64,000 bases of DNA from Chitinophagaceae bacterium (GTDB lineage: Bacteria > Bacteroidota > Bacteroidia > Chitinophagales > Chitinophagaceae): the NCBI GenBank assembly GCA_947458275.1, contig CANGYR010000002.1, positions 248,001 to 312,000 on the forward strand, written 5' to 3'. Positions within the stretch are counted from its first letter, which is position 1, and every line of letters starts with the position of its first letter. Positions 1 to 64,000 of this stretch are shown here, in pieces. A model generated the notes under the pieces. The model was not told the origin of the DNA and made no database searches. It was given only the letters and a program-made list of their open reading frames with translations. Both the position numbers and the translations under genes were made by a program.

Positions 1-304
1 AAAAACGACTTCCAATTTTTTCGTATAAGGTATATCGCTTGGTAACAGGATCGTATACCAAAGAATCATTCAGATTGGATGGCTGAAATGCGTCAAAAAT
101 ATTATTGGAAGAGCCGCTTATTTTATCTCCTCTTCTGTCTGTGAGTGGGTAAGGGATTGAATCAGCAACGGCACCATCTGCAGTATTATAAACTGAAACG
201 AGGAGGGACGTTTTTCCGTTGGCTGCATTAGCTCCAAAGAAAAAGAAAGCTATAACCACGCTATACCCCAGCAGTATGTAAACAGTTCTTCTGTTAAAAA
301 ACAT
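1..304 (-). CDS. sprA: SprA, type IX secretion translocon / gliding protein (5' end only)
   Basis: Only the first 101 codons lie in the window; the gene runs off the left edge. The ATG at 302-304 is followed by a hydrophobic export signal (about residues 8-27) and then short motifs that I recognise from the N terminus of SprA: IPYPLTDRRGD and VYDPVTKRYTLYEKIG. SprA is the very large outer-membrane channel of the type IX secretion system, needed for gliding and protein export in Bacteroidota. It starts 32 nt after the ruvA stop on the same strand, and ruvA-sprA adjacency is a recurrent arrangement in the phylum. The two sorting-domain proteins in this window are likely clients of the same system. 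The call rests on remembered motifs and synteny because most of the protein is not visible. Confidence 0.75.
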   Translation of the reverse strand, partial: MFFNRRTVYILLGYSVVIAFFFFGANAANGKTSLLVSVYNTADGAVADSIPYPLTDRRGDKISGSSNNIFDAFQPSNLNDSLVYDPVTKRYTLYEKIGSRF

Positions 305-336
305 TATCCGATAAATCTGTTAAGGTAGAGTTTTAA

Positions 337-924
337 TCAAATAGCTTTCAGTGATTTTTTTATTAATTCTTCTAAATTAGAAATATTCGGTTCAGTACGA
401 ATAACCTTTTGTATTGCCTGCTCACCTTGTGAACGTGAAATTCCAAGTGACGTCAGCGCAACCAATGCATCCTGCTCAATATGGTTAACCATAACAGGAG
501 AAAACGAGCTGCTGATTGTTTTTTGCTTGCCTAGCTTATCTTTCAATTCAAGCACCAATCTTTCAGCCGATTTCTTGCCAATTCCTTTTACACTTTCCAG
601 CAACTTCAAATTTCCCTGAGAAATAGCAGCAGTTATTTCTTCCGGCCTTATGGATGACAACATCATTCTTGCAGTTGCAGCTCCAACGCCTGAAACACTA
701 ATAAGGTGTAAAAATATATCTTTTTCTTCTTTATCAAAAAAACCAAATAATGTATGACCATCTTCTTTAATCTGTAAATGAGTGTAAATTTTACCTTCAT
801 TCAAAGATTGGATGGAAGAATAAGTATGTAAGCTAATATTAACCTCATAGCCTACGCCGTTTACATCAACATACACCTGTGCCGGACTTTTGTAGGTAAA
901 CTTACCCTGCAAATAAGCTAACAT
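337..924 (-). CDS. ruvA: Holliday junction DNA helicase subunit RuvA
   Basis: 195 residues, the usual length. RuvA binds the four-way Holliday junction and loads the RuvB motor for branch migration. The N-terminal OB fold covers about residues 1-62, and two helix-hairpin-helix motifs follow (about 75-88, SVSGVGAATA; 109-124, SVKGIGKKSAERL). The C-terminal domain that contacts RuvB occupies about 145-195. The ATG at 922-924 fits the family start MLAYLQGKF. The gene lies directly upstream of sprA and divergent from fabH. Nothing is unusual in the sequence. Confidence 0.97.
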   Translation of the reverse strand: MLAYLQGKFTYKSPAQVYVDVNGVGYEVNISLHTYSSIQSLNEGKIYTHLQIKEDGHTLFGFFDKEEKDIFLHLISVSGVGAATARMMLSSIRPEEITAAISQGNLKLLESVKGIGKKSAERLVLELKDKLGKQKTISSSFSPVMVNHIEQDALVALTSLGISRSQGEQAIQKVIRTEPNISNLEELIKKSLKAI

Positions 925-1046
925 ATCTTAAATAAAATTGCTACGCGAATTTAAGCATTATTTTCGAGCAGGAAGATTAAAAAAACAGCAATAGTCAATA
1001 TTATTGCTAATTTTACACAGATAAATTACTTAGTATTCAATTATTT

Positions 1047-2045
1047 ATGGAAAAAATTACTGCAGCTATAACCTCCGTTGGCGGATACGTACCTGAATAC
1101 AGGCTCACGAATAAAATTCTTGAGACGCTTATTGAAACCAATGATGAATGGATTAGAACCAGAACCGGAATTGAGGAAAGAAGAATACTCAAGGGAGAAG
1201 GATTAGGAACCAGCGACCTCGCTGTTGGGGCTGTTCAGGAAATTTTCAAGAAAAGAGGAATATCTCCCGAAGAAATTGAATGCGTGATTGTTGCCACCGT
1301 AACACCCGATATGGTATTTCCATCCACCGCAAATGTGTTGTCTGACAAATTGGGTATGAAAAACGCTTTCGGTTTTGATGTCTCTGCAGCTTGTTCTGGC
1401 TTCTTATACGGACTCACTTTAGGCGCTTCTCTGATTGAAAGCGGAAGATATAAAAATGTGATTGTAGTTGGTGCTGATAAAATGAGCAGTATAGTAGATT
1501 ACAATGACCGGACCACCTGTATTATTTTTGGAGACGGAGCCGGAGCAGTTCTACTTGAAAGAAGCAATGAAGGAAATGGTGTAATGGACAGCATACTCAA
1601 ATCCGACGGAAGCGGTCGCGAATTTCTCCATATGAAAGCCGGAGGTTCAGTAAAACCGGCGTCTGTAGAAACTGTATTGGCAAAAGAACACTTTGTATAT
1701 CAGGAAGGACAAAGTGTTTTCAAGTTTGCTGTAAAGGGAATGGCAGATGTAAGCTATGAATTGATGCAAAGAAACAATCTGACTGCCGATGACATTGCCT
1801 GGCTGGTTCCTCATCAGGCCAACCTTAGAATTATTGACGCAACAGCCTCACGCATGAATCTTCCCAAAGAAAAGGTAATGATAAACATTCAGAAATACGG
1901 GAATACTACGGCAGGCACTATCCCCCTTTGTTTATGGGAATGGGAAAGCCGTCTGAAAAAGGGCGACAATATCATTCTCGCTGCGTTCGGCGGTGGATTT
2001 ACATGGGGAGCCACCTTGATTAAATGGGCTTACGACAGCAAATAG
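1047..2045 (+). CDS. fabH: Beta-ketoacyl-ACP synthase III (FabH)
   Basis: 332 residues. FabH starts fatty-acid synthesis by condensing acetyl-CoA (or a branched starter) with malonyl-ACP. The Cys-His-Asn triad is visible: Cys116 in AACSGF, His256 in VPHQAN and Asn286 in YGNTTAG. The thiolase-fold N-terminal and C-terminal halves are complete. It stands alone, without plsX or rpmF beside it, so this may be one of several FabH copies; starter specificity cannot be read from the sequence. An imperfect -7 element (TAATTTTA) lies about 35 nt upstream of the ATG. Confidence 0.95.
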
Positions 2046-2096
2046 GTAATTGGAAGTTTGAATAACATTTATCAATTCCCTTGGTTATATAATCAA

Positions 2097-4049
2097 ATGA
2101 AAACAAGTTTCTCATACAAACTTCTTTTGCTTTCCATAAGTGCATGCTTTACACTTTTTTCACAAGCTCAGTATACAAAATACATCATCAAATTCAGGAA
2201 TAAAGCCAACTCCCCTTATTCCCTGAACAACCCTTCACAATACCTCAGTCCTAAAGCCATTGAAAGAAGAATAAGATATAGCATAGCGATCGACAGCCTT
2301 GACCTTCCTGTAAATCCTTCCTATATAGAATCTGTTATTGCTATCGGCAACATAAAATTGCTCAATCAATCCAAATGGCTGAATCAAATTGCCATTCAAA
2401 CATCAAACCCTTCCATAATTGCACAAATTGAATTGCTGCCATTTGTAGAATCATCCAAACCAATAGCTGCAAGAACCAGTTTAAATCAATTGATAAAATT
2501 GCCCGAAAATAATCAGGCAGCTCGCCCCTTTGGTAATACAGGCAATGCTATGGATTATGGATTATCTAATTCTCAGATTCGGTTACACCAAGGTCAGTTT
2601 CTTCACAATCACGGATTCCGGGGAGAAGACATGTTGATTACTTTACTGGATTGCGGTTTTAAAAACTATGATGTAATTCCAACTTTTGACAGTGCAAGAA
2701 AAAATAAACAGATTAAGGGAACTTGGGATTTTGTTGCAGGAGATACAAGCGTTGCTGAAGATGATTCCCATGGCACCTGGTGCTTCAGCTCAATATCAGC
2801 CAATATGCCGGGTATTTTTACCGGCACTGCACCAAAAGCATCTTATTACCTTTTCAGAACGGAAGATGTATTCAGCGAGTATCCAATTGAAGAACAAAAC
2901 CTGGCAGCAGGAGCAGAAAGAGCGGATAGTCTTGGTACAGATATCTGCTCCATATCACTCGGGTACAGCACTTTCGATAATCCTGCATTCGACTACAAGT
3001 ATGAAGACTTGAATGGCAATACAACCATCAGCGCACGCGCTGTGAACATAGGTGCAAAAAAGGGAATGCTCATGGTTGTGGCGGCGGGAAATGATGGAAA
3101 CAAATCATGGAAATATATTGCTACTCCCGGTGATGCCAAAGAAGCGCTCACCGTTGGTGCGGTAGATACGCTTGGAAAGGTTGCAGGATTCAGTGGATAC
3201 GGACCAGCGAGCGATGGAAGCATAAAACCCTCGGTTGCTGCCGTCGGAGCGGGTGCGGTAGTTGCTGACGCAACAACAGGTATGCCGTTCTACAGCAATG
3301 GCACTTCTTTTGCATGTCCCAATATGGCCGGCCTGGCATCTTGCCTGTGGCAGGCTTTCCCGGAAGTTGATAATATGGAAATCAGAAATATCCTTCAACA
3401 ATCAGGCAGCATCTTCAGCAATCCCGATGACAGAATGGGATACGGCATTCCGGATGTAAAAAAAGCATTCGTCATGCTTCAGAAAAAATTTTACAAAAAA
3501 AATTTTTACCTCAGTCTCTGTAAATCCGAGTTGAGCATCTCATTAAAATCAGACAGCACAGTCACCATTGAATTGGAAAGAAAATTGCAAAATGAAACGG
3601 ATTTTACAACTGTATCATCAAAAAAAATAAAAGACAAATTCGACTATCATCAGTATCATTTTTCCGATGATCTTACCGGCATCATAAGCAATATGCTCTC
3701 GTATCGCATTAAAGTGATTATTGAAAAGGACACCACTTATTACCTGGACAACTACGCCATTCCTTACGACAACAGATGTGCGACTGTTTTGCCCGCCTCC
3801 AATAAAATTTCTATTGCACCCAACCCAGTTAAGGATAAACTGAATATTAAAATTGAACAAACAAAAGAAGTGATTATTACGATAGATGTATTCAACAGTG
3901 CAGGGCAACAATTATACACAGAAAAATATAAACACCTTCCCGGAACTTTCACCCGTTCGCTTGATTTCAGTAACTATATAAATGGAGTTTATTTTATACG
4001 AATTATAGATGGAAATAAAGTTCAAGCAATTGAAAAGATTGTCAAATAA
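2097..4049 (+). CDS. Secreted S8 subtilisin-like protease with type IX sorting domain
   Basis: 650 residues from the ATG at 2097, chosen because a clean signal peptide begins there (hydrophobic 8-22, then SQAQ). A TTG 39 nt upstream would only add residues in front of it. The peptidase domain carries the subtilisin triad: Asp185 (LLDCGF), His225 (DDSHGT) and Ser404 (NGTSFACP), with the oxyanion Asn332 in AAGNDG. The last 80 or so residues form a type A sorting domain (APNPVKDKLNI, GVYFIRI), which directs export by type IX secretion and removal at the surface. It begins 51 nt after fabH and ends 2 nt from the convergent methyltransferase. The substrate is unknown. Confidence 0.9.
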   Translation: MKTSFSYKLLLLSISACFTLFSQAQYTKYIIKFRNKANSPYSLNNPSQYLSPKAIERRIRYSIAIDSLDLPVNPSYIESVIAIGNIKLLNQSKWLNQIAIQTSNPSIIAQIELLPFVESSKPIAARTSLNQLIKLPENNQAARPFGNTGNAMDYGLSNSQIRLHQGQFLHNHGFRGEDMLITLLDCGFKNYDVIPTFDSARKNKQIKGTWDFVAGDTSVAEDDSHGTWCFSSISANMPGIFTGTAPKASYYLFRTEDVFSEYPIEEQNLAAGAERADSLGTDICSISLGYSTFDNPAFDYKYEDLNGNTTISARAVNIGAKKGMLMVVAAGNDGNKSWKYIATPGDAKEALTVGAVDTLGKVAGFSGYGPASDGSIKPSVAAVGAGAVVADATTGMPFYSNGTSFACPNMAGLASCLWQAFPEVDNMEIRNILQQSGSIFSNPDDRMGYGIPDVKKAFVMLQKKFYKKNFYLSLCKSELSISLKSDSTVTIELERKLQNETDFTTVSSKKIKDKFDYHQYHFSDDLTGIISNMLSYRIKVIIEKDTTYYLDNYAIPYDNRCATVLPASNKISIAPNPVKDKLNIKIEQTKEVIITIDVFNSAGQQLYTEKYKHLPGTFTRSLDFSNYINGVYFIRIIDGNKVQAIEKIVK

Positions 4050-4051
4050 AA

Positions 4052-5221
4052 CTATCTCTTAAAGACCGCTGCAAACATAGTATCTGCTCCTTCATCATAC
4101 CCTTTTAAATATTTCATTTGAATCAATTGTAGGTTGCTTTTATCCTGAATAACTGCAACAATATGCTCATTCTCTTTAGCAAAAACTGAACAGGTAATAT
4201 ATACTAGATATCCATTTTCTTTAACCTGTGGCAAAATATTCAAAACAATGGATTCCTGAAGTTTTGAAAAATCAGCTAAAGAATTGATATGGAATGAATG
4301 CAATTGCTCCGGATTTCTGCTCCAGGTACCGCTGCCGGTACAGGGTACATCACAAACTACAAGATCATACTTATCACTCATGCTGAATCCCGAATTCAAC
4401 GATAGGTCCTGTACAAATCTTTTATAAACAGGAACACCCGCCTGAGCTAATCTTTCTTTTAAATTCTGAATGATATTTTTTCTTACGTCAGACACCGCAA
4501 GTTTTATTTTTCCGGCTAACCGATCATACAACAATATTGATTTACCTCCACTAGCCGCACAACAATCCCATACATCCAATGACTCATTATTTTTTATTAA
4601 ATCACTCCATTGAATGCCATCAAAAACTTTTTGCGAACTTACATCCTGCACAACAATATCCCGATTGATTTTGAGTACATTCTCCAGAGAAATATTTTGC
4701 GAAAAAATCAGCGCATCCTCTCCCACTTCCTCATATGCCATGGCTGCTTCATTGAGTTTCTTCAGTACTGCAACTCTTTTACCAGGCCTGATGCGGATAA
4801 ACAGTTTTGGCTGTTTCAGAAAAGAAAGAAAAAAAGATCCTTTGTCTATTTCAGCACTCAACTCTTGCTTGAAAGGGAAAATTTTTTCGTATGTCAGTTT
4901 CAGTAATTCAAATTTCTTTTCCAATGGAATTTGAATCTGAACATTCCAATCAGGTCTTATAAATGCAAGAAATTCATTGTTTTCATTTTCACACAGAAAA
5001 ACCGCCGAAATGATTTTTTCTTCGAACCCTGAAATATCTTCCAGCAAATGAGAAGTTCTGAAATACTGATAACAAAGTGAAGAAATGATTTTCCTGTCCC
5101 TTGAGCCGTATTTTTTTTCCGATGAAAAAAAAGTTTTTAAATGATGAGCAAATGGTTTACCTGCATGATGTGAATCAATCAACCGAATGGCTGTTGTAAG
5201 ATAAGAGTGGAATCTGCTCAT
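4052..5221 (-). CDS. RsmB/Nol1-Nop2-Sun family RNA (cytosine-C5) methyltransferase
   Basis: 389 residues. This family transfers a methyl group from SAM to C5 of a cytosine in rRNA or tRNA through a covalent cysteine intermediate. The C-terminal Rossmann domain shows the SAM loop CCAASGGKS (about 220-228) and the two hallmark cysteines, Cys294 in DVPCTGSGTW and Cys344 in YITCSV. The N-terminal 200 residues have the helical NusB-like or substrate-binding region of RsmB relatives but are poorly conserved, so the exact target base cannot be assigned. The gene is convergent with the protease, with only 2 nt between the stop codons and no terminator hairpin. Confidence 0.88.
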   Translation of the reverse strand: MSRFHSYLTTAIRLIDSHHAGKPFAHHLKTFFSSEKKYGSRDRKIISSLCYQYFRTSHLLEDISGFEEKIISAVFLCENENNEFLAFIRPDWNVQIQIPLEKKFELLKLTYEKIFPFKQELSAEIDKGSFFLSFLKQPKLFIRIRPGKRVAVLKKLNEAAMAYEEVGEDALIFSQNISLENVLKINRDIVVQDVSSQKVFDGIQWSDLIKNNESLDVWDCCAASGGKSILLYDRLAGKIKLAVSDVRKNIIQNLKERLAQAGVPVYKRFVQDLSLNSGFSMSDKYDLVVCDVPCTGSGTWSRNPEQLHSFHINSLADFSKLQESIVLNILPQVKENGYLVYITCSVFAKENEHIVAVIQDKSNLQLIQMKYLKGYDEGADTMFAAVFKR

Positions 5222-5306
5222 AAGTAAATAAATTCATCCGTGTGTAATTCTTAACAAGAATCAGTACAGGAAGAAAACTCTTTGCAAAAAATTATTCATG
5301 CAGCAA

Positions 5307-6521
5307 TCATAGACCCAACAAAGCATCCACAGGGTCTTTGCCAAACAGCAATAAAGAAGGATTCTCAAGCAATTGTTTCACCATAACCAAAAAGCCTACC
5401 GACTCTCTTCCGTCAATGATTCTGTGGTCATAGCTGAGTGCAACATACATCATTGGTTTGATTACCACCTTGCCATTTACTGCCATAGGTCTTTCCACAA
5501 TGTTGTGCATGCCCAAAATGGCACTTTGAGGAATATTGATAATCGGCGTACTCATCATAGACCCGAAGATTCCACCGTTGGTAATGGTAAATGTGCCTCC
5601 GGCCATTTCTTCAATGGTAAGTTTGTTATTTTTTGCCTTGGTAGCCAATTCAACAACTGTAGACTCGATTTCAGCCATACTCATACTTTCGGCGTTTCTT
5701 ATCACCGGCACAACCAGTCCTTTGGGAGCACTAACGGCAATGGATACATCACAATAATCATGATAAATAATCTGGTCAGCATCAATGTAAGCATTCACCG
5801 CGGGGAATTGCTGTAAAGCATAGCAACATGCTTTGGTAAAGAAGCTCATAAATCCGAGATTCACTCCATGCAATTCCTTAAATTTGTCTTTGTACTTCTT
5901 TCTGATGTCCATGATCGGCCCCATGTCCACTTCATTGAATGTGGTAAGCATGGCCGTTGTATTTTTTGACTCAACCAGTCTTTTACTGATTGTCTTACGC
6001 AGGTTGCTCATTTTTTCAGCACGCTCATTGCGGCTGAATAATTCGATACCGGGTTTACGACCTGGATTGTTTAATGCTCCCAATACATCCTGTTTCACAA
6101 TCTTACCATTGGATCCGCTGGGAACAATGCTTTTTGTATCTACTTTTTTATCGGCTATGATGGCTGCTGCTACGGGAGTAGCTTTTACATCGGCTTGCGC
6201 AGTTTCCACTTTTTCTTTTTTGGGCTCCGCAACCGCTGATGCTGTTTGTGTAACAGGTTCAGACACAACGCCTGCAGGCCTTACAGCATCTGTATCTACC
6301 GAACAAACCACATCACCTATTGCAAGGGTATCTCCTTCTTTGGCAATATGCTTGATTGCTCCTGCCTGTTCAGCATTGATTTCAAAGGTAGCCTTCTCAC
6401 TTTCCAGCTCAGCAATCACCTCGTCTCTTTCAGCCCATGCGCCATCCGGCTTTAGCCATTTTACAAGCGTAACTTCACTGATACTCTCCCCAACGGTTGG
6501 TACTTTAATTTCAACAGGCAT
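5307..6521 (-). CDS. sucB: Dihydrolipoyllysine succinyltransferase, E2 of 2-oxoglutarate dehydrogenase
   Basis: 404 residues with the standard E2 order: lipoyl domain 1-77 with the lipoylated Lys43 in [10 protein letters not shown]; an Ala/Pro/Lys-rich linker; a peripheral-subunit-binding segment near 132-150 ([14 protein letters not shown]); and the catalytic domain with His366 and Asp370 in the DHRIIDG motif. It transfers the succinyl group from E1 to CoA in the TCA cycle. The motif GESISEVTL and overall similarity point to the succinyl rather than the acetyl enzyme. Its E1 partner (59027-61768) is in the same window but about 52 kb away, so the complex is not encoded by one operon here. 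Confidence 0.95.
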
Positions 6522-6599
6522 TTTAAATCGTTTTTATAGCCGCAAATTTCGGGAAAAAAGAGGATTATACATACATATAATTTGAAAAGTGGAACAACT

Positions 6600-6621
6600 A
6601 AAAAAGCCCCTTGAAGGGGCT
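6600..6621 (-). terminator. Rho-independent terminator after rpoD
   Basis: On the minus strand a 6-8 bp stem (AGCCCC/GGGGCT, arms 6605-6610 and 6616-6621) is followed by a run of six T. It lies about 31 nt past the rpoD stop and before the sucB start, so it separates the two same-strand genes. Confidence 0.8.
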
Positions 6622-6652
6622 ACGGGGGTTAAGATCTAAAAAAATCAATAAT

Positions 6653-7522
6653 CTAAGCACCGAGAAATCCTCTCAAAAGATTTTCCTGTGAGGCAGATTG
6701 CAGTTTTTCTATGGCTTTATCTTTGATTTGTCTCACACGTTCACGGGTTAAATTATACCTTCGACCGATGTCCTCCAAACTTAATGGAGAGTCAAGCCCA
6801 ATACCGAAGAAAAAAAGAATGACTTCTCTCTGCCTGCTGGTCAGTGTATTTAACGAACGTGCAATTTCTGTACGCAGCGACTCATTTACGATAAGCTCAT
6901 TGTCAGTATTCTCAGCATTTGAATTGGCCATGATATCAATCAATGTTCCATCTTCGCCATCCATAATCGGCTGATCCATACTCACATGCCTTCCACCAAT
7001 ACCCATGGTTGCAGCAATTTCCTGAGAATCCATTTCCAGCAAATCGGCAAGTTCTTCCGGTGTTGGCTCTCTCTCAAACTCCTGCTCTAATTGTGTGTAT
7101 GCTTTACTTATTTTACTGGTTAAGCCAACTTTATTCAGCGGCAAACGAACTATTCTCGACTGCTCAGCAAGTGCCTGCAAAATACTCTGACGTATCCACC
7201 ATACTGCGTATGAAATAAACTTAAAGCCCTTGGTTTCATCAAATCTGTGCGCCGCTTTAATTAATCCCACATTTCCCTCGTTAATCAAATCAGGTAAACT
7301 TAGTCCCTGATTCTGGTATTGCTTGGCAACAGATACCACAAACCTCAGATTTGCCTTTGTCAGTCTGTCCAGCGCAGCCTGGTCTCCTCTTCTGATCAGT
7401 GCGGCCAGTCTCGACTCTTCTTCTGTACTGATTAATTCAACTTTTCCGATTTCCTGGAGATATTTTTCTAAACTTGGGCTCTCTCTGTTTGTTATTGATT
7501 TTGATATTTTTAACTGGCGCAT
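6653..7522 (-). CDS. rpoD: Primary RNA polymerase sigma factor (RpoD/SigA, short Bacteroidota type)
   Basis: 289 residues, matching the short Bacteroidota housekeeping sigma that lacks region 1.1. Region 1.2 starts near residue 17 ([10 protein letters not shown]). Region 2 holds the core-binding and -10 recognition segment ([18 protein letters not shown], then [13 protein letters not shown]). Region 4 at the C terminus carries the helix-turn-helix ([13 protein letters not shown]). This sigma reads TTTG/TAnnTTTG promoters, and several perfect TAnnTTTG elements occur in this window. It is divergent from the START-like gene across a 239-nt AT-rich gap and closed by its own terminator. Confidence 0.96.
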
Positions 7523-7700
7523 ATGATATATTTAATTATATTTATTAGATTGTTCGGTTCTCAATGATTACAATTAGTGTATTAACGCTTTTTTGACAGT
7601 TTATTGTATGTGAAAAAAAATATTTTTCAATTCTCTTTCAAATAAACATCATGCATTGAGCATGAAAAAATTAGATATGATAAAAAAAAAGGAATAAATA

Positions 7701-7731
7701 TTAGGTTACATCAATAATTTTTCTATAATTG
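7701..7731 (+). promoter_or_regulatory. Candidate promoter of the START-like gene
   Basis: TTAG at 7701-7704, then 19 nt, then TATAATTG at 7724-7731. Each box differs by one base from the Bacteroidota consensus TTTG / TAnnTTTG. The ATG follows 30 nt later. The rest of the 239-nt gap is AT-rich with no other recognisable element. Confidence 0.45.
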
Positions 7732-7761
7732 CAACTGCTTAAACACCCATAAACAAAAAGA

Positions 7762-8142
7762 ATGAGCAAAAAAGTTTTATACACTGTAGAATACCCGGTA
7801 AGATGCTCTCCCAGTATATTATATGAATTTCTTACCAACCCGGCTGCTTTACAGGAGTGGTTTGCCGATAAAGTGGATGAAAGAGACGGCATTTACAGTT
7901 TCAGCTGGAATGACAACACCGAAAAAGCCCAATTAGTGGATAAAGAGCACGATAAGTTTATCCGCTTCAGATGGACATACATGCAGAAGGATGAATACTT
8001 CGAATTCAGAATTGAGCGTTCAGAAGTTACCAATCAAACGATTCTGATCATCAAAGATTTTGCCGACAAAAAAGATATAAAGGATCAGACGCAACTTTGG
8101 GATTACCAGGTTAAAGACCTTTTCTATCGTCTTGGTAGCTGA
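7762..8142 (+). CDS. START-like / SRPBCC domain protein
   Basis: 126 residues, one domain. The sequence resembles the small START-like (AHSA1/SRPBCC) proteins found throughout Bacteroidota: the N-terminal strand VLYTVEYPVRCSP, then helix ILYEFLTNPAALQEWFADKV, the beta-rich middle, and a C-terminal amphipathic helix. Such folds bind hydrophobic ligands or act as co-chaperones; no ligand can be inferred. There is no signal peptide, so it is cytoplasmic. Its last 32 nt overlap the 3' end of the convergent unknown gene. Confidence 0.75.
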   Translation: MSKKVLYTVEYPVRCSPSILYEFLTNPAALQEWFADKVDERDGIYSFSWNDNTEKAQLVDKEHDKFIRFRWTYMQKDEYFEFRIERSEVTNQTILIIKDFADKKDIKDQTQLWDYQVKDLFYRLGS

Positions 8143-8743
8143 TTAACAATCGCGCAATTTGCTTATACCCCTTTTCCAGATTTTGAGACATCCTCTCAAA
8201 ATCTGTGAGATCAAATTTCAGGGCAAATTTCAAAAAGCCCTTTTGTTTGCTCATTTTATGAATGTCGTCTTTGTCAAGATTTTTACATAAGACATAATTA
8301 TCTTCTCCAAAGTAATGCTCCCATTGGGTTTCAGCAACCGATATGTATAATGGAAAATCATTTTCCAAATCTTTATCCAACGAAGACAAATCAATGCCGG
8401 ATAAATAATTGCCGGCAACGTGCAAATTGATGCTGATGAAATTCCCCCACCAGAATAATGTTCTAAGGGCAAAAATATCTTTACGATCAAAATAACCTGG
8501 ATAATCAAGTACGATGTATGGCAACTGTCTGTAATTTTCGCCTTTAGATATTTTCGGTGGTTTATTGAGCGCCGATGGCGGAAAATCATACATTGGAATG
8601 ATTTCATTTTTCAGGTAATTACTACTGTCGGAAAACAACATACTTATTTTATCATAAATCTTCTGCTTCAATAAAATCCATTCCGTATTACCAATTAATG
8701 AAAGTTCCTTGTTGGAAAGAGTTATTTTTGCATTTAAAGGCAT
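8111..8743 (-). CDS. Conserved hypothetical protein
   Basis: 210 residues that I cannot assign to a named family. The predicted protein is soluble, with no signal peptide or membrane segment, mixed alpha/beta, and rich in aromatic residues (RTLFWWGNF, QWEHYFGEDNY). It ends by overlapping the START-like gene tail to tail by 32 nt and starts 28 nt from the divergent permease gene. Codon use looks like its neighbours. The tight packing on both sides and the intact frame argue that it is real. No function is proposed. Confidence 0.7.
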   Translation of the reverse strand: MPLNAKITLSNKELSLIGNTEWILLKQKIYDKISMLFSDSSNYLKNEIIPMYDFPPSALNKPPKISKGENYRQLPYIVLDYPGYFDRKDIFALRTLFWWGNFISINLHVAGNYLSGIDLSSLDKDLENDFPLYISVAETQWEHYFGEDNYVLCKNLDKDDIHKMSKQKGFLKFALKFDLTDFERMSQNLEKGYKQIARLLISYQDDRKGL

Positions 8744-8771
8744 AGTGAAAAATTAGGATTTTTTTCCGACA

Positions 8772-10211
8772 ATGCCGGAAGATTACATCAGCATGATAAA
8801 AAAATTAGACAAGCTAATTCTCAAAACATTCATCGGGCCGTTCCTTGCTACATTCTTTATCGCATTTTTCGTGCTGATGATGCAGAGCTTGTGGAAATAC
8901 GTGGATGATTTGGTAGGCAAGGGCCTTGATTTCATTACCATCTGTCAATTCCTCTGGTATGCAAGTGCATCCATGCTGATGCTCGCTATGCCCATAGCCA
9001 TTCTGATTTCTTCTATAATGACTTTCGGAAATCTGGGTGAAAGCTTTGAATTGGTTGCCATCAAATCTTCAGGTATATCGCTGCTTCGGTTTATGCGCCC
9101 ACTGATTGGGGTATCTATAATTTTATGTAGCCTAACCTTTGTATTCGCCAATTATGTAATCCCCTATGCCAATCTGAAATTCATCACTCTTTACAGTGAA
9201 ATTTATACGAAGAAGCCCGCTTTTGATTTAAAAGAAGGCGTGTTTTTTACTTACATACCCAACTACGCAATTAAAGTGGGCAAAAAAGATCCGGATGGAA
9301 AAACAATTCACAATGTGGTCATCTTTGAACAGAACAATGATATACAGGATAATTGTATCGTAGCTGAAAAAGGAGTAATGAAAATATCTGATGATGAAAA
9401 TTTCCTTGAATTCAATCTTGAAAACGGCTACAGATATGAAGAAAAAGGGAGAAACAATGATACTGCCAATGAGTTTATCAGAGTGGGTTTTAAAAATTTT
9501 AAAAAACTTTTTGACCTTAGCATATTACAAAGTCAAAAAACAAATGACAGCATTTACAGAAGCAATTACAGAATGCTAAGCTCCCGGCAACTCGGAAGGA
9601 GCGTTGATTCACTGAAAAAACTGGAAAAAGGACTGGACCAATCACTACATACCCAGTTGCGATATGAACTCAGATACACAGGATTAACTCCTGAAAAGTA
9701 TCTTAAAAAAATATCCGATTCCGGTGACAACTTTAATACATTCATTCCGGATTCAGTAAACAACAGAGTAAGACAAATTTCAGTTGAAAAAGCAGTTGCG
9801 CTGAAAAATATACTTCAACAAAACAGCTCAGAAAAAGAATCGAGACAGAGAGAAATTAGGCTTCATTTAATGGAATGGCATCGAAAATTCTCTCTGTCTC
9901 TTGCCTGCCTGGTATTATTTTTTATAGGCGCTCCACTTGGATCGATTATCAGAAAAGGCGGACTTGGTATGCCTTTGGTACTGGCCATTATTTTCTTTCT
10001 TATCTTCCATCTCATGATGATGTTCGGAGAAAAGTTTATTAAAGAAGGGGTGATGTCAGCTTTTGCAGGAATGTGGCTTACTAATTTTGTGTACATACCA
10101 TTGGGATGTTTCCTTGTTTATAAAGCCATGAACGATTCTCAGCTTTTCAATAAAGAGTTTTATTTCAGAGTATTTAACAAGGGCGCCCATCTGTTACGTT
10201 TGAAAAAATAA
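8772..10211 (+). CDS. LptF/LptG (YjgP/YjgQ) family LPS export permease
   Basis: 479 residues. LptF/G permeases sit in the inner membrane with the LptB ATPase and lift lipopolysaccharide toward the outer membrane. The N-terminal half has about three membrane helices (roughly 20-45, 60-85, 105-130), a large periplasmic beta-jellyroll region follows (about 140-350), and three C-terminal helices complete the fold (from about 375). An in-frame ATG at 8793 (MIKKLDKLIL) fits the family start better than the first ATG at 8772. Whether it is LptF or LptG cannot be decided. The ATPase gene is not in the window. Confidence 0.9.
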   Translation: MPEDYISMIKKLDKLILKTFIGPFLATFFIAFFVLMMQSLWKYVDDLVGKGLDFITICQFLWYASASMLMLAMPIAILISSIMTFGNLGESFELVAIKSSGISLLRFMRPLIGVSIILCSLTFVFANYVIPYANLKFITLYSEIYTKKPAFDLKEGVFFTYIPNYAIKVGKKDPDGKTIHNVVIFEQNNDIQDNCIVAEKGVMKISDDENFLEFNLENGYRYEEKGRNNDTANEFIRVGFKNFKKLFDLSILQSQKTNDSIYRSNYRMLSSRQLGRSVDSLKKLEKGLDQSLHTQLRYELRYTGLTPEKYLKKISDSGDNFNTFIPDSVNNRVRQISVEKAVALKNILQQNSSEKESRQREIRLHLMEWHRKFSLSLACLVLFFIGAPLGSIIRKGGLGMPLVLAIIFFLIFHLMMMFGEKFIKEGVMSAFAGMWLTNFVYIPLGCFLVYKAMNDSQLFNKEFYFRVFNKGAHLLRLKK

Positions 10212-10222
10212 AATTAATTTTC

Positions 10223-10990
10223 ATGAAGATAAAACGTCAAAACGATTACGGCAGAAGAAAATTCATCAAGACAGGAATATCCGGCGCAATTGTTGCAGCT
10301 GCCGGCGTTTCCGGCATTACGAATATTTTGAGCGGATGTTACCCTTCAAAAAAAACAAACATTACAACTATCAAAACCGGATTTGAACAACAACCCCTCC
10401 CCTATAAATATGATGCACTTGAGAATGTAATTGACGCACTGACCATGGAAATACATTATTCCAAACATGCAGCATCATACAGTAAAAATTTGAAAGAGGC
10501 TGCATTGGCTGAAAATGTAAACATGAACGAATCACTCGAAGTAATGCTTTCCGGAATTTCCAGATACTCAACAAAATTAAGAAACAATGCAGGCGGACAT
10601 TTTAATCATGAAATGTTCTGGCAATGTTTGCGACCCAAAATTGCAGACAATAAGCCGGGAACTGGGTTGTTGAAAATCATCGAGGAGCAGTTTGTCAGCT
10701 TCGCGCAATTTAAAAGTCAGTTTGCAGATGCTGCAAAATCCAGATTCGGTAGCGGTTGGGCCTGGCTGTATAAAAACAAAGAAGGTAAATTAAAAATTGG
10801 CAGTACGGCCAACCAGGACAATCCTTTAATGGATTTGTCATCTGTTGAACACAAAGGATTTCCCATTTTATGTATTGATGTTTGGGAACATGCCTACTAT
10901 CTGAAATATCAAAACAAAAGAGCCGATTATATAGAAAACTGGTGGAATATCGTGAACTGGGACTATGTGCAAAAGCGCTATGATGCTTAA
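10223..10990 (+). CDS. Exported Fe/Mn superoxide dismutase, Tat-type lipoprotein signal
   Basis: 255 residues, about 50 longer than cytoplasmic SODs because of an N-terminal export signal: twin arginine at 11-12 in GRRKFIKTG, a hydrophobic stretch 18-36, then the lipobox LSGC with Cys39. The SOD domain follows (60-255) with all four metal ligands: His78, His129, Asp219 (DVWEHAYY) and His223. GGHFNH at 124-129 and Gln198 in NQDNPLM are features of the Mn or cambialistic class rather than the classical Fe enzyme. It probably dismutates superoxide outside the cytoplasm as a membrane-anchored enzyme. It starts 11 nt after the permease gene. Confidence 0.9.
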   Translation: MKIKRQNDYGRRKFIKTGISGAIVAAAGVSGITNILSGCYPSKKTNITTIKTGFEQQPLPYKYDALENVIDALTMEIHYSKHAASYSKNLKEAALAENVNMNESLEVMLSGISRYSTKLRNNAGGHFNHEMFWQCLRPKIADNKPGTGLLKIIEEQFVSFAQFKSQFADAAKSRFGSGWAWLYKNKEGKLKIGSTANQDNPLMDLSSVEHKGFPILCIDVWEHAYYLKYQNKRADYIENWWNIVNWDYVQKRYDA

Positions 10991-11052
10991 TGGCATTTAA
11001 AACAAGCGTCTACTATTTTAATAATTAATCCCATAATTCAATAGCAAAAATA

Positions 11053-11060
11053 TATTTTTG
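11053..11060 (+). promoter_or_regulatory. -7 element of the dipeptidase gene
   Basis: A perfect TAnnTTTG match (TATTTTTG) 29 nt upstream of the ATG at 11090. No clear TTTG box is seen at the expected spacing. Confidence 0.4.
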
Positions 11061-11089
11061 CACAACCATTCATCATAAAATAAAATAAC

Positions 11090-12454
11090 ATGCAGGCTTG
11101 GAAAGACTATCAGGAAAAAAATAAAGACAGATTCCTTAATGAACTATTGGAATTATTACGCATACCCAGCGTTAGTGCAAAGTCAGAGCATAAAAATGAT
11201 CTGATCAGCTGCGCTGAAGCACTGAAAACAAGACTGCTGGAAGCAGGTGCCGATAAAGTTGAAATTTATCCAACAGAAGGCCATCCTATTGTGTACGGTG
11301 AAAAAATAACCGATCCATCAAAACCCACCGTACTGGTTTATGGCCACTATGATGTACAACCCGCCGAACCACTGGAACTCTGGAAAAATGATCCATTTGA
11401 CCCAACCATCATCGACGGGAAGATTTTTGCAAGAGGAAGTTGCGATGATAAAGGGCAGGTATACATGCACGTGAAAGCACTGGAAACTTTGGTGAAAACC
11501 AATACACTGGAAAGCAATATAAAATTTTGTATTGAGGGAGAGGAAGAGATCGGATCTCCTAACCTGGCAAAATTTTTAAATGCACACAAGGAATTATTGA
11601 AAGCTGATTGTGTGTTGATCAGCGACAGCGCCATGATTAGTTTGGATACTCCGAGCATAGACATCGGTGTTCGCGGATTAAGCTATATTGAAGTGGAAGT
11701 CACCGGCCCCAACCGCGATTTGCACAGCGGAGTATATGGCGGTGCTGTTGCCAATCCTATCACTATACTTGCCAAAATGATTGCTTCATTACATGATGAG
11801 AACAATCACATTACTATACCAGGATTTTATGATGATGTAGTCGTCGCCTCCGCTGAAGAAAGAGCATTAATGGCAAAGGCGCCATTCAATGAAAAAGAAT
11901 ACGCTGAAGACCTTGGCGTACAAGAAGTCTGGGGCGAAAAGGGATACACTACCAATGAAAGAACAGGCATTAGACCAACACTTGAATTAAATGGTATCTG
12001 GGGCGGCTATACAGGAGAAGGAGCAAAAACAGTTCTGCCTTCAAAAGCTTATGCGAAAATATCTGCCAGACTTGTTCCCAATCAAATTTCAGATAAAATC
12101 ACCGACTTGCTCATCAAGCATCTCGAGAAAATTGCTCCGCCATACGTAAAAGTAAAAGCAACTTTACATCACGGAGGAGAACCCTACATGACTCCCATCG
12201 ACAGTAAAGCATACCAAGCTGCTTCAAAAGCCATGGAAACCACTTTCGGAAAAACACCTATTCCTGTTAGAGGTGGAGGCAGTATCCCCATTTGTGCCTT
12301 GTTCGAAAAAGAGCTTGGCATAAAAATTGTTTTTATGGGATTCGGATTGGACAGCGATAATTTACACAGCCCCAATGAAAAATACGACATTGCCAACTTC
12401 TACAAGGGTATTGAAACCATCCCCTACTTTCATAAATACTTTTCTGAAATGTAG
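11090..12454 (+). CDS. M20 family metallodipeptidase (carnosinase/CNDP-like)
   Basis: 454 residues, cytoplasmic. M20 peptidases use two zinc ions to cleave dipeptides. Visible metal and catalytic residues: His86 and Asp88 in GHYDVQP, Asp119 in SCDDKG, the Glu152-Glu153 pair in EGEEEIGS, and a late histidine in DNLHSPNEKY. The lid or dimerisation domain is inserted at about 205-355 (GPNRDLHSGVYGG, with the conserved HSG). It matches the CNDP-type dipeptidase subgroup common in Bacteroidota. It is monocistronic, with its own -7 element and terminator. Confidence 0.92.
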   Translation: MQAWKDYQEKNKDRFLNELLELLRIPSVSAKSEHKNDLISCAEALKTRLLEAGADKVEIYPTEGHPIVYGEKITDPSKPTVLVYGHYDVQPAEPLELWKNDPFDPTIIDGKIFARGSCDDKGQVYMHVKALETLVKTNTLESNIKFCIEGEEEIGSPNLAKFLNAHKELLKADCVLISDSAMISLDTPSIDIGVRGLSYIEVEVTGPNRDLHSGVYGGAVANPITILAKMIASLHDENNHITIPGFYDDVVVASAEERALMAKAPFNEKEYAEDLGVQEVWGEKGYTTNERTGIRPTLELNGIWGGYTGEGAKTVLPSKAYAKISARLVPNQISDKITDLLIKHLEKIAPPYVKVKATLHHGGEPYMTPIDSKAYQAASKAMETTFGKTPIPVRGGGSIPICALFEKELGIKIVFMGFGLDSDNLHSPNEKYDIANFYKGIETIPYFHKYFSEM

Positions 12455-12478
12455 ATAAAATAAAAAGAAAGAAATATT

Positions 12479-12506
12479 AAGCCGCCTCTTTATTGGCGGC
12501 TTTTTT
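12479..12506 (+). terminator. Terminator of the dipeptidase gene
   Basis: Perfect 6-8 bp stem (AGCCGCC/GGCGGCT, arms from 12480 and to 12501) with an 8-nt loop, followed directly by six T. Confidence 0.88.
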
Positions 12507-12643
12507 AATGTAACGATATTAACCAAAATATATGTCTACATTCTCAAAAATAAAATGATTGTAAAAAATAATCAAACCAAAAGAGACTTTATCCGGATTC
12601 GCGGCAAATGGAGATAAAACATTTGAAACTTTGACTTCAGTCA

Positions 12644-12674
12644 TTTATACCGGCTCTTTGACGCCATATATTTA
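12644..12674 (+). promoter_or_regulatory. Candidate promoter of a non-coding RNA
   Basis: TTTA at 12644-12647, 19 nt, then TATATTTA at 12667-12674: one mismatch in each box of the Bacteroidota consensus. A start about 7 nt later falls at the first base of the long-range helix described for the RNA. Confidence 0.4.
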
Positions 12675-12680
12675 CATCAG

Positions 12681-12890
12681 ATTAGTTCTTCAATCATCGG
12701 TTAAATAGGAGGATAGAGATACTTGTTATAACAGACAATAAACTATTGATCCGAAAAAACAACAGAATAAAGTTGTTGATTTTTCCTTGTTGATGTTGAA
12801 TTAAAGAAGACTAAGCAGAATAGCAAAAGCAAAGGTTTGTAAAACTGCTATGTTGTTTAAGGCGGGGTTGGATAAGCCCCGTCTTTTTTT
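12681..12890 (+). ncRNA. Putative structured small RNA of about 210 nt
   Basis: The gap between the dipeptidase and der has two plus-strand terminators (12479-12506 and 12859-12890), so an independent transcript must end at the second. No credible ORF lies between them. From 12681 the sequence can fold into a rod. TTAGT[t]CTTC (12682-12691) pairs with GAAGACTAA (12806-12814). CAA[t]CATC (12691-12698) pairs with GATGTTG (12792-12798). An inner hairpin joins CAACA near 12760 to TGTTG near 12774. A further hairpin (TAGCA/TGCTA, 12821-12851) precedes the terminator. The size and rod shape recall 6S RNA, but I cannot assign a family. An alternative is decayed non-functional sequence. Confidence 0.4.
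12859..12890 (+). terminator. Second plus-strand terminator before der
   Basis: Stem of 7-9 bp (GGCGGGG with CCCCGTC, including one G-T pair; arms about 12861-12867 and 12877-12883) followed by seven T. It faces the 3' end of der, which lies on the other strand and stops at 12910. Confidence 0.82.
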
Positions 12891-12909
12891 ATTCAACAGC
12901 AAAAAATAT

Positions 12910-14223
12910 TTATTTCTTTCTGAAGAATAATCTCACCGGAACACCTTGAAAGTCAAAATTCTCTCTCAATTTATTCTCAAGATAATTTTTATACGGTGCT
13001 TTTATATCATCCGGATAATTTGAAAAGAAAGCAAAGCTTGGTGTATGTGTAGGCAATTGTGTTACATATTTTATTTTAATTGAATTGCCTCTTACTACAG
13101 GTGGATGATACTGTTCCACTGCTTTCAACATCACCTCGTTAAGTTTGGAAGTCGGAATTTTCTTTGTTCTGTGCTCAAAAACGAGCAGCGCACTTTCAAT
13201 GCTTTTAAATATGCGCTGTTTTTCTGTTACAGAGATAAAAATAATAGGAACATCATTAAAAGGTGCTAACTTTTGTTTTAACTCTTTTTCATAATCTCTT
13301 GCTGTATTGGTTTCCTTTTCTATCAGATCCCATTTATTCACCAAAACAACAATACCTTTACCCTTTTTTACCGCCATTGAATAAATAGCCAGATCCTGCG
13401 CTGTAATGCCTTTACCCGCATCCAACAGCAGCATACATACATCTGATTCATCCATTGCCTTTATGGCACGTATTACAGAATAAAACTCCAGATCTTCATG
13501 AACTTTGGTTTTCTTTCTTATCCCTGCCGTATCAATCAAAATAAATTCCTTGTTGAAAAGGTTATAATGAGTATGTATGGTATCTCTTGTAGTACCAGCT
13601 ATATCACTGACAATAGTTCGTTCTTTCCCAATCAGTGCATTTAATAAAGAGGACTTACCCACATTGGGTTGCCCAATAATAGCAAATTTTGGTACTGCAG
13701 ACTCAGATGGTTCTTCTTCATTCTTCTCATCAATAATCAAGTTTGTTACCGCATCCAGCAATTCCCCTGTTCCGCTACCGCTGATAGAGGATAAAAAGAA
13801 TATATGCTCAAAACCCAGACTATAAAACTCATTGGCTTCAAGCAGTCTGCTATGATTGTCTACTTTATTCACTACCAGGAAAACCGGCTTATCACTCCTA
13901 CGAAGCAAATCAGCCATAGATTCATCCAGCTGTGTAATGCCTGTAGAAACATCCACCATAAAAATGATTACGTTGGCTTCATCAATCGCTATTCTTACCT
14001 GCTTGGCTATTTCTTTCTCAAAAATATCATCACTGCCTGCAACGAAACCACCTGTATCTATTACATTAAATGATTTTCCTGCCCATTCAGCCACTCCGTA
14101 CTGTCTGTCTCTTGTAACACCGCTGACATCGTCCACAATGGCTTTTCGCTGCTCCAGCAGTCTGTTGAAAAAAGTGCTCTTGCCCACATTAGGTCTTCCT
14201 GTTATCGCAACTGTGAAACTCAT
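12910..14223 (-). CDS. der: Ribosome-assembly GTPase Der (EngA)
   Basis: 437 residues with two consecutive GTPase domains, the signature of Der, which acts in 50S subunit maturation. G1 of the first domain is GRPNVGKS (9-16); G1 of the second is GQPNVGKS at about 180. NKVD and NKWD give the two G4 motifs. The C-terminal KH-like domain (about 350-437) ends in VRLFFRKK, typical for the family. A degenerate repeat array separates it from the era gene upstream on the same strand. Confidence 0.97.
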   Translation of the reverse strand: MSFTVAITGRPNVGKSTFFNRLLEQRKAIVDDVSGVTRDRQYGVAEWAGKSFNVIDTGGFVAGSDDIFEKEIAKQVRIAIDEANVIIFMVDVSTGITQLDESMADLLRRSDKPVFLVVNKVDNHSRLLEANEFYSLGFEHIFFLSSISGSGTGELLDAVTNLIIDEKNEEEPSESAVPKFAIIGQPNVGKSSLLNALIGKERTIVSDIAGTTRDTIHTHYNLFNKEFILIDTAGIRKKTKVHEDLEFYSVIRAIKAMDESDVCMLLLDAGKGITAQDLAIYSMAVKKGKGIVVLVNKWDLIEKETNTARDYEKELKQKLAPFNDVPIIFISVTEKQRIFKSIESALLVFEHRTKKIPTSKLNEVMLKAVEQYHPPVVRGNSIKIKYVTQLPTHTPSFAFFSNYPDDIKAPYKNYLENKLRENFDFQGVPVRLFFRKK

Positions 14224-14293
14224 GTTATAAAGTAAAAAGTTATAAAGTAAAAAGTAAAAAGCATCCTTGCCCTACCTACGGCAGTTAACAATG

Positions 14294-14397
14294 GCACATC
14301 AGCACATCAGCACATCAGCACATCTCCAAATCTCCAAATCTCCAAATCTCCTCATCTCCTCATTTCCTCATTTCCTCATCTCCTAAACCTCTAAACC
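14294..14397. repeat. Degenerate 8-bp tandem array, 13 units
   Basis: Thirteen consecutive octamers without a break: GCACATCA x3, GCACATCT, CCAAATCT x3, CCTCATCT, CCTCATTT x2, CCTCATCT, CCTAAACC, TCTAAACC. Blocks of identical units change by one to three bases at a time. It fills most of the gap between the era stop (14405) and the der start (14223). The bases just before it (14224-14270) also hold short near-repeats of GTAAAAAG. Confidence 0.9.
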
Positions 14398-14404
14398 AGC
14401 ATTT

Positions 14405-15274
14405 TCAATAGCCGTATTCTTTTAAAAAAATCTCATTGTCTCTCCATTTATCACGAACCTTTACAAACAATTCCAAAAACACTTTACTGCCGAGAAACGC
14501 TTCAATGTCTTTTCTGGCAAGCGTGCCCAGTTGCTTGATCATTCTTCCACCCTCTCCTATGATGATTGCCTTCTGTGTTTCTCTCTGAACAATGATATCT
14601 GCGGTTATTTTTATTAAAGTTGACTTCTCCTTAAATTCTCTGATTAAGATGGCGGTATGATAAGGCAATTCTTCATGGTACAATTCAAAAATCTTTTCTC
14701 TGATTTGCTCTCCGACAAAAAATTTCGTTGGCAAATCACTCAAATCATCTCCTTCAAAAAAAGGAGTACCTTCAGGCAGATAATTTAAGATGGTATCCCT
14801 TAGTGCATCAATGCCTTGTTTTTTCAGCGCAGAAATCATTACAACTTCCTTGCAGTAAGACTTTGATTTGAAAAAGGAAGCAATTTGATCCGGCTGACCA
14901 TTGTCTTTTATTGTATCAATTTTATTGATGACCACCAGTGCCGGTACTTTCAATCTCAATGATGAAAATATAGCATCCGCTTCCTCTAAATTATCTCCTG
15001 CATCAAAAAGCAAAATAGCTAAGTCGGCATCTTCCAGGCAGCTTTTAACCGCCTGCATCATTTTTTCGTGCAGCTTATACTTCGGTTCAATAATTCCAGG
15101 AGTATCAGAAAAAATAATCTGATAATTCTTTTCGGTGAGAATTGCTTTAATACGATGCCTGGTTGTTTGTACTTTATGCGAAACAATGGCCATTTTTTCT
15201 CCCATGAGCGCATTCAGCAATGTACTCTTACCCGCATTGGGCTTACCAAATATATTGACAAAACCTGTTTTCAT
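14405..15274 (-). CDS. era: Ribosome-assembly GTPase Era
   Basis: 289 residues. Era binds 16S rRNA and supports 30S maturation. G1 is GKPNAGKS (10-17), G3 is DTPG in SDTPGIIEP, and G4 is NKID. The C-terminal KH domain (about 200-289) carries GEGGRMIKQLG. The ATG at 15274 (MKTGFVNIFG) is preferred: a TTG 24 nt earlier would lie inside the terminator hairpin of the upstream gene. Adjacent on the same strand to der, the other double-GTPase assembly factor, with only repeats between them. Confidence 0.96.
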   Translation of the reverse strand: MKTGFVNIFGKPNAGKSTLLNALMGEKMAIVSHKVQTTRHRIKAILTEKNYQIIFSDTPGIIEPKYKLHEKMMQAVKSCLEDADLAILLFDAGDNLEEADAIFSSLRLKVPALVVINKIDTIKDNGQPDQIASFFKSKSYCKEVVMISALKKQGIDALRDTILNYLPEGTPFFEGDDLSDLPTKFFVGEQIREKIFELYHEELPYHTAILIREFKEKSTLIKITADIIVQRETQKAIIIGEGGRMIKQLGTLARKDIEAFLGSKVFLELFVKVRDKWRDNEIFLKEYGY

Positions 15275-15280
15275 AAATTT

Positions 15281-15310
15281 AAAAAAAATGCCGGACAATA
15301 AATGTCCGGC
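15281..15310 (-). terminator. Terminator of the first lipoprotein gene
   Basis: Perfect 8-bp stem GCCGGACA/TGTCCGGC (15290-15297 and 15303-15310) with a 5-nt loop, followed on the minus strand by eight T. It ends 6 nt before the era ATG. Confidence 0.88.
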
Positions 15311-15332
15311 AAAGCTATCTTAAATAATCGGA

Positions 15333-15746
15333 TTATTGTCGTGAATATGTTGAGGTAATGGTTGAACCCGAACCTGCATCTTGATTGATCAATTTAAAAG
15401 AACTGCATGTAAAATCTGAGATTACACCTTGTTCTGAACCTAAATTCATTGTGCTGCCCTGTAATGACCAGTTTAGCGAGTAGGTTTGGGAAGCAGGATC
15501 GCAAGAGGTAACTCCTTCAGCATAAGAAAAAGTTCCATTTGAATTGAATGTATACAAATCATCTTTCTTACAATCCTCCCAGGGAGAATAGGAATTTACA
15601 ATCTGGCCTCCAGAGGTTTTGGTTATTTGAGCGGTTATTTTGTATGTTCCGGACAAACTTACCTGACCGATAGCACAGGGCTTGTTGTCTGATTTACACG
15701 CCGAGAAGAATACCAATGAAGCAATTAGTGATACAGGTAGTTTCAT
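15333..15746 (-). CDS. Lipocalin-like lipoprotein, paralogue A
   Basis: 137 residues. A short signal peptide ends in the lipobox FSACKS (Cys17), so the mature protein is a lipoprotein. The rest is a small beta-rich domain resembling lipocalin-like proteins of Bacteroidota: LSGTYKITA near the start, a centre with WEDCKKDDLYTF and NGTFSYAEGVTSC, and an end with FTCSSFKL. It shares these motifs and its cysteine positions with the next gene upstream, so the two are a tandem duplication. Function is unknown. It has its own terminator. Confidence 0.75.
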   Translation of the reverse strand: MKLPVSLIASLVFFSACKSDNKPCAIGQVSLSGTYKITAQITKTSGGQIVNSYSPWEDCKKDDLYTFNSNGTFSYAEGVTSCDPASQTYSLNWSLQGSTMNLGSEQGVISDFTCSSFKLINQDAGSGSTITSTYSRQ

Positions 15747-15866
15747 AAAAAATGGTTGAATATTTGAATATTTCGTCGTAAAAATAGGGAATTAATGTGT
15801 ACGGATATAAAAAATTTCAACACACTTATTAAAATAAAAGTATTTAATTTGAATTATCGGGAGACA

Positions 15867-15899
15867 TAAAAAAACCGGACATAAAGCCCGGTTTTTTTA
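15867..15899 (-). terminator. Terminator of the second lipoprotein gene (bidirectional form)
   Basis: Short stem ACCGG/CCGGT (15874-15878 and 15888-15892) flanked by A6-7 on the left and T7 on the right, so it can work on either strand. It lies 14 nt past the stop of the 15913-16365 gene. Confidence 0.75.
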
Positions 15900-15912
15900 T
15901 AATATTAATAAA

Positions 15913-16365
15913 TTATTTCCTTGTGAATGTGTAAATATAAATACTATTATCTGTCGCATCAACATACTTTAATTTGAAGGAATTGCATTTGAATTCAGAA
16001 ATAGTATATGGATCCTCAGTAGCACCATCTGTAATAATAAAATTGCTGCCATTCAATACCCAATTACTAGAACTTGGGTCGGAGGGAGGAGTACAAGATG
16101 TAGCACCTTCTGATGTCGTTAAAGTACCATCATTTTTAATGGTAAATAAATCATCTTTTTCACAAGCATCGTATAAGGCAAATTCATCTTCTGGTGCTGA
16201 TTGTGCATCCACCTGGTAGGTTGCTGCAGTTATTACATATACCCCGGGAAGTGAAGTTTTACTGAGTGTACAAGTTCCACTTCCTCCAGAGCCTGAAGCA
16301 CTTTCTTTTTTACATCCTGTTGCTAAAAACGCCAAGGCAATAGCAAATAATGGTAATTTTTTCAT
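15913..16365 (-). CDS. Lipocalin-like lipoprotein, paralogue B
   Basis: 150 residues. The lipobox LATGCKK (Cys18) is followed by a Ser/Gly-rich spacer (about 21-31) and the same domain as paralogue A: LPGVYVITA, YDACEKDDLFTI, NDGTLTTSEGATSC, SNWVLNG and FKCNSFKL. The internal cysteines keep the same relative order, which suggests conserved disulfides. Each copy has its own terminator, so they are probably transcribed separately. The ligand and role are unknown. Confidence 0.75.
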   Translation of the reverse strand: MKKLPLFAIALAFLATGCKKESASGSGGSGTCTLSKTSLPGVYVITAATYQVDAQSAPEDEFALYDACEKDDLFTIKNDGTLTTSEGATSCTPPSDPSSSNWVLNGSNFIITDGATEDPYTISEFKCNSFKLKYVDATDNSIYIYTFTRK

Positions 16366-16454
16366 GTTTTTTATTTTAAATTAAATGTAACCAAAGATAT
16401 GGGCATTTTTTTAAATAAAAAAAAGGATTCATTAAAGTGAACCCTTCTGTTTTG

Positions 16455-16526
<72 letters not shown>

Positions 16527-16601
16527 TTGCAAAGTTATGGTTTTTTACTCATTGAATCAAAAAGAAAATATCTCCCCATGAACTGATTTTGATTTTCTTT
16601 T

Positions 16602-16609
16602 TATATTTG
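16602..16609 (+). promoter_or_regulatory. -7 element of the TPP riboswitch transcript
   Basis: Perfect TAnnTTTG match (TATATTTG), placing transcription start near 16615, just before the riboswitch. Confidence 0.5.
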
Positions 16610-16637
16610 CACTTCAAAAGTTCTATTCATTCAATTG

Positions 16638-16718
16638 AATTTCCGGGGTGCTTTCAAATAGAAGGCTGAGAATAAACCCGTTAACCTGCTCAGGATAATG
16701 CCTGCGAAGGGAGAAGTT
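16638..16718 (+). promoter_or_regulatory. TPP (THI-box) riboswitch
   Basis: The conserved core of the thiamin pyrophosphate aptamer is present in order: GGGGTGC (16645-16651), GGCTGAGA (16664-16671), ACCC (16676-16679), ACCTG (16684-16688), GGATAATGCC (16693-16702) and GCGAAGGGAGAA (16704-16715). P1 can form between AATTTC (16638-16643) and GAAGTT (16713-16718). A competing helix joins 16635-16646 to 16749-16760 (12 positions, one mismatch and one wobble), which would exclude P1 and may be the expression platform. It precedes a TonB-dependent receptor by about 58 nt. Confidence 0.95.
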
Positions 16719-16776
16719 GCCAACACGTTGGCCATCTAAGGACTCACTCCGGAATTTCAGCAAAGTTTTATTTTTT

Positions 16777-18936
16777 ATGCAAAAAATTATTCAAAGCGTC
16801 CTTCTTTGTATTGCTTTCCAGTTAGCTGATGCCCAGGAACTCAAAAAATCTGATTCCACGCTGCTTCAGCCCATTGAAATCATTTCAGTCCGGGCATCAG
16901 AAAATACACCGGTGGCAAAAACCAATCTTAGCAAAAAAGAAATAGAAAAAAACAATATCGGCCAGGACTTGCCCTATATACTTAACCAAACCACTTCTGT
17001 CCAGGCCAGCTCTGATGCAGGCAATGGCATTGGATATACCAATATCAGACTGAGAGGAACTGACGTAAGCAGAATAAACATTACCATTAATGGCATTCCA
17101 TACAACGATCCGGAAAGCCAAGGCGTATTTTTTGTAAACCTGCCTGATTTTGCCTCATCGGCATCCTCCATTCAAATTCAAAGAGGAATAGGTACTTCCA
17201 CCAACGGAGCGGGTTCATTTGGCGGATCGATCAATATGCATAGCAATGATATTGACACAAAAAAAAGCATTGTATTCAGTAATAATTCCGGCTCATTCAA
17301 TTCATTCAGAAATACTTTACAGCTCAACTCCGGACTACTTGGTAAACATTGGATTTTTACCGGAAGACTTAGTGATATCAGAAGCGATGGATATGTAGAC
17401 AGAGCTAAAACAAATCTGCAATCGTTTTACACATCACTTGCATGGGTAGATGACAAAAGCAGTCTGCGCCTGAACGTTTTTTCCGGAAAAGAAAAAACCT
17501 ATGCTGCCTGGTTTGGAATTGATGAAGCTACACTCAATAACAACAGAAGATTCAATCCCGCAGGTACCGAAAAAACAGGAACTCCATATGACAATGAGAC
17601 GGATAACTATACTCAGACACATTATCAGCTTTTCTACAACAGAAAAATTAATAATAACTGGAAGTCAAACATTGCTGTGTTCCTGACAAAAGGAAAAGGT
17701 TATTTTGAACAATACAAAGCCGATCAATCCCTTGCCTCATTTGGTCTTCCAGACTTTATTGACGGTGCCAATACAATATCCGAAGTAGATTTGGTCCGTC
17801 AACTCTGGCTGAAAAATAATTTTTACGGCACCATCTTCTCTGTGCAATACAATAAGAACAAAAACAATTTAATTATTGGCGGAGGCTTGAGTCAATATGA
17901 CGGAAAACATTTCGGAGATATCGTTTACAGTGAAATAAAAGGAGCAATACCCGCCAATTTCAGATGGTATGATTTGAATGCGGTAAAGAAAGATGCTTCT
18001 ATTTATGCTAAATGGACGTATAAGCTGAGTTCAAAATGGGAGACTTATGTTGACTTGCAAACAAGAATGGTTGATTACACCATCAATGGATTCAGGAATA
18101 ATCCGGACATCAGGATAAAAACAAATAATGTATTCTTTAATCCAAAAGCAGGTATCAGCTACTCAAATAAAGGCAACAGATTTTATTTTTCTTATGGCAA
18201 GGCGGCCAAGGAACCCAACAGGGATGATTTTGAAACCAATAGCAATGAATTGCCCAAGCCGGAGGTGTTGCATGACTTTGAAACAGGATTTGAGCGTAAA
18301 AATAAATCCTATAATTGGGCAGTTAATTTTTACTACATGTACTACACCAACCAACTCGTTCTCACAGGAAAGGTCAACGATGTTTTTGCTTACACACGAA
18401 CCAATATTCCGGAGAGTTACCGTACAGGTATTGAACTGGAAGGAGGAATCAGAATTAATAAATGGGTAAATGTTTCCGGGAATATTGCATTCAGCAGAAA
18501 CAAAATAATAAACTTTACAGAATACATTGACGATTATGATAATGGCACTCAGCTCTCCAAATTCTACAAGTCAACAGACATCTCTTTCTCTCCTAATATA
18601 ATTGCCAATGCAGTTGCGACGTTTACCCCGATGAAGAATTTATCTGTTGATCTGATAAGTAAATATGTTGGCAGGCAATACCTTGACAATACATCTAATC
18701 AGGGAAGATCACTAAGTGACTATTATCTGCAGGATGGAAGAATCAGCTACCTGGTGGAATTGAAAAAGGAAAGATCAATCAATTTGTTCATTCAGGCTAA
18801 TAATATTTTTTCCAGAAAATATGTAGCTAATGGCTACACGTTCAGTTATATATCAGGCGGAAATTTCACAACAGATAATTACTATTTCCCAATGGCAACT
18901 TTTAACATGATGGGGGGAGTGACAATAAAATTATAA
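16777..18936 (+). CDS. TonB-dependent outer-membrane receptor, TPP-riboswitch controlled (probable thiamin uptake)
   Basis: 719 residues from the ATG at 16777; an upstream TTG lies in the riboswitch leader and is rejected. A signal peptide (1-19, ending ADAQ) is followed by a TonB-box-like segment (IEIISVRA, about 33-40), the plug domain (about 50-160, with RLRGTDVSRINITINGIP and GSFGGSINM) and the 22-strand barrel ending in GGVTIKL. Such receptors import scarce nutrients with energy from TonB-ExbBD. Control by thiamin pyrophosphate argues that the substrate is thiamin or a precursor; this is inferred from regulation only. No inner-membrane thiamin transporter is adjacent. Confidence 0.9.
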   Translation: MQKIIQSVLLCIAFQLADAQELKKSDSTLLQPIEIISVRASENTPVAKTNLSKKEIEKNNIGQDLPYILNQTTSVQASSDAGNGIGYTNIRLRGTDVSRINITINGIPYNDPESQGVFFVNLPDFASSASSIQIQRGIGTSTNGAGSFGGSINMHSNDIDTKKSIVFSNNSGSFNSFRNTLQLNSGLLGKHWIFTGRLSDIRSDGYVDRAKTNLQSFYTSLAWVDDKSSLRLNVFSGKEKTYAAWFGIDEATLNNNRRFNPAGTEKTGTPYDNETDNYTQTHYQLFYNRKINNNWKSNIAVFLTKGKGYFEQYKADQSLASFGLPDFIDGANTISEVDLVRQLWLKNNFYGTIFSVQYNKNKNNLIIGGGLSQYDGKHFGDIVYSEIKGAIPANFRWYDLNAVKKDASIYAKWTYKLSSKWETYVDLQTRMVDYTINGFRNNPDIRIKTNNVFFNPKAGISYSNKGNRFYFSYGKAAKEPNRDDFETNSNELPKPEVLHDFETGFERKNKSYNWAVNFYYMYYTNQLVLTGKVNDVFAYTRTNIPESYRTGIELEGGIRINKWVNVSGNIAFSRNKIINFTEYIDDYDNGTQLSKFYKSTDISFSPNIIANAVATFTPMKNLSVDLISKYVGRQYLDNTSNQGRSLSDYYLQDGRISYLVELKKERSINLFIQANNIFSRKYVANGYTFSYISGGNFTTDNYYFPMATFNMMGGVTIKL

Positions 18937-18948
18937 ACAAACCATTAT

Positions 18949-19257
18949 CTATCCGGGAAATTTTTCCTGCCACAATAACATACCGCCAACAAGGTTTTTA
19001 ACATTTTTAAAACCCATGGTCTCAAGCATCAGACATGCCTGTGCACTTCTGTTGCCACTGCGACAATAAAAAATTATTTCCTGGTCCTTTAAATCATAGA
19101 GATCTTCTATCTGCATTGAAAGAATATTGCCCAGGGGGATTAATTGACCACCGATATTATACGCGGTGTGCTCAGATAGTTCTCTCACATCAACTAAATT
19201 AATTTCTTCTTGGGCATCCATTCTGGATTTAAGCTCTTCAGGTCCTATTAACTCCAT
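18949..19257 (-). CDS. Single-domain rhodanese-like protein
   Basis: 102 residues, one rhodanese domain, cytoplasmic. The active-site loop CRSGNRS begins at Cys65, the residue that carries the persulfide sulfur. NLVDVREL is the standard early motif. It probably moves sulfane sulfur, but the partner is unknown. Last gene of the minus-strand run ddl-PASTA-rhodanese (8 nt after the PASTA gene) and convergent with the TonB receptor gene. Confidence 0.9.
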   Translation of the reverse strand: MELIGPEELKSRMDAQEEINLVDVRELSEHTAYNIGGQLIPLGNILSMQIEDLYDLKDQEIIFYCRSGNRSAQACLMLETMGFKNVKNLVGGMLLWQEKFPG

Positions 19258-19265
19258 CTTGATAA

Positions 19266-20075
19266 TTAAGGTTTATTTTTTTTAACGGATTGCGAATCTA
19301 TAACAGTTTTCATTACCGGAGAAATCCAGAGATCCATGATTTGACCGGGCTGAATGTATACCGGCTCGGCGAACTCATTCAATCTGGGGGGGCTTTGTTT
19401 CCAGATAAATGCTTTCAATGTATCATTTATGCCAGGATCAGGAACAATTGCGCCAAGTAATATACCGCTTGAATCGAGAATCAATTTGGCAGATTCGTAT
19501 GTTAATCCTACCAAATCAGGAACTATCAATTTATCTTCTGTCAATCCACTTCCAACTATAAGGTCTATTTTACTGCCCCAGGGAAGTTTTGCTCCGGGAG
19601 GAATAACCGTTCCGTTGAAATTTTGTTCCAATACAGATCCCATCATAAAATCGGGTTTAAATATGGTATCCCCAAGTGTAAGATGGCTTCTTCTCAAAAT
19701 CTCTAATGCAAAATTTAATGTTTTACCCTGCAATGAAGGCATTTCCACCAAAGGCAAAGTAACTCTGTTTACAGTCAATTTTACCATACGGTTAATCTTA
19801 ACGGTTGAATTAGGTTCAGGTATTTGTTTTAAAACAATTCCCTTTTGAGCAGTATCTGTATAAACCGAATCATAAATCACTTCAAACCCTTTGCTTTCAA
19901 GAAGCGCTACCGCATCTGATGTTTTTTTTCCAACAACAGCTAGAACGGTGAGGTATTGGCCATGTTTTGTGATAGCACCCAATAATTGCAGCAATAAAAA
20001 GATGATAAGGAAGAAGAATATTATTCCTGCCAAAACATTTGCCCATAAAGGACGGTCGGTAATGAATTTAAACAC
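19266..20075 (-). CDS. Membrane-anchored PASTA-domain protein
   Basis: 269 residues with a GTG start (20073-20075). A short cytoplasmic tail and one membrane helix (about 12-34) are followed by three PASTA repeats (about 40-105, 109-178, 185-255; for example VVGKKTSDAVALLESKGF and VPDLVGLTYESAKLILDS). PASTA domains bind peptidoglycan fragments or muropeptides. There is no kinase or transpeptidase domain, so this is a stand-alone PASTA protein. Its place after ddl fits a role in cell-wall metabolism or sensing. Confidence 0.88.
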   Translation of the reverse strand: MFKFITDRPLWANVLAGIIFFFLIIFLLLQLLGAITKHGQYLTVLAVVGKKTSDAVALLESKGFEVIYDSVYTDTAQKGIVLKQIPEPNSTVKINRMVKLTVNRVTLPLVEMPSLQGKTLNFALEILRRSHLTLGDTIFKPDFMMGSVLEQNFNGTVIPPGAKLPWGSKIDLIVGSGLTEDKLIVPDLVGLTYESAKLILDSSGILLGAIVPDPGINDTLKAFIWKQSPPRLNEFAEPVYIQPGQIMDLWISPVMKTVIDSQSVKKNKP

Positions 20076-20146
20076 TGCTAATTATTAATGATTCAAAAAA
20101 CAACAGAGATAATAAAGATCAAATTTATTTAAAATAAACTGATATG

Positions 20147-21124
20147 TCAAAGACATTCTTCAATCAAAGCTGAGTAAAACTCTTTCAATGTCCACCCCAT
20201 TGCACTTACCTGCTGAGGTACAATACTGGCGGCACTTTGCCCAGGAACGGTATTAATTTCGAGTAAGTAAGGAATACCGGATGATTCATTATAAATGAAA
20301 TCAATTCTGACTATCCCTCTGCAATTAAACACACTATAAGCTTTACTCGCTTCGATTCGAATTTTATTGGCGATATCTTCCTCGAGTTTTGCAGGCGTCA
20401 CTTCCTCACTTGCTCCTTCATATTTTGCCTGAAAATCAAAGAACTCATTTTTAGGAATTATCTCAGTAATGGGAAGCGTAATAATCTCTCCTTTTGTTTT
20501 GAAAACCCCAATGGTAAATTCTCTGCCACTGATAAATTCTTCCACCAATACCTGATCATCTTCATTAAACGCTTTTTTCAATGCAGCATCCAAATCACCC
20601 GCTTCTTTTACTTTACTTATTCCCAAACTACTTCCTCCGTTGTTTGGCTTTACAAATAAAGGCAACGATAATTTGTTTAATATTTCCGATGATGCAGTGG
20701 GAGTATTTTTGAAAAGATGTAAAGACTTAGCCACGGCAATGCCTGCAAATGCAGCAACTGCAACTGTATAACGTTTATTGAAAGTCAGCGCTGAGGTAGC
20801 CGCATCACAGGATGTATAAGGAATTTTGAGACAGTCGAAATAGCCTTGTAGTTTACCATCCTCACCCGGGGTGCCATGCAGACCAATAAGAACAGCATCA
20901 AAAATAATTTTATTGCCATTGTCAATAATAGAAAAATCGTTTTTGTCAACCGGTGTATTTACGCCTGTTTTATCTGTATAAAACCAGCCATCAGGATTAA
21001 TGTCAATCCAATAGCAATTCCACTTTGACTCATCAATATTTTCGGAAATTGTTTTTGCGCTTCTGTAAGAAATAACAGCTTCTCCGGAATAACCGCCGGT
21101 AACCAACGCAATGTTTTTGATCAT
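20147..21124 (-). CDS. ddl: D-alanine--D-alanine ligase
   Basis: 325 residues, ATP-grasp fold. It joins two D-alanines for the peptidoglycan stem peptide. Visible motifs: the N-terminal GGYSGEAVISYRSA; the nucleotide-binding region PLFVKPNNGGSSLGISKV; the dimetal region RIDFIYNESSGIPYLLEINTVPG; and GQSAASIVPQ at the end. First clear cell-wall gene of a same-strand run with the PASTA gene (71 nt) and the rhodanese gene. Confidence 0.95.
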   Translation of the reverse strand: MIKNIALVTGGYSGEAVISYRSAKTISENIDESKWNCYWIDINPDGWFYTDKTGVNTPVDKNDFSIIDNGNKIIFDAVLIGLHGTPGEDGKLQGYFDCLKIPYTSCDAATSALTFNKRYTVAVAAFAGIAVAKSLHLFKNTPTASSEILNKLSLPLFVKPNNGGSSLGISKVKEAGDLDAALKKAFNEDDQVLVEEFISGREFTIGVFKTKGEIITLPITEIIPKNEFFDFQAKYEGASEEVTPAKLEEDIANKIRIEASKAYSVFNCRGIVRIDFIYNESSGIPYLLEINTVPGQSAASIVPQQVSAMGWTLKEFYSALIEECL

Positions 21125-21164
21125 GAGATTAAATAAAGTTTAGACAAAGAAACAAAAAATAAAC

Positions 21165-21632
21165 TTATTCGCCGATTCCTTCATTTTCGCTGTCAAGAAG
21201 AAGTTTCCATTTGCCATCAGATTGCTTTTTCCAGATGGAAGAATAAGATCCGTATAGGATTGTATCCAATGAATGATATTTTTTTGCATAAATGCCGTAT
21301 GTAAAACCCATCTCACCCGATTGAGATAATTCAGCATGTTGTGGCTTTCTGGAGAAAGTAAAATTCGCATCATCCTGCCGGATAATATAATCGATGGCAT
21401 TGGCGCCCAAGATTGGTTGTGCATTATTACGAATCAACACGCCGTTGCTGTCGATATAATCTATATATGCAACATGAATTCCCTTTTGCTCACTCATCAG
21501 GGAAAATGATTTATCGGCTTCGAGCAACAGTGTCCTGGCTTCAAGATTAATGTCATCAGAAGCCGACTCCTTTGACTTACAGGAATAATTTATCAGTAAA
21601 ATAAATAATGCAGGGAGGTATAAGTTTTTCAA
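21165..21632 (-). CDS. Putative lipoprotein, NTF2/DUF4440-like
   Basis: 155 residues with a TTG start (21630-21632). The start is supported by the short lipoprotein signal it gives, hydrophobic 5-14 and then INYSC with Cys18. The mature part resembles the NTF2-like SnoaL/DUF4440 group: an early helix EARTLLLEADKSFSLMSE and strands ending in YSSIWKKQSDGKWKLLLD. Such domains bind small molecules or act as isomerases; no catalytic residues are obvious. It sits 40 nt upstream of ddl on the same strand and may be cotranscribed with it. Confidence 0.7.
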   Translation of the reverse strand: MKNLYLPALFILLINYSCKSKESASDDINLEARTLLLEADKSFSLMSEQKGIHVAYIDYIDSNGVLIRNNAQPILGANAIDYIIRQDDANFTFSRKPQHAELSQSGEMGFTYGIYAKKYHSLDTILYGSYSSIWKKQSDGKWKLLLDSENEGIGE

Positions 21633-21722
21633 TATTTAATAATAATTTAAAATGATCAATTACCTGGAATCCAATCCTTTCAAACTTACTAAAAAAATTG
21701 CATACTTCAATCAACTTGGTTT

Positions 21723-21758
21723 CAAAAAAAAGTGAAAGACCGGTTAAAGTCTTTCACT
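21723..21758 (-). terminator. Terminator of the ferredoxin gene
   Basis: Perfect 10-bp stem (AGTGAAAGAC at 21731-21740 with GTCTTTCACT at 21749-21758), 8-nt loop, and at least seven T following on the minus strand. Confidence 0.9.
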
Positions 21759-21783
21759 AAGTTTTATTAAACATATTTACTTA

Positions 21784-22131
21784 TCAAATGTGCAGACTGT
21801 TCTTTTTTGCCATCAACTGCTCTACCGTCTCCTGATATTGCTCATCGGGTACACAACAGTCAACCGGACAAACGGCAGCACATTGAGGTTCTTCATGAAA
21901 ACCCTGGCATTCCGTACACTTATTGGGTACGATATAATATGTATCATTGCTGACCGGAGCATTGCGCTGATCAGCATCCAAAACGGCTCCATCCAAAAGG
22001 GTAAAACTGCCCTTGATAGTAGTTCCGTCTGAAATTGCCCATTCTACACCGCCTTCATAAATTGCATTATTGGGACATTCGGGCTCACAAGCTCCACAAT
22101 TAATGCATTCATCTGTTATCTTTATAGCCAT
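21784..22131 (-). CDS. 4Fe-4S dicluster ferredoxin
   Basis: 115 residues, cytoplasmic electron carrier. Two cysteine clusters are present: [12 protein letters not shown] near the N terminus and [18 protein letters not shown] in the second half, enough for two 4Fe-4S centres. An insert of about 40 residues separates the clusters, as in the 7Fe/8Fe ferredoxins common in Bacteroidota. It is divergently transcribed from the acyl-CoA reductase gene with only 35 nt between start codons. Confidence 0.92.
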
Positions 22132-22137
22132 CTAATG

Positions 22138-22145
22138 TAATTTTG
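22138..22145 (+). promoter_or_regulatory. -7 element of the acyl-CoA reductase gene
   Basis: Perfect TAnnTTTG match (TAATTTTG) 21 nt before the ATG at 22167. The matching upstream box would fall within the ferredoxin coding region. Confidence 0.45.
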
Positions 22146-22166
22146 ATGTAAAGTAATAACATAACA

Positions 22167-23162
22167 ATGAATTTACAAAATCGTATTGATTTAGCTTCCG
22201 AATTAGGAGGATATATTAAACAAAACGGAGAAGAATGGCGTAATATAAAAATTCAGGCGAGCCAAAAAAACCAATGGTTTACGGAAAATTTTATTGACAC
22301 TGCCTCAGAGAATATCTGCGAAAAATTTTTAGATAAAGCGTTGCTGAAAAGTTGGACGCAACACTATTTTTTGGACGACCTCGTAACGCCTAAAAACATT
22401 GGTGTGGTAATGGCCGGCAATATTCCAATGGTAGGATTTCATGATTTCCTGAGTATATTCATTTCGGGACATCAACAGACAATTAAACTTTCATCCAAAG
22501 ACGATGTGTTGTTGAAACACCTCATTCACAAACTTTATGAATTGAATCCCGAAACAAAATCGCTTGTAAAAATTGCTGAAAATTTAAAAGGCTGCGATGC
22601 ATACATAGCTACCGGAAGCAACCAGTCGGCTCAACATTTTGAACAGTATTTTTCCAAATATCCTCATATCATCCGCAGCAATAAAACCTCCGTAGCGTTA
22701 TTAACAGGAGCCGAGACGCAGGAAGAATTAAATCTTCTTTCCGACGATATCCATTTGTACTTCGGGCTTGGGTGCAGAAATGTGACCAAACTATATGTAC
22801 CCGTCGGTTATGATTTCATACCATTGCTGAAATCTTTTGACAAATACAAATATTTCAGAGACAATCAAAAATATGCCAACAATTACGACTACCAGCTATC
22901 TATTTTGTTGCTCAATCATTCATTTTATATGACAAATGAATCCATCCTGTTGACGGAACATAAGGAAATTTTTTCCGCTATTGGAGTAGTGCATTATGAG
23001 TTTTACAATGATCCGGAGGAAACCAGGAAGTCCATAACATCAAACCCTAATGCTCAGTGTGTAGTAGGCCGAAATTTCGTGCCCTTCGGCAAAGGTCAGG
23101 AGCCCGGACTATTCGACTATGCTGACGGGGTGGATAGCATGCAATTTTTACTGAGCGTCTGA
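22167..23162 (+). CDS. LuxC-family acyl-CoA reductase
   Basis: 331 residues, related to the LuxC acyl-CoA reductase family within the aldehyde dehydrogenase fold. These enzymes reduce acyl-CoA or acyl-ACP to aldehyde with NADPH. Recognisable parts are the nucleotide-binding segment GVVMAGNIPMVGFHDFLS, the region CDAYIATGSNQSAQHFEQYF, and FGLGCRNVTKLYVP, whose cysteine (about residue 209) is the likely nucleophile. The end FDYADGVDSMQFL is typical for Bacteroidota members. The physiological substrate is unknown. The divergent ferredoxin gene is a common neighbour. Confidence 0.82.
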   Translation: MNLQNRIDLASELGGYIKQNGEEWRNIKIQASQKNQWFTENFIDTASENICEKFLDKALLKSWTQHYFLDDLVTPKNIGVVMAGNIPMVGFHDFLSIFISGHQQTIKLSSKDDVLLKHLIHKLYELNPETKSLVKIAENLKGCDAYIATGSNQSAQHFEQYFSKYPHIIRSNKTSVALLTGAETQEELNLLSDDIHLYFGLGCRNVTKLYVPVGYDFIPLLKSFDKYKYFRDNQKYANNYDYQLSILLLNHSFYMTNESILLTEHKEIFSAIGVVHYEFYNDPEETRKSITSNPNAQCVVGRNFVPFGKGQEPGLFDYADGVDSMQFLLSV

Positions 23163-23307
23163 CAAACTGAACTTTTCCGGTCTAATAATATGTTAAAGAT
23201 GTCATACTGAAACTTACAAATTGACACTGATTTTTTAAATTGCAGTACAGGCATAAAAATTGAAGATTGCCTCATATAAATCTCTCACAAAATAAATTTT
23301 TATACAA

Positions 23308-24849
23308 ATGAATCTCAAACAAATTTTAGGCATTGCAGGTATCAGCGCCGTTACCACACTGACAGTAGTTTGGGGATACGACCACTTCATCAACAAAAAC
23401 AGTACTCTATACGCCGGTCAGCAACCCGGTGTATTGCCATCCAACTACAAACTTGTTGGCATGGGAGATGGCAATACCCCTCCTGGTGCAGCTGTAGATT
23501 TCACTCAGCCATCACAAGCGGCAATTCCGGCTGTGGTTCACATCAAAACAAAAACAAACGCGAAGCAGGTAAACAACAATCTGCCTCGTATGAGACAGAA
23601 TCCTTTCAGTGATTTTTTCAGCGACGATATGTTTGACCAGTTTTTTGGCGGCGGAAGAATAAACGTCATTCCGGAACAAAAGGCTTCAGGTTCTGGTGTT
23701 ATCATCAGCGATGATGGTTTTATTGTTACCAATCACCACGTTGTACTGAATGCCGATGAAATCACTGTAACGCTGAATAATAAACGCACTTACAAAGCAA
23801 AAGTAATCGGCACGGATCCTGCATACGATTTGGCTGTCATCAAAATAGAAGCTGCCGGCCTCCCCTATCTGATTTATGGCAATTCCGACAATGTGAAAAT
23901 TGGACAGTGGGTGCTAGCAATCGGTTATCCGCTCAATCTGGAAACCACCGTGACTGCAGGTATTGTGAGCGCAAAAGCAAGAAGCCTGGGTTTGAACAAA
24001 GATAAAACCGGAAATTCAGGCGGTGCTGTAGAGTCTTTCATTCAAACAGATGCTGCGGTAAATATGGGTAATAGTGGCGGCGCGCTGATTGATACAGATG
24101 GTAAGTTGATTGGTATAAATTCCGCTATTGCCTCTCCTACAGGTTATTATTCCGGCTACTCCTATGCCATACCGGTAAATATTGCTAAAAAGGTAGTAGA
24201 TGATATCATCAAATTCGGAACAGTACAAAGAGGGTATTTAGGTATTCAGTTTGCGAGCGTATCCGATTTGACAGATGAACAAAAGAAAAAACTTGAAATA
24301 CCCTCACAAGCATATGACGGCATATATGCAATAGATGTTCCTTCAGACGGAGGAGCTTATGACGCAGGGATAAAAAAAGGAGATAAAATTCAAAAGATAA
24401 ATGGTGTTGATATCAGTAGCGGTGGGGAATTACAGGAGCAGGTAAGCAAATACAAACCAGGAGATAAAATACCTGTTACCATCTTACGCGGTGACAAACC
24501 AATGACTGTAAATGTAACCCTTAAAAATAAAGCGGGAACTTATGATATTGTAAAAAATGAAACACAGTTTGATTTACTCGGCGCCGATTTTATCAATCTT
24601 GAAAATAAAAAAGCAAAAGAATATGGAATTGACGGAGGTGTGGTTGTGAAAAAAATTAAAGATGGCGCGTTGAACGATCAAACACGTATGAAAGACGGGT
24701 TTATCATCTTAAAAATTGACGACAACAATGTGAAAAATGTTGATGATCTTAAAAAAATCACAGGCAGCCAGAAATCCTTCACCATAAGCGGTTTTTATCC
24801 CGGTTATGACGGACTATACGAGTATCCTATTACCCTGGATGGTGAATAA
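23308..24849 (+). CDS. Periplasmic HtrA/Deg-type serine protease
   Basis: 513 residues. The N-terminal hydrophobic stretch (5-22) is a signal or anchor. The trypsin-like domain has His144 (TNHHVV), Asp174 (AYDLAVI) and Ser256 (MGNSGGAL). Two PDZ domains follow (about 305-390 and 415-510; GIKKGDKIQKINGVDI). Deg proteases degrade misfolded envelope proteins. An extra GNSGG occurs at 235-239, 19 residues before the catalytic GNSGG, in the loop that regulates activity. Monocistronic, with 145 nt of plain upstream sequence and a strong terminator. Confidence 0.93.
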   Translation: MNLKQILGIAGISAVTTLTVVWGYDHFINKNSTLYAGQQPGVLPSNYKLVGMGDGNTPPGAAVDFTQPSQAAIPAVVHIKTKTNAKQVNNNLPRMRQNPFSDFFSDDMFDQFFGGGRINVIPEQKASGSGVIISDDGFIVTNHHVVLNADEITVTLNNKRTYKAKVIGTDPAYDLAVIKIEAAGLPYLIYGNSDNVKIGQWVLAIGYPLNLETTVTAGIVSAKARSLGLNKDKTGNSGGAVESFIQTDAAVNMGNSGGALIDTDGKLIGINSAIASPTGYYSGYSYAIPVNIAKKVVDDIIKFGTVQRGYLGIQFASVSDLTDEQKKKLEIPSQAYDGIYAIDVPSDGGAYDAGIKKGDKIQKINGVDISSGGELQEQVSKYKPGDKIPVTILRGDKPMTVNVTLKNKAGTYDIVKNETQFDLLGADFINLENKKAKEYGIDGGVVVKKIKDGALNDQTRMKDGFIILKIDDNNVKNVDDLKKITGSQKSFTISGFYPGYDGLYEYPITLDGE

Positions 24850-24871
24850 TTTTACCGGCACAAGTATTTAT

Positions 24872-24901
24872 AAAAGCCCCGATATATTGTCGGGGCTTTT
24901 C
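24872..24901 (+). terminator. Terminator of the HtrA gene
   Basis: Perfect 6-bp GC stem with A/T extension (AAAAGCCCCG ... CGGGGCTTTT), 9-nt loop, then T-rich sequence. Confidence 0.88.
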
Positions 24902-24963
24902 TTTAAAACAGTAATTTAATGAAGTAAAATTTTTTCCCTGTACGGCACTTGACCTGAAGATTG

Positions 24964-24971
24964 TAACTTTG
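24964..24971 (+). promoter_or_regulatory. -7 element of ispH
   Basis: Perfect TAnnTTTG match (TAACTTTG) 17 nt before the ATG at 24989. Confidence 0.45.
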
Positions 24972-24988
24972 ACGAGATTTAAAATCAA

Positions 24989-26215
24989 ATGAAGCAATTT
25001 ACCATACCATTCACCTACAGAAGTCCGCTGATTAGTTCCATCAAGGAAAAAAGAAAATCAGAGGATAAAATGAAAAAAGATTTCAGTCCTACCTTGCTGG
25101 ATTTTGGCCCTCTGCAGATTTATCTTGCCCGTCATTTCGGGTTTTGCTATGGTGTTGAAAATGCCATTGAGATTGCCTTCAGAACAGTTGATGAGAATCC
25201 GGGTAAAAGGATTTTTCTGCTGAGTGAAATGATTCATAATCCCAAAGTAAATGCCGATCTGATTGAAAGAGGTGTTTCTTTTTTACAGGATACTAAAGGA
25301 AATTCCATTGTACCATTTGAAGAATTAACCAAAGAAGATGTTGTAATTATTCCAGCTTTTGGCACCACCATCGCAATAGAAGAAAAGCTAAATGAAATTG
25401 GCATTCCCGTTCAGAAATACAATACTACCTGTCCTTTCGTGGAGAAAGTGTGGAACCGAAGCGAGCAAATTGCACAGAAAAATTATTCAGTAATAGTGCA
25501 TGGAAAACCTTCACATGAAGAAACCAGAGCTACTTTTTCCCATGCTGCACAAAACACTCCCACACTCGTAATCAATGACATGTCAGAAGCCATCATTCTG
25601 GCTGATTACATCACAGGAAAACTTCCGATAAATGATTTTTATAAAACATTTGAAGGAAGGCATTCTAAAGGATTTGATGCTGAAAAAGACCTCGAACGAA
25701 TCGGAGTGGTAAATCAAACCACTATGCTTGCCAGTGACACACAGGCCATTGCAGATTTTCTAAAACAAACGATGGCTTCAAAATATACTCTTACTGAAAA
25801 TGACATTCAGGAAAGATTTGCCGATACCAGAGATACTTTGTGCTACGCCACGAATGACAATCAAACAGCTGTAATGGGATTACTGGAGCAGGAAGCCGAT
25901 TTTGCCATTGTAGTGGGCGGATATAACAGCAGCAATACTTCTCATCTCGTTGAACTTTGCGAAGAAAAATTGCGTACTTACTATATAGACCATTCAGATA
26001 GAATCCTTTCTGAAAAAAAGATTTCTCATTATAATTTCCATAATCATACCGAGCTGACCACGGCTGATTTTTTACCAGAAAAAAAACCTGTAAAAATCCT
26101 GATGACAAGCGGCGCGAGCTGTCCGGATGCGATTGTTGAAATGGTAATTAAAAAAATTGCAGGTTACTACATTGACGAAACTGCCTACGATAAAATTGTG
26201 GCCACTGTTGTGTAG
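24989..26215 (+). CDS. ispH: 4-hydroxy-3-methylbut-2-enyl diphosphate reductase (IspH/LytB)
   Basis: 408 residues. IspH makes IPP and DMAPP in the last step of the MEP isoprenoid pathway using a 4Fe-4S cluster. The three cluster cysteines are Cys53 (GFCYGV), Cys148 (TTCPFV) and Cys378 (SGASCPD). The protein is about 90 residues longer than the E. coli enzyme, with an N-terminal extension of 40 residues and an insert around 205-235, like the long form of cyanobacteria and plants. An internal ATG at 25070 is possible, but the first ATG fits the -7 element. It ends 3 nt from the convergent cmk stop. Confidence 0.95.
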   Translation: MKQFTIPFTYRSPLISSIKEKRKSEDKMKKDFSPTLLDFGPLQIYLARHFGFCYGVENAIEIAFRTVDENPGKRIFLLSEMIHNPKVNADLIERGVSFLQDTKGNSIVPFEELTKEDVVIIPAFGTTIAIEEKLNEIGIPVQKYNTTCPFVEKVWNRSEQIAQKNYSVIVHGKPSHEETRATFSHAAQNTPTLVINDMSEAIILADYITGKLPINDFYKTFEGRHSKGFDAEKDLERIGVVNQTTMLASDTQAIADFLKQTMASKYTLTENDIQERFADTRDTLCYATNDNQTAVMGLLEQEADFAIVVGGYNSSNTSHLVELCEEKLRTYYIDHSDRILSEKKISHYNFHNHTELTTADFLPEKKPVKILMTSGASCPDAIVEMVIKKIAGYYIDETAYDKIVATVV

Positions 26216-26218
26216 CAG

Positions 26219-26893
26219 CTAAAGTTTTTTCGCAACCAATTTCAAAGACAAATCAAGCTGGTCCTCCATAGTGAGATTTGTATTATCCAAAAGCACCGCA
26301 TCTTCTGCCATTCGGAGCGGGCTGACTTCCCTGTTGGAATCAATATGATCACGCATTTGCAAATTGGCTCTCACTTCTTCCTTTGTAACGTTTGGATTTT
26401 TTGCGTGCATCTCAATGAATCTTCTTACCACTCGGGTTTCAATATCAGCAGTCATGAATAATTTCAATTCGGCTTCAGGAAAAACAGTAGTACCGATGTC
26501 TCTCCCATCCATCACTATACCCTTTTCAATACCCATTTTTTGCTGTTGCTCAACGGCAAACTTTCTTACAGTAGCTACTGCGGCTACCTCACTGACTTTT
26601 TCGGCAACAACCAGTTCTCTGATGAGATACTCAACATTTTCTCCATTAAGATAAATTTCTGATTGCCCGGAATGATCATTGTGCCTGAAACTCAAATGAA
26701 TCTTATCCAGGGCTTCAATAATTTCCGGCTCGGTGGTCCAGTCGATATGATGTCTTAAAAAATACAGGGTAATTGCTCTGTACATGGCTCCGCTGTCTAT
26801 GTACACATACCCTAAAGCTTTGGCCATTTGTTTGGCAATGGTGCTTTTTCCGCAGGAAGACCACCCGTCAATGGTGACAATAATTTTTTTCAT
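26219..26893 (-). CDS. cmk: Cytidylate kinase
   Basis: 224 residues. Phosphorylates CMP and dCMP with ATP. The P-loop is GWSSCGKST near residue 10 (the family usually has GPxGxGKS/T there), the CMP-binding region includes YIDSGAMYRAIT, and VMDGRDIGTTVFPEA is the highly conserved central motif. Lid arginines appear in RDHIDSNREVSPLR. Length is normal. It follows clpC on the same strand but a strong terminator lies between them. Confidence 0.95.
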   Translation of the reverse strand: MKKIIVTIDGWSSCGKSTIAKQMAKALGYVYIDSGAMYRAITLYFLRHHIDWTTEPEIIEALDKIHLSFRHNDHSGQSEIYLNGENVEYLIRELVVAEKVSEVAAVATVRKFAVEQQQKMGIEKGIVMDGRDIGTTVFPEAELKLFMTADIETRVVRRFIEMHAKNPNVTKEEVRANLQMRDHIDSNREVSPLRMAEDAVLLDNTNLTMEDQLDLSLKLVAKKL

Positions 26894-26922
26894 TCTATAC
26901 GAAGATAAGCACCTGATATAAA

Positions 26923-26949
26923 ATAAAAAAGCGCTCCGGGAGGAGCGCT
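26923..26949 (-). terminator. Terminator of clpC
   Basis: 7-bp stem GCGCTCC/GGAGCGC (26931-26937 and 26942-26948) with a 4-nt loop and a run of T on the minus strand, about 20 nt past the clpC stop. Confidence 0.88.
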
Positions 26950-26969
26950 GTAAAACATTTTAAGTTAAA

Positions 26970-29513
26970 TTATGCCTCAGACTTTTTCTCTCTCTTCTTT
27001 GGGCCTTCCTTTAATTTGAATTTAATTTTTCCTTCTTCCTTGTTAAGTTCAGCAATTACGGTATCTCCGGCCTTAATCGTATTATTCAGAATTTCTTCTG
27101 CCAGAGGATCTTCAAGATATTTCTGAATAGCTCTGTGCAGCGGGCGGGCACCAAACTGACTGTCGTATCCTTTATCTGCAATAAAATCTTTTGCATCTTC
27201 CGCCAGTTCCAGTGTAAACCCAAGATTACTCAATCTCTTCATCACACCTTTCATGAGAATATCGATGATTTCAAAGATATTTTCTTTATTGAGTGAATTA
27301 AATACGATGATGTCATCAATACGGTTAAGAAACTCCGGACTGAAAGTGCGCTTCAATGCTTTTTCAATAATGGCCTTGTTGTTTTCCTCCAGATTTTCCT
27401 GACGAGCCTGCGTAGCGAAACCTACGCCATCTCCAAACTCCTTCAGTTGACGGGCACCGATGTTGGATGTCATGATGATCATGGTGTTTTTGAAATCTAC
27501 TTTTCTTCCCAGGCCGTCTGTGAGCTGGCCATCATCCAATACCTGCAACAATATATTGTAAATATCCGGATGGGCTTTTTCGATTTCGTCCAAAAGTATA
27601 ACACTGTATGGTTTTCGTCTAACCTTTTCAGTTAGCTGACCGCCTTCTTCATACCCTACGTATCCGGGAGGAGCTCCAATCAGTCGGCTGACGGTAAATT
27701 TTTCCATGTACTCACTCATATCAATCCGAATCAGCGCATCTTCGTTGTCAAACATATGCCTGGCAAGAGAACGGGCAAGTTCGGTTTTACCCACACCTGT
27801 AGGACCAAGGAATATGAAAGTACCTATTGGTTTTTTCGGATCTTTTAACCCTATTCTGTTCCTTTGAATAGCTTTCACTACTTTAGTGATAGCGTCTTGC
27901 TGACCGATGACCGCACCTCTGAGATCATCAGCCATCCTGCGCAATTTATCCGTTTCGGCCTGAACCATTCTTTTAACCGGAATACCTGTCATCATAGAAA
28001 TCACTTCAGCGATATCCTCTTCTTCGATGGGGTATCTTTTGTGCTTACTCTCTTCTTCCCATTGATTTTTAGCACTTTCCAAATCTTCCTGTAAACGTTT
28101 TTCTGTATCTCTCAAAGAAGCAGCTTCTTCAAACTTTTGGCTTTTAACCACTTTGTTTTTTTCCAGTTTGATTTCTTCTATCTTACGCTCGAGTTCCAGG
28201 ATATTTTCAGGAACATTGATATTTTTGATATGTTTTCTTGCGCCTACTTCATCTAAAACATCTATCGCTTTATCGGGCAACAATTTATCCGTCATATAAC
28301 GATCACTTAGTTTCACGCAGGCCTCCACAGCTTCTTTACTATATGATACATTGTGATAGTCTTCGTATTTGTTTTTGATGTTGGTTAAAATTTCAATGGC
28401 CTCTTCTACAGAAGGTTGTTCAACAATAACTTTCTGGAATCTTCTGTCCAGTGCGCCATCCTTCTCTATATGCATGCGGTATTCATCCAGTGTGGAGGCA
28501 CCGATGCATTGTAATTCACCGCGGGCCAGCGCTGGTTTGAATATATTGGAGGCATCCAGTGAGCCGCTGGCACCACCTGCACCTACTATAGTGTGTATTT
28601 CATCTATAAAGAGAATTACATCGCGGTTTTTTTCCAGTTCATTCATGATGGCTTTCATCCTTTCTTCAAACTGTCCGCGGTATTTTGTCCCGGCTACCAG
28701 AGCGGCAAGATCCAGACTCACCACACGTTTGTCGAAAAGAACCCTGGATACTTTACGCTGTACAATGCGAAGCGCCAAACCTTCTACAATTGCCGTCTTA
28801 CCCACACCCGGTTCTCCAATCAGAATGGGATTATTTTTCTTTCTGCGTGATAAAATCTGAGAAACACGCTCAATCTCATTCTCTCTGCCTACAATTGGGT
28901 CAAGAGAACCGTTTTCAGCGAGGCGGGTGATATCGCGTCCGAAATTGTCCAGAACAGGAGTTTTTGTTTTTGGTTGTCCTGCTGCTTTTGAACCTTTGGA
29001 TTGCTGGCCACCGAACTGTTTCTTTTCTTCATCAAAATCATCATCTTCATTATACTCTGCCTGAGGAGGAGGCGTGGTAGTGGTAATGCCCAGCTCCGTT
29101 TTGAACAGTTCGTAATTAACATTGAACTGATTGAGAATTTGCGTTGCTACATTCTCTTTGTTTTTCAGAATAGACAACATCAAGTGTTCTGTTTCTATCT
29201 GCTCGCTTTTAAAAAACTTAGCTTCCAATACGGTTATGCGAATAACTTTTTCCGCCTGTTTGGTAAGTGGCAGAGAATTGATATTGGCAATATTTTTTCC
29301 GGTCTTATCTTTGACTGCAATCTCAATTTCCTTTCTCAATTCATACAAATCGATGTTCAGCGCTTTAAGCACTTTAACAGCAGTATTGTCTCCTTCTCTG
29401 ATTAAACCCAAGACAAGATGTTCCGTACCAATAAATTCATTACCGAGCCTTAAGGCTTCCTCACGGCTGTAAGAGATAATCTCTTTAACCTGGGCTGAAA
29501 AATTATTATCCAT
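26970..29513 (-). CDS. clpC: ATP-dependent Clp protease ATPase subunit ClpC
   Basis: 847 residues. The AAA+ unfoldase feeds substrates to ClpP. Domain order: Clp_N repeats (1-145), an acidic/Gln-rich linker (150-185), AAA module 1 with Walker A GEPGVGKT (233-240) and Walker [12 protein letters not shown], a coiled-coil middle segment with a UVR-like motif ([13 protein letters not shown], about 445-460), AAA module 2 (GPTGVGKTE) and the ClpB-type C-terminal domain. The tripeptide VGF in [10 protein letters not shown] is the expected ClpP-docking loop. The C-terminal tail is very Lys/Glu rich. No ctsR or mcsB gene is adjacent, so regulation differs from Firmicutes. Confidence 0.95.
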
Positions 29514-29759
29514 TCTGATAGTTTTTATATTTACAATAATAACGATTATTTAAATCGTTTTAGTTTACACAGGGGATTTATATTTAAGTTACGTAATTAA
29601 TTTTTTAATAACAAACAGACACTGCAATCAATTACCACAAAAACAATTCTTTGTCAATTTTCAGAAATTTAGTGCAATTTTTTTAAAAAGATTTTCCCGA
29701 TATTAACAATCAGACCAATTTTAACTTATTTTACATAAATTAAAATTGTTTGTTTAACT

Positions 29760-30140
29760 ATGGACGTCAAAATAGATACCAAAGAGAAATTTACCGTAAT
29801 AACCCCGCAGGAATCCGTAATCTCTGTTATTATGGCAGAAAAATTGCGTGATCAGTTGGATTTTTATCATACAAAGGAAGTTCCGCACATCGTTCTCAAC
29901 CTAAAAAATCTGACAAACATTGACAATTCTGCCGCTCATATAATTGCATCTTTGCAAAGCCAATTCTATGAAAAAGGGCATTCCTTTGTAATTTGTGAAA
30001 TGAAAGAGCAGGTAGCATTGGTTTTTGAAAACGAAGACTTGTCTGACATTATGAATATAACTCCCTCTGAAAGCGAGGCCTGGGATATTGTTCAGATGGA
30101 AGAAATTGAAAGAGAGTTGTTGAAGAATTTCGACAATTAA
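29760..30140 (+). CDS. STAS-domain protein (anti-sigma-factor-antagonist-like)
   Basis: 126 residues: one STAS domain (about 8-108) and an acidic helix at the end. The phosphorylatable-serine motif of SpoIIAA relatives appears as NIDNSAAHII with Ser57, which aligns with the usual D-S pair. In the classic system this serine is phosphorylated by an anti-sigma kinase; no such kinase or sigma factor is nearby, so its partner is unknown. It precedes RNase Z by 54 nt on the same strand. The 246-nt AT-rich gap on its left to clpC shows no RNA gene or hairpin. Confidence 0.85.
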   Translation: MDVKIDTKEKFTVITPQESVISVIMAEKLRDQLDFYHTKEVPHIVLNLKNLTNIDNSAAHIIASLQSQFYEKGHSFVICEMKEQVALVFENEDLSDIMNITPSESEAWDIVQMEEIERELLKNFDN

Positions 30141-30194
30141 ATCGGTGATTAAGTTTTAAAATATAACAATAACTTTATCTAAAAAAATAATTGC

Positions 30195-31097
30195 TTGTTT
30201 GCACTAACAATACTTGGCAGTAATTCTGCCATTCCTGCATTCGGAAGAAATCCTACGGCTCAAATACTGCAGACCGAGGACAATAGTTTCCTCATTGATT
30301 GTGGAGAGGGAGCGCAATCCCAGCTGGCAAGATATAAGCTAAGAAACAACAAACTATCGCACATCTTTATTTCGCATTTGCACGGAGATCATTATTTTGG
30401 CTTAATTGGACTGCTTACCAGCATGAGTTTGCTCAGCAGAACTCAGGAGTTGCATGTCTACGGACCTACACAACTGGAGCAAATCATTAATTGTCAGTTG
30501 GAGGCCGGGGAAGTCAGATTAAGTTATCCTATTCATTTTCATTCTTTAACAGAAGAAGGCATGATTGCCTGCACAAATAAAATTGAAATAAGTTGCATCA
30601 AGATGCAGCACCGGATTGAATGCTGGGGATTTTTATTTAGAGAGAAAAAAAATCCCAGAAGTGTGGAGCCGGAAAAAGCCAAGGCGTTTGAAATTCCTTT
30701 GTCTTATTACGAACAATTAAAAAAAGGAGAAGATTACATAACAAAAAGCGGTACAGTTATTCCTAATCATGAAGTCACCTCTCCTAACGCACCGCCGAGA
30801 ACGTATGCTTATTGTGCGGATACCCTTTATAACGAATCTGTTGTGGAAAAAATCAAGGGGATTGATTTACTATATCATGAAACCACCTATCTGAAAGACC
30901 AGCCACAGAAAGCAATGGACAGGTATCACAGCACAACCGTTCAAGCTGCAAACATTGCAAAACTCGCCGGGGTGAAGCAACTCATCATCGGTCATTTCTC
31001 TTCAAAATATGAAAACCTGGATGCGTTTCTTACAGAGACCAAAGAGGTTTTTGAAAACACCTCACTTGCTATTGAAGGGAGTTGTTATAAAATCTGA
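30195..31097 (+). CDS. rnz: Ribonuclease Z
   Basis: 300 residues, metallo-beta-lactamase fold, tRNA 3' processing. The zinc motif HLHGDH is at 61-66, with later ligands including the Asp in YCADT and the His in IIGHFSS. The start must be TTG at 30195: an in-frame TAA lies 15 nt upstream, the family begins with exactly this segment (LTILGSNSAIP), and the first in-frame ATG would remove the zinc motif. The exosite arm characteristic of the short form is present around 150-180. It converges on dapA with 8 nt between stops. Confidence 0.95.
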   Translation: MFALTILGSNSAIPAFGRNPTAQILQTEDNSFLIDCGEGAQSQLARYKLRNNKLSHIFISHLHGDHYFGLIGLLTSMSLLSRTQELHVYGPTQLEQIINCQLEAGEVRLSYPIHFHSLTEEGMIACTNKIEISCIKMQHRIECWGFLFREKKNPRSVEPEKAKAFEIPLSYYEQLKKGEDYITKSGTVIPNHEVTSPNAPPRTYAYCADTLYNESVVEKIKGIDLLYHETTYLKDQPQKAMDRYHSTTVQAANIAKLAGVKQLIIGHFSSKYENLDAFLTETKEVFENTSLAIEGSCYKI

Positions 31098-31105
31098 GAA
31101 ACGTT

Positions 31106-31990
31106 TCAACCCGGAAAATTTGATTTCAGATACGATTTGATTTTACCATGAATATGCTCGCTTAGTGGCACAATTGGTAATCTAACCTCATTTTCTATCA
31201 ATCCCAGTTCATATAAAAATGTCTTTATACCGGCGGGATTATTTTCTTCGAACATATATTGATATGCGGGTATAAGCAGGTCGTTGATCCTTCTTGCGTT
31301 GACGAAATCATTGGCGATGGAATAATTAACCAGGGAGGAGAATTTTTTGGGGAAAGCATTTGCAGCAACACTGATTACGCCATCCATGCCACAAGCTATT
31401 TGAGGCAAAGCGAGTGCATCATCTCCGCTAATCACTAAAAAATCTTTGGGTCGATTTTTTAAAATCTCCATACACTGAATCATATCTCCGCTGGCTTCTT
31501 TTATGCCAATAATTTTATCAGAAGCCTCAGCAAGTTTAATCGTTGTTTCAGCTGACATATTTCGTCCTGCCCTTGATGGCACATTGTACAATATCAAAGG
31601 TTTGGGTGAAGCTTCCGCAACCAATTTATAATGCTGATAAATTCCTTCCTGGGAGGGTTTGCTATAGTAAGGACAAACACTTAAAATGGCCGTTGCTTCA
31701 TCCAGAGGATACGACAGCATTTCTTTTATAAGCGATGCAGTGTCGTTGCCGCCCATGCCAACAACAACCGGCACTCTCTTGTTTATGTGCCTGATGGTAT
31801 GCTGAATGATATCAATTTTTTCTTCCTTGCTGAGTACCGGGGTTTCTCCTGTGGTACCCAGGGTGACAATATAATCCACCCCATCCCCTATGATAAAGTC
31901 AATAAGTATCGAAAGTCTATCAAAATCAACTTCTTTTTTTTTGTTGAATGGTGTAACGATAGCCGCCCCTGTGCCACGCAATTGATTCAT
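31106..31990 (-). CDS. dapA: 4-hydroxy-tetrahydrodipicolinate synthase
   Basis: 294 residues, TIM barrel. Condenses pyruvate with aspartate semialdehyde toward lysine and diaminopimelate. The Schiff-base lysine is Lys164 (GIKEASGD), Tyr135 (ILYNVPSR) is the catalytic tyrosine, and the pyruvate-binding Thr-Thr pair is in LGTTGETP. It uses aspartate semialdehyde, the branch point shared with the thr operon 3 kb away, though it is transcribed separately. Confidence 0.96.
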   Translation of the reverse strand: MNQLRGTGAAIVTPFNKKKEVDFDRLSILIDFIIGDGVDYIVTLGTTGETPVLSKEEKIDIIQHTIRHINKRVPVVVGMGGNDTASLIKEMLSYPLDEATAILSVCPYYSKPSQEGIYQHYKLVAEASPKPLILYNVPSRAGRNMSAETTIKLAEASDKIIGIKEASGDMIQCMEILKNRPKDFLVISGDDALALPQIACGMDGVISVAANAFPKKFSSLVNYSIANDFVNARRINDLLIPAYQYMFEENNPAGIKTFLYELGLIENEVRLPIVPLSEHIHGKIKSYLKSNFPG

Positions 31991-32055
31991 CCGTAAAAAT
32001 TTTCGGTGAAGTTACTTCAATTCAAAGAAAAATAGGACAGTTAACCGGAGGAAAT

Positions 32056-32787
32056 TTAGCCAAAAACAAGTCTTGATTTGTTTAGATAATTCTTATCGGA
32101 TGCATAAATGAAAAGACAGGAGCCATTTTTTATGGAATTGATGATGGATTTGGAGTATTTCTCCGGAACAGCAGGACAGCCCCAGCTTCTGCCAATAAAG
32201 CCCTGACTACGAATGAGTTGTTCTGATACATATGCAGCACCATGCAAAACAATAGCTCTCTCATTGGCTTTATCGTTGATCCCTTTCTCTAAACCAATCA
32301 GTTGCATGGAATAACCATGTTTGCCTATGTAGGTTTCTGATGTTTGATAAAAACCCAAACTGCTCTGCAAACTTTCAGGAATATTGGAAAACTGAGTGGC
32401 ATATGCCTTTCCGGAATTTTGTCCATGTGCAACATAAGTATTGAAAAGCAACTGCTCTTTTTCAAGATCAATTACAAACAATCTTTTGCTGGAAGATGAT
32501 TTGGTGAAATCAATAATGGTTATAATCCTGTCATTGGTAATCTTTCCTGCCTGAAGAAGCTTTTCATAGCCATTCAGCGCATAAGTAAAAGCTTCTCTGG
32601 ACAATCCCATGACATCAAGATTCAGCCGGCCATATAAAGTAGACAGACCTGTGAGCGAAGGCGGATTGTATGATACAACGGGTGGGTTGAAAAGAAAATT
32701 TTTACTGAATACTTCCCTGCCGGGAATCAAAGAAAACAAAACTAAAGAAAGAAATAATGATTTGGATTTACGACTGAATTTTTTCAT
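32056..32787 (-). CDS. YkuD_2-type murein L,D-transpeptidase-like protein
   Basis: 243 residues. An N-terminal signal peptide (1-28, KKFSRKSKS then a hydrophobic core) indicates export. The C-terminal half resembles the catalytic-domain family of L,D-transpeptidase-like proteins: FVIDLEKEQLLFNTYVAHG, then His182 in VLHGAAYVS and Cys204 in SWGCPAVP, which would be the catalytic pair. Likely acts on peptidoglycan, either as a transpeptidase or a carboxypeptidase; the exact activity is not known for this subgroup. The 181-nt gap on its upstream side (to the thrC stop) shows no further feature. Confidence 0.85.
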   Translation of the reverse strand: MKKFSRKSKSLFLSLVLFSLIPGREVFSKNFLFNPPVVSYNPPSLTGLSTLYGRLNLDVMGLSREAFTYALNGYEKLLQAGKITNDRIITIIDFTKSSSSKRLFVIDLEKEQLLFNTYVAHGQNSGKAYATQFSNIPESLQSSLGFYQTSETYIGKHGYSMQLIGLEKGINDKANERAIVLHGAAYVSEQLIRSQGFIGRSWGCPAVPEKYSKSIINSIKNGSCLFIYASDKNYLNKSRLVFG

Positions 32788-32968
32788 TTAAATGCGCGTT
32801 TTAAATAGTAATTGGATTTAATAAAAAGCTAATGCATGTAGTATTAAAACGATAGAAAAAGGATATTATTGTTTATAATTCAGGTTCGTGGTACGAATCT
32901 AAAAAAACAATTTTATGCAGCAATAATGACTGCTGTTAAGATTTTTGTAATACTGGGAGAGGTTTTAA

Positions 32969-34267
32969 TTACATGACAAATAAAAAATCTTTCAATGCTC
33001 CGAAATCGTTTTCAATTTTAGTGGATACTTTTTCTTTGTGTATGATATTTTGTACAGAGGGAGGCAAGTCTATTTTCTTTTCAATGATTGGTTCCACCAC
33101 ATCATAAAATTTAACAGGGTGAGCAGTTTCTGCAAAGATGCCTTTATCATTTGGATGCAAATCCAAATGCCTTTTGAGAGAAAGATAACCAACAGCACCA
33201 TGAGGATCAAGCAGATAGTTAAATTCTTTTTCGACCGATTTTATTGTGGCTGCAGTTTCTTCATCAGATATGCTGTAAGCAGTAAGTTTGGATGACAACT
33301 CTTTTGTTTGATGTTGAAATAATTCTAATATTCGAATGAAATTGCTGGGGTCTCCCACATCCATCGCATTGGAGAGAGTAGCCACTGCTTTCTTCGGCTT
33401 GTATTCATATGTTTTCATGAAATTGGGCACTACGTCATTGGCATTGCATGCTGCAATAAAGTGTTTAACGGGCAAGCCTGAAATGTTTGCCAGTAATGCC
33501 GAACAGATATTTCCAAAATTGCCGCTGGGCACACAGACAACGGGTGCATTTGTCTTATCAGGCCATTGCTTGTATGCAAAAAAATAGAAGAACTGTTGCG
33601 GCAGCCAGCGTGCCACATTGATAGAGTTGGCTGAAGTCAAAAATAATTTTTCATTTAAGTCATTGTCAGTAAAAGCTTTTTTTACCATTTGCTGACAATC
33701 ATCAAACGTACCGTTTACTTCAAGCGCATGGATATTACTTCCCAATGTAGTCAATTGCTTTTCCTGCACCATGCTGACTTTCCCTGATGGATATAAAATA
33801 ACCACATCTACCCCATCCACATTATAAAATCCATCAGCAACCGCACCGCCTGTATCACCCGAAGTTGCTACCAATACGGTAACTTTCTTATCATTCCCTT
33901 TTACAAAATGAGCCAGACATCTGCTCATGAATCTTGCACCAATGTCTTTAAATGCGAGGGTATTTCCATGAAACATTTCAAGCGCATACATATCCTCTTT
34001 TATTTTCACCAATGGAATAGGAAAATTAACTGTCTGCTTAACAATATCAAATAAAACATCCTCCGGTATACCATTGCCGACAAAGGGCCGAATTACCCGA
34101 AAGGCGATTTCCTCATTGGAAATATTATCAATATCGGATATCAGCGTTTTATCCAACGAAGGAATTTTTTCCGGAAAATACAAACCTTTATCCGGGGCCT
34201 GGCCTCTGATAGTTGCTTCTTTAAAATCTACGAATGCGTTTCTGTTATTTAGACTGAAGTAATTCAT
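32969..34267 (-). CDS. thrC: Threonine synthase
   Basis: 432 residues, PLP-dependent fold type II. Converts O-phosphohomoserine to threonine. The PLP lysine is Lys107 in NTLAFKDIGARF; the phosphate-binding loop TSGDTGGAVADG and the later PSGNFGNICSAL are visible. Begins with the family start MNYFSLNN. Last gene of thrA-thrB-thrC; 65 nt separate it from thrB, occupied by short repeats. Expression is presumably set by the thr leader peptide upstream of thrA. Confidence 0.96.
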   Translation of the reverse strand: MNYFSLNNRNAFVDFKEATIRGQAPDKGLYFPEKIPSLDKTLISDIDNISNEEIAFRVIRPFVGNGIPEDVLFDIVKQTVNFPIPLVKIKEDMYALEMFHGNTLAFKDIGARFMSRCLAHFVKGNDKKVTVLVATSGDTGGAVADGFYNVDGVDVVILYPSGKVSMVQEKQLTTLGSNIHALEVNGTFDDCQQMVKKAFTDNDLNEKLFLTSANSINVARWLPQQFFYFFAYKQWPDKTNAPVVCVPSGNFGNICSALLANISGLPVKHFIAACNANDVVPNFMKTYEYKPKKAVATLSNAMDVGDPSNFIRILELFQHQTKELSSKLTAYSISDEETAATIKSVEKEFNYLLDPHGAVGYLSLKRHLDLHPNDKGIFAETAHPVKFYDVVEPIIEKKIDLPPSVQNIIHKEKVSTKIENDFGALKDFLFVM

Positions 34268-34290
34268 ATTTATATAAAATAAAAAATCTG

Positions 34291-34322
34291 GTTTAGGGGT
34301 TTGGATGTTTAGGGGTTTAGAA
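34291..34322. repeat. Short 8-bp repeat, four units, between thrB and thrC
   Basis: GTTTAGGG, GTTTGGAT, GTTTAGGG, GTTTAGAA in direct succession. The same style of degenerate octamer array is seen between era and der. Confidence 0.75.
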
Positions 34323-34332
34323 GCTACAAGTT

Positions 34333-35253
34333 TCAGCTATTGTCAACCACCACTCCCTCTCCTATTGTGGTGATGTAGGTTTTGTATTCAATATTCAGAC
34401 TCTTATATACTTTAATCATTTCCGCCTCTACAGCTTTAGCCACATCGATGTTTTCGCTAAACATAAACAGAGACGGGCCGCTACCGGCGATGCCTCCGCC
34501 CAGGGCTCCGGCTTCGAGACTCTTTTTCTTCACCTCATCAAATCCCGGTATTAGTTTACTTCTCACAGGTTCTACAATGACATCAATGAGAGATCTGCTG
34601 ATCAGGCCATAATCTGCTTTGATAAATCCCGCTATCAGCCCTGCTACATTGGCCCACTGGGTGATGGCACTTTTCAATGGCACTTCTTTGGGAAGAATCT
34701 GACGTGCATAAGATGTTTTTATTTCAATTTGAGGATGAACAATGTTTACATACATCGGAGGTATCGGCAGTTCAATGATATCCAGCGTGGCGGTATCTCT
34801 GATCAGGGTAAGCCCTCCGTAAATACAGGGAGCCAGATTGTCTGCATGACGAGAGCCGCTGGCCAGCGCTTCTCCCTCCATGGCAAAAGCCACCAATTCT
34901 TTTTTTCCGAAAGGTTTACCGAGCAATTCATTTGCTGCCACCACAATGCCCGTAGCACTGGCTGCACTGGAACCTATGCCACTGCCCGGCTTTATCTGTT
35001 TATCAATGATGACATCAAACCCGTTAGGATATTGCAATGCATCCATCATAGCCTGTAATGCAACGCCGGCAACATTTTGAGCCGGATCCTCCGGCAAATT
35101 ATATTTGTCAATATGCTTGATAGAAATACCTTTCTCCTCTCTTTTTGTCAACGTCATTACATCATACAATCCGCTCAGGGCAATACCCATGATATCGAAG
35201 CCGCAACAGAGATTGGCCACAGAGGCAGGAGATTTTACAGTGATGGTGTTCAT
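34333..35253 (-). CDS. thrB: Homoserine kinase
   Basis: 306 residues, GHMP kinase. Phosphorylates homoserine to O-phosphohomoserine. The GHMP ATP-binding motif PGSGIGSSAAS spans about 89-99; the N terminus VKSPASVANLCCGFD and the C-terminal GGGIAGSGPSLF are also typical. The start lies 9 nt from the thrA stop, so it is surely cotranscribed and probably translationally linked. Confidence 0.96.
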   Translation of the reverse strand: MNTITVKSPASVANLCCGFDIMGIALSGLYDVMTLTKREEKGISIKHIDKYNLPEDPAQNVAGVALQAMMDALQYPNGFDVIIDKQIKPGSGIGSSAASATGIVVAANELLGKPFGKKELVAFAMEGEALASGSRHADNLAPCIYGGLTLIRDTATLDIIELPIPPMYVNIVHPQIEIKTSYARQILPKEVPLKSAITQWANVAGLIAGFIKADYGLISRSLIDVIVEPVRSKLIPGFDEVKKKSLEAGALGGGIAGSGPSLFMFSENIDVAKAVEAEMIKVYKSLNIEYKTYITTIGEGVVVDNS

Positions 35254-35262
35254 TTGATAAGT

Positions 35263-37728
35263 TTAAACTTTTGATGCTCTGATGATATCGGCAAATACTC
35301 CGCTGGCTGTAACATCGGCTCCGGCGCCGGCGCCCTTAATGACAAGCGGCTGGTCTTTGTAACGATCGGTATAAAACAGCACGACATTGTCTTTCCCATA
35401 CAAATGATACAAGTCATTTTCCGGTTGGATATGTTGCAAACCCACGGATGCTTTACCGTGATTGTATGTTGCAACAAATTTCAATTTATGCCCATTGCTG
35501 TTAGCTTTGTCAAATAATTCTTTAAAATGCTCTTCCTGCATTGCCATCTCCTCATAAAAATTCTCAACGGTTCCTTTCATGCACGACTCGGGCATAAAGC
35601 TATTATTGGTGATGCTCTCCATTTCCAACTGCTCTCCTGCTTCTCTTGCCAGGATCATAATCTTTCTCATTACATCCGTGCCGCTGAGATCGAGGCGCGG
35701 ATCAGGCTCTGTGTATCCTTCTGCCTGTGCTTGTTTTACCACATCGGCAAATTTCTTTTTACCGTCGTAGTTATTAAAAACAAAATTGAGTGTACCGCTG
35801 AGTACCGCTTCAATCTTATGAATCCTGTCACCGCTGTGCATTAAATCATTGATGGTGCCTATGATGGGCAAACTTGCTCCAACATTGGTTTCAAACAAAA
35901 ACTGTGCATTGTATTCCCGGGAGAGGTCTTTTAATTTTTTGTAGTTCTGATAAGAAGATGCCGCGGCAAGCTTGTTGCAGGCCACTACGGAGATGCTTTT
36001 CAGCAAGAGTCTGTGGTATACATCCGCAACAATATTGCTTGCAGTAACGTCGACGAATACAGTGTTTCTTAGATTAAGACGAATAATTTCCTCCACAAAA
36101 AGTGAAAGATCAGCCATAGGTGCATTCTCCAGCGCTTCCTGCCAGCTGCCGGTATCAATCCCTTTTTCATCTATCAGCATTTTACGTGTGTTGCACAAAC
36201 CAATCAATCTGATATTCACACGCATTTTTTCCTGAAGGAAACCTATCTGCCGGTTGATTTGCGCGAGCAGACGCTGACCCACATTTCCTGTGCCGGCAAG
36301 GAAAACGTTCAACTGTTTGTACGTTTGTTCGAAAAACTCTTCATGCAACACATTGATTGTTTTGCTGACATCAGTAGTGTTGATTACAGCGGAAATATTT
36401 TTTTCTGAGGAGCCCTGAGCAATGGCTCTGATATTAATACCGTTTCTACCCATTGAACTGAACATACGTCCACTTACACCCGGGTGATTGCGCATGCTTT
36501 CTCCGACAGCAGCAACGATAGACAATCCTGATTCAATTTTTGGCGGATCAAGTTGTTGCAATGCCAATTCATTGGCAAATGCAAAATCAATAGCATTGCG
36601 TGCTTTAAGAGCCGCATTGCTTTCTATAGCCAGCGTAATTGATTGCTCCGATGAACTTTGAGTTATCAATATGATTTTAATTTTTTCATTGCTAAAAACC
36701 TCAAACAATCTCTTTGAGAAACCGGGAATTCCGTTAATATCATTTCCTTCCAATGTAATCAGGCAAATGTTGTTGATGCTTGAAATACCTGTTACCATTT
36801 CTGCGTCTTTGTCAAGGTTTTGTTCACCCTCCACTTTACCGTTGGATATTTTTGTTCCATAATCATTTGGGGCAAAAGTATTTTTAATCCAGACCGGAAT
36901 ATTTTTATTCATAACGGGCTGGATGGTGGGCGGATAAATCACTTTCGCTCCGAAATGCGACAATTCCATGGCCTCCTGATAGGAAATGTGAGGTATGATT
37001 TTAGCATTGCTGCTGAGACGGGGATCTGCAGTCATCATACCGCTTACATCGGTCCATATCTCCAGGTTGGATACATTCAATGCGGCAGCCACAATAGCGG
37101 CGGTATAATCGGATCCGCCTCTTCCGAGCGTGGTGGGGATGCCGTTCTTGTCAGATGCAATGAATCCTGGAAGGATATAACACTGATGGTTAAACGAAGC
37201 TACAAATTCAGCGATGCGGGCATCCGTAACGGAAAAATCCACAGCAGCCGTCCCGAAGGAAGAATTGGTGACAATCAGTTCACGACTGTCTTTCCACAGA
37301 GCATCCAAGCCATTTTCTTTGCAGGCCTGAGCAATGATTTGGGAAGAAAGCCATTCTCCGTATCCGGCTATGCGGTCTTTCGAACGCGGTGTTATTTCTC
37401 CTATGACAAAAAAACTATTCAGCAGAGATTTCAGCTCATCGATACTGTCTTTGATTAAACTGAGTAAAGCAGATTTGTTTTTATCAGAAATGAGCTCGTT
37501 GATACAATCAATGTGACGCTGCTCAACCGTATTGAGTTTTTCAAAGTAAGATGATTTTTTTTCGGCAGCGAGGGTGCCGGCATCCAGCAATAAATCCGTC
37601 ACTCCTCCCAGGGCAGATACCACTACAATGACCTGACTTTTTTTATTCGCCTCTCTTACTATGGAGATTACTTTTCTGATATTCTCCGCATTAGCTACAG
37701 ATGTACCTCCGAATTTTAATACTTGCAT
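35263..37728 (-). CDS. thrA: Bifunctional aspartate kinase / homoserine dehydrogenase
   Basis: 821 residues. The N-terminal aspartate kinase (1 to about 290; KFGGTSVANAENIRK, later GRGGSDYTA) is followed by ACT-type regulatory domains (about 310-455) and the NAD(P)-dependent homoserine dehydrogenase (about 460-821; FLAGTGNVGQRLLAQI, FETNVGASLPIIGT, YTEPDPRLDLSGTDVMRK). It catalyses the first and third steps from aspartate to threonine. Family members are inhibited by threonine; the ACT domains fit that, but it is not proved here. First structural gene of the operon, 74 nt after the leader peptide stop. Confidence 0.97.
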   Translation of the reverse strand: MQVLKFGGTSVANAENIRKVISIVREANKKSQVIVVVSALGGVTDLLLDAGTLAAEKKSSYFEKLNTVEQRHIDCINELISDKNKSALLSLIKDSIDELKSLLNSFFVIGEITPRSKDRIAGYGEWLSSQIIAQACKENGLDALWKDSRELIVTNSSFGTAAVDFSVTDARIAEFVASFNHQCYILPGFIASDKNGIPTTLGRGGSDYTAAIVAAALNVSNLEIWTDVSGMMTADPRLSSNAKIIPHISYQEAMELSHFGAKVIYPPTIQPVMNKNIPVWIKNTFAPNDYGTKISNGKVEGEQNLDKDAEMVTGISSINNICLITLEGNDINGIPGFSKRLFEVFSNEKIKIILITQSSSEQSITLAIESNAALKARNAIDFAFANELALQQLDPPKIESGLSIVAAVGESMRNHPGVSGRMFSSMGRNGINIRAIAQGSSEKNISAVINTTDVSKTINVLHEEFFEQTYKQLNVFLAGTGNVGQRLLAQINRQIGFLQEKMRVNIRLIGLCNTRKMLIDEKGIDTGSWQEALENAPMADLSLFVEEIIRLNLRNTVFVDVTASNIVADVYHRLLLKSISVVACNKLAAASSYQNYKKLKDLSREYNAQFLFETNVGASLPIIGTINDLMHSGDRIHKIEAVLSGTLNFVFNNYDGKKKFADVVKQAQAEGYTEPDPRLDLSGTDVMRKIMILAREAGEQLEMESITNNSFMPESCMKGTVENFYEEMAMQEEHFKELFDKANSNGHKLKFVATYNHGKASVGLQHIQPENDLYHLYGKDNVVLFYTDRYKDQPLVIKGAGAGADVTASGVFADIIRASKV

Positions 37729-37802
37729 AAATATGTTGTTAGAAAATTAAATGACCGATTAATTGAGTAAGACTTTTGTCTTTTGACAGCCTAAGCCCGC
37801 GG

Positions 37803-37874
37803 TTAATATGATACTTTGCAACCCTGACGGGTTGTAATAGTTGGAGTGATTGTTATAAGACAAATTTGTATCAT
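37803..37874 (-). CDS. thrL: thr operon leader peptide (attenuator peptide)
   Basis: 23 codons from ATG (37872-37874) to TAA (37803-37805). Residues 7-15 read ITITPTITT; overall 5 Thr and 5 Ile codons occur in 23, the composition expected for a ribosome-stalling leader of a threonine operon (compare thrL of enteric bacteria). A strong hairpin (CAACCC/GGGTTG, 37829-37834 with 37819-37824) overlaps codons 14-19, just after the Thr run. A longer helix can pair the start region (37868-37877) with the stop region (37805-37814), 10 bp without mismatch. Shortage of charged Thr or Ile tRNA would stall the ribosome before the hairpin. No strong T-tailed terminator is visible between leader and thrA, so the exact mechanism is open. 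Confidence 0.82.
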   Translation of the reverse strand: MIQICLITITPTITTRQGCKVSY

Positions 37875-37924
37875 ATTTTAATTTAAAAATTAAACTAAGA
37901 GCTTAAAATTAATCATAAATCATC

Positions 37925-37945
37925 AAAAAACAACCCAAAGGGGTT
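37925..37945 (-). terminator. Terminator-like hairpin upstream of the thr leader
   Basis: On the minus strand AACCC (37941-37945) pairs with GGGTT (37932-37936), 4-nt loop, followed by G and six T (37925-37930). It precedes the leader peptide by about 50 nt. It may be part of the operon's control or simply block antisense transcription out of the divergent H-NOX gene. Confidence 0.4.
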
Positions 37946-38077
37946 AACAAAATAAGCGCAAAGCTTTTGTTTAAGTATTTTAAACCCAAAATAACCTTTC
38001 TTAATCGCACTAAACCGATATCATTTGTTTGTATATTTACTAAAATTGAATTAAAAATAGCATAAAACTTTATCCTT

Positions 38078-38620
38078 ATGTATGGAATAGTTAATAAAGC
38101 GATTGAGGACTTGGTAAAAGAAAATTTTGGAGAAGAAAAATGGGATGCCGTAAAAAAAAGAAGCGGTATTGATGTTGATTTTTTCATAAGCAATGAGCCG
38201 TATAATGATGACATCACTTACAAGCTTGCCGGAGCTATTTCTGAAGAGATGAATGTAGAAGTGAAAACCGTTCTGCAGCTATTGGGTGAATGGTGGATTT
38301 TACGAACAACAAAAGAAAAATATGGTGGACTGTTGCAAGCCGGAGGAAACAATCTAAAAGAATTCTTAACTAACCTGCCTGTTTTCCATAATCATATCAT
38401 GATGATATACCCTAAACTCACTCCTCCTGAGTTCAAAGTGAGCGATATAGAAGAAAAAAGTATACATATTCATTACTATTCCAAAAGAGAGGGCTTGCAG
38501 GAGTTTGTGAGAGGGCTTTTGGTTGGACTTGGGAAAATGTACGAAACACCTGTAGAGATAATGCTGCTTGAGAGCAGAGACGATGGCAGTAATCACGAAG
38601 TATTCAAAGTAAGCTGGTAA
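38078..38620 (+). CDS. H-NOX heme nitric oxide/oxygen sensor protein
   Basis: 180 residues, a complete stand-alone H-NOX domain. It starts with the family sequence MYGIVNKAIEDLV. The proximal heme ligand is His104 in NLPVFHNHI, aligned with His105 of soluble guanylate cyclase beta-1. The heme-propionate motif YxSxR is Tyr133-Ser135-Arg137 in YYSKREGLQEFVRG. H-NOX proteins bind NO through ferrous heme and control a partner kinase or cyclase. The next gene, 7 nt away, is a kinase starting with the HNOBA domain, the natural H-NOX partner. Whether it also binds O2 cannot be judged without aligning the distal pocket. Confidence 0.95.
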   Translation: MYGIVNKAIEDLVKENFGEEKWDAVKKRSGIDVDFFISNEPYNDDITYKLAGAISEEMNVEVKTVLQLLGEWWILRTTKEKYGGLLQAGGNNLKEFLTNLPVFHNHIMMIYPKLTPPEFKVSDIEEKSIHIHYYSKREGLQEFVRGLLVGLGKMYETPVEIMLLESRDDGSNHEVFKVSW

Positions 38621-38627
38621 AAGAATA

Positions 38628-41003
38628 ATGTCATTTCAATTAACCTTTCAACAAGAGCAGTTCAATAGACTCCATCCGTTTTTCATGATCATTAATGAAG
38701 AACTGATTATTGAATCTAAAGGACATTCCCTTGAAAAAATAATCGGTGTATCTAAAGAAAAATTTGCCGATTGCTTCATCATAAAAAGACCTCATTTAGA
38801 CAGTATTAATAAAGAGTCATTACAAAAAATCTGTGGCGGATTGTTATTAATCGAAACCATTAACCACCCAAAGATTACACTCAGAGGTCAATTGGAATTA
38901 TTAGACGAAAACAGCAATTTTATTTTCATCGGCTCCCCATGGATTTTATCAACGGAAGAACTCAATAAAACCGGACTTACCTTTAAAGAATTTGCCGCTC
39001 ACGATTCTCTGTTGGATATGTTGCACATTAATCATTCTTCCAGTATTGTAAATAAAGAGTTGAAAGAATTACTTGGTCAGGTTAACAAACAAAAAGAAGA
39101 ATTAAAAACATCTGCCGAAAAAATTAAAGACTATGCACTTTCATTACAAGAAAGCAATAAACGATATGAGCTTGTTTCCAAGGCTACCTCAGAAGCTATA
39201 TGGGATTGGGATATTATAAACAACACTATTTTTTTCGGAGATGGATTTTCAAGAGTTTTTGGATATAAATTAAATGATATTCAGCATGATTTAAAATGGT
39301 GGAATAATAATGTGCATGCAGATGATTATCAGAAGATCATGACTAATATGGAAAAAGCATTCGAAAGCAATTCAGATATCTGGGAAGCAGAATACCGATT
39401 CAGAAAAGCTGATGGAAGCTATGCCATATCGCATGACAAGGCCTACATATTAAGAAATGAAACCGGCCATGCCATTAGAATAATTGGTGCTGTTCAGGAT
39501 ATCACCAAGAAAAAAAGAGAAGAGCAGCATTTGAAGTTGCTGGAATCTGTGGTAGAGAAAACCAATGACAGTGTTATCATCATGTCAGCGAAAGAAAATC
39601 TTCCTATACTTTATGTGAACAAAGCTTTTACCAAAATCACAGGGTATTCCAGCGAAGAGGCAATTGGTCAATCTCCTATAATGCTGAGTGGCCCAAAGTC
39701 TGATGCTCAAATAGTGGAGCGAGTCATTTCAAGTATCCTTAAATTTGAAAGTTCAGAAGCTACGGTCATTGCCTATAAAAAAAACAAGGAAGAAATATGG
39801 CTTAATTTCACCCTCAATCCGGTTACAAATCAAAGAGGTCGTATCAGTCACTGGATATCCATTCAGAGGGATATCACAGAAATGGTAAATGCCAACCGAG
39901 AAATTGAAAAACAAAAAAAATTCACCGATGATATCCTGAACAACATACCCGCAGATATTGCAGTGTTTGATCAAAACCACAATTATCTGTACTTAAACCC
40001 AACAGCAATTAAAGATGAAGAAAGAAGACAATGGCTGATTGGGAAAAACGACTTTGATTATGCTGCATATTTTGGCATTGATGATACCATGGCAAAAAAA
40101 AGAAGAGCATTATATGATCATGCAGTGAATGAAAAAAAGGTTGTCGATTGGGTTGACGAGCATAAAACAAAGGAGGGTGAAACAAAATATATTTTAAGGA
40201 ATTTTTACCCATATTTTGAAGGCGAGAGATTAAAGTACATGATTGGATATGGCATTGATATAACACAGACCAAAATTGCAGAAAATAAACTGCAAGAGGC
40301 ACTTGACGCACTCAAAGCAGTAAATATTGAATTGGAACAATTTGCCTACATCGCTTCTCATGATTTACAGGAGCCATTGAGAATGGTTAGCAGCTTTCTC
40401 TCTCAACTGGAAAAAAAATACAGTTCAGTAATTGATGATAAAGGAAAAGAATACATACATTATGCTGTTGATGGAGCTAAGCGAATGCGTCAGATTATTC
40501 TGGACTTACTTGAATTTTCCAGAGTTGGAAGAACAGACGAAACTTTAAAAGAAGTTGACTTGAATTCCATCATCAATGAAATCATTTTGCTGCACAGCAA
40601 GCAAATAGAAGAATTGAAGGCTACTGTAAAATTTGATACACTGCCGGTTATAAATACATTCAAGTCGCCTGTCAGACAGGTTTTTCAGAATCTGATAAAC
40701 AATGGTTTGAAATATCATAGAAAAGGAGTACAACCCATAATTAACATAGAGGCAATAGAATACGAAGATGCTTGGCAATTTTCAATTAAAGACAATGGAT
40801 TGGGAATTGATGAGCAATACCACGAGAAGATATTTGTAATATTTCAGCGTTTACACAATCGGGATGAATATTCGGGTACCGGAATTGGGCTGGCAATTAC
40901 TAAAAAAATCATTGAGAATTTGGGTGGAAAAATTTGGCTAACATCTGCACCCAATGAAGGAAGTACTTTCTTCTTCACAATAAAAAAACAAGAAGGTTTA
41001 TAG
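38628..41003 (+). CDS. HNOBA-PAS-PAS-PAS histidine kinase, H-NOX partner
   Basis: 791 residues, soluble. N-terminal HNOBA domain (about 5-145: FNRLHPFFMIINEELI, KRPHLDS, LRGQLELL, FIFIGSPWILSTEELNKTGL, HDSLLDML), then a coiled-coil signalling helix (about 148-185), three PAS domains (about 185-297, 300-425, 430-555; two end in DITKKKREE or DITEMVN-like caps) and a kinase core. The phospho-acceptor is His578 in YIASHDLQEPLR; the ATPase has FQNLINNGLKYH, DNGLGID and GTGIGLAI. Without a receiver domain it must pass phosphate on. The H-NOX gene lies directly upstream and a REC-containing kinase directly downstream, so the three probably form one NO-responsive pathway. Confidence 0.93.
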   Translation: MSFQLTFQQEQFNRLHPFFMIINEELIIESKGHSLEKIIGVSKEKFADCFIIKRPHLDSINKESLQKICGGLLLIETINHPKITLRGQLELLDENSNFIFIGSPWILSTEELNKTGLTFKEFAAHDSLLDMLHINHSSSIVNKELKELLGQVNKQKEELKTSAEKIKDYALSLQESNKRYELVSKATSEAIWDWDIINNTIFFGDGFSRVFGYKLNDIQHDLKWWNNNVHADDYQKIMTNMEKAFESNSDIWEAEYRFRKADGSYAISHDKAYILRNETGHAIRIIGAVQDITKKKREEQHLKLLESVVEKTNDSVIIMSAKENLPILYVNKAFTKITGYSSEEAIGQSPIMLSGPKSDAQIVERVISSILKFESSEATVIAYKKNKEEIWLNFTLNPVTNQRGRISHWISIQRDITEMVNANREIEKQKKFTDDILNNIPADIAVFDQNHNYLYLNPTAIKDEERRQWLIGKNDFDYAAYFGIDDTMAKKRRALYDHAVNEKKVVDWVDEHKTKEGETKYILRNFYPYFEGERLKYMIGYGIDITQTKIAENKLQEALDALKAVNIELEQFAYIASHDLQEPLRMVSSFLSQLEKKYSSVIDDKGKEYIHYAVDGAKRMRQIILDLLEFSRVGRTDETLKEVDLNSIINEIILLHSKQIEELKATVKFDTLPVINTFKSPVRQVFQNLINNGLKYHRKGVQPIINIEAIEYEDAWQFSIKDNGLGIDEQYHEKIFVIFQRLHNRDEYSGTGIGLAITKKIIENLGGKIWLTSAPNEGSTFFFTIKKQEGL

Positions 41004-41016
41004 ATTCAATCTTTTA

Positions 41017-41024
41017 TAAATTTG
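41017..41024 (+). promoter_or_regulatory. -7-like element next to the REC-PAS-kinase start
   Basis: Perfect TAAATTTG only 6 nt before the ATG at 41031. If active, the transcript would be nearly leaderless and allow expression independent of the upstream kinase. Confidence 0.3.
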
Positions 41025-41030
41025 CTACTA

Positions 41031-42449
41031 ATGCGAAAAGATAAAAACAGTCTAAGCATATTGATTGTAGAAGACAATCCCGGTGATTATGCCCTTATCA
41101 GTGATTATCTGGAAGAGCAAATCAGCAACCCGGATACTGAGCATGCGCGAAATTTTTCCGAAGCCGAAAAAAAAATGTCCGATAAACATTTTGATGTCGT
41201 TTTACTTGACCTTACCCTGCCCGATAAAACCGGTGAAGATTTGATCAGAGATGCTGTAGGAAAAAGCAAAGGTGCTCCGGTAATTGTTTTAACCGGCTAT
41301 GCAGACATTGAATTCAGTATTCGTTCTCTTTCACTTAAAGCTTCAGATTACTTATTAAAAGATGATATCAATGCTTCCTCTTTATACAAAAGCATCATTT
41401 ACAATATAGAAAGGAAGAAATCCAGTCAATTGTTAGAAGAGTCAGAGAGAAGATACAGTAATCTCTTCCAAATGAGTCCCCAGCCAATGTGGATTTTTGA
41501 TATGAAAAATTATCAGTTCCATCAGGTAAACAAGGCTGCAATTGAAAATTATGGTTATACGGAGGAAGAATTTCTAGAAATGAGTTTGTTTGATATTGTT
41601 CCAGAAGTAGAAATAGATAGTGTGAAGGAAATAGACAGCAATCTTGAATCAATCAAGGAGAATTTGTACAAAGGAAGATTTAAACACATAAAAAAAACAA
41701 AGGAAATCATTGATGTTGATATTTACAGTAATCTTATAACCATAAATGATAAAATTTATCAGTTTGTAATCTCCATTGACGTTACCGAAAAAGTATTGTA
41801 CGAACATAAAATTACCAAAGCCATCATTAAAGCTCAGGAAGACGAGCGATATGAGATTGGCGCTGAATTGCATGATAATATTTGCCAAATCCTGGCCAGC
41901 AGTCAGCTAAGTCTGGAGTTGCTATCAGACAAGACACCGGAATCTTCTTTAAAATGGCTGATGAGGGCTAAAGAGCAAATCAATCTTGCATTAAATGAAA
42001 TCAGAAAAATATCTCACAGACTTGCTCCGGCATTTTTTGATGAGTTAACTTTAGAGGAGGCCCTGAATAAACTGCTTTCCAATTTCAATCAAACCAATCA
42101 ATATAAAATCAATTTCAATTTTGATAAATCATTAGGCGACTTGCATCTCAAAACTGATATTGAGCTTAATTTATACAGGATTGTACAGGAACAGCTCAAT
42201 AACATCTTAAAATATGCAAAAGCATCTGTTATCAATATTGAGATGTCCACAGTTAAAAACAAACTCTTTCTGAGTATTTCAGATAATGGAGTTGGATTTG
42301 ATACTGTCTCAACCGAAAAGGGCATAGGTCTGTCAAATATGAAAAGAAGAGCAGAGTTATTCTCTGGAAGCTTTGAAATATTTTCTTTTCCCGGCAAAGG
42401 TTGTGAAGTGGTGATATACATCCCTCTTGACCATGCTGCCGGAGATTAA
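41031..42449 (+). CDS. REC-PAS-HisKA_3-type hybrid sensor kinase
   Basis: 472 residues from ATG 41031 (a TTG 9 nt earlier adds nothing conserved). An N-terminal receiver domain (about 8-125) has acidic residues Glu14-Asp15 and the phospho-acceptor Asp60 in VVLLDLTLPD. A PAS domain follows (about 140-260; NLFQMSPQPMWIFDM), then a NarX/DesK-like dimerisation helix with His281 in IGAELHDNICQ, and an ATPase (VQEQLNNILKYA, DNGVGFD, GIGLSNMKRR). It would receive phosphate from the upstream kinase and signal onward through its own kinase core; the final target is not in the window. It ends 10 nt from the convergent CAP gene. Confidence 0.9.
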   Translation: MRKDKNSLSILIVEDNPGDYALISDYLEEQISNPDTEHARNFSEAEKKMSDKHFDVVLLDLTLPDKTGEDLIRDAVGKSKGAPVIVLTGYADIEFSIRSLSLKASDYLLKDDINASSLYKSIIYNIERKKSSQLLEESERRYSNLFQMSPQPMWIFDMKNYQFHQVNKAAIENYGYTEEEFLEMSLFDIVPEVEIDSVKEIDSNLESIKENLYKGRFKHIKKTKEIIDVDIYSNLITINDKIYQFVISIDVTEKVLYEHKITKAIIKAQEDERYEIGAELHDNICQILASSQLSLELLSDKTPESSLKWLMRAKEQINLALNEIRKISHRLAPAFFDELTLEEALNKLLSNFNQTNQYKINFNFDKSLGDLHLKTDIELNLYRIVQEQLNNILKYAKASVINIEMSTVKNKLFLSISDNGVGFDTVSTEKGIGLSNMKRRAELFSGSFEIFSFPGKGCEVVIYIPLDHAAGD

Positions 42450-42459
42450 ACATCCGCCG

Positions 42460-43152
42460 TTAATAAAGAAAATCAAGTACCGCATTAAATCGATATGTTG
42501 TATGTGGCTGAATGGACACCCCAACTGTCAAATATTGGGGAGAAAGACAAATTTTTCTATGTCCGAGTGAAGGAACATTGTTGTCAATTAAAAGGGCTAA
42601 GACAATTTCCATAGGATCTGAATCTCCATAGTGACAGCATTCCCCATAAAAATTTTGCTGACAATTGTTTAGTCTGTCATGACCAACATATCCAACCTTT
42701 CCTGATTCAATAGCATGACATTTGGCACTTTCAAAAGCTTTCTCATCTGGAAGCAATGCAACAGAAATTGACTTGGCATTTTTCAGATCCCTTACCAGTG
42801 AACTATAATAATAGTTTCTTTTTGAAGGAGCCACATAATATTTGCTTTTGGGATTAAGCAAAACTGAATTTAAAAACAACTGAGGGGAATATCTCACCTG
42901 ATTCAGTATCCATATTACCTCCTTCTCTTCCTGAGTCAGAAAGGCAGCATCTTTGGCTGTATTTAGATTATTAAACTTGATGGTATTCCAGAGAGGGGAA
43001 TATGTAGAAAGTGGATTTGAGTTTATATTATGAATTGCCTTCTTTTCAACTGGAGGAATTGTTTTAAAAAAGTAAAAATTTTTGTTTGCAGCAGATGAGC
43101 TTGTGGTTAGAATCAGAGCAAAGGCTATAAGAATATTTTTAGGATTAGACAT
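42460..43152 (-). CDS. Secreted CAP-superfamily (SCP-like) protein
   Basis: 230 residues. Signal peptide 1-22 (ending SSSAAN). The C-terminal part (about 85-230) matches the CAP fold: EKEVIWILNQVRYSPQLFLNS at the start, GKVGYVGHDRL in the middle, and NNVPSLGHRKICLSP plus YLTVGVSI at the end. The His residues in GHDRL and GHRK correspond to the CAP cavity. Bacterial members are extracellular or periplasmic with mostly unknown roles. Four cysteines after residue 140 may form disulfides. No sorting domain is present. Confidence 0.8.
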   Translation of the reverse strand: MSNPKNILIAFALILTTSSSAANKNFYFFKTIPPVEKKAIHNINSNPLSTYSPLWNTIKFNNLNTAKDAAFLTQEEKEVIWILNQVRYSPQLFLNSVLLNPKSKYYVAPSKRNYYYSSLVRDLKNAKSISVALLPDEKAFESAKCHAIESGKVGYVGHDRLNNCQQNFYGECCHYGDSDPMEIVLALLIDNNVPSLGHRKICLSPQYLTVGVSIQPHTTYRFNAVLDFLY

Positions 43153-43241
43153 AACAGATAGATTTTGGATGATTATTTAAAGACATAATGAAAATAAAAA
43201 TCTAAATCAATAAAAAATGTTAATACTATTTGATTTAAGAA

Positions 43242-43973
43242 TCATTTCACTAAATAATCTACCTTCAAAGTAATTGAAGCTGTTTTTAGTTTGTTAATGG
43301 TATTGAATGCACCCCCATAGCTATAATCTTCATTGCTATTTTTACCTGTTATCTGAAAAACACCCATCGTAGCTTTTTTGATACCTCCCAAAGAACCGCC
43401 GCTGTTATTGGCAATTGTTTCAGCCCTTACTTTCGAGTCCTGACTGGCCTTAGCCAATAAATCAATTTTCAATTCATTTAATCTGGTATAATAGTATTCC
43501 GGCGCGTTGGAAGTAAGCTCTATACCCTTTTCAAGCAATTCGGTTATTTCCCGTGATAGTTTTTCAACTCTTTCAATATCACTTGATTCAACCTTTACAC
43601 TTCCGGTAAGCGTATACCCTGTAAACTCAGTACTGATTTCATTCCCTTTATCATCAAATTTGCGCTGAAAGTTTTTGGTTACATTTACTGAAGAGAATAC
43701 TATATTACTGTCAACGATACCCTTTGAATTCAGGTATTCTTTTATCACCCTTTCATCTTCTTTCAGACTGGCATATGCAGTTTTAAGTTCAATACTGTTT
43801 CTGTTAAAAGCTCCGTTCCAGACAATCAGATTGCTGGTAAAATCGGTTTCGGCCAAACCGGTTACAGAAATTGTTTCACTTGTTCGGAATTTATAGTTGT
43901 ATGCGTTTCCTATAATCCATAGACCGATAATGATGGACAAAGCGATGATGGCTGTTGGGAGATAATTTTTCAT
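43242..43973 (-). CDS. SIMPL-domain (DUF541) protein
   Basis: 243 residues. One N-terminal membrane helix (5-27) anchors it, followed by the SIMPL domain: RTSETISVTGLAETDF at the start, repeated YLNSKGIVDSNIVFSSVNV, and TASITLKVDYLVK at the C terminus. The family includes the E. coli YggE protein linked with oxidative stress resistance, but its molecular function is unclear. It is separated from the CAP gene by 89 nt. Confidence 0.88.
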   Translation of the reverse strand: MKNYLPTAIIALSIIIGLWIIGNAYNYKFRTSETISVTGLAETDFTSNLIVWNGAFNRNSIELKTAYASLKEDERVIKEYLNSKGIVDSNIVFSSVNVTKNFQRKFDDKGNEISTEFTGYTLTGSVKVESSDIERVEKLSREITELLEKGIELTSNAPEYYYTRLNELKIDLLAKASQDSKVRAETIANNSGGSLGGIKKATMGVFQITGKNSNEDYSYGGAFNTINKLKTASITLKVDYLVK

Positions 43974-44118
43974 TTTTTTGTAGTTAATATTAAATACAAT
44001 TTAGCCAAACATTTAATAAAAAATCCTATTATTAATATAATTTTAATCATTGTGGGATGTTACGAACAATTGAATTAATGATTTGTTTGTTTAAAATTGT
44101 AATCTCAAATATTGAATT

Positions 44119-44682
44119 ATGCAAAGAATAGTGGTGGCCATTACCGGAGCTAGCGGGTCTATCTACGCTAAAATTTTGCTGTCTAAATTGTTGCAGCTCG
44201 GCGACAAAATTGATGAGCTATCATTATTAATGACAAATAATGCCAAAGAGGTTTGGCGTACAGAACTGGGAGATGAAAGTTTCAATAATTTACCTTTAAA
44301 ATACTATACCCAGCAAGATTTCAATGCTCCTTTTGCATCCGGTTCGGGACAATATAATACAATGATTATCATTCCCTGCAGTATGGGTACTCTGGGAAGA
44401 ATTGCCACCGGTATATCCAATGATCTGATTACACGTGCAGCAGATGTAATATTAAAAGAAAGAAGAAAATTGATTTGTGTTGCAAGGGACACACCCTACA
44501 ACCTTATTCACATAAAAAATATGGAGAGCATTACGCTGGCCGGAGGAATCATTTGTCCGGCTACGCCTTCTTTTTACAGCAACCCGAAAACAATAGAAGA
44601 AGTTGCCGCTACCGTAGTAGATAGAGTGATTGATTTGGCAGGTTTGCCTGTAAAGACTTATAGATGGGGAGAGGAAAAATAA
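44119..44682 (+). CDS. ubiX: UbiX-type flavin prenyltransferase
   Basis: 187 residues. UbiX attaches a dimethylallyl group to FMN to make the prenylated flavin used by UbiD decarboxylases. The N-terminal flavin-binding motif is VVAITGASGSIYA; IIPCSMGTLGRIATG and the conserved ERRKLICVARDTPYNLIHIKNM region (split here by its length) are clear. The product likely serves a UbiD enzyme in quinone or aromatic metabolism, not encoded here. The typical fit and length give a safe call. Confidence 0.93.
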   Translation: MQRIVVAITGASGSIYAKILLSKLLQLGDKIDELSLLMTNNAKEVWRTELGDESFNNLPLKYYTQQDFNAPFASGSGQYNTMIIIPCSMGTLGRIATGISNDLITRAADVILKERRKLICVARDTPYNLIHIKNMESITLAGGIICPATPSFYSNPKTIEEVAATVVDRVIDLAGLPVKTYRWGEEK

Positions 44683-44683
44683 G

Positions 44684-44732
44684 AAATAAGGAATAAGGAA
44701 TAAGGAATAAGAAATGAGTAATATGAAATAAG
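44684..44732. repeat. Degenerate 7-bp tandem array after ubiX
   Basis: Seven units in a row: AAATAAG, GAATAAG x3, AAATGAG, TAATATG, AAATAAG. It begins 1 nt after the ubiX stop codon. Confidence 0.85.
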
Positions 44733-44806
44733 GAAGTGTTGAAATATGCAATGCAGAATATAAAGATTGTTAAGAGTTGAAAATTGCTGAATATCGATTA
44801 AGCCAA

Positions 44807-44860
44807 CCTTTTGAACTTTTTGAACTTCTTGAACCTCTTAAACTTCTTCAACCTCTTCAA
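44807..44860. repeat. Degenerate 9-bp tandem array before lolA 3' end
   Basis: Six units in a row: CCTTTTGAA, CTTTTTGAA, CTTCTTGAA, CCTCTTAAA, CTTCTTCAA, CCTCTTCAA. It ends 10 nt from the lolA stop on the opposite strand. Confidence 0.85.
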
Positions 44861-44870
44861 CCTTTGATTC

Positions 44871-45533
44871 TTATCTCAAATCAACAACCTCCACGCCCGG
44901 ATATTTCTTTGTGTCAAATGAGAATGCAGCATCAGAAAGCGCAACATCCGTTTTCATATTGTTGATGCTGTAAGTAAACCTGTTGCCGGTCTTTTCAAAA
45001 ATTTTAGTAGTATAAATAGTGGATTTATCAATGTAAAGCAACACTTTGTGAAACGGCTTTGTCTTGTCGATTGGCGTGAGTTCAATTTCCTGCATTGACT
45101 TAGCTCCTTCCTTTACCACTCCGTTTAGTTTGTATAAAAAATCCTTGTCGTAAAAATTTGTAAATAACTTTTGAGGAGTAATGGTACTTGCAGTAGGATC
45201 AATTTTATTGATGGTAACTTCATTGGAGGATTTCTCATATGACCATGTGTTGGAGCCATCAGAATAAATTTCCTGTCCAGGAAGTGAAATTGTATACTTT
45301 GTTCCTTTCATTGAGACGGCACCTGATTTTGATCCGATGTTTTTTCCTGAGGCATTCTCAATTTTAAGTTGAAACTTTGCCTGAACTGTTTTATAAGTTT
45401 TAAATTTCTTACTCACTCCATCAAGAATTTTTTTTGCATCAGCATCACTCTTACCCATCCCTTTTGGAACCTGAGCATTCAAATTGATTGAGAAAAGAAG
45501 TGAAGCAAAAAGAAATAACATCCACTTATTCAT
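44871..45533 (-). CDS. lolA: LolA-like outer-membrane lipoprotein carrier
   Basis: 220 residues from the ATG at 45533, chosen because a signal peptide begins there (WMLFLFASLLFSINLNAQ). LolA shuttles lipoproteins from the inner to the outer membrane across the periplasm. The mature domain is the expected open beta-barrel with VQAKFQLKIEN, GTKYTISLPGQEIYSDGSNTW (split by length) and FYDKDFLYKL. Typical Bacteroidota LolA-like protein; the inner-membrane LolCDE is not nearby. The 9-bp repeat lies just beyond its stop. Confidence 0.85.
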   Translation of the reverse strand: MNKWMLFLFASLLFSINLNAQVPKGMGKSDADAKKILDGVSKKFKTYKTVQAKFQLKIENASGKNIGSKSGAVSMKGTKYTISLPGQEIYSDGSNTWSYEKSSNEVTINKIDPTASTITPQKLFTNFYDKDFLYKLNGVVKEGAKSMQEIELTPIDKTKPFHKVLLYIDKSTIYTTKIFEKTGNRFTYSINNMKTDVALSDAAFSFDTKKYPGVEVVDLR

Positions 45534-45728
45534 ATCTGATATTTTTATTTTTTTGCAAAGATAACTATTCATCAAATCACACTCTCACAAAAATCAGACT
45601 CATAATTTAACTGAATGTTAAATAGACTCAATAATAGTCTAAAAATAGAACTAAAAATTAAAACAATTGAAGATATGTCAGCCGAAACAAATGGAATAAA
45701 AATCACTTTAAAATCAGCACCTATGCAG

Positions 45729-45736
45729 TAAATTTG
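45729..45736 (+). promoter_or_regulatory. -7 element abutting the mutS start
   Basis: Perfect TAAATTTG 4 nt before the ATG; TTTA lies 18 nt further upstream (45707-45710). The transcript would be leaderless or nearly so. Confidence 0.4.
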
Positions 45737-45740
45737 TATT

Positions 45741-48350
45741 ATGGCGAAATCATCAGGAGAGACTCCTTTAATGCAGCAGCATAATTCTATCAAGGCAAAA
45801 TATCCTGATGCTATTTTATTATTCAGAGTGGGTGATTTTTACGAAACTTTCGGTGAGGACGCAATCAAAACCTCCGGTGTGCTTGGAATTACCTTGACAA
45901 AAAGAAATAATGGCAATGCAACATCACTAGAACTGGCAGGCTTCCCCCACCATGCGCTTGACACATATTTACATAAATTGGTAAAAGCCGGCTATCGCGT
46001 TGCCATATGCGATCAGCTTGAAGACCCAAAGTCAGTCAAGGGAATTGTAAAAAGAGGCGTAACTGAATTGGTAACTCCAGGGGTGGCAGTAAATGATAAA
46101 TTACTGGAGCATAACAGCAATAATTTTCTTGCAGCCATTCATTTTGATGAAAATCAAATCGGCATTTCATTTTTAGACATCTCAACCGGAGAATTTTTTG
46201 TAGCTGAAGGAGACAAAGATTATACAGATAAGTTATTACAAAGCCTTCAACCCTCAGAAGTAATTTTTCAGCGCAACAAACAAAAATATTTCAAAGAAAA
46301 TTTCGGCAATAATTTCTTTACTTATACATTAGATGAATGGATATTTTCAGAAACTTATGCCAATGAAAATCTGCTGAAGCATTTTGGCACGCATAGTCTT
46401 AAAGGATTTGGGGTAGAAGGAATGAATGCCGGCATCATTGCATCAGGTGCTGTACTGCACTATCTGAAAGACACAGAGCACCCTCATCTGCAACATATCA
46501 CCTCATTGCAAAGAATCAACAGGCAAGAGCATCTATGGATGGACCGGTTTACCATCAGAAATCTGGAGCTACTGGGAAACAATGATTACACAGATTCGCT
46601 TTTTAAAACCATCAATCATACTGTTTCTCCCATGGGCGCTCGCATGATGAAGCGCTGGATGCTGATGCCACTAAATGACATTATCAGAATCAATGAACGA
46701 CTCAATGCTGTAGAATATCTGATAAAAGAAAATGAAACCAAAAACAAAATTACGCAGCACATCAAACAGGCGGGAGATATTGAAAGATTGGCGGCCAAAG
46801 TTCCTTTGAAAAAAATTAATCCCAGAGAAGTATTACAGATTGCAAAAGGACTGCAACAATGTATCTCCGTGAAGGAAATTTGTTCCGCTTCAGATAATGA
46901 ATATCTGAAAAGACTGGGAGACGCCCTAAACCCCTGTTCATTTATTCTTGAAAAAATCATCAAAGAAATCAATGAAAATCCACCGGCTGTTATTGGCAAA
47001 GGCGGTATTATAGCCAGCGGCATTCATGAAGAGCTGGATGAGTTGAGAAATATAGCCAGTGGAGGAAAAAACTATCTTGTTGAACTTCAACAAAAAGAGT
47101 CCGCCAATACCGGGATTTCATCTCTGAAAATCGGTTTCAATAATGTTTTTGGCTATTATCTGGAAGTAACCAATCTTCATAAAGACAAAGTACCTGATTC
47201 CTGGATTAGAAAACAAACCCTGGCCAATGCTGAAAGATATATAACGCCTGAGCTCAAAGTTTATGAAGAGAAAATTGTGGGAGCAGAAGATAAGATCATT
47301 CAAATAGAGCAAACAATTTTCCAGGAGTTGCTCAATGAATTACAAGATTACATTGCCCCATTGCAATCAAACGGACACGTTATGGCAGTGCTGGACTGCC
47401 TGAGTTGCTTCTCAAACAATGCCGTTCAGTTCAGCTACAAAAAACCGGAATTGCATGATGGCAAGGAGCTGGAATTAAAAGACAGCAGACATCCAGTCAT
47501 TGAAAGAAACCTGCCATTAGGAGACCCATACATCAGCAATGATATTTCACTCGATGAATCATCCACTCAAATCATTATTCTTACCGGCCCCAATATGAGT
47601 GGTAAGAGCGCTGTACTCAGACAAACTGCACTGATTACGCTGATGGCACATATGGGAAGTTTTGTTCCGGTGAGCTCTGCTAAAATTCCACTCACCGATA
47701 AAATATTCACCAGAGTGGGCGCATCGGATAATCTGAGCGGAGGAGAAAGTACATTTATGGTGGAGATGAATGAAACTGCCAGTATCATCAATAATTTAAC
47801 GCCCAGAAGCTTAATTCTATTAGATGAAATTGGAAGAGGCACATCCACCTACGACGGCATTTCGATTGCCTGGAGCATTGTGGAATTTTTACACAACTCA
47901 CCTCATACACCCAAAACTTTATTTGCCACACATTATCATGAACTTAATGAACTGGAAAATAAATTTGAACGAATCAAGAACTATCATATTACCAACAAAG
48001 AAGTTGGCAATAAAATAATTTTTCTCCGAAAACTGGCTCCAGGCGGAAGTACACACAGCTTTGGTATTCATGTTGCCCGTATGGCAGGCATGCCACCTTC
48101 TTTGATTGACAGGGCAAATGAAATTTTAACACGACTGGAGGAGAGCAGAGACAATCAGAAAGAATCCGGGACACATACCGAAAACAGTCTTAAAAACCTG
48201 ATCGGACCTAAAGTACAGTTGAGCATTTTCGATACTCACTCGGTGCTATTTGATGAAATAAGGACAATGCTTGAACCTATAGACATTAATCGTTTAACTC
48301 CTGTTGAAGCCCTCTTAAAATTACAGGAGATTAAACATAAACTAAAATAA
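45741..48350 (+). CDS. mutS: DNA mismatch repair protein MutS
   Basis: 869 residues. Recognises mismatches and starts repair with MutL. The mismatch-binding Phe-x-Glu is in GDFYETFGEDA near residue 35. The connector, lever and clamp domains follow; Walker A is GPNMSGKS (616-623), and LLDEIGRGTSTYDG and ATHYHELNELE are the conserved ATPase signatures. The C-terminal helix-turn-helix (MAGMPPSLIDRANEIL) is intact. Its length and motifs fit the MutS1 class, so this is the housekeeping copy. Confidence 0.97.
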   Translation: MAKSSGETPLMQQHNSIKAKYPDAILLFRVGDFYETFGEDAIKTSGVLGITLTKRNNGNATSLELAGFPHHALDTYLHKLVKAGYRVAICDQLEDPKSVKGIVKRGVTELVTPGVAVNDKLLEHNSNNFLAAIHFDENQIGISFLDISTGEFFVAEGDKDYTDKLLQSLQPSEVIFQRNKQKYFKENFGNNFFTYTLDEWIFSETYANENLLKHFGTHSLKGFGVEGMNAGIIASGAVLHYLKDTEHPHLQHITSLQRINRQEHLWMDRFTIRNLELLGNNDYTDSLFKTINHTVSPMGARMMKRWMLMPLNDIIRINERLNAVEYLIKENETKNKITQHIKQAGDIERLAAKVPLKKINPREVLQIAKGLQQCISVKEICSASDNEYLKRLGDALNPCSFILEKIIKEINENPPAVIGKGGIIASGIHEELDELRNIASGGKNYLVELQQKESANTGISSLKIGFNNVFGYYLEVTNLHKDKVPDSWIRKQTLANAERYITPELKVYEEKIVGAEDKIIQIEQTIFQELLNELQDYIAPLQSNGHVMAVLDCLSCFSNNAVQFSYKKPELHDGKELELKDSRHPVIERNLPLGDPYISNDISLDESSTQIIILTGPNMSGKSAVLRQTALITLMAHMGSFVPVSSAKIPLTDKIFTRVGASDNLSGGESTFMVEMNETASIINNLTPRSLILLDEIGRGTSTYDGISIAWSIVEFLHNSPHTPKTLFATHYHELNELENKFERIKNYHITNKEVGNKIIFLRKLAPGGSTHSFGIHVARMAGMPPSLIDRANEILTRLEESRDNQKESGTHTENSLKNLIGPKVQLSIFDTHSVLFDEIRTMLEPIDINRLTPVEALLKLQEIKHKLK

Positions 48351-48373
48351 CAGTTAAACATAAATCTGATTTA

Positions 48374-50425
48374 TTGAGACCGGGAAAAAATATATTACTC
48401 ATTAAATTTTTCTTTCCTGGAAGAAATGGCATTGCCATTCTTTTGCTCTTATGTTTGATTTGTTTTTCGCTGAAATTATCGGCACAGGATTGTACCACTT
48501 TGGGCCAAAATCCTTCCACCTCATTTCCTGTATGTGGATCTTCTGTATTTGTTCAGAATTCCGTTCCTATATGCGGCTCGCGAGTTATTATTTCCGCCTG
48601 TAACACCGGCACCATCTATCTGGATAAAAATCCATTCTGGTATAAATTCAAATGTTATGCAACTGGAACGCTTGGCTTCATCATCACCCCTCTTGATTTA
48701 ACCAGCGATTATGACTGGCAGCTTTATGACATTACAAATAAAAACCCCGATAGTATTTACACCGATATCAGTATGTTTGTTGCCTGCAACTGGAGCGGAG
48801 AGGTAGGCGTTACAGGTGCATCTGCGGCCGGCGTATCACTGATAAACTGTGATGGAATCGGAATTCCCATTTTTAGTTCTATGCCTACTTTGATTGAAGG
48901 TCATGAATATCTTTTATTGGTCAGTCATTTTACCAACTCTCAAAGCGGCTATACACTTTCATTTGAGGGGGGTACTGCAGGAATCATAGACCCCAAAGAG
49001 CCTCGCTTTACAGAAGCTACTGCATCATGCAACGGAAACAGTATTAAGGTGGCGATAAATAAAAAAGTCAATTGCAATTCTCTGGATGAAGGCGGGATCG
49101 AATTTACACTGCAACCTCCTGCAGCAACTATTGTCAACGCGGTTGGAAAAGATTGCAGTACAGCATTTGATACAGATACCCTCATATTAATGCTTGACAA
49201 AAACCTTCCTTCCGGAAATTATAGCCTGACCATAGGCAATGGTCCGGATGGCAATACCTTACTGGACAACTGTGATAGACCCATCCCCGCGGGAGAAACA
49301 CTACAGCTCATTGTGAATACTGCCATCGCTCCCACCCTCTCAGCAGTAAAAAAACAATCATGCGCTCCGAAAATTCTGGAAATTGAATTCAGTAAACCGG
49401 TATTGTGCAAGTCTATTGACAGAAACGGTTCAGATTTTTCCATAACCGGTAATTATTCTGTCTCCATCAAAAAAGTCACACCCGGTTGTGATGGCGATTC
49501 TTCATTAACTGTACTGATTGAGCTGTCAGAACCATTGCAACAAAAAGGAGATTTTATTTTGACAGCCGTCAGGGGAAATGATGGCAATACGCTGCTTGAT
49601 TATTGCGGATTGGAAATCCCTCCGGGTTCTTCGCTTTCCTTCAATGTAAAAGATACAGTAAATGCGGATTTTCAATTCAACCTCAAAAGAGGATGTTTAC
49701 AGGACGAGGTGAATTATTCACACAATGGAAAAAATGAGGTGAATGAATGGAAATGGACATTCAATGATCAGCCGGAAAGGAATATTCAAAATCCGGTAAT
49801 TTCTTATAATACAGTTGGACAAAAAGAAGCCGAACTGATTGTCAGCAACGGAGCCTGTTTGGATACATCCAAAGCAGTCATATTTAAAAGAGATTATTTT
49901 AAATCAGATTTTGAATCAGTAACGGCTGTATGTCCTGGAGATAAAGTTGTATTCAAAGACAAAAGCGTGGGTGACATTGTCAACTGGTTCTGGGATTTTG
50001 GTAACGGGAAAACGAGCAACAGCAAAACTCCTCCCGAACAAACTTATTCAACGGCATCAACAAATTATTTTGTGCCTGTAAAACTTCTAATAAGCAACTC
50101 AGCCGGCTGCAAGGATACCTCCTCATTCAATTTATCGGTCATCTCAAGTTGTACCGTATTGGTACCCAATACATTTACTCCCAACAACGATGGATTGAAT
50201 GATTATTTGTATCCACTGAATGCTTTCAGAGCAAATAATCTGACATTCAGTGTGTACAACAGATTTGGGCAGCTGGTATTTTTTACACGAGACTGGACGA
50301 AGAAGTGGAATGGAAAATTTAAGGGAGAGCCCGCCGACGGAGGGGTGTACGTATGGCTTTTGAGTTACACAGATATCAATAACAATAAAGTAGACACGAA
50401 GGGAACAGTTTTGCTGCTGAGATAA
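48374..50425 (+). CDS. Secreted PKD-domain protein with gliding-type (CHU_C, type B) C-terminal domain
   Basis: 683 residues with a TTG start at 48374; no in-frame ATG precedes the signal peptide (hydrophobic core about 20-34, then LSAQD). The extracellular part has Cys-rich beta repeats with paired DGNTLLD(N/Y)C motifs (about 200-430), then two PKD-like domains (about 435-515 and 515-590; DFGNGKTSNSKTP) and the type IX sorting domain B (NTFTPNNDGLND, then VYNRFGQLVF and GGVYVWLLSY). Such proteins are exported by type IX secretion and often act as adhesins or surface-layer parts. Target unknown. Confidence 0.87.
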   Translation: MRPGKNILLIKFFFPGRNGIAILLLLCLICFSLKLSAQDCTTLGQNPSTSFPVCGSSVFVQNSVPICGSRVIISACNTGTIYLDKNPFWYKFKCYATGTLGFIITPLDLTSDYDWQLYDITNKNPDSIYTDISMFVACNWSGEVGVTGASAAGVSLINCDGIGIPIFSSMPTLIEGHEYLLLVSHFTNSQSGYTLSFEGGTAGIIDPKEPRFTEATASCNGNSIKVAINKKVNCNSLDEGGIEFTLQPPAATIVNAVGKDCSTAFDTDTLILMLDKNLPSGNYSLTIGNGPDGNTLLDNCDRPIPAGETLQLIVNTAIAPTLSAVKKQSCAPKILEIEFSKPVLCKSIDRNGSDFSITGNYSVSIKKVTPGCDGDSSLTVLIELSEPLQQKGDFILTAVRGNDGNTLLDYCGLEIPPGSSLSFNVKDTVNADFQFNLKRGCLQDEVNYSHNGKNEVNEWKWTFNDQPERNIQNPVISYNTVGQKEAELIVSNGACLDTSKAVIFKRDYFKSDFESVTAVCPGDKVVFKDKSVGDIVNWFWDFGNGKTSNSKTPPEQTYSTASTNYFVPVKLLISNSAGCKDTSSFNLSVISSCTVLVPNTFTPNNDGLNDYLYPLNAFRANNLTFSVYNRFGQLVFFTRDWTKKWNGKFKGEPADGGVYVWLLSYTDINNNKVDTKGTVLLLR

Positions 50426-50493
50426 ATAATCTTTTCTTTTTTCTTTATAATTTTTTCAGAATCCAATCAAAAGAAAGTTGAAGAACTATTCCT

Positions 50494-50501
50494 TAAGTTT
50501 G
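50494..50501 (+). promoter_or_regulatory. -7 element of the tryptophan dioxygenase gene
   Basis: Perfect TAnnTTTG (TAAGTTTG) 14 nt before the ATG at 50516. Confidence 0.45.
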
Positions 50502-50515
50502 CACAAATAAATCTC

Positions 50516-51562
50516 ATGCAAAACAATTCTGTTTATTACAGTGAATATCTGCAACTGGATAAAATAATTGATGCACAAGCTTTGGAAAGTGCAAAAAACG
50601 GAAATACACCCGCTCATGATGAAATGCTATTCATCGTGATTCATCAGGCATATGAATTGTGGTTTAAACAGATATTATTTGAAGTCAATTCCGTTTTGGA
50701 GATAATGAAGAAGCCTTCCATTAACGACAACTCTTCTGACTTACAAGTCATTGTTCATCGCTTACAAAGAGTAACAACCATACTTAAAGTTTTAGTGCAG
50801 CAGATTGACATTCTGGAAACGATGACTCCACTTGATTTTCTTGATTTCAGAGATATGCTGAGACCTGCATCCGGATTTCAGAGCATTCAGTTTAAAATCA
50901 TTGAAGCAAAACTCGGACTGAAATACGATAAAAGACACGGGCAAGATTATTACGTCTCGCAATTGAAACAAAATGATATAGGAAAAATAAAACAATCTGA
51001 AGAAGGTCCTTCTCTCTTGGAATTGGTTAACAGCTGGCTGGAGAGAATGCCTTTCCTTGATGAAGCCGATTACTGGAAAAATTTTACCGAACAGAAAGAA
51101 GAGTTTACACATCAACCTTTCTGGGCTGAATATTTACACAAATACAACGAAAGTCTTTCTGAATCAGAAAAAAATAATGCTACTTATTTCAGACAATTAT
51201 TTTTAGAACCCAATACTTCAACAGAAAGAACCTTAAGTCCTGCAGCGTGTCGCTCCGCATTATTCATCATGCTATATCGTGGCTATCCCCTGCTGGAACT
51301 TCCATTTCAAATGCTGGATACATTGATTGAAATTGACAATCAGTTAGGCAACTGGAGATACAGGCATATCAATATGGTCAGAAGAATGATTGGCAGCAGA
51401 GTGGGGACAGGCGGAAGTACAGGGGCGGGTTATCTGCAGGGCGCTATGGAAAAGCATTACATTTTCAGAGAAATATCACAACTCAACAGCTTTTTAATTG
51501 ACCGAAGAAAATTACCTGTTTTACCAAAGGAACTCTCTGTAAAACTGGGCTACCAATTTTAG
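50516..51562 (+). CDS. kynA: Tryptophan 2,3-dioxygenase
   Basis: 348 residues, heme enzyme that opens the indole ring of tryptophan to N-formylkynurenine. Conserved parts: YYSEYLQLDKIIDAQ at the start, FIVIHQAYELWFKQIL, DFLDFRDMLRPASGFQS, and the heme His284 in NWRYRHINMVRRMIG with the glycine-rich GSRVGTGGSTGAGYL. No other kynurenine-pathway gene is adjacent, so the product must be handled by genes elsewhere, either for NAD synthesis or degradation. Confidence 0.93.
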   Translation: MQNNSVYYSEYLQLDKIIDAQALESAKNGNTPAHDEMLFIVIHQAYELWFKQILFEVNSVLEIMKKPSINDNSSDLQVIVHRLQRVTTILKVLVQQIDILETMTPLDFLDFRDMLRPASGFQSIQFKIIEAKLGLKYDKRHGQDYYVSQLKQNDIGKIKQSEEGPSLLELVNSWLERMPFLDEADYWKNFTEQKEEFTHQPFWAEYLHKYNESLSESEKNNATYFRQLFLEPNTSTERTLSPAACRSALFIMLYRGYPLLELPFQMLDTLIEIDNQLGNWRYRHINMVRRMIGSRVGTGGSTGAGYLQGAMEKHYIFREISQLNSFLIDRRKLPVLPKELSVKLGYQF

Positions 51563-51565
51563 AGA

Positions 51566-52693
51566 CTATATCAGACTTTTAATTTTGCCAACAACAACGT
51601 CTACCTCTTCTTTGGTATTGTACTTACTGAAGCTGAATCTTACTGTAATATTTTCAGAGGCAGGATTGAGTGCATTGATTACATGACTTCCTTCCTCAAC
51701 TCCCGAAGCGCAGGCACTTCCTATACTGGCGCAAATATTCTGAATATCAAGATTAAACAGGAGCAGTTCAGATTTATCCGATTTAGGGAAGTTGACACTC
51801 AACACTGTATAGAGACTTTCTCCGGTAACATCTCCGTTAAATGATACCTCAGGAATATTTTTTTTCAACTCATCATACATATACAGTCTGACCTCATTGA
51901 TCTGTTTACTGTCTTTTTCATGATTGATTGTTGACAATTCCAATGCTTTAGCGAATCCAACAATGCCATATACATTTTCAGTGCCGGCTCGCATATTCCG
52001 CTCCTGGCCACCGCCAAATAAAAATGGATTAATTCGTACGTTTTCATTGATATAGAGCAATCCAACGCCTTTAGGGCCATGAAATTTGTGTGCAGCACCG
52101 GTGATAAAATGAACAGGCGTATTACGAAGGTCAAAAGGAAAATGACCAATAGTTTGAACTGTATCACTATGAAATATTACATTGAATTTTTCACAGAGCT
52201 TCCCTGCTTCAAACAAATTGAGAAGATTACCAATTTCATTGTTGCCATGCATCAAAGAAACCAGTGTTTTTTCTAATGACATTGACAGTAACTCTTCCAG
52301 GTGCTGCATATCAATATGACCATTTGGCAATAAGTTGACATAATCAACTTTTACCAAACCTTCATTTTTAATAAAATCAATAGTATGACCGACAGCATGA
52401 TGTTCAATAGATGAGGTAATGATCCGACGGCATCCCAGATCGCGAACGGAAGCCTGAATAGCAGTATTGTTGCTTTCTGTACCACCACTGGTAAAAAATA
52501 TTTCAGAAGGATGTGCATTCAATTGCTGGGCAACAGATTTACGGGCCAGCTCAACGGCCATTTTTGTTTCTCTGCCATAAGAATAAACAGAAGAAGGATT
52601 ACCAAACTTTTCGGTAAGATAGGGCATCATGACATCCAATACTTCCGGATCCAAGGCCGTTGTAGCAGCATTATCGAAATAAATTCTACTCAT
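51566..52693 (-). CDS. Cysteine desulfurase (NifS/IscS family)
   Basis: 375 residues, PLP enzyme that takes sulfur from cysteine for Fe-S clusters or tRNA thiolation. The PLP lysine is Lys203 in AAHKFHGPKG; the catalytic cysteine is Cys328 in IGSACASG. The motif FDNAATTALDPEV starts the protein. It belongs to the group I (IscS/NifS-like) class by the longer catalytic loop. No iscU neighbour. It follows glmM by 16 nt on the same strand, so the two are probably cotranscribed without an obvious shared pathway. Confidence 0.92.
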   Translation of the reverse strand: MSRIYFDNAATTALDPEVLDVMMPYLTEKFGNPSSVYSYGRETKMAVELARKSVAQQLNAHPSEIFFTSGGTESNNTAIQASVRDLGCRRIITSSIEHHAVGHTIDFIKNEGLVKVDYVNLLPNGHIDMQHLEELLSMSLEKTLVSLMHGNNEIGNLLNLFEAGKLCEKFNVIFHSDTVQTIGHFPFDLRNTPVHFITGAAHKFHGPKGVGLLYINENVRINPFLFGGGQERNMRAGTENVYGIVGFAKALELSTINHEKDSKQINEVRLYMYDELKKNIPEVSFNGDVTGESLYTVLSVNFPKSDKSELLLFNLDIQNICASIGSACASGVEEGSHVINALNPASENITVRFSFSKYNTKEEVDVVVGKIKSLI

Positions 52694-52709
52694 ACATCTA
52701 AAAGTAAAA

Positions 52710-54110
52710 TTAAATGGCTTCCTGAATATCTTTAATCATTCGCATGGCAATATTATCCGCCGTAGTTTCAAAATTGCTTTCCGCATATATACGAATGATT
52801 GGTTCTGTGTTGCTGGTTCTTAAATGTACCCAGTCGTTTTCAAATTCAATTTTCAATCCGTCTTCTGTATTTACAGGATTGGATTTGTATTTCTTTTTTA
52901 TTTTATCAAATACCGCTTTAACATCAATATTTTTTTCAAGCGTTATTTTATTCTTGCTGATAAAATAATCGGGATAAGTATTTCTTAATTGTTTGGTGCT
53001 TTTTTTGCTTCTGGCAAGATGAGATAAAAACAAGGCAATTCCTATTAATGCATCTCTGCCGTAATGCAGATCAGGAACAATAATACCTCCATTGCCCTCT
53101 CCTCCTATAATAGCATTATTTTCTTTCATTTTTCTAACCACATTCACCTCTCCTACCGCGCTGGAAAAATATTGGCCACCATGTTTCACTGTTATATCTT
53201 TAAGTGCCTTTGTTGATGACATATTACTGACGGTATTTCCTCCCGGCTGTCTGCTTAGAATATAATCAGCCACAGCAACAAGGGTGTACTCTTCGCCAAA
53301 CATTGACCCGTCTTCACAAACAAAGCAAAGCCTGTCGACATCGGGATCTACAGCGATTCCAAGTGATGCTTTTTTTGAAACCACTTCTCTGCTGAGAGCG
53401 GCCAGATGTTCCGGCAAGGGCTCCGGATTATGAGCAAAATTACCGGTAATATCTTCATGAATAACTGTAATATCTTCCACTCCGAGTGCCTTTAGAATTT
53501 CGGGAACCGCGAATGCTCCACTGCTGTTGATTGCATCCACTACAATTTTAAATCCTGCTTTTGATATGGCATCTACATCAACAAACTTATTTTTTAAAAT
53601 GGCAGCGATATGAGCTTGCAGCATTTCATTATTGACAGTTATTTTTCCAATATTCTCCACCTCTGTAAAACTGAATTTTTCATTTTCAGCCAGCTCAAGA
53701 ATATATTTACCCTCCTCTCCGCTTATAAACTCACCTTTGCTATTCAATAGTTTCAAGGCATTCCATTCTTTTGGATTGTGGCTGGCAGTGAGAATAATTC
53801 CTCCGTCTGCTTTTAAAAAAACGACAGCCATTTCAACAGTTGGAGTAGTACTTAAATCAAGATCAATTACATCTATACCCAGAGATGTCAACGTTGAATT
53901 CACCAAGCCCTTCACCAGTGGTCCGCTGATTCTTCCATCTCTTCCAACTACTACCTTTTTTTTATCTTTATTTTTTTTTGATCCGGTAGATTCGAGCAGC
54001 CAGGTTCCGTAGGCCGCAGTAAATTTAACTACATCAACAGGGGTAAGATTTTGACCTACCTCTCCGCCAATGGTACCACGTATTCCGGATATGCTTTTGA
54101 TTAATGACAT
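52710..54110 (-). CDS. glmM: Phosphoglucosamine mutase (GlmM-type)
   Basis: 466 residues, alpha-D-phosphohexomutase. It converts glucosamine-6-P to glucosamine-1-P for UDP-GlcNAc. The phospho-serine is Ser110 in TASHNPKEWNALKLL, the magnesium loop is VDPDVDRLCFV, the sugar loop is GEGNGGIIVPD, and the phosphate-binding loop near the C terminus is RTSNTEPIIRIYAE. GlmM and phosphomannomutase are hard to separate by motif alone; the size and the GEGNGG loop favour GlmM. Confidence 0.88.
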   Translation of the reverse strand: MSLIKSISGIRGTIGGEVGQNLTPVDVVKFTAAYGTWLLESTGSKKNKDKKKVVVGRDGRISGPLVKGLVNSTLTSLGIDVIDLDLSTTPTVEMAVVFLKADGGIILTASHNPKEWNALKLLNSKGEFISGEEGKYILELAENEKFSFTEVENIGKITVNNEMLQAHIAAILKNKFVDVDAISKAGFKIVVDAINSSGAFAVPEILKALGVEDITVIHEDITGNFAHNPEPLPEHLAALSREVVSKKASLGIAVDPDVDRLCFVCEDGSMFGEEYTLVAVADYILSRQPGGNTVSNMSSTKALKDITVKHGGQYFSSAVGEVNVVRKMKENNAIIGGEGNGGIIVPDLHYGRDALIGIALFLSHLARSKKSTKQLRNTYPDYFISKNKITLEKNIDVKAVFDKIKKKYKSNPVNTEDGLKIEFENDWVHLRTSNTEPIIRIYAESNFETTADNIAMRMIKDIQEAI

Positions 54111-54248
54111 TAAATTGAATTTAGGCTTGCAAAGATAACAAACTACCTTCTTGAATCCGAAAACTTGCGCTTATTATTGATATTAAATTAAAATACGGGA
54201 GATTTAGAAGATTTTATATAATTCAATCTCTCACATGTGTTAATGAGT

Positions 54249-54256
54249 TAAATTTG
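54249..54256 (+). promoter_or_regulatory. -7-like element abutting the methyltransferase start
   Basis: Perfect TAAATTTG ending 3 nt before the ATG at 54260. If used, the mRNA is leaderless. Confidence 0.35.
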
Positions 54257-54259
54257 TGA

Positions 54260-55000
54260 ATGAATAAAAATTGGTTTAAAGACTGGTTTAACTCGCCTCA
54301 TTATCACAGGCTTTACCAACACAGAGACACCAAAGAAGCTGCGCTGTTTATCAACAATTTAATAGAACGCCTGGCGCCCAAACAAGATGCCCTGATGCTG
54401 GATATTGCCTGCGGGAAAGGCCGGCATGCACTTCAGCTGGCGGAAAAAGGATTTGACGTAACGGGTATTGATTTGAGTGAAGAAAGTATCAACGAGGCGC
54501 TAAAAATGGAAAGCGAGCGACTTCATTTTTACAAGCATGACATGAGACTTCCATTTTGGATTAATTATTTTGATTACGCATTTAATTTCTTTACCAGCTT
54601 TGGTTATTTCAACACAAAAAGAGAAGACAATAATGCCATTAGATCCATCTCTCAGTCACTAAAGCCAAAAGGTATTTTAGTAATGGATTATATCAATGTG
54701 ACTTTTGCATTAAATAATTTGGAAAAAGAAACCAATAAAATCATTGACAATACTACTTATCACATATCAAGATGGCATGATGAGCGATTTATCTATAAAA
54801 AAATAACTGTAGAAGAAGATACCCTTCATGAAAACTTATCATTTACCGAAAGAGTGGCCATATTCAATCTGGATTCATTTACTGAATTATTTTCAGCACA
54901 GGGATTGAAAATAAAAGAAGTTTATGGCGATTATAATTTTGCCTCTTTTGATGAAATGAAATCTCCCAGGCTTATTATGATTGCCGAAAAAATAAAATAA
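54260..55000 (+). CDS. Class I SAM-dependent methyltransferase
   Basis: 246 residues, Rossmann fold. Motif I is MLDIACGKGRHALQLAEKGF (about residues 48-66); VTGIDLSEESI gives the acidic residue that holds the ribose of SAM. The middle segment FNFFTSFGYFNTKREDN fits the small-molecule class seen across Bacteroidota. The substrate is unknown. It is followed after 4 nt by a PAP2 phosphatase, suggesting a common operon and perhaps a lipid-related role, but this is only context. Confidence 0.85.
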   Translation: MNKNWFKDWFNSPHYHRLYQHRDTKEAALFINNLIERLAPKQDALMLDIACGKGRHALQLAEKGFDVTGIDLSEESINEALKMESERLHFYKHDMRLPFWINYFDYAFNFFTSFGYFNTKREDNNAIRSISQSLKPKGILVMDYINVTFALNNLEKETNKIIDNTTYHISRWHDERFIYKKITVEEDTLHENLSFTERVAIFNLDSFTELFSAQGLKIKEVYGDYNFASFDEMKSPRLIMIAEKIK

Positions 55001-55004
55001 ATAA

Positions 55005-55574
55005 ATGCTGGACCGGATAATAGAAATAGACAAATGGCTTTTCAGACTAATCAATCAATCAACGGCTAATGATCTGTTTGATGTTGTTATGCCATTTCTT
55101 CGCAAACCATTATTCTGGATTCCGCTCTATCTCTATTTGGCTGTATACATCATTTTAAATTTCCGGGGGAAATCCATTGCATGGATAACTTCTTTTATAA
55201 TTACAGTAAGTGCTTCTGACTTAATAAGCAGTCGCATTATAAAACCATTTTTTGGAAGACTGAGACCTTGCAACGATGATAACTTATCAGATAGTCTGCG
55301 CATGCTCGCAGACTATTGTGGCAGCAATGGAAGTTTTACTTCATCCCATGCAGCCAATCATTTTGCCATGGCAATGTTTATTTATACTACGCTGATGAAT
55401 ATATGGGGTAAAAAATCTTATATTTTCTTTTTCTGGGCATTGATTATTTGTTATGCTCAAATATATTGTGGCGTTCACTTCCCGGCTGATATATTGGGGG
55501 GCATGCTACTTGGAATAATCTTAGGAAAATTTTCCGGCAATTTTTTCAATAAGAAATGGCAATTATCAAAATAA
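55005..55574 (+). CDS. PAP2-family membrane phosphatase
   Basis: 189 residues, about five to six membrane helices. The three PAP2 phosphatase motifs are present in order: KPFFGRLRPC (about 83-92), SFTSSHAANHFA with the catalytic histidine, and YCGVHFPADILGG. Such enzymes dephosphorylate lipid phosphates such as undecaprenyl pyrophosphate, phosphatidylglycerophosphate or phosphatidate. Which one is unknown. It lies 4 nt after the methyltransferase gene. Confidence 0.9.
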   Translation: MLDRIIEIDKWLFRLINQSTANDLFDVVMPFLRKPLFWIPLYLYLAVYIILNFRGKSIAWITSFIITVSASDLISSRIIKPFFGRLRPCNDDNLSDSLRMLADYCGSNGSFTSSHAANHFAMAMFIYTTLMNIWGKKSYIFFFWALIICYAQIYCGVHFPADILGGMLLGIILGKFSGNFFNKKWQLSK

Positions 55575-55646
55575 GCGCCTTTTCTTTTTTCCAACGAAGA
55601 GATTGTCACTGCTAATTATTATACTTCATTTAAATCCAATAATTAG

Positions 55647-55679
55647 ATTGAATTATAATTTTGTTTACATTTATATTTG
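55647..55679 (+). promoter_or_regulatory. Candidate promoter of the CorC/HlyC-type gene
   Basis: ATTG at 55647-55650, 21 nt, then a perfect TATATTTG at 55672-55679; the ATG follows 41 nt later. Confidence 0.45.
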
Positions 55680-55720
55680 TAAACATTCCTGATTATACAC
55701 AGGTCTGATTATTTTATTAT

Positions 55721-57022
55721 ATGGAAATTTTTATACTTCTATTACTGCTCCTTATTCATGCCCTTTTCAATATGAGCGAAATTGCTTTGGTAAGTGCAAG
55801 AAAAACAAGATTGGAAAGCCTTTCGAATAAAGGAGATGAAAAAGCAAAAAAAGCCCTTGAACTTATTGAAAACCCCGAAAAATTTCTCAGTACGGCACAG
55901 ATAGGTATCACATTGATTTCCATATTAACGGGGGTTTATTCAGGAGAAAAGTTTGGTGATGACTTGAGGCCATTTTTTGAAAAAATTGAGGTTCTTAGAC
56001 CTTATGCTGCTACCATTGCCACATCGATAGTGATAGTTTTGGTGACTTTTTTGTCTATTATTTTCGGTGAATTGATTCCGAAAAAATTGGGTATGATCAG
56101 GGCCGAAAAAATATCCAGAATTGCAGCAGGTCCAATCAATACGTTGTCTGTAATCACCCATCCTATAGTATGGTTATTATCGGCAATCACCAGCTTGATC
56201 TTTAAAATTTTTGGCATAAAAAAACCTTCTGACGATGCTGTAACGGAAGAAGAAATCAAGGCCATGATTACAGAAGGAAGCGAACATGGCTCTATTGATG
56301 AAGGAGAAAAAGAAATCATTGAAAGAGTATTTCATCTGGGTGACAGAAATATCACCTCTCTCATGACACACCGAACTGATATTGTATGGCTGGATATAAA
56401 AGATACGGTGCAGGATGTAAAGAAGAAACTCGAAAATATTGTTTTCAGCACCTATCCTGTTTGCGATGGTACCGTTGATGAAATAAAAGGACTTGTTTAT
56501 GTTAAAGATTTACTCAAAGCCTCATCAGAAACAGTTCTGGAAACTATTATCAAACCTGCATTGTTTGTACCCGAAAATAACAAAGCATATCAGTTATTGG
56601 AAAAAATTAAGTCTTCCAAAATTCACACTTGTTTTATTGTAAATGAATATGGCACTTTAGAGGGAATGATTACACTGAACGATATCATGGAAGCCATTGT
56701 GGGTGATGTGCCTCAGGTTGGACAGGAAGAATATGAAATTATTAAAAGAGAGGACGGCAGCTTTTTAGTTGATGCTCAAATTCAGTTTTATGATTTTCTG
56801 AGTTATTTTGACAAGGCAGACTGGATGAATGAGGGCGAGCAGGAGTTTGATACGCTGGCAGGATTTGTATTGCATGAACTTGAGCATATCCCCTCTACGG
56901 GCGAGACTTTTAAATGGCGTGATTTTTCCTTCGAAATAATTGACATGGATGGACAACGAATAGATAAAATCCTAATCGACATTTCAGATGAATTAAAAAA
57001 GCAAATGGCAGAAGAAGAATAA
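55721..57022 (+). CDS. CNNM/CorC-HlyC family membrane protein
   Basis: 433 residues. An N-terminal CNNM (DUF21) membrane domain with about four helices (1-190; NMSEIALVSARKTRLESL), a pair of CBS domains (about 205-325; MTHRTDIVWLD, GMITLNDIMEAIVGDVP) and the C-terminal CorC_HlyC transporter-associated domain (about 345-425; FDTLAGFVLHEL). Often annotated as hemolysin, but the family is now linked to divalent cation (Mg or Co) efflux and homeostasis. No toxin role is implied. A bidirectional terminator follows. Confidence 0.9.
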   Translation: MEIFILLLLLLIHALFNMSEIALVSARKTRLESLSNKGDEKAKKALELIENPEKFLSTAQIGITLISILTGVYSGEKFGDDLRPFFEKIEVLRPYAATIATSIVIVLVTFLSIIFGELIPKKLGMIRAEKISRIAAGPINTLSVITHPIVWLLSAITSLIFKIFGIKKPSDDAVTEEEIKAMITEGSEHGSIDEGEKEIIERVFHLGDRNITSLMTHRTDIVWLDIKDTVQDVKKKLENIVFSTYPVCDGTVDEIKGLVYVKDLLKASSETVLETIIKPALFVPENNKAYQLLEKIKSSKIHTCFIVNEYGTLEGMITLNDIMEAIVGDVPQVGQEEYEIIKREDGSFLVDAQIQFYDFLSYFDKADWMNEGEQEFDTLAGFVLHELEHIPSTGETFKWRDFSFEIIDMDGQRIDKILIDISDELKKQMAEEE

Positions 57023-57024
57023 AT

Positions 57025-57056
57025 GAAAAGTCCCGCTAAAAGCGGGACTAATTTTT
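57025..57056. terminator. Bidirectional terminator between the CNNM gene and rpsP
   Basis: Perfect 9-bp stem AGTCCCGCT/AGCGGGACT (57029-57037 and 57041-57049), 3-nt loop, six T on the plus side and four on the minus side. It serves the two convergent genes. Confidence 0.87.
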
Positions 57057-57078
57057 TGGCAAAGAAAAACTCTGTTGA

Positions 57079-57564
57079 TTATTCTTCGGTCTTAGGTTCT
57101 TCTGATGCAGCGTCTTGTGCAACTTCAGTTGGAGTAGGTACCTCAACAGCAACTACTTTCTTCACAACAGGAACATTGCGACGATCAGTACGTGCTTTTT
57201 TATGAGCAGTTTGACGTCTGGAAATGTTTGCTTCGTGCTCTGAAGTCCACTTAGTGAATTTTTCCATAGCAGCAGCTTCGTCAAATAGTCCCAAGCTTAC
57301 TCCACGAAGTAAATGCTTCAGGTACAAAACTCCTTTGAAAGAAAGAATACGACGAACCGTGTCTGTTGGTTGTGCACCTTTCTGGAGCCAGTCCAATGCC
57401 TTCTGACGATCTACCAAAACAGTTGCAGGCACAGTCAGCGGATTGTACGAACCTAATTTTTGAATGAATTTACCATCGCGTGGGCTGCGGGCATCCGCAA
57501 CAACAATAAAATAGAATGGTCTTTTTTTAGAACCATGTCTTTGCAATCTCATTTTAACAGCCAT
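57079..57564 (-). CDS. rpsP: 30S ribosomal protein S16
   Basis: 161 residues from the ATG at 57564 ([16 protein letters not shown]), which fits the family start; a longer frame adds unrelated sequence. The S16 domain covers the first 85 residues ([21 protein letters not shown]). A C-terminal tail of about 75 residues, first basic ([14 protein letters not shown]) and then acidic/Pro-rich, is typical of Bacteroidota S16. It lies 105 nt downstream of ffh on the same strand. Confidence 0.96.
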
Positions 57565-57669
57565 AAAAAATAGAAATTTTCTTGGTTGTGAACAATAGGG
57601 TTTAATCCTTTTATAGAAAAGGAAGGCAAAGATAATGTTTGCGAGCAATCTGAACAAAAAAACCTTTAG

Positions 57670-58989
57670 CTACATTTTCATGCCCGGCATCCTACCCATT
57701 GGCATCTTATTCATCATTTTCATCATATTTTTCATCTGGTCAAATTGCTTCAAAAATTGATTCAGTTCGGCCAGGTCTTTACCGCTGCCTTTTGCTATGC
57801 GTTGCTTACGACTCGGGTTGATTAAATCAGGGTTTCTGCGTTCCTGCAATGTCATGGAATTAATCAGCGCCTCGATTCCTTTGAAAGCGTCGTCGTTGAT
57901 ATCCAGATCTTTTATTTGTTTGCCTACCCCGGGGATCATTCCCATAAGGTCTTTCAGGTTACCCATTTTCTTAATTTGCTGAAGCTGGGTTTTGAAATCT
58001 TCAAAATCGAACTGATTTTTTCTGATTTTCTTTTCCAGCTTAGCTGCCTCAGCTGCATCAAACTGCTCCTGCGCTTTTTCAACCAGACTTACGATATCAC
58101 CCATACCCAGAATACGCTGCGCCATCCTCTCGGGATAGAACACATCAAGCGTATCCATTTTTTCACCGCTGCTACTGAATTTTATGGGCTTATTGACGGT
58201 GTATTTGATAGATAGTGCCGCACCGCCTCTGGTATCGCCATCCAGTTTGGTCAGTACCACACCACTGAAATCAAGGCGTTCGTTGAATGCAGCTGCCGTA
58301 TTTACTGCATCCTGGCCCGTCATACTGTCTACCACAAAAAGAATCTCCTGAGGATTGACAGCAGATTTAATATTAGCCACTTCAGTCATCATCACTTCAT
58401 CTACAGCCAGACGACCGGCGGTATCAATGATGACGACATTTTTATTTTTTGATTTAGCTTCCTTTATGGCTTGTTGAGCTATAGAAACAGCATCCTTATT
58501 TTCTCTGTCGCTATACACATCCACCCCAATCTGCTTTCCTAAAACCTCCAGCTGGTCAATAGCTGCCGGCCTGTAAATATCGCCCGCTACAAGCAATGGT
58601 GATTTTCCTTTTTTGTTTTTTAAATAATTAGCGAGCTTACCGCTGAAGGTTGTTTTACCACTACCCTGCAAACCGGCAATGAGAATAATCGCAGGATTGC
58701 CATTGATATTGAACTCACTTTCCTTCCCTCCCATCAGCTCTGTAAGCTCATCCTGAACAATCTTCACCATTTGCTGACCAGGATTGACAGACAGCAATAC
58801 TTTGGAACCCAGTGCATTTTCTTTGACTTTGTCGGTAAATTCCTTGGCAATCTTGTAATTGACATCTGCATCTACCAATGCGCGGCGTATATCCTTCACC
58901 GTATTGGCAATATTCAAATCGGTAATTCTTGCCTGACCTTTTAAATTTTTAAAAGCACTCTCCAGTCGCTCACTTAAACTCTGAAACAT
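57670..58989 (-). CDS. ffh: Signal recognition particle protein Ffh
   Basis: 439 residues. N domain (1-85), GTPase G domain (LIAGLQGSGKTTFSGKLA, DTAGRL, TKLDGDTRGGAAL) and C-terminal Met-rich M domain (about 300-439; MGMIPG, then the tail QMKNMMKMMNKMPMG). It guides inner-membrane proteins cotranslationally. Neighbours rpsP and sucA are on the same strand; ffh-rpsP is a recurring pair. Length and motifs are normal. Confidence 0.97.
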   Translation of the reverse strand: MFQSLSERLESAFKNLKGQARITDLNIANTVKDIRRALVDADVNYKIAKEFTDKVKENALGSKVLLSVNPGQQMVKIVQDELTELMGGKESEFNINGNPAIILIAGLQGSGKTTFSGKLANYLKNKKGKSPLLVAGDIYRPAAIDQLEVLGKQIGVDVYSDRENKDAVSIAQQAIKEAKSKNKNVVIIDTAGRLAVDEVMMTEVANIKSAVNPQEILFVVDSMTGQDAVNTAAAFNERLDFSGVVLTKLDGDTRGGAALSIKYTVNKPIKFSSSGEKMDTLDVFYPERMAQRILGMGDIVSLVEKAQEQFDAAEAAKLEKKIRKNQFDFEDFKTQLQQIKKMGNLKDLMGMIPGVGKQIKDLDINDDAFKGIEALINSMTLQERRNPDLINPSRKQRIAKGSGKDLAELNQFLKQFDQMKNMMKMMNKMPMGRMPGMKM

Positions 58990-59026
58990 GTGTATATTTT
59001 TTTCTTACTGTAAAATCCAGTTGTTC

Positions 59027-61768
59027 TTAAATACTAAAAGCTGTTTTGAGAATCTGCTCCTGTTCTTTTGCATGAATCTTTGCAAAACCTGTTGCAGTTG
59101 CGGCAGACGCCTGCCTGCTGATTATATAAAAATTGATTCCTTTCAAATTCATTTTAAGATAAGTTGCAGCGCCCATATTTAAAGGCTCTTCCTGTATCCA
59201 GTACCAAATGGCTTTTGAATATTTTTTATATAACTGATCCAATTGATTTTGAGGCAATGGATAAAGTTGTTCTATTCTGACAATAGCCACATCATCACGA
59301 TTTTCTTTCTGTCTTTTTTCTTCCAGGTCAAAATAAATTTTACCTGAGCACATCAATACTTTTTTTACACCGAAGCTGTCTTTCACATTTGAATCGTCTA
59401 GAACTTCTTTAAATCCTCCAGTAGTGAATTCGCTCAAATCGCTGTAACTGCCCGGATGGCGTAAATTCGCTTTGGGCGTGAACTCAATCAACGGCTTTCT
59501 GAATGGCCATGTCAACTGACGGCGCAGCGCATGAAAAAAGTTGGCTGCAGTAGTAATATTGGTGACAATCATATTCAGTTCAGCACATTGCTGCAGAAAA
59601 CGTTCCATTCTGGCGCTGCTGTGTTCCGGTCCCTGTCCCTCATAACCGTGGGGCAATAACATCACCAGACCGTTTGGTCTTTGCCATTTTGTTTCAGCAG
59701 AAGAGATAAACTGATCAATGATAATTTGTGCGCCATTGGAGAAATCACCAAACTGTGCCTCCCAGATAGTGAGTGCATTGGGATTGGCCATTGAATAACC
59801 ATATTCAAAACCAAGCACAGCATATTCGCTGAGTAAAGAATTGTAAATCCTTAGCTTTGATTTATCATTTGAAAAATGATTCACTCTGTTGTATTCAGCA
59901 TTGCTGCGTTCATCAAATAAAACAGCATGACGATGACTGAAGGTTCCCCGTTTCACATCTTGTCCGCTCATGCGCACATCTTTTCCATCTTTAATCAAAC
60001 TCGCATAAGCCATAAGCTCAGCAGTAGCCCAGTCAATTTTATTGTTATCAGCAAATACTTTTGTTTTATCCTGAATTAGTTTTTCCACTTTTCTTAACGG
60101 CTTGAAATCCTCCGGCCATTTCATCAAACCATTAAATAATTCTTTAGCATCTTCTTCTTTGATAGCCGTAACCGGTGAGGTGATAAAATCTTCGGCAGTA
60201 GCTTTTCTCAGACTTTTCCACCAAAGTTCAGGTTGCTGGTATTTGTAAGGAAGTGGATTTTGTTTCACTTCGTCTAACCGGTCCTGTAACTCTTTTAAAA
60301 ACCGCTGTTCCATTTCCTTTGCCAGCTGTTTTGCATCGGGCTCTCCATTTTCAATAAGGTATTGCGTATACACCTCTCTTGGATTGAGGTGTTTTTCAAT
60401 GATGGCATATAATTGAGGCTGCGTAAACTTTGGCTCATCCCCTTCATTGTGTCCATGTCTGCGATAGCAAACCATATCGATAAAAATATCCGAATTGAAT
60501 TGCTGCCTGTATTTGGTGGCAATCTCGGCTATTTTAACAACCCCCTCCGGATCATCACCATTTACGTGAAACACCGGAGCCTGCACCATTGCTGCAACAG
60601 AAGTGCAGTAGTTAGCGCTTCTGGCATCATCAAAATCTGTGGTAAAGCCAATCTGATTATTGATAACGAAATGAATCGTACCACCTGTATTGTAGCCTTT
60701 AAGCTGACTCATCTGCAACAACTCATATACAATTCCCTGGCCGGCAACAGATGCATCTCCATGAATCAGAATCGGAAGAATTTTATCATAATCACTTTCA
60801 TATAAAACATCTGCCTTACTGCGAGAAAAACCAACTACCAGAGGATTTACGGCTTCCAGGTGAGAAGGATTCGGGCAAAGCTTCAGATTGATTTTATTTC
60901 CTGAAAAAGTTGTTACATCGCTGTTGAATCCGAGATGATATTTAACGTCTCCCGAACCCATGGTTGTATCGGGTATTGCCGTTCCTTCAAACTCATTGAA
61001 AATTTCCTCGTAAGTTTTGCCAAGAATATTGGCTAATACATTGAGACGGCCGCGATGTGCCATGCCTATTACCACTTCCTGAACTCCATTTGCTGATGCT
61101 GTATTCAGAATCGCATCCAAAGCAGGAATGGTGGTCTCTCCACCTTCCAGACTGAACCTTTTTTGTCCAATATATTTTGTATGAAGAAATTTTTCAAACA
61201 TTACACCTTCATTCAATTTCTGAAGGATGCGTTTTTTTTGAGGCAATGCGACGGGTTCCTGAAATTCAGTCTCCAGTGCATTTTGCAACCAGGCAATTTT
61301 CTCTGCATCATTGATATAATTATACTCGATACCCACGTGCCTGGTATAACATTTTTGCAAGTGGGCAAGAATATCTTTCAATTTTGTTTTTCCGAGACCG
61401 ATGAATTTTCCGGCCTGGTATTCTGTATTCAAATCAGCATCAGATAGACCAAAAAAATGCAAATCAAGATTGGGATAACGATTTCTTCTTTCTCTGATGG
61501 GATTGGTTTTAGCTACCAGGTGTCCTTTTTTTCTATAGGCCTGTATTAATTGATATACCCCAAATTCATTTTCTGAAAATGCTTCTGACGGAGCGGGGTG
61601 ACCATTTTTGGAAGGTGATGCAGTGGTAGGACTTGAAACGGCAAAATCAAAGCCTTCAAAAAATTTGCGTAAATCGGGGTCAATACTTTCGGGATCTTTG
61701 ACAAAATCATTATAAAGATTCTCGATATAACCCGGATGTGCGTTTGTGATATACTGGAAATCCTTCAT
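59027..61768 (-). CDS. sucA: 2-oxoglutarate dehydrogenase E1 component
   Basis: 913 residues from the ATG at 61768 (MKDFQYITNAHPGY), which matches the family start; a TTG 36 nt earlier is less likely. It decarboxylates 2-oxoglutarate with thiamin diphosphate. Visible features: the E1 start region IENLYNDF, VVIGMAHRGRLNVLANI, ILIHGDASVAGQGIVYE, DMVCYRRHGHNEGDEPKFTQP and the C-terminal domain with LLPHGYEGQGPEHSS. Its cofactor is made from thiamin, whose probable uptake receptor (16777-18936) is under TPP-riboswitch control. The sucB partner is about 52 kb away. Ends 37 nt before the ffh start. Confidence 0.96.
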   Translation of the reverse strand: MKDFQYITNAHPGYIENLYNDFVKDPESIDPDLRKFFEGFDFAVSSPTTASPSKNGHPAPSEAFSENEFGVYQLIQAYRKKGHLVAKTNPIRERRNRYPNLDLHFFGLSDADLNTEYQAGKFIGLGKTKLKDILAHLQKCYTRHVGIEYNYINDAEKIAWLQNALETEFQEPVALPQKKRILQKLNEGVMFEKFLHTKYIGQKRFSLEGGETTIPALDAILNTASANGVQEVVIGMAHRGRLNVLANILGKTYEEIFNEFEGTAIPDTTMGSGDVKYHLGFNSDVTTFSGNKINLKLCPNPSHLEAVNPLVVGFSRSKADVLYESDYDKILPILIHGDASVAGQGIVYELLQMSQLKGYNTGGTIHFVINNQIGFTTDFDDARSANYCTSVAAMVQAPVFHVNGDDPEGVVKIAEIATKYRQQFNSDIFIDMVCYRRHGHNEGDEPKFTQPQLYAIIEKHLNPREVYTQYLIENGEPDAKQLAKEMEQRFLKELQDRLDEVKQNPLPYKYQQPELWWKSLRKATAEDFITSPVTAIKEEDAKELFNGLMKWPEDFKPLRKVEKLIQDKTKVFADNNKIDWATAELMAYASLIKDGKDVRMSGQDVKRGTFSHRHAVLFDERSNAEYNRVNHFSNDKSKLRIYNSLLSEYAVLGFEYGYSMANPNALTIWEAQFGDFSNGAQIIIDQFISSAETKWQRPNGLVMLLPHGYEGQGPEHSSARMERFLQQCAELNMIVTNITTAANFFHALRRQLTWPFRKPLIEFTPKANLRHPGSYSDLSEFTTGGFKEVLDDSNVKDSFGVKKVLMCSGKIYFDLEEKRQKENRDDVAIVRIEQLYPLPQNQLDQLYKKYSKAIWYWIQEEPLNMGAATYLKMNLKGINFYIISRQASAATATGFAKIHAKEQEQILKTAFSI

Positions 61769-61975
61769 ATTGGCTTTTACTGAATTTAGGTATAGTTCTA
61801 ACAATCAAAATTGTGTGCAAATATCGGTTGAAAACTTAAGAATAAAGTATTCAAAAACATAAAAAATTAAGAGATGAAAGCTTAAAACCTTCGAAATGAC
61901 TCTTTTAAAAAAAAATACAAAAAGATATATTTTTTTGAATAAAACGCTTACCTTTGCCGTCCTAAAAAAAGAATA

Positions 61976-62233
61976 ATGGCAAATCACGCAGCTACTAAAA
62001 AAGATGTCCGTCAGAGTGCTAAACGCAACGAGCGCAATCGTTACTATGGTAAAACTACCCGTAATGCGATTCGCGATATCAGAGCATTGGAAGATAATAA
62101 AGCAGCTTCTGAAAAATTACCTGAGGTTTCATCCATGATTGATAAACTGGCAAGACGCGGTACCATCCATAAAAACAAAGCAGCTAATCTTAAAAGAAAG
62201 CTTGCATTGAAAGTGAATGCGTTAAAAAAATAA
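61976..62233 (+). CDS. rpsT: 30S ribosomal protein S20
   Basis: 85 residues, very basic and helical. MANHAATKKDVRQSAKRNERN is close to the family start; the C terminus GTIHKNKAANLKRKLALKVN binds 16S rRNA. Monocistronic with its own terminator. The gap upstream to sucA is 207 nt, AT-rich, with no further feature seen. Confidence 0.96.
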   Translation: MANHAATKKDVRQSAKRNERNRYYGKTTRNAIRDIRALEDNKAASEKLPEVSSMIDKLARRGTIHKNKAANLKRKLALKVNALKK

Positions 62234-62255
62234 TTATTTTATAATATTTAATACA

Positions 62256-62284
62256 AAGGCCTGCTTAATAGCGGGCTTTTTTTG
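62256..62284 (+). terminator. Terminator of rpsT
   Basis: Stem GCC(T)GCT/AGC(G)GGC (about 62259-62266 and 62270-62276, one weak pair) with a short loop, followed by seven T. Confidence 0.85.
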
Positions 62285-62291
62285 TGCATTC

Positions 62292-62411
62292 CTTGTTGGT
62301 GTTATCACCAACAAGAACAACTATACGTATTTTTTGTTGGTCATAAGACCAACAAAGGGGAAAACAACAATAGAACGAATACCTTTTCTTGTTGGTGATA
62401 ACACCAACAAG
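62292..62411. repeat. Three related palindromic hairpins in the rpsT-rpsF gap
   Basis: Each has a 10-bp perfect stem and a 4-nt loop. Hairpin 1: arms 62292-62301 and 62306-62315 (CTTGTTGGTG/CACCAACAAG, loop TTAT). Hairpin 2: 62333-62342 and 62347-62356 (TTTGTTGGTC/GACCAACAAA, loop ATAA). Hairpin 3: 62388-62397 and 62402-62411 (same stem as 1, loop ATAA, so it is an inverted copy of 1). The base changes in hairpin 2 occur in pairs that keep the stem. The rest of the 327-nt gap holds the rpsT terminator and the rpsF promoter. Confidence 0.9.
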
Positions 62412-62470
62412 GGGGAAAGTCGCTTTGCTGGTTTAAGGGTTTTAAACATCAAACTTTTAAACCATTAAAC

Positions 62471-62502
62471 TTAGGAAAATCGACCCCCAACCCCTATCTT
62501 TG
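62471..62502 (+). promoter_or_regulatory. Promoter of the rpsF-rpsR-rplI operon
   Basis: TTAG at 62471-62474, 20 nt, then a perfect TATCTTTG at 62495-62502. The rpsF ATG lies 58 nt downstream, leaving a leader that could hold autoregulatory structure. Confidence 0.6.
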
Positions 62503-62560
62503 CACCCCCGTTTAAAACAGACGGGTAATAAACAATTTTTTAAAACCTAAAATCAGGGAA

Positions 62561-62917
62561 ATGAGCAACTACGAATTGATGGTGATTTTTACCCCTGTGC
62601 TTTCTGAGGAAGACTTTAAAGCTGCCCAGAAAAAATACGAAGCCCTCGTTAAAGACAACGGCGGTCAGTTAGTGCACAGCAACTCATGGGGATTGAAATC
62701 ACTGGCGTATCCGATTGCCAAAAAGACCACCGGTCTTTACTGGGTATTGGAATACAGTGCGCCAACCAGCTTCAATGAAAAGTTGAAAATTCAACTTTTG
62801 CGTGACGAATCTGTCATGCGTCACATGATCACTGTTCTCGATAAATACGCCGTCGAGTACAATGCAAAAAAGAAAAGTGGTGTAAAACATTCTGAAACTT
62901 CAAAAGCGGAGGCGTAA
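62561..62917 (+). CDS. rpsF: 30S ribosomal protein S6
   Basis: 118 residues. S6 binds 16S rRNA with S18 in the platform. The start NYELMVIFTPVLSEEDFK and the middle LAYPIAKKTTGLYWVLEY are typical. First gene of rpsF-rpsR-rplI; rpsR begins 2 nt after its stop. In other bacteria an S6:S18 complex can repress this operon by binding its leader RNA; the 58-nt leader was not resolved here. Confidence 0.97.
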   Translation: MSNYELMVIFTPVLSEEDFKAAQKKYEALVKDNGGQLVHSNSWGLKSLAYPIAKKTTGLYWVLEYSAPTSFNEKLKIQLLRDESVMRHMITVLDKYAVEYNAKKKSGVKHSETSKAEA

Positions 62918-62919
62918 TC

Positions 62920-63186
62920 ATGGCAAAACCAAATGAAATAAAATACCTTACTGCTATTAAAGCAGAAAAGCGTCCAAAGAAATACTGCCGCTTCAAGAAA
63001 ATGGGACTCCATTACATCGATTATAAAGATGCGGAGTTTTTGAAAAAGTTCCTGAACGAACAAGGTAAAATGTTGCCACGTCGTATCACAGGAAACTCAC
63101 TGAAGTTTCAGCGTAAAGTAAGTCAGGCTATTAAAAAAGGTCGTCAGATGGCCATTTTGCCTTACGTAACTGACTTATTGAAATAG
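62920..63186 (+). CDS. rpsR: 30S ribosomal protein S18
   Basis: 88 residues, basic. Characteristic segments are KKYCRFKKMGLHYIDYKD, LPRRITGNSLKFQRKVSQAI (the conserved rRNA-binding part) and ILPYVTD at the end. It lies 2 nt after rpsF. The cysteine in KYCRF is a single one, so there is no zinc-binding CxxC set; this is the zinc-free form. Confidence 0.96.
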   Translation: MAKPNEIKYLTAIKAEKRPKKYCRFKKMGLHYIDYKDAEFLKKFLNEQGKMLPRRITGNSLKFQRKVSQAIKKGRQMAILPYVTDLLK

Positions 63187-63268
63187 AAATTAAACAACTT
63201 TTTTCACCACCCTAATCCCGACAAAAGGAGAAAGTCGCGACGAGCGATTGGGTAAAAATGCAAACAAC

Positions 63269-63715
63269 ATGCAGGTAATATTAATTCAGGATGTAAATAA
63301 CCTTGGCGGAGCCAACGAACTGGTAACTGTAAAAAATGGTTATGGTCGTAACTATTTGATTCCTAAGAAATTTGCTGTAGAAGCAAGTCCAAGCAACTTA
63401 AAACAATTGGAAGAGCGTTTGAAACAGCAAGCTAAGAAAGAAGCTAAATTACTGGCTGAGATCAACAAGGTTATTGCTGTATTGGCAGAGGGAGCACTGA
63501 AAATTGGTGCCAAAACCGGAACCAGCGGAAAGATTTTCGGAAGCGTTACTTCGGTTCAGATTGCCCGCGCTATCAAAGAGCAGAAAGGATATGAAATCGA
63601 CCGCCGTCGCATTCACATCCTGGATGAAGTGAAAGAGCTGGGTACATACAAAGCCAAAATTGACTTCGGTAGCGGAAACGAGACTGAAGTTGAATTTGAA
63701 GTTGTAGCTGAGTAA
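63269..63715 (+). CDS. rplI: 50S ribosomal protein L9
   Basis: 148 residues from the ATG at 63269 (MQVILIQDVNNLG), the exact family start and length; a TTG 21 nt upstream is rejected. N-terminal rRNA-binding domain (VKNGYGRNYLIPKKFA), a long connecting helix (about 42-75) and the C-terminal domain (FGSVTSVQIARAI). Third gene of the operon, 82 nt after rpsR, followed by a strong terminator. Confidence 0.97.
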   Translation: MQVILIQDVNNLGGANELVTVKNGYGRNYLIPKKFAVEASPSNLKQLEERLKQQAKKEAKLLAEINKVIAVLAEGALKIGAKTGTSGKIFGSVTSVQIARAIKEQKGYEIDRRRIHILDEVKELGTYKAKIDFGSGNETEVEFEVVAE

Positions 63716-63737
63716 TATTTCATCCATTTAATTTTTC

Positions 63738-63771
63738 AAGGCCGCCCTAAACAGGCGGCCTTTATTTTTTT
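63738..63771 (+). terminator. Terminator of the rpsF-rpsR-rplI operon
   Basis: Perfect 9-bp stem AAGGCCGCC/GGCGGCCTT (63738-63746 and 63754-63762), 7-nt loop, then a T-rich tail. The remaining 229 nt to the window edge are AT-rich and show no gene or RNA. Confidence 0.9.
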
Positions 63772-64000
63772 GGTGGCTTAACCGATTATGAACCAACATT
63801 TTAAATGAATTAAATTAAAAAGAATTGAGAATATATAGGCCTTCTAAATAAATATTAGTTACAAAAATGTCGATTTTTCAATATGAAAGCTTATCTTTAT
63901 GCAGTATTTAATGGTTTATGTTGTTTCGTTGCTCACTGAAAAAGCTTTACCAGCATATTTCAGATCATTGTAAAAAACTAAATCATTTTCATTTATTCAT

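Follow-up and report, generated by a model that had tools for sequence, protein, structure and literature searches.

A short leader ORF in front of the thrABC operon of a Chitinophagaceae bacterium has counterparts in many Bacteroidota, where such ORFs probably serve as a threonine gauge. We propose, as a tentative reading held at somewhat less than even confidence, that the translating ribosome senses Thr (and Ile) on this leader and would in this way control thrABC without a strong intrinsic terminator. The proposal is built on comparison with relatives: the leader itself, its control codons, a covarying hairpin (P2), a CATAT motif placed behind it (box B) and the lack of a strong terminator all point in this direction. 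The first-pass annotation of this DNA had missed both this CATAT and a second copy that relatives have close to the leader start codon (box A).

The DNA that was analyzed, called here the window, is a whole stretch of 64,000 nucleotides on contig C2 of the organism's own 2.9 Mb assembly (G000:C2). On its minus strand the leader ORF runs from the ATG at 37874 to the TAA at 37805-37803. Its 23 codons plus TAA give the product MIQICLITITPTITTRQGCKVSY, with 5 Thr and 5 Ile, and it ends 74 nt ahead of thrA, whose start is at 37728. A Thr/Ile-rich leader peptide with ten Thr/Ile codons had already been described before thrA, and this description is confirmed by its recurrence in relatives. The end of the ORF had been placed correctly at 37803, while the start given, 37877, is one codon 5' of the ATG (3 nt off); the AAT found there is part of a start-stop helix and lies outside the ORF. 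Downstream on the same strand we find thrA, coding for a bifunctional aspartokinase-homoserine dehydrogenase (35263-37728; Pfam PF00696, PF00742 and PF03447), a homoserine kinase gene of the GHMP kinase type (34333-35253; PF00288 and PF08544), whose name thrB we infer from the operon context, and thrC, coding for threonine synthase (32969-34267; PF14821 and PF00291). Divergent from the thr operon, the plus strand carries an H-NOX gene (haem-NO-binding, PF07700; 38078-38620), followed in the same gene row by two ORFs named by eye, a PAS-type histidine kinase-like one (38628-41003) and a response-regulator/kinase-like one (41022-42449). Elsewhere in the window a TPP riboswitch (16634-16729, plus strand) adjoins a tRNA gene (16455-16526, minus strand), as detected with Rfam.

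A search by ThrA similarity gathered 80 loci with up to 2 kb of upstream DNA, 79 of them with upstream sequence (L069 has none and was dropped). Most of these relatives are Chitinophagaceae, the closest being a Ferruginibacter MAG (L033) with a ThrA 92% identical. In most of them a Thr/Ile-rich ORF occupies the corresponding position, and its last residues before the stop codon are often TTTR, TTIR or TTL. An alignment of 71 rows (A1) was made of the window and 70 of the 79 loci, leaving out L049 and L105 and also L035, L070, L078, L089, L090, L095 and L100, the last seven because they had no P2 or box. The covariance model built from it (R1) covers the Thr codons, P2 and what follows; since it contains box B, its matches partly select for box B. 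R1 matched 93 of 100 loci, namely the window, 21/21 further loci from genomes of the family (of 29) and 71 of the 78 ThrA-similarity loci, most of which had been used in building it. Outside the 100 sources searched were L005, L007, L008, L013, L017, L023, L027, L029 and L050, most of which share a contig with another locus. The set of 90 family loci used below was drawn from the 93 matches; L046, L049 and L106 fell out by the landmark rules, though CATAT is visible in all three, and the thrA start set by rule in this collection may be too early by a few nt, as in the window, where the difference is 6 nt.

Across 195 genomes of the family, thrA was found in 126 (E up to 1e-15) and an R1 match in 117 (E up to 0.1). 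By script, the match lies just before thrA, from an overlap of 2 nt to a distance of 203 nt, in 112 of the 126 thrA-bearing genomes. Three more matches (G053, G139 and G074) precede a diverged or chimeric thrA-like ORF, and six weak extra ones (E 0.019-0.097), in or over unrelated ORFs, are chance matches. In G053 and G139 (loci L318 and L319) the thr leader is intact, P2 and CATAT included, and the thrA-like ORF behind it has diverged strongly, with no KFGG motif at its start. In the window's genome nothing credible was found beyond the thrA site, the second match (E 5.65) being located in a coding region. A sample of 395 genomes of the phylum gave 47 matches (E up to 0.1), 11 in the window's family and 36 in others. 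We examined 19 of these 36 (L189-L207, from families f13, f14 and f33, the last belonging to another class) and identified a Thr-rich leader in 19/19, with thrA directly after it in 18 and another ORF first in L196. The last 12 leader residues of the 90 family loci hold on average 5.63 Thr and 2.40 Ile, versus 0.57 and 0.95 expected from the ThrA composition, and at least four Thr were found there in 83/90 leaders versus 21 of 11238 ThrA 12-mers; the 90 leader cores fall into 50 clusters at 85% similarity, and therefore not all of them are independent.

The leader of the window (175 nt) folds better than 200/200 dinucleotide shuffles (z -3.35), with helices P1 and P2 both in the MFE structure. 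P2 (CAACCC-GTCA-GGGTTG, 37819-37834, minus strand) corresponds to the hairpin that had been noticed over codons 14-19. Its arms lie at 37834-37829 and 37824-37819, the 5' arm holds the last two Thr codons, and the hairpin recurs in relatives. Covariation was assessed by a swap test, which compares own with swapped partners and is blind to pairing between two invariant segments. For the P2 arms of the 90 family loci it gave z -16.9, with 0/40 swaps as good. In another alignment (A2) two-sided changes affect four of the six pairs and 95.2% of the cells are paired, with 0/500 shuffles as high, counts that lean towards P2 because A2 was aligned to a model containing it. By this covariation P2 is a real hairpin. 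The stop codon is located in its loop in most family relatives; the leader of the window stops after P2, inside box B.

The fate of P1 was different. This start-stop helix of 10 bp (AATATGATAC/GTATCATATT, 37877-37868 with 37814-37805, minus strand), proposed in the first-pass annotation, is present in the window and, one pair shorter, in its nearest relative L033. Family-wide support is absent: start region and box B do not covary in the 90 loci (z -1.2, 5/40 swaps as good), which rules out P1 as a general feature. When thrA upstream regions are compared, as that annotation had suggested, the Thr/Ile run and P2 are kept, and the pairing of the start-stop arms has no support over the family. 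After box B comes P3 (GGGC-TTAG-GCTG, 37787-37798, minus strand), a weak hairpin of 3 bp that has a UUCG loop in L033. It is likely to exist, judging by the swap test (z -9.5, 0/40 swaps as good in the 90 family loci). It is thermodynamically weak in the window's family (mean z -0.27), a value that speaks little for a stable hairpin there, and clearer in f33 and in genus g7; no stable P3 was seen in most f14 loci. Further on is P4 (AAGAC-AAAA-GTCTT, 37769-37782, minus strand), a variable hairpin with no T-run behind it. Pairing of the P2 3' arm with downstream segments was no better than with swapped partners (z +2.4 and +0.5, 90 loci); with no alternative partner for this arm, no RNA switch linking the position of the ribosome to the output is visible. 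By eye, no invariant pairing partner of CATAT was found.

In the window, box B (CATATTA, 37804-37810, minus strand) lies about 10 nt after P2, and the TAA of the leader overlaps its end. No row of A1 (71 in all) departs from its ATA core, and this core is present in 72 of the 79 loci chosen by ThrA similarity alone (L049 and L105 counted); an alignment anchored at [CT]ATA[CT] is circular for those letters and was left unused for box B. Counted from the first base of the stop codon, an exact CATAT lies at a distance of 16-21 nt in 67/90 family loci and of 16-18 nt in 18/19 loci of other families, and the motif is kept in f13, f14, f33 and f75. In leaders that run past P2, the one in the window among them, the stop codon comes nearer to box B or inside it, so P2 and not the stop codon fixes the place of the box. 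The f33 loci L304-L307 have two copies of CATA[T/C] behind P2, at stop+9 and stop+17, and then a P3 with other arms (such as TAGGA/TCCTA).

Box A, measured from the first base of the start codon, is an exact CATAT at 18 nt in 41/90 family loci, compared with 0/192 control ORFs at 17, 18 or 19 nt; the rule that picks the leader start favours ATG or GTG and a length near 29 codons and makes no use of CATAT. In other families CATA is located 17-19 nt after the leader start codon in 8/19 loci. The box is not exact in about half of the loci, and in the window it is absent, with TATAACA at its place (CATACA in L033). Some f14 leaders read box A in another frame, so its conservation is at the nucleotide level and not in the peptide, and a conserved peptide motif (HIIS) is ruled out as the main reason for its presence.

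A candidate -7 promoter box, TAATTTTA (37904-37911, minus strand), has one mismatch to TAnnTTnG, which we take to be the consensus of this box. TAnnTTnG stands upstream of the leader in 42/90 loci versus 10.4 in shuffles, so that a promoter is likely upstream of the leader, with a transcription start that is predicted only. On the 5' side of this likely promoter there is a T-tailed hairpin (37946-37931, minus strand), and no gene ended by it was seen on the minus strand. The suggestion that it could compete for the CAACCC strand had to be abandoned, given its absence in L033 and its place 5' of the likely promoter.

The same hairpin is the sole T-tailed terminator found within 37650-38100. None was found between the leader ORF and thrA, in agreement with what had been noted before, and the same situation recurs in relatives. 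We rated terminators by an ad hoc score that combines stem and T-tail. The thr leader of the window reaches 12.5 and the best of the 90 thr loci 22.6; 0/90 attain 24.7, the score of the weakest trp leader. P4 is below the terminator range by the same score. His and trp leaders of relatives score 24.7-32.7 in 12 of 13 cases, the exception being the his locus L115, and the ilv leader L127 has a classical look by eye.

The scoring was extended to 98 more regions upstream of thrA, made up of 75 stretches and 23 loci, with some from the genomes of L189-L207. Thr leaders were identified by rule in ten families (f12, f13, f14, f17, f18, f33, f75, f76, f96 and f121) and in none of the other 25 families sampled. 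The f12 leaders L240, L241 and L300 have T-tailed terminators (26.7-32.7), and thr leaders with CATA[T/C] after the stop have, among these 98 regions, no terminator above 18.3. R1 had missed 14 thrA loci of the family. Three of them (L321, L328 and L333, genus g7) have a Thr leader with CATAT and L326 has TATATCA; in L324 and L330 (family f1, genus g31) a Thr/Ile leader is combined with a strong terminator (30.9 and 31.7), L331 (f1) has a Thr leader with neither strong terminator nor CATAT, and seven have no Thr leader. CATAT is absent from the 260 nt before thrA in 5/5 thr leaders of the terminator type (L240, L241, L300, L324 and L330). A clean split between terminator and CATAT is contradicted by leaders that lack a strong terminator and have no clear box either: L222, L242, L243 and L244 in f17 (the last with CATAC only), L214, L217, L252 and L311 in f14, L277 in f96, L212 in f18, L285 in f121 and the mentioned L331 in f1. 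In L322 and L329 (genus g8 of the family), with no Thr leader by rule before thrA, both upstream regions contain a TTAGTTAGGC..GTTAGC stretch, possibly another kind of control.

The his leaders give another view of the role of CATAT. Of 75 hisG loci from the class, 54 have a His leader by rule (L116 and L117 were dropped, having no leader before the picked ORF); 43/54 score at least 24 and 11/54 are without a strong terminator. Of those with a strong terminator, 11/43 have CATAT within 45 nt of the stop versus 2.7 expected, mostly at a somewhat greater distance (18-30 nt), five of the 11 being close kin in f14. Among the 11 terminator-less his leaders, L115 and L396 have the layout of the thr type, L363 has CATAT at stop+5 and eight are without CATAT. 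The leader of L115 (f9, G217), MQFFSIHTSHLFHHSS, terminates within a hairpin loop and carries CATAT at stop+19 and CATA at start+18; that of L396 (f65, G672) also stops in a hairpin loop, with CATAT at stop+21. With these two loci the idea of a module restricted to thr was dropped. Box A cannot be judged in his leaders, where the His codons themselves give CAT. CATAT as a strict substitute for the terminator is weakened too, since the thr leaders fit (5/5) but 11/43 his leaders with a strong terminator also have it; we prefer to see in it a pause or factor site and not a plain substitute. Such a site may belong to attenuators, with a stricter place in the leaders that have no terminator. Three his leaders of f17 (L353, L380 and L381) end in HHSS, have their stop codon within the loop of a hairpin, and show neither strong terminator nor CATAT; a ACACACCC..CCGGTGA stretch follows the leader in all three, perhaps another output element.

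Put together, these features would be compatible with the following sequence of events. Whether the ribosome is slowed on the Thr codons or reaches the stop codon would decide whether P2 forms, and the state of P2 would be read while the RNA polymerase is at or just past CATAT, a putative site for pausing or for the binding of a factor. When Thr is plentiful, Rho (a candidate) or another factor would release the paused polymerase before thrA; when Thr is short, the polymerase would run on into thrA. The sign of this response is assumed from physiology. Many relatives would have another such site in the twin CATAT located 18 nt beyond the leader start, where the polymerase is possibly held until the first ribosome loads. 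We infer a non-intrinsic output step, and we take it to be transcriptional mainly because an intrinsic terminator precedes thrA in some relatives. CATAT lies at a near-fixed distance from P2 and is followed by P3 in the window's family and in f33. The 60 nt before thrA are poor in G (C 0.189 and G 0.111 in the 90 loci, versus C 0.186 and G 0.191 before 118 other ORFs), weakly compatible with a Rho-dependent switch in the leader. On a wider scale, we put forward with less confidence, as a possibility, an amino-acid attenuator widespread in Bacteroidota, with the P2-CATAT module as output (thr, and his in few lineages). The twin CATAT motifs of many members, about 18 nt after the start and about 17 nt after the stop, would lie just ahead of an initiating and a terminating ribosome, where polymerase pausing or a trans factor might read the position of the ribosome.

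The chief rival is a control of translation or mRNA stability, in which the stalled leader ribosome alters the translation of thrA or the decay of its mRNA and CATAT is the site of a nuclease or of an RNA-binding protein. The lack of a strong terminator in the thr loci suits this explanation, and so does the location of both CATAT boxes in relatives which, taking the size of the ribosome footprint, are just beyond the edge of a ribosome sitting on the start or the stop codon. It is a serious competitor and still an unlikely one: no covariation reaching the thrA start region was found (box B with GCTG to thrA+20, z +1.7; P3 with downstream, z +5.0), and the intrinsic terminator at the same place in some relatives fits transcriptional control better. 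A classical attenuator whose weak or unusual terminator was missed by our score (P4, P2 or, in f14, a T-run after the P3 place) seems to us quite unlikely. It is true that folding of the 45 nt after GCTG, the place of P4, is on average better than that of shuffles (z -0.80, mean of 88 loci), that mononucleotide shuffles score lower than the thr loci (9.5 against 14.0, a difference owed in the top rows mostly to P2), and that many f14 loci, the strongest case, have a run of six T about 20 nt after CATAT, preceded by a weak hairpin at best (L228 scores 13.4). However, the score of the weakest trp leader is matched by none of the 90 thr loci, no T-run follows the hairpins in the f33 loci examined, there is no pairing between segments 2 and 3, and P2 as a terminator would have the wrong sign, forming when the ribosome stalls early.

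Control at the level of DNA, with the two CATAT direct repeats as operators of a transcription factor and the leader adding to it, is improbable. Many relatives do have two copies of one short motif, but the leader start codon fixes the place of box A and P2 that of box B, and the distances between the boxes and to the promoter-like box vary. Finally, short ORFs and hairpins are common by chance, and yet an ORF without function is scarcely credible in view of the recurrence beside thrA in several families, the Thr enrichment and the covariation. Comparison refutes this reading for the family; the copy in the window, taken alone, could be inactive.

The ribosome-sensing thr leader preferred here can be set beside known systems. 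The thr, trp and his leaders of E. coli are ribosome-mediated transcription attenuators of amino-acid operons. Like them, the Bacteroidota leader codes for a peptide rich in end-product codons directly upstream of the biosynthetic operon, with the control codons in the 5' arm of the first hairpin and the stop codon in its loop. Unlike them, it has neither 2:3 pairing nor a strong T-tailed 3:4 terminator, and it has the conserved CATAT; because both the 2:3 pairing and the intrinsic terminator were looked for and not found, we do not class it as a classical attenuator. A Thr/Ile leader peptide of the thr operon is also the mark of RF00506, which we take to be the Thr_leader family of Rfam. This family had no match in the window (gathering score) nor in six relatives (E up to 1), and no Rfam family at all matched the thr leader in these sequences. 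The his and trp leaders of relatives and the thr leaders of f12 and of f1/g31 come from the same phylum and have the same kind of leader peptide, those of f12 and g31 at the same gene, but they carry strong T-tailed terminators, unlike the type found in the window. In the TopAI-YjhQ switch of E. coli a role of Rho has presumably been suggested; at the thr leader Rho action is a candidate only. As outlined in part of PMC12121999, that switch is a uORF on which ribosome stalling controls downstream expression, and it senses antibiotics, whereas the thr leader would sense an amino acid. Within the phylum, Bacteroid-trp (RF01692) appears in the relevant portion of PMC2864571 as a putative cis-regulatory RNA of Bacteroidetes, by its name located before trp genes; it had no match in the window or in the six relatives. 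For Flavobacterium psychrophilum, of the same phylum, attenuation by leader peptides before amino-acid operons was proposed from structured 5' regions, and the section on cis-regulatory RNAs of that article names neither thr nor CATAT nor a type without terminator (PMC9723704).

In the open-access literature, as covered by titles and the start of abstracts and with older comparative attenuation studies set aside, we found no description of a thr leader of this kind in Bacteroidota. One such older work, Vitreschak 2004, is reportedly a comparative study of attenuation. Another, Lopatovskaya 2010, is cited as such in a passage of PMC4833913. An earlier mention of the element in these comparative studies is possible.

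Attenuation in textbooks ends in an intrinsic terminator, and the thr leader of Bacteroidota, across several families, has a short motif and no strong terminator. Given that some relatives have a classical terminator at the same gene, the output could be tested by swapping modules between them. The result would bear on the coupling of transcription and translation in Bacteroidota.
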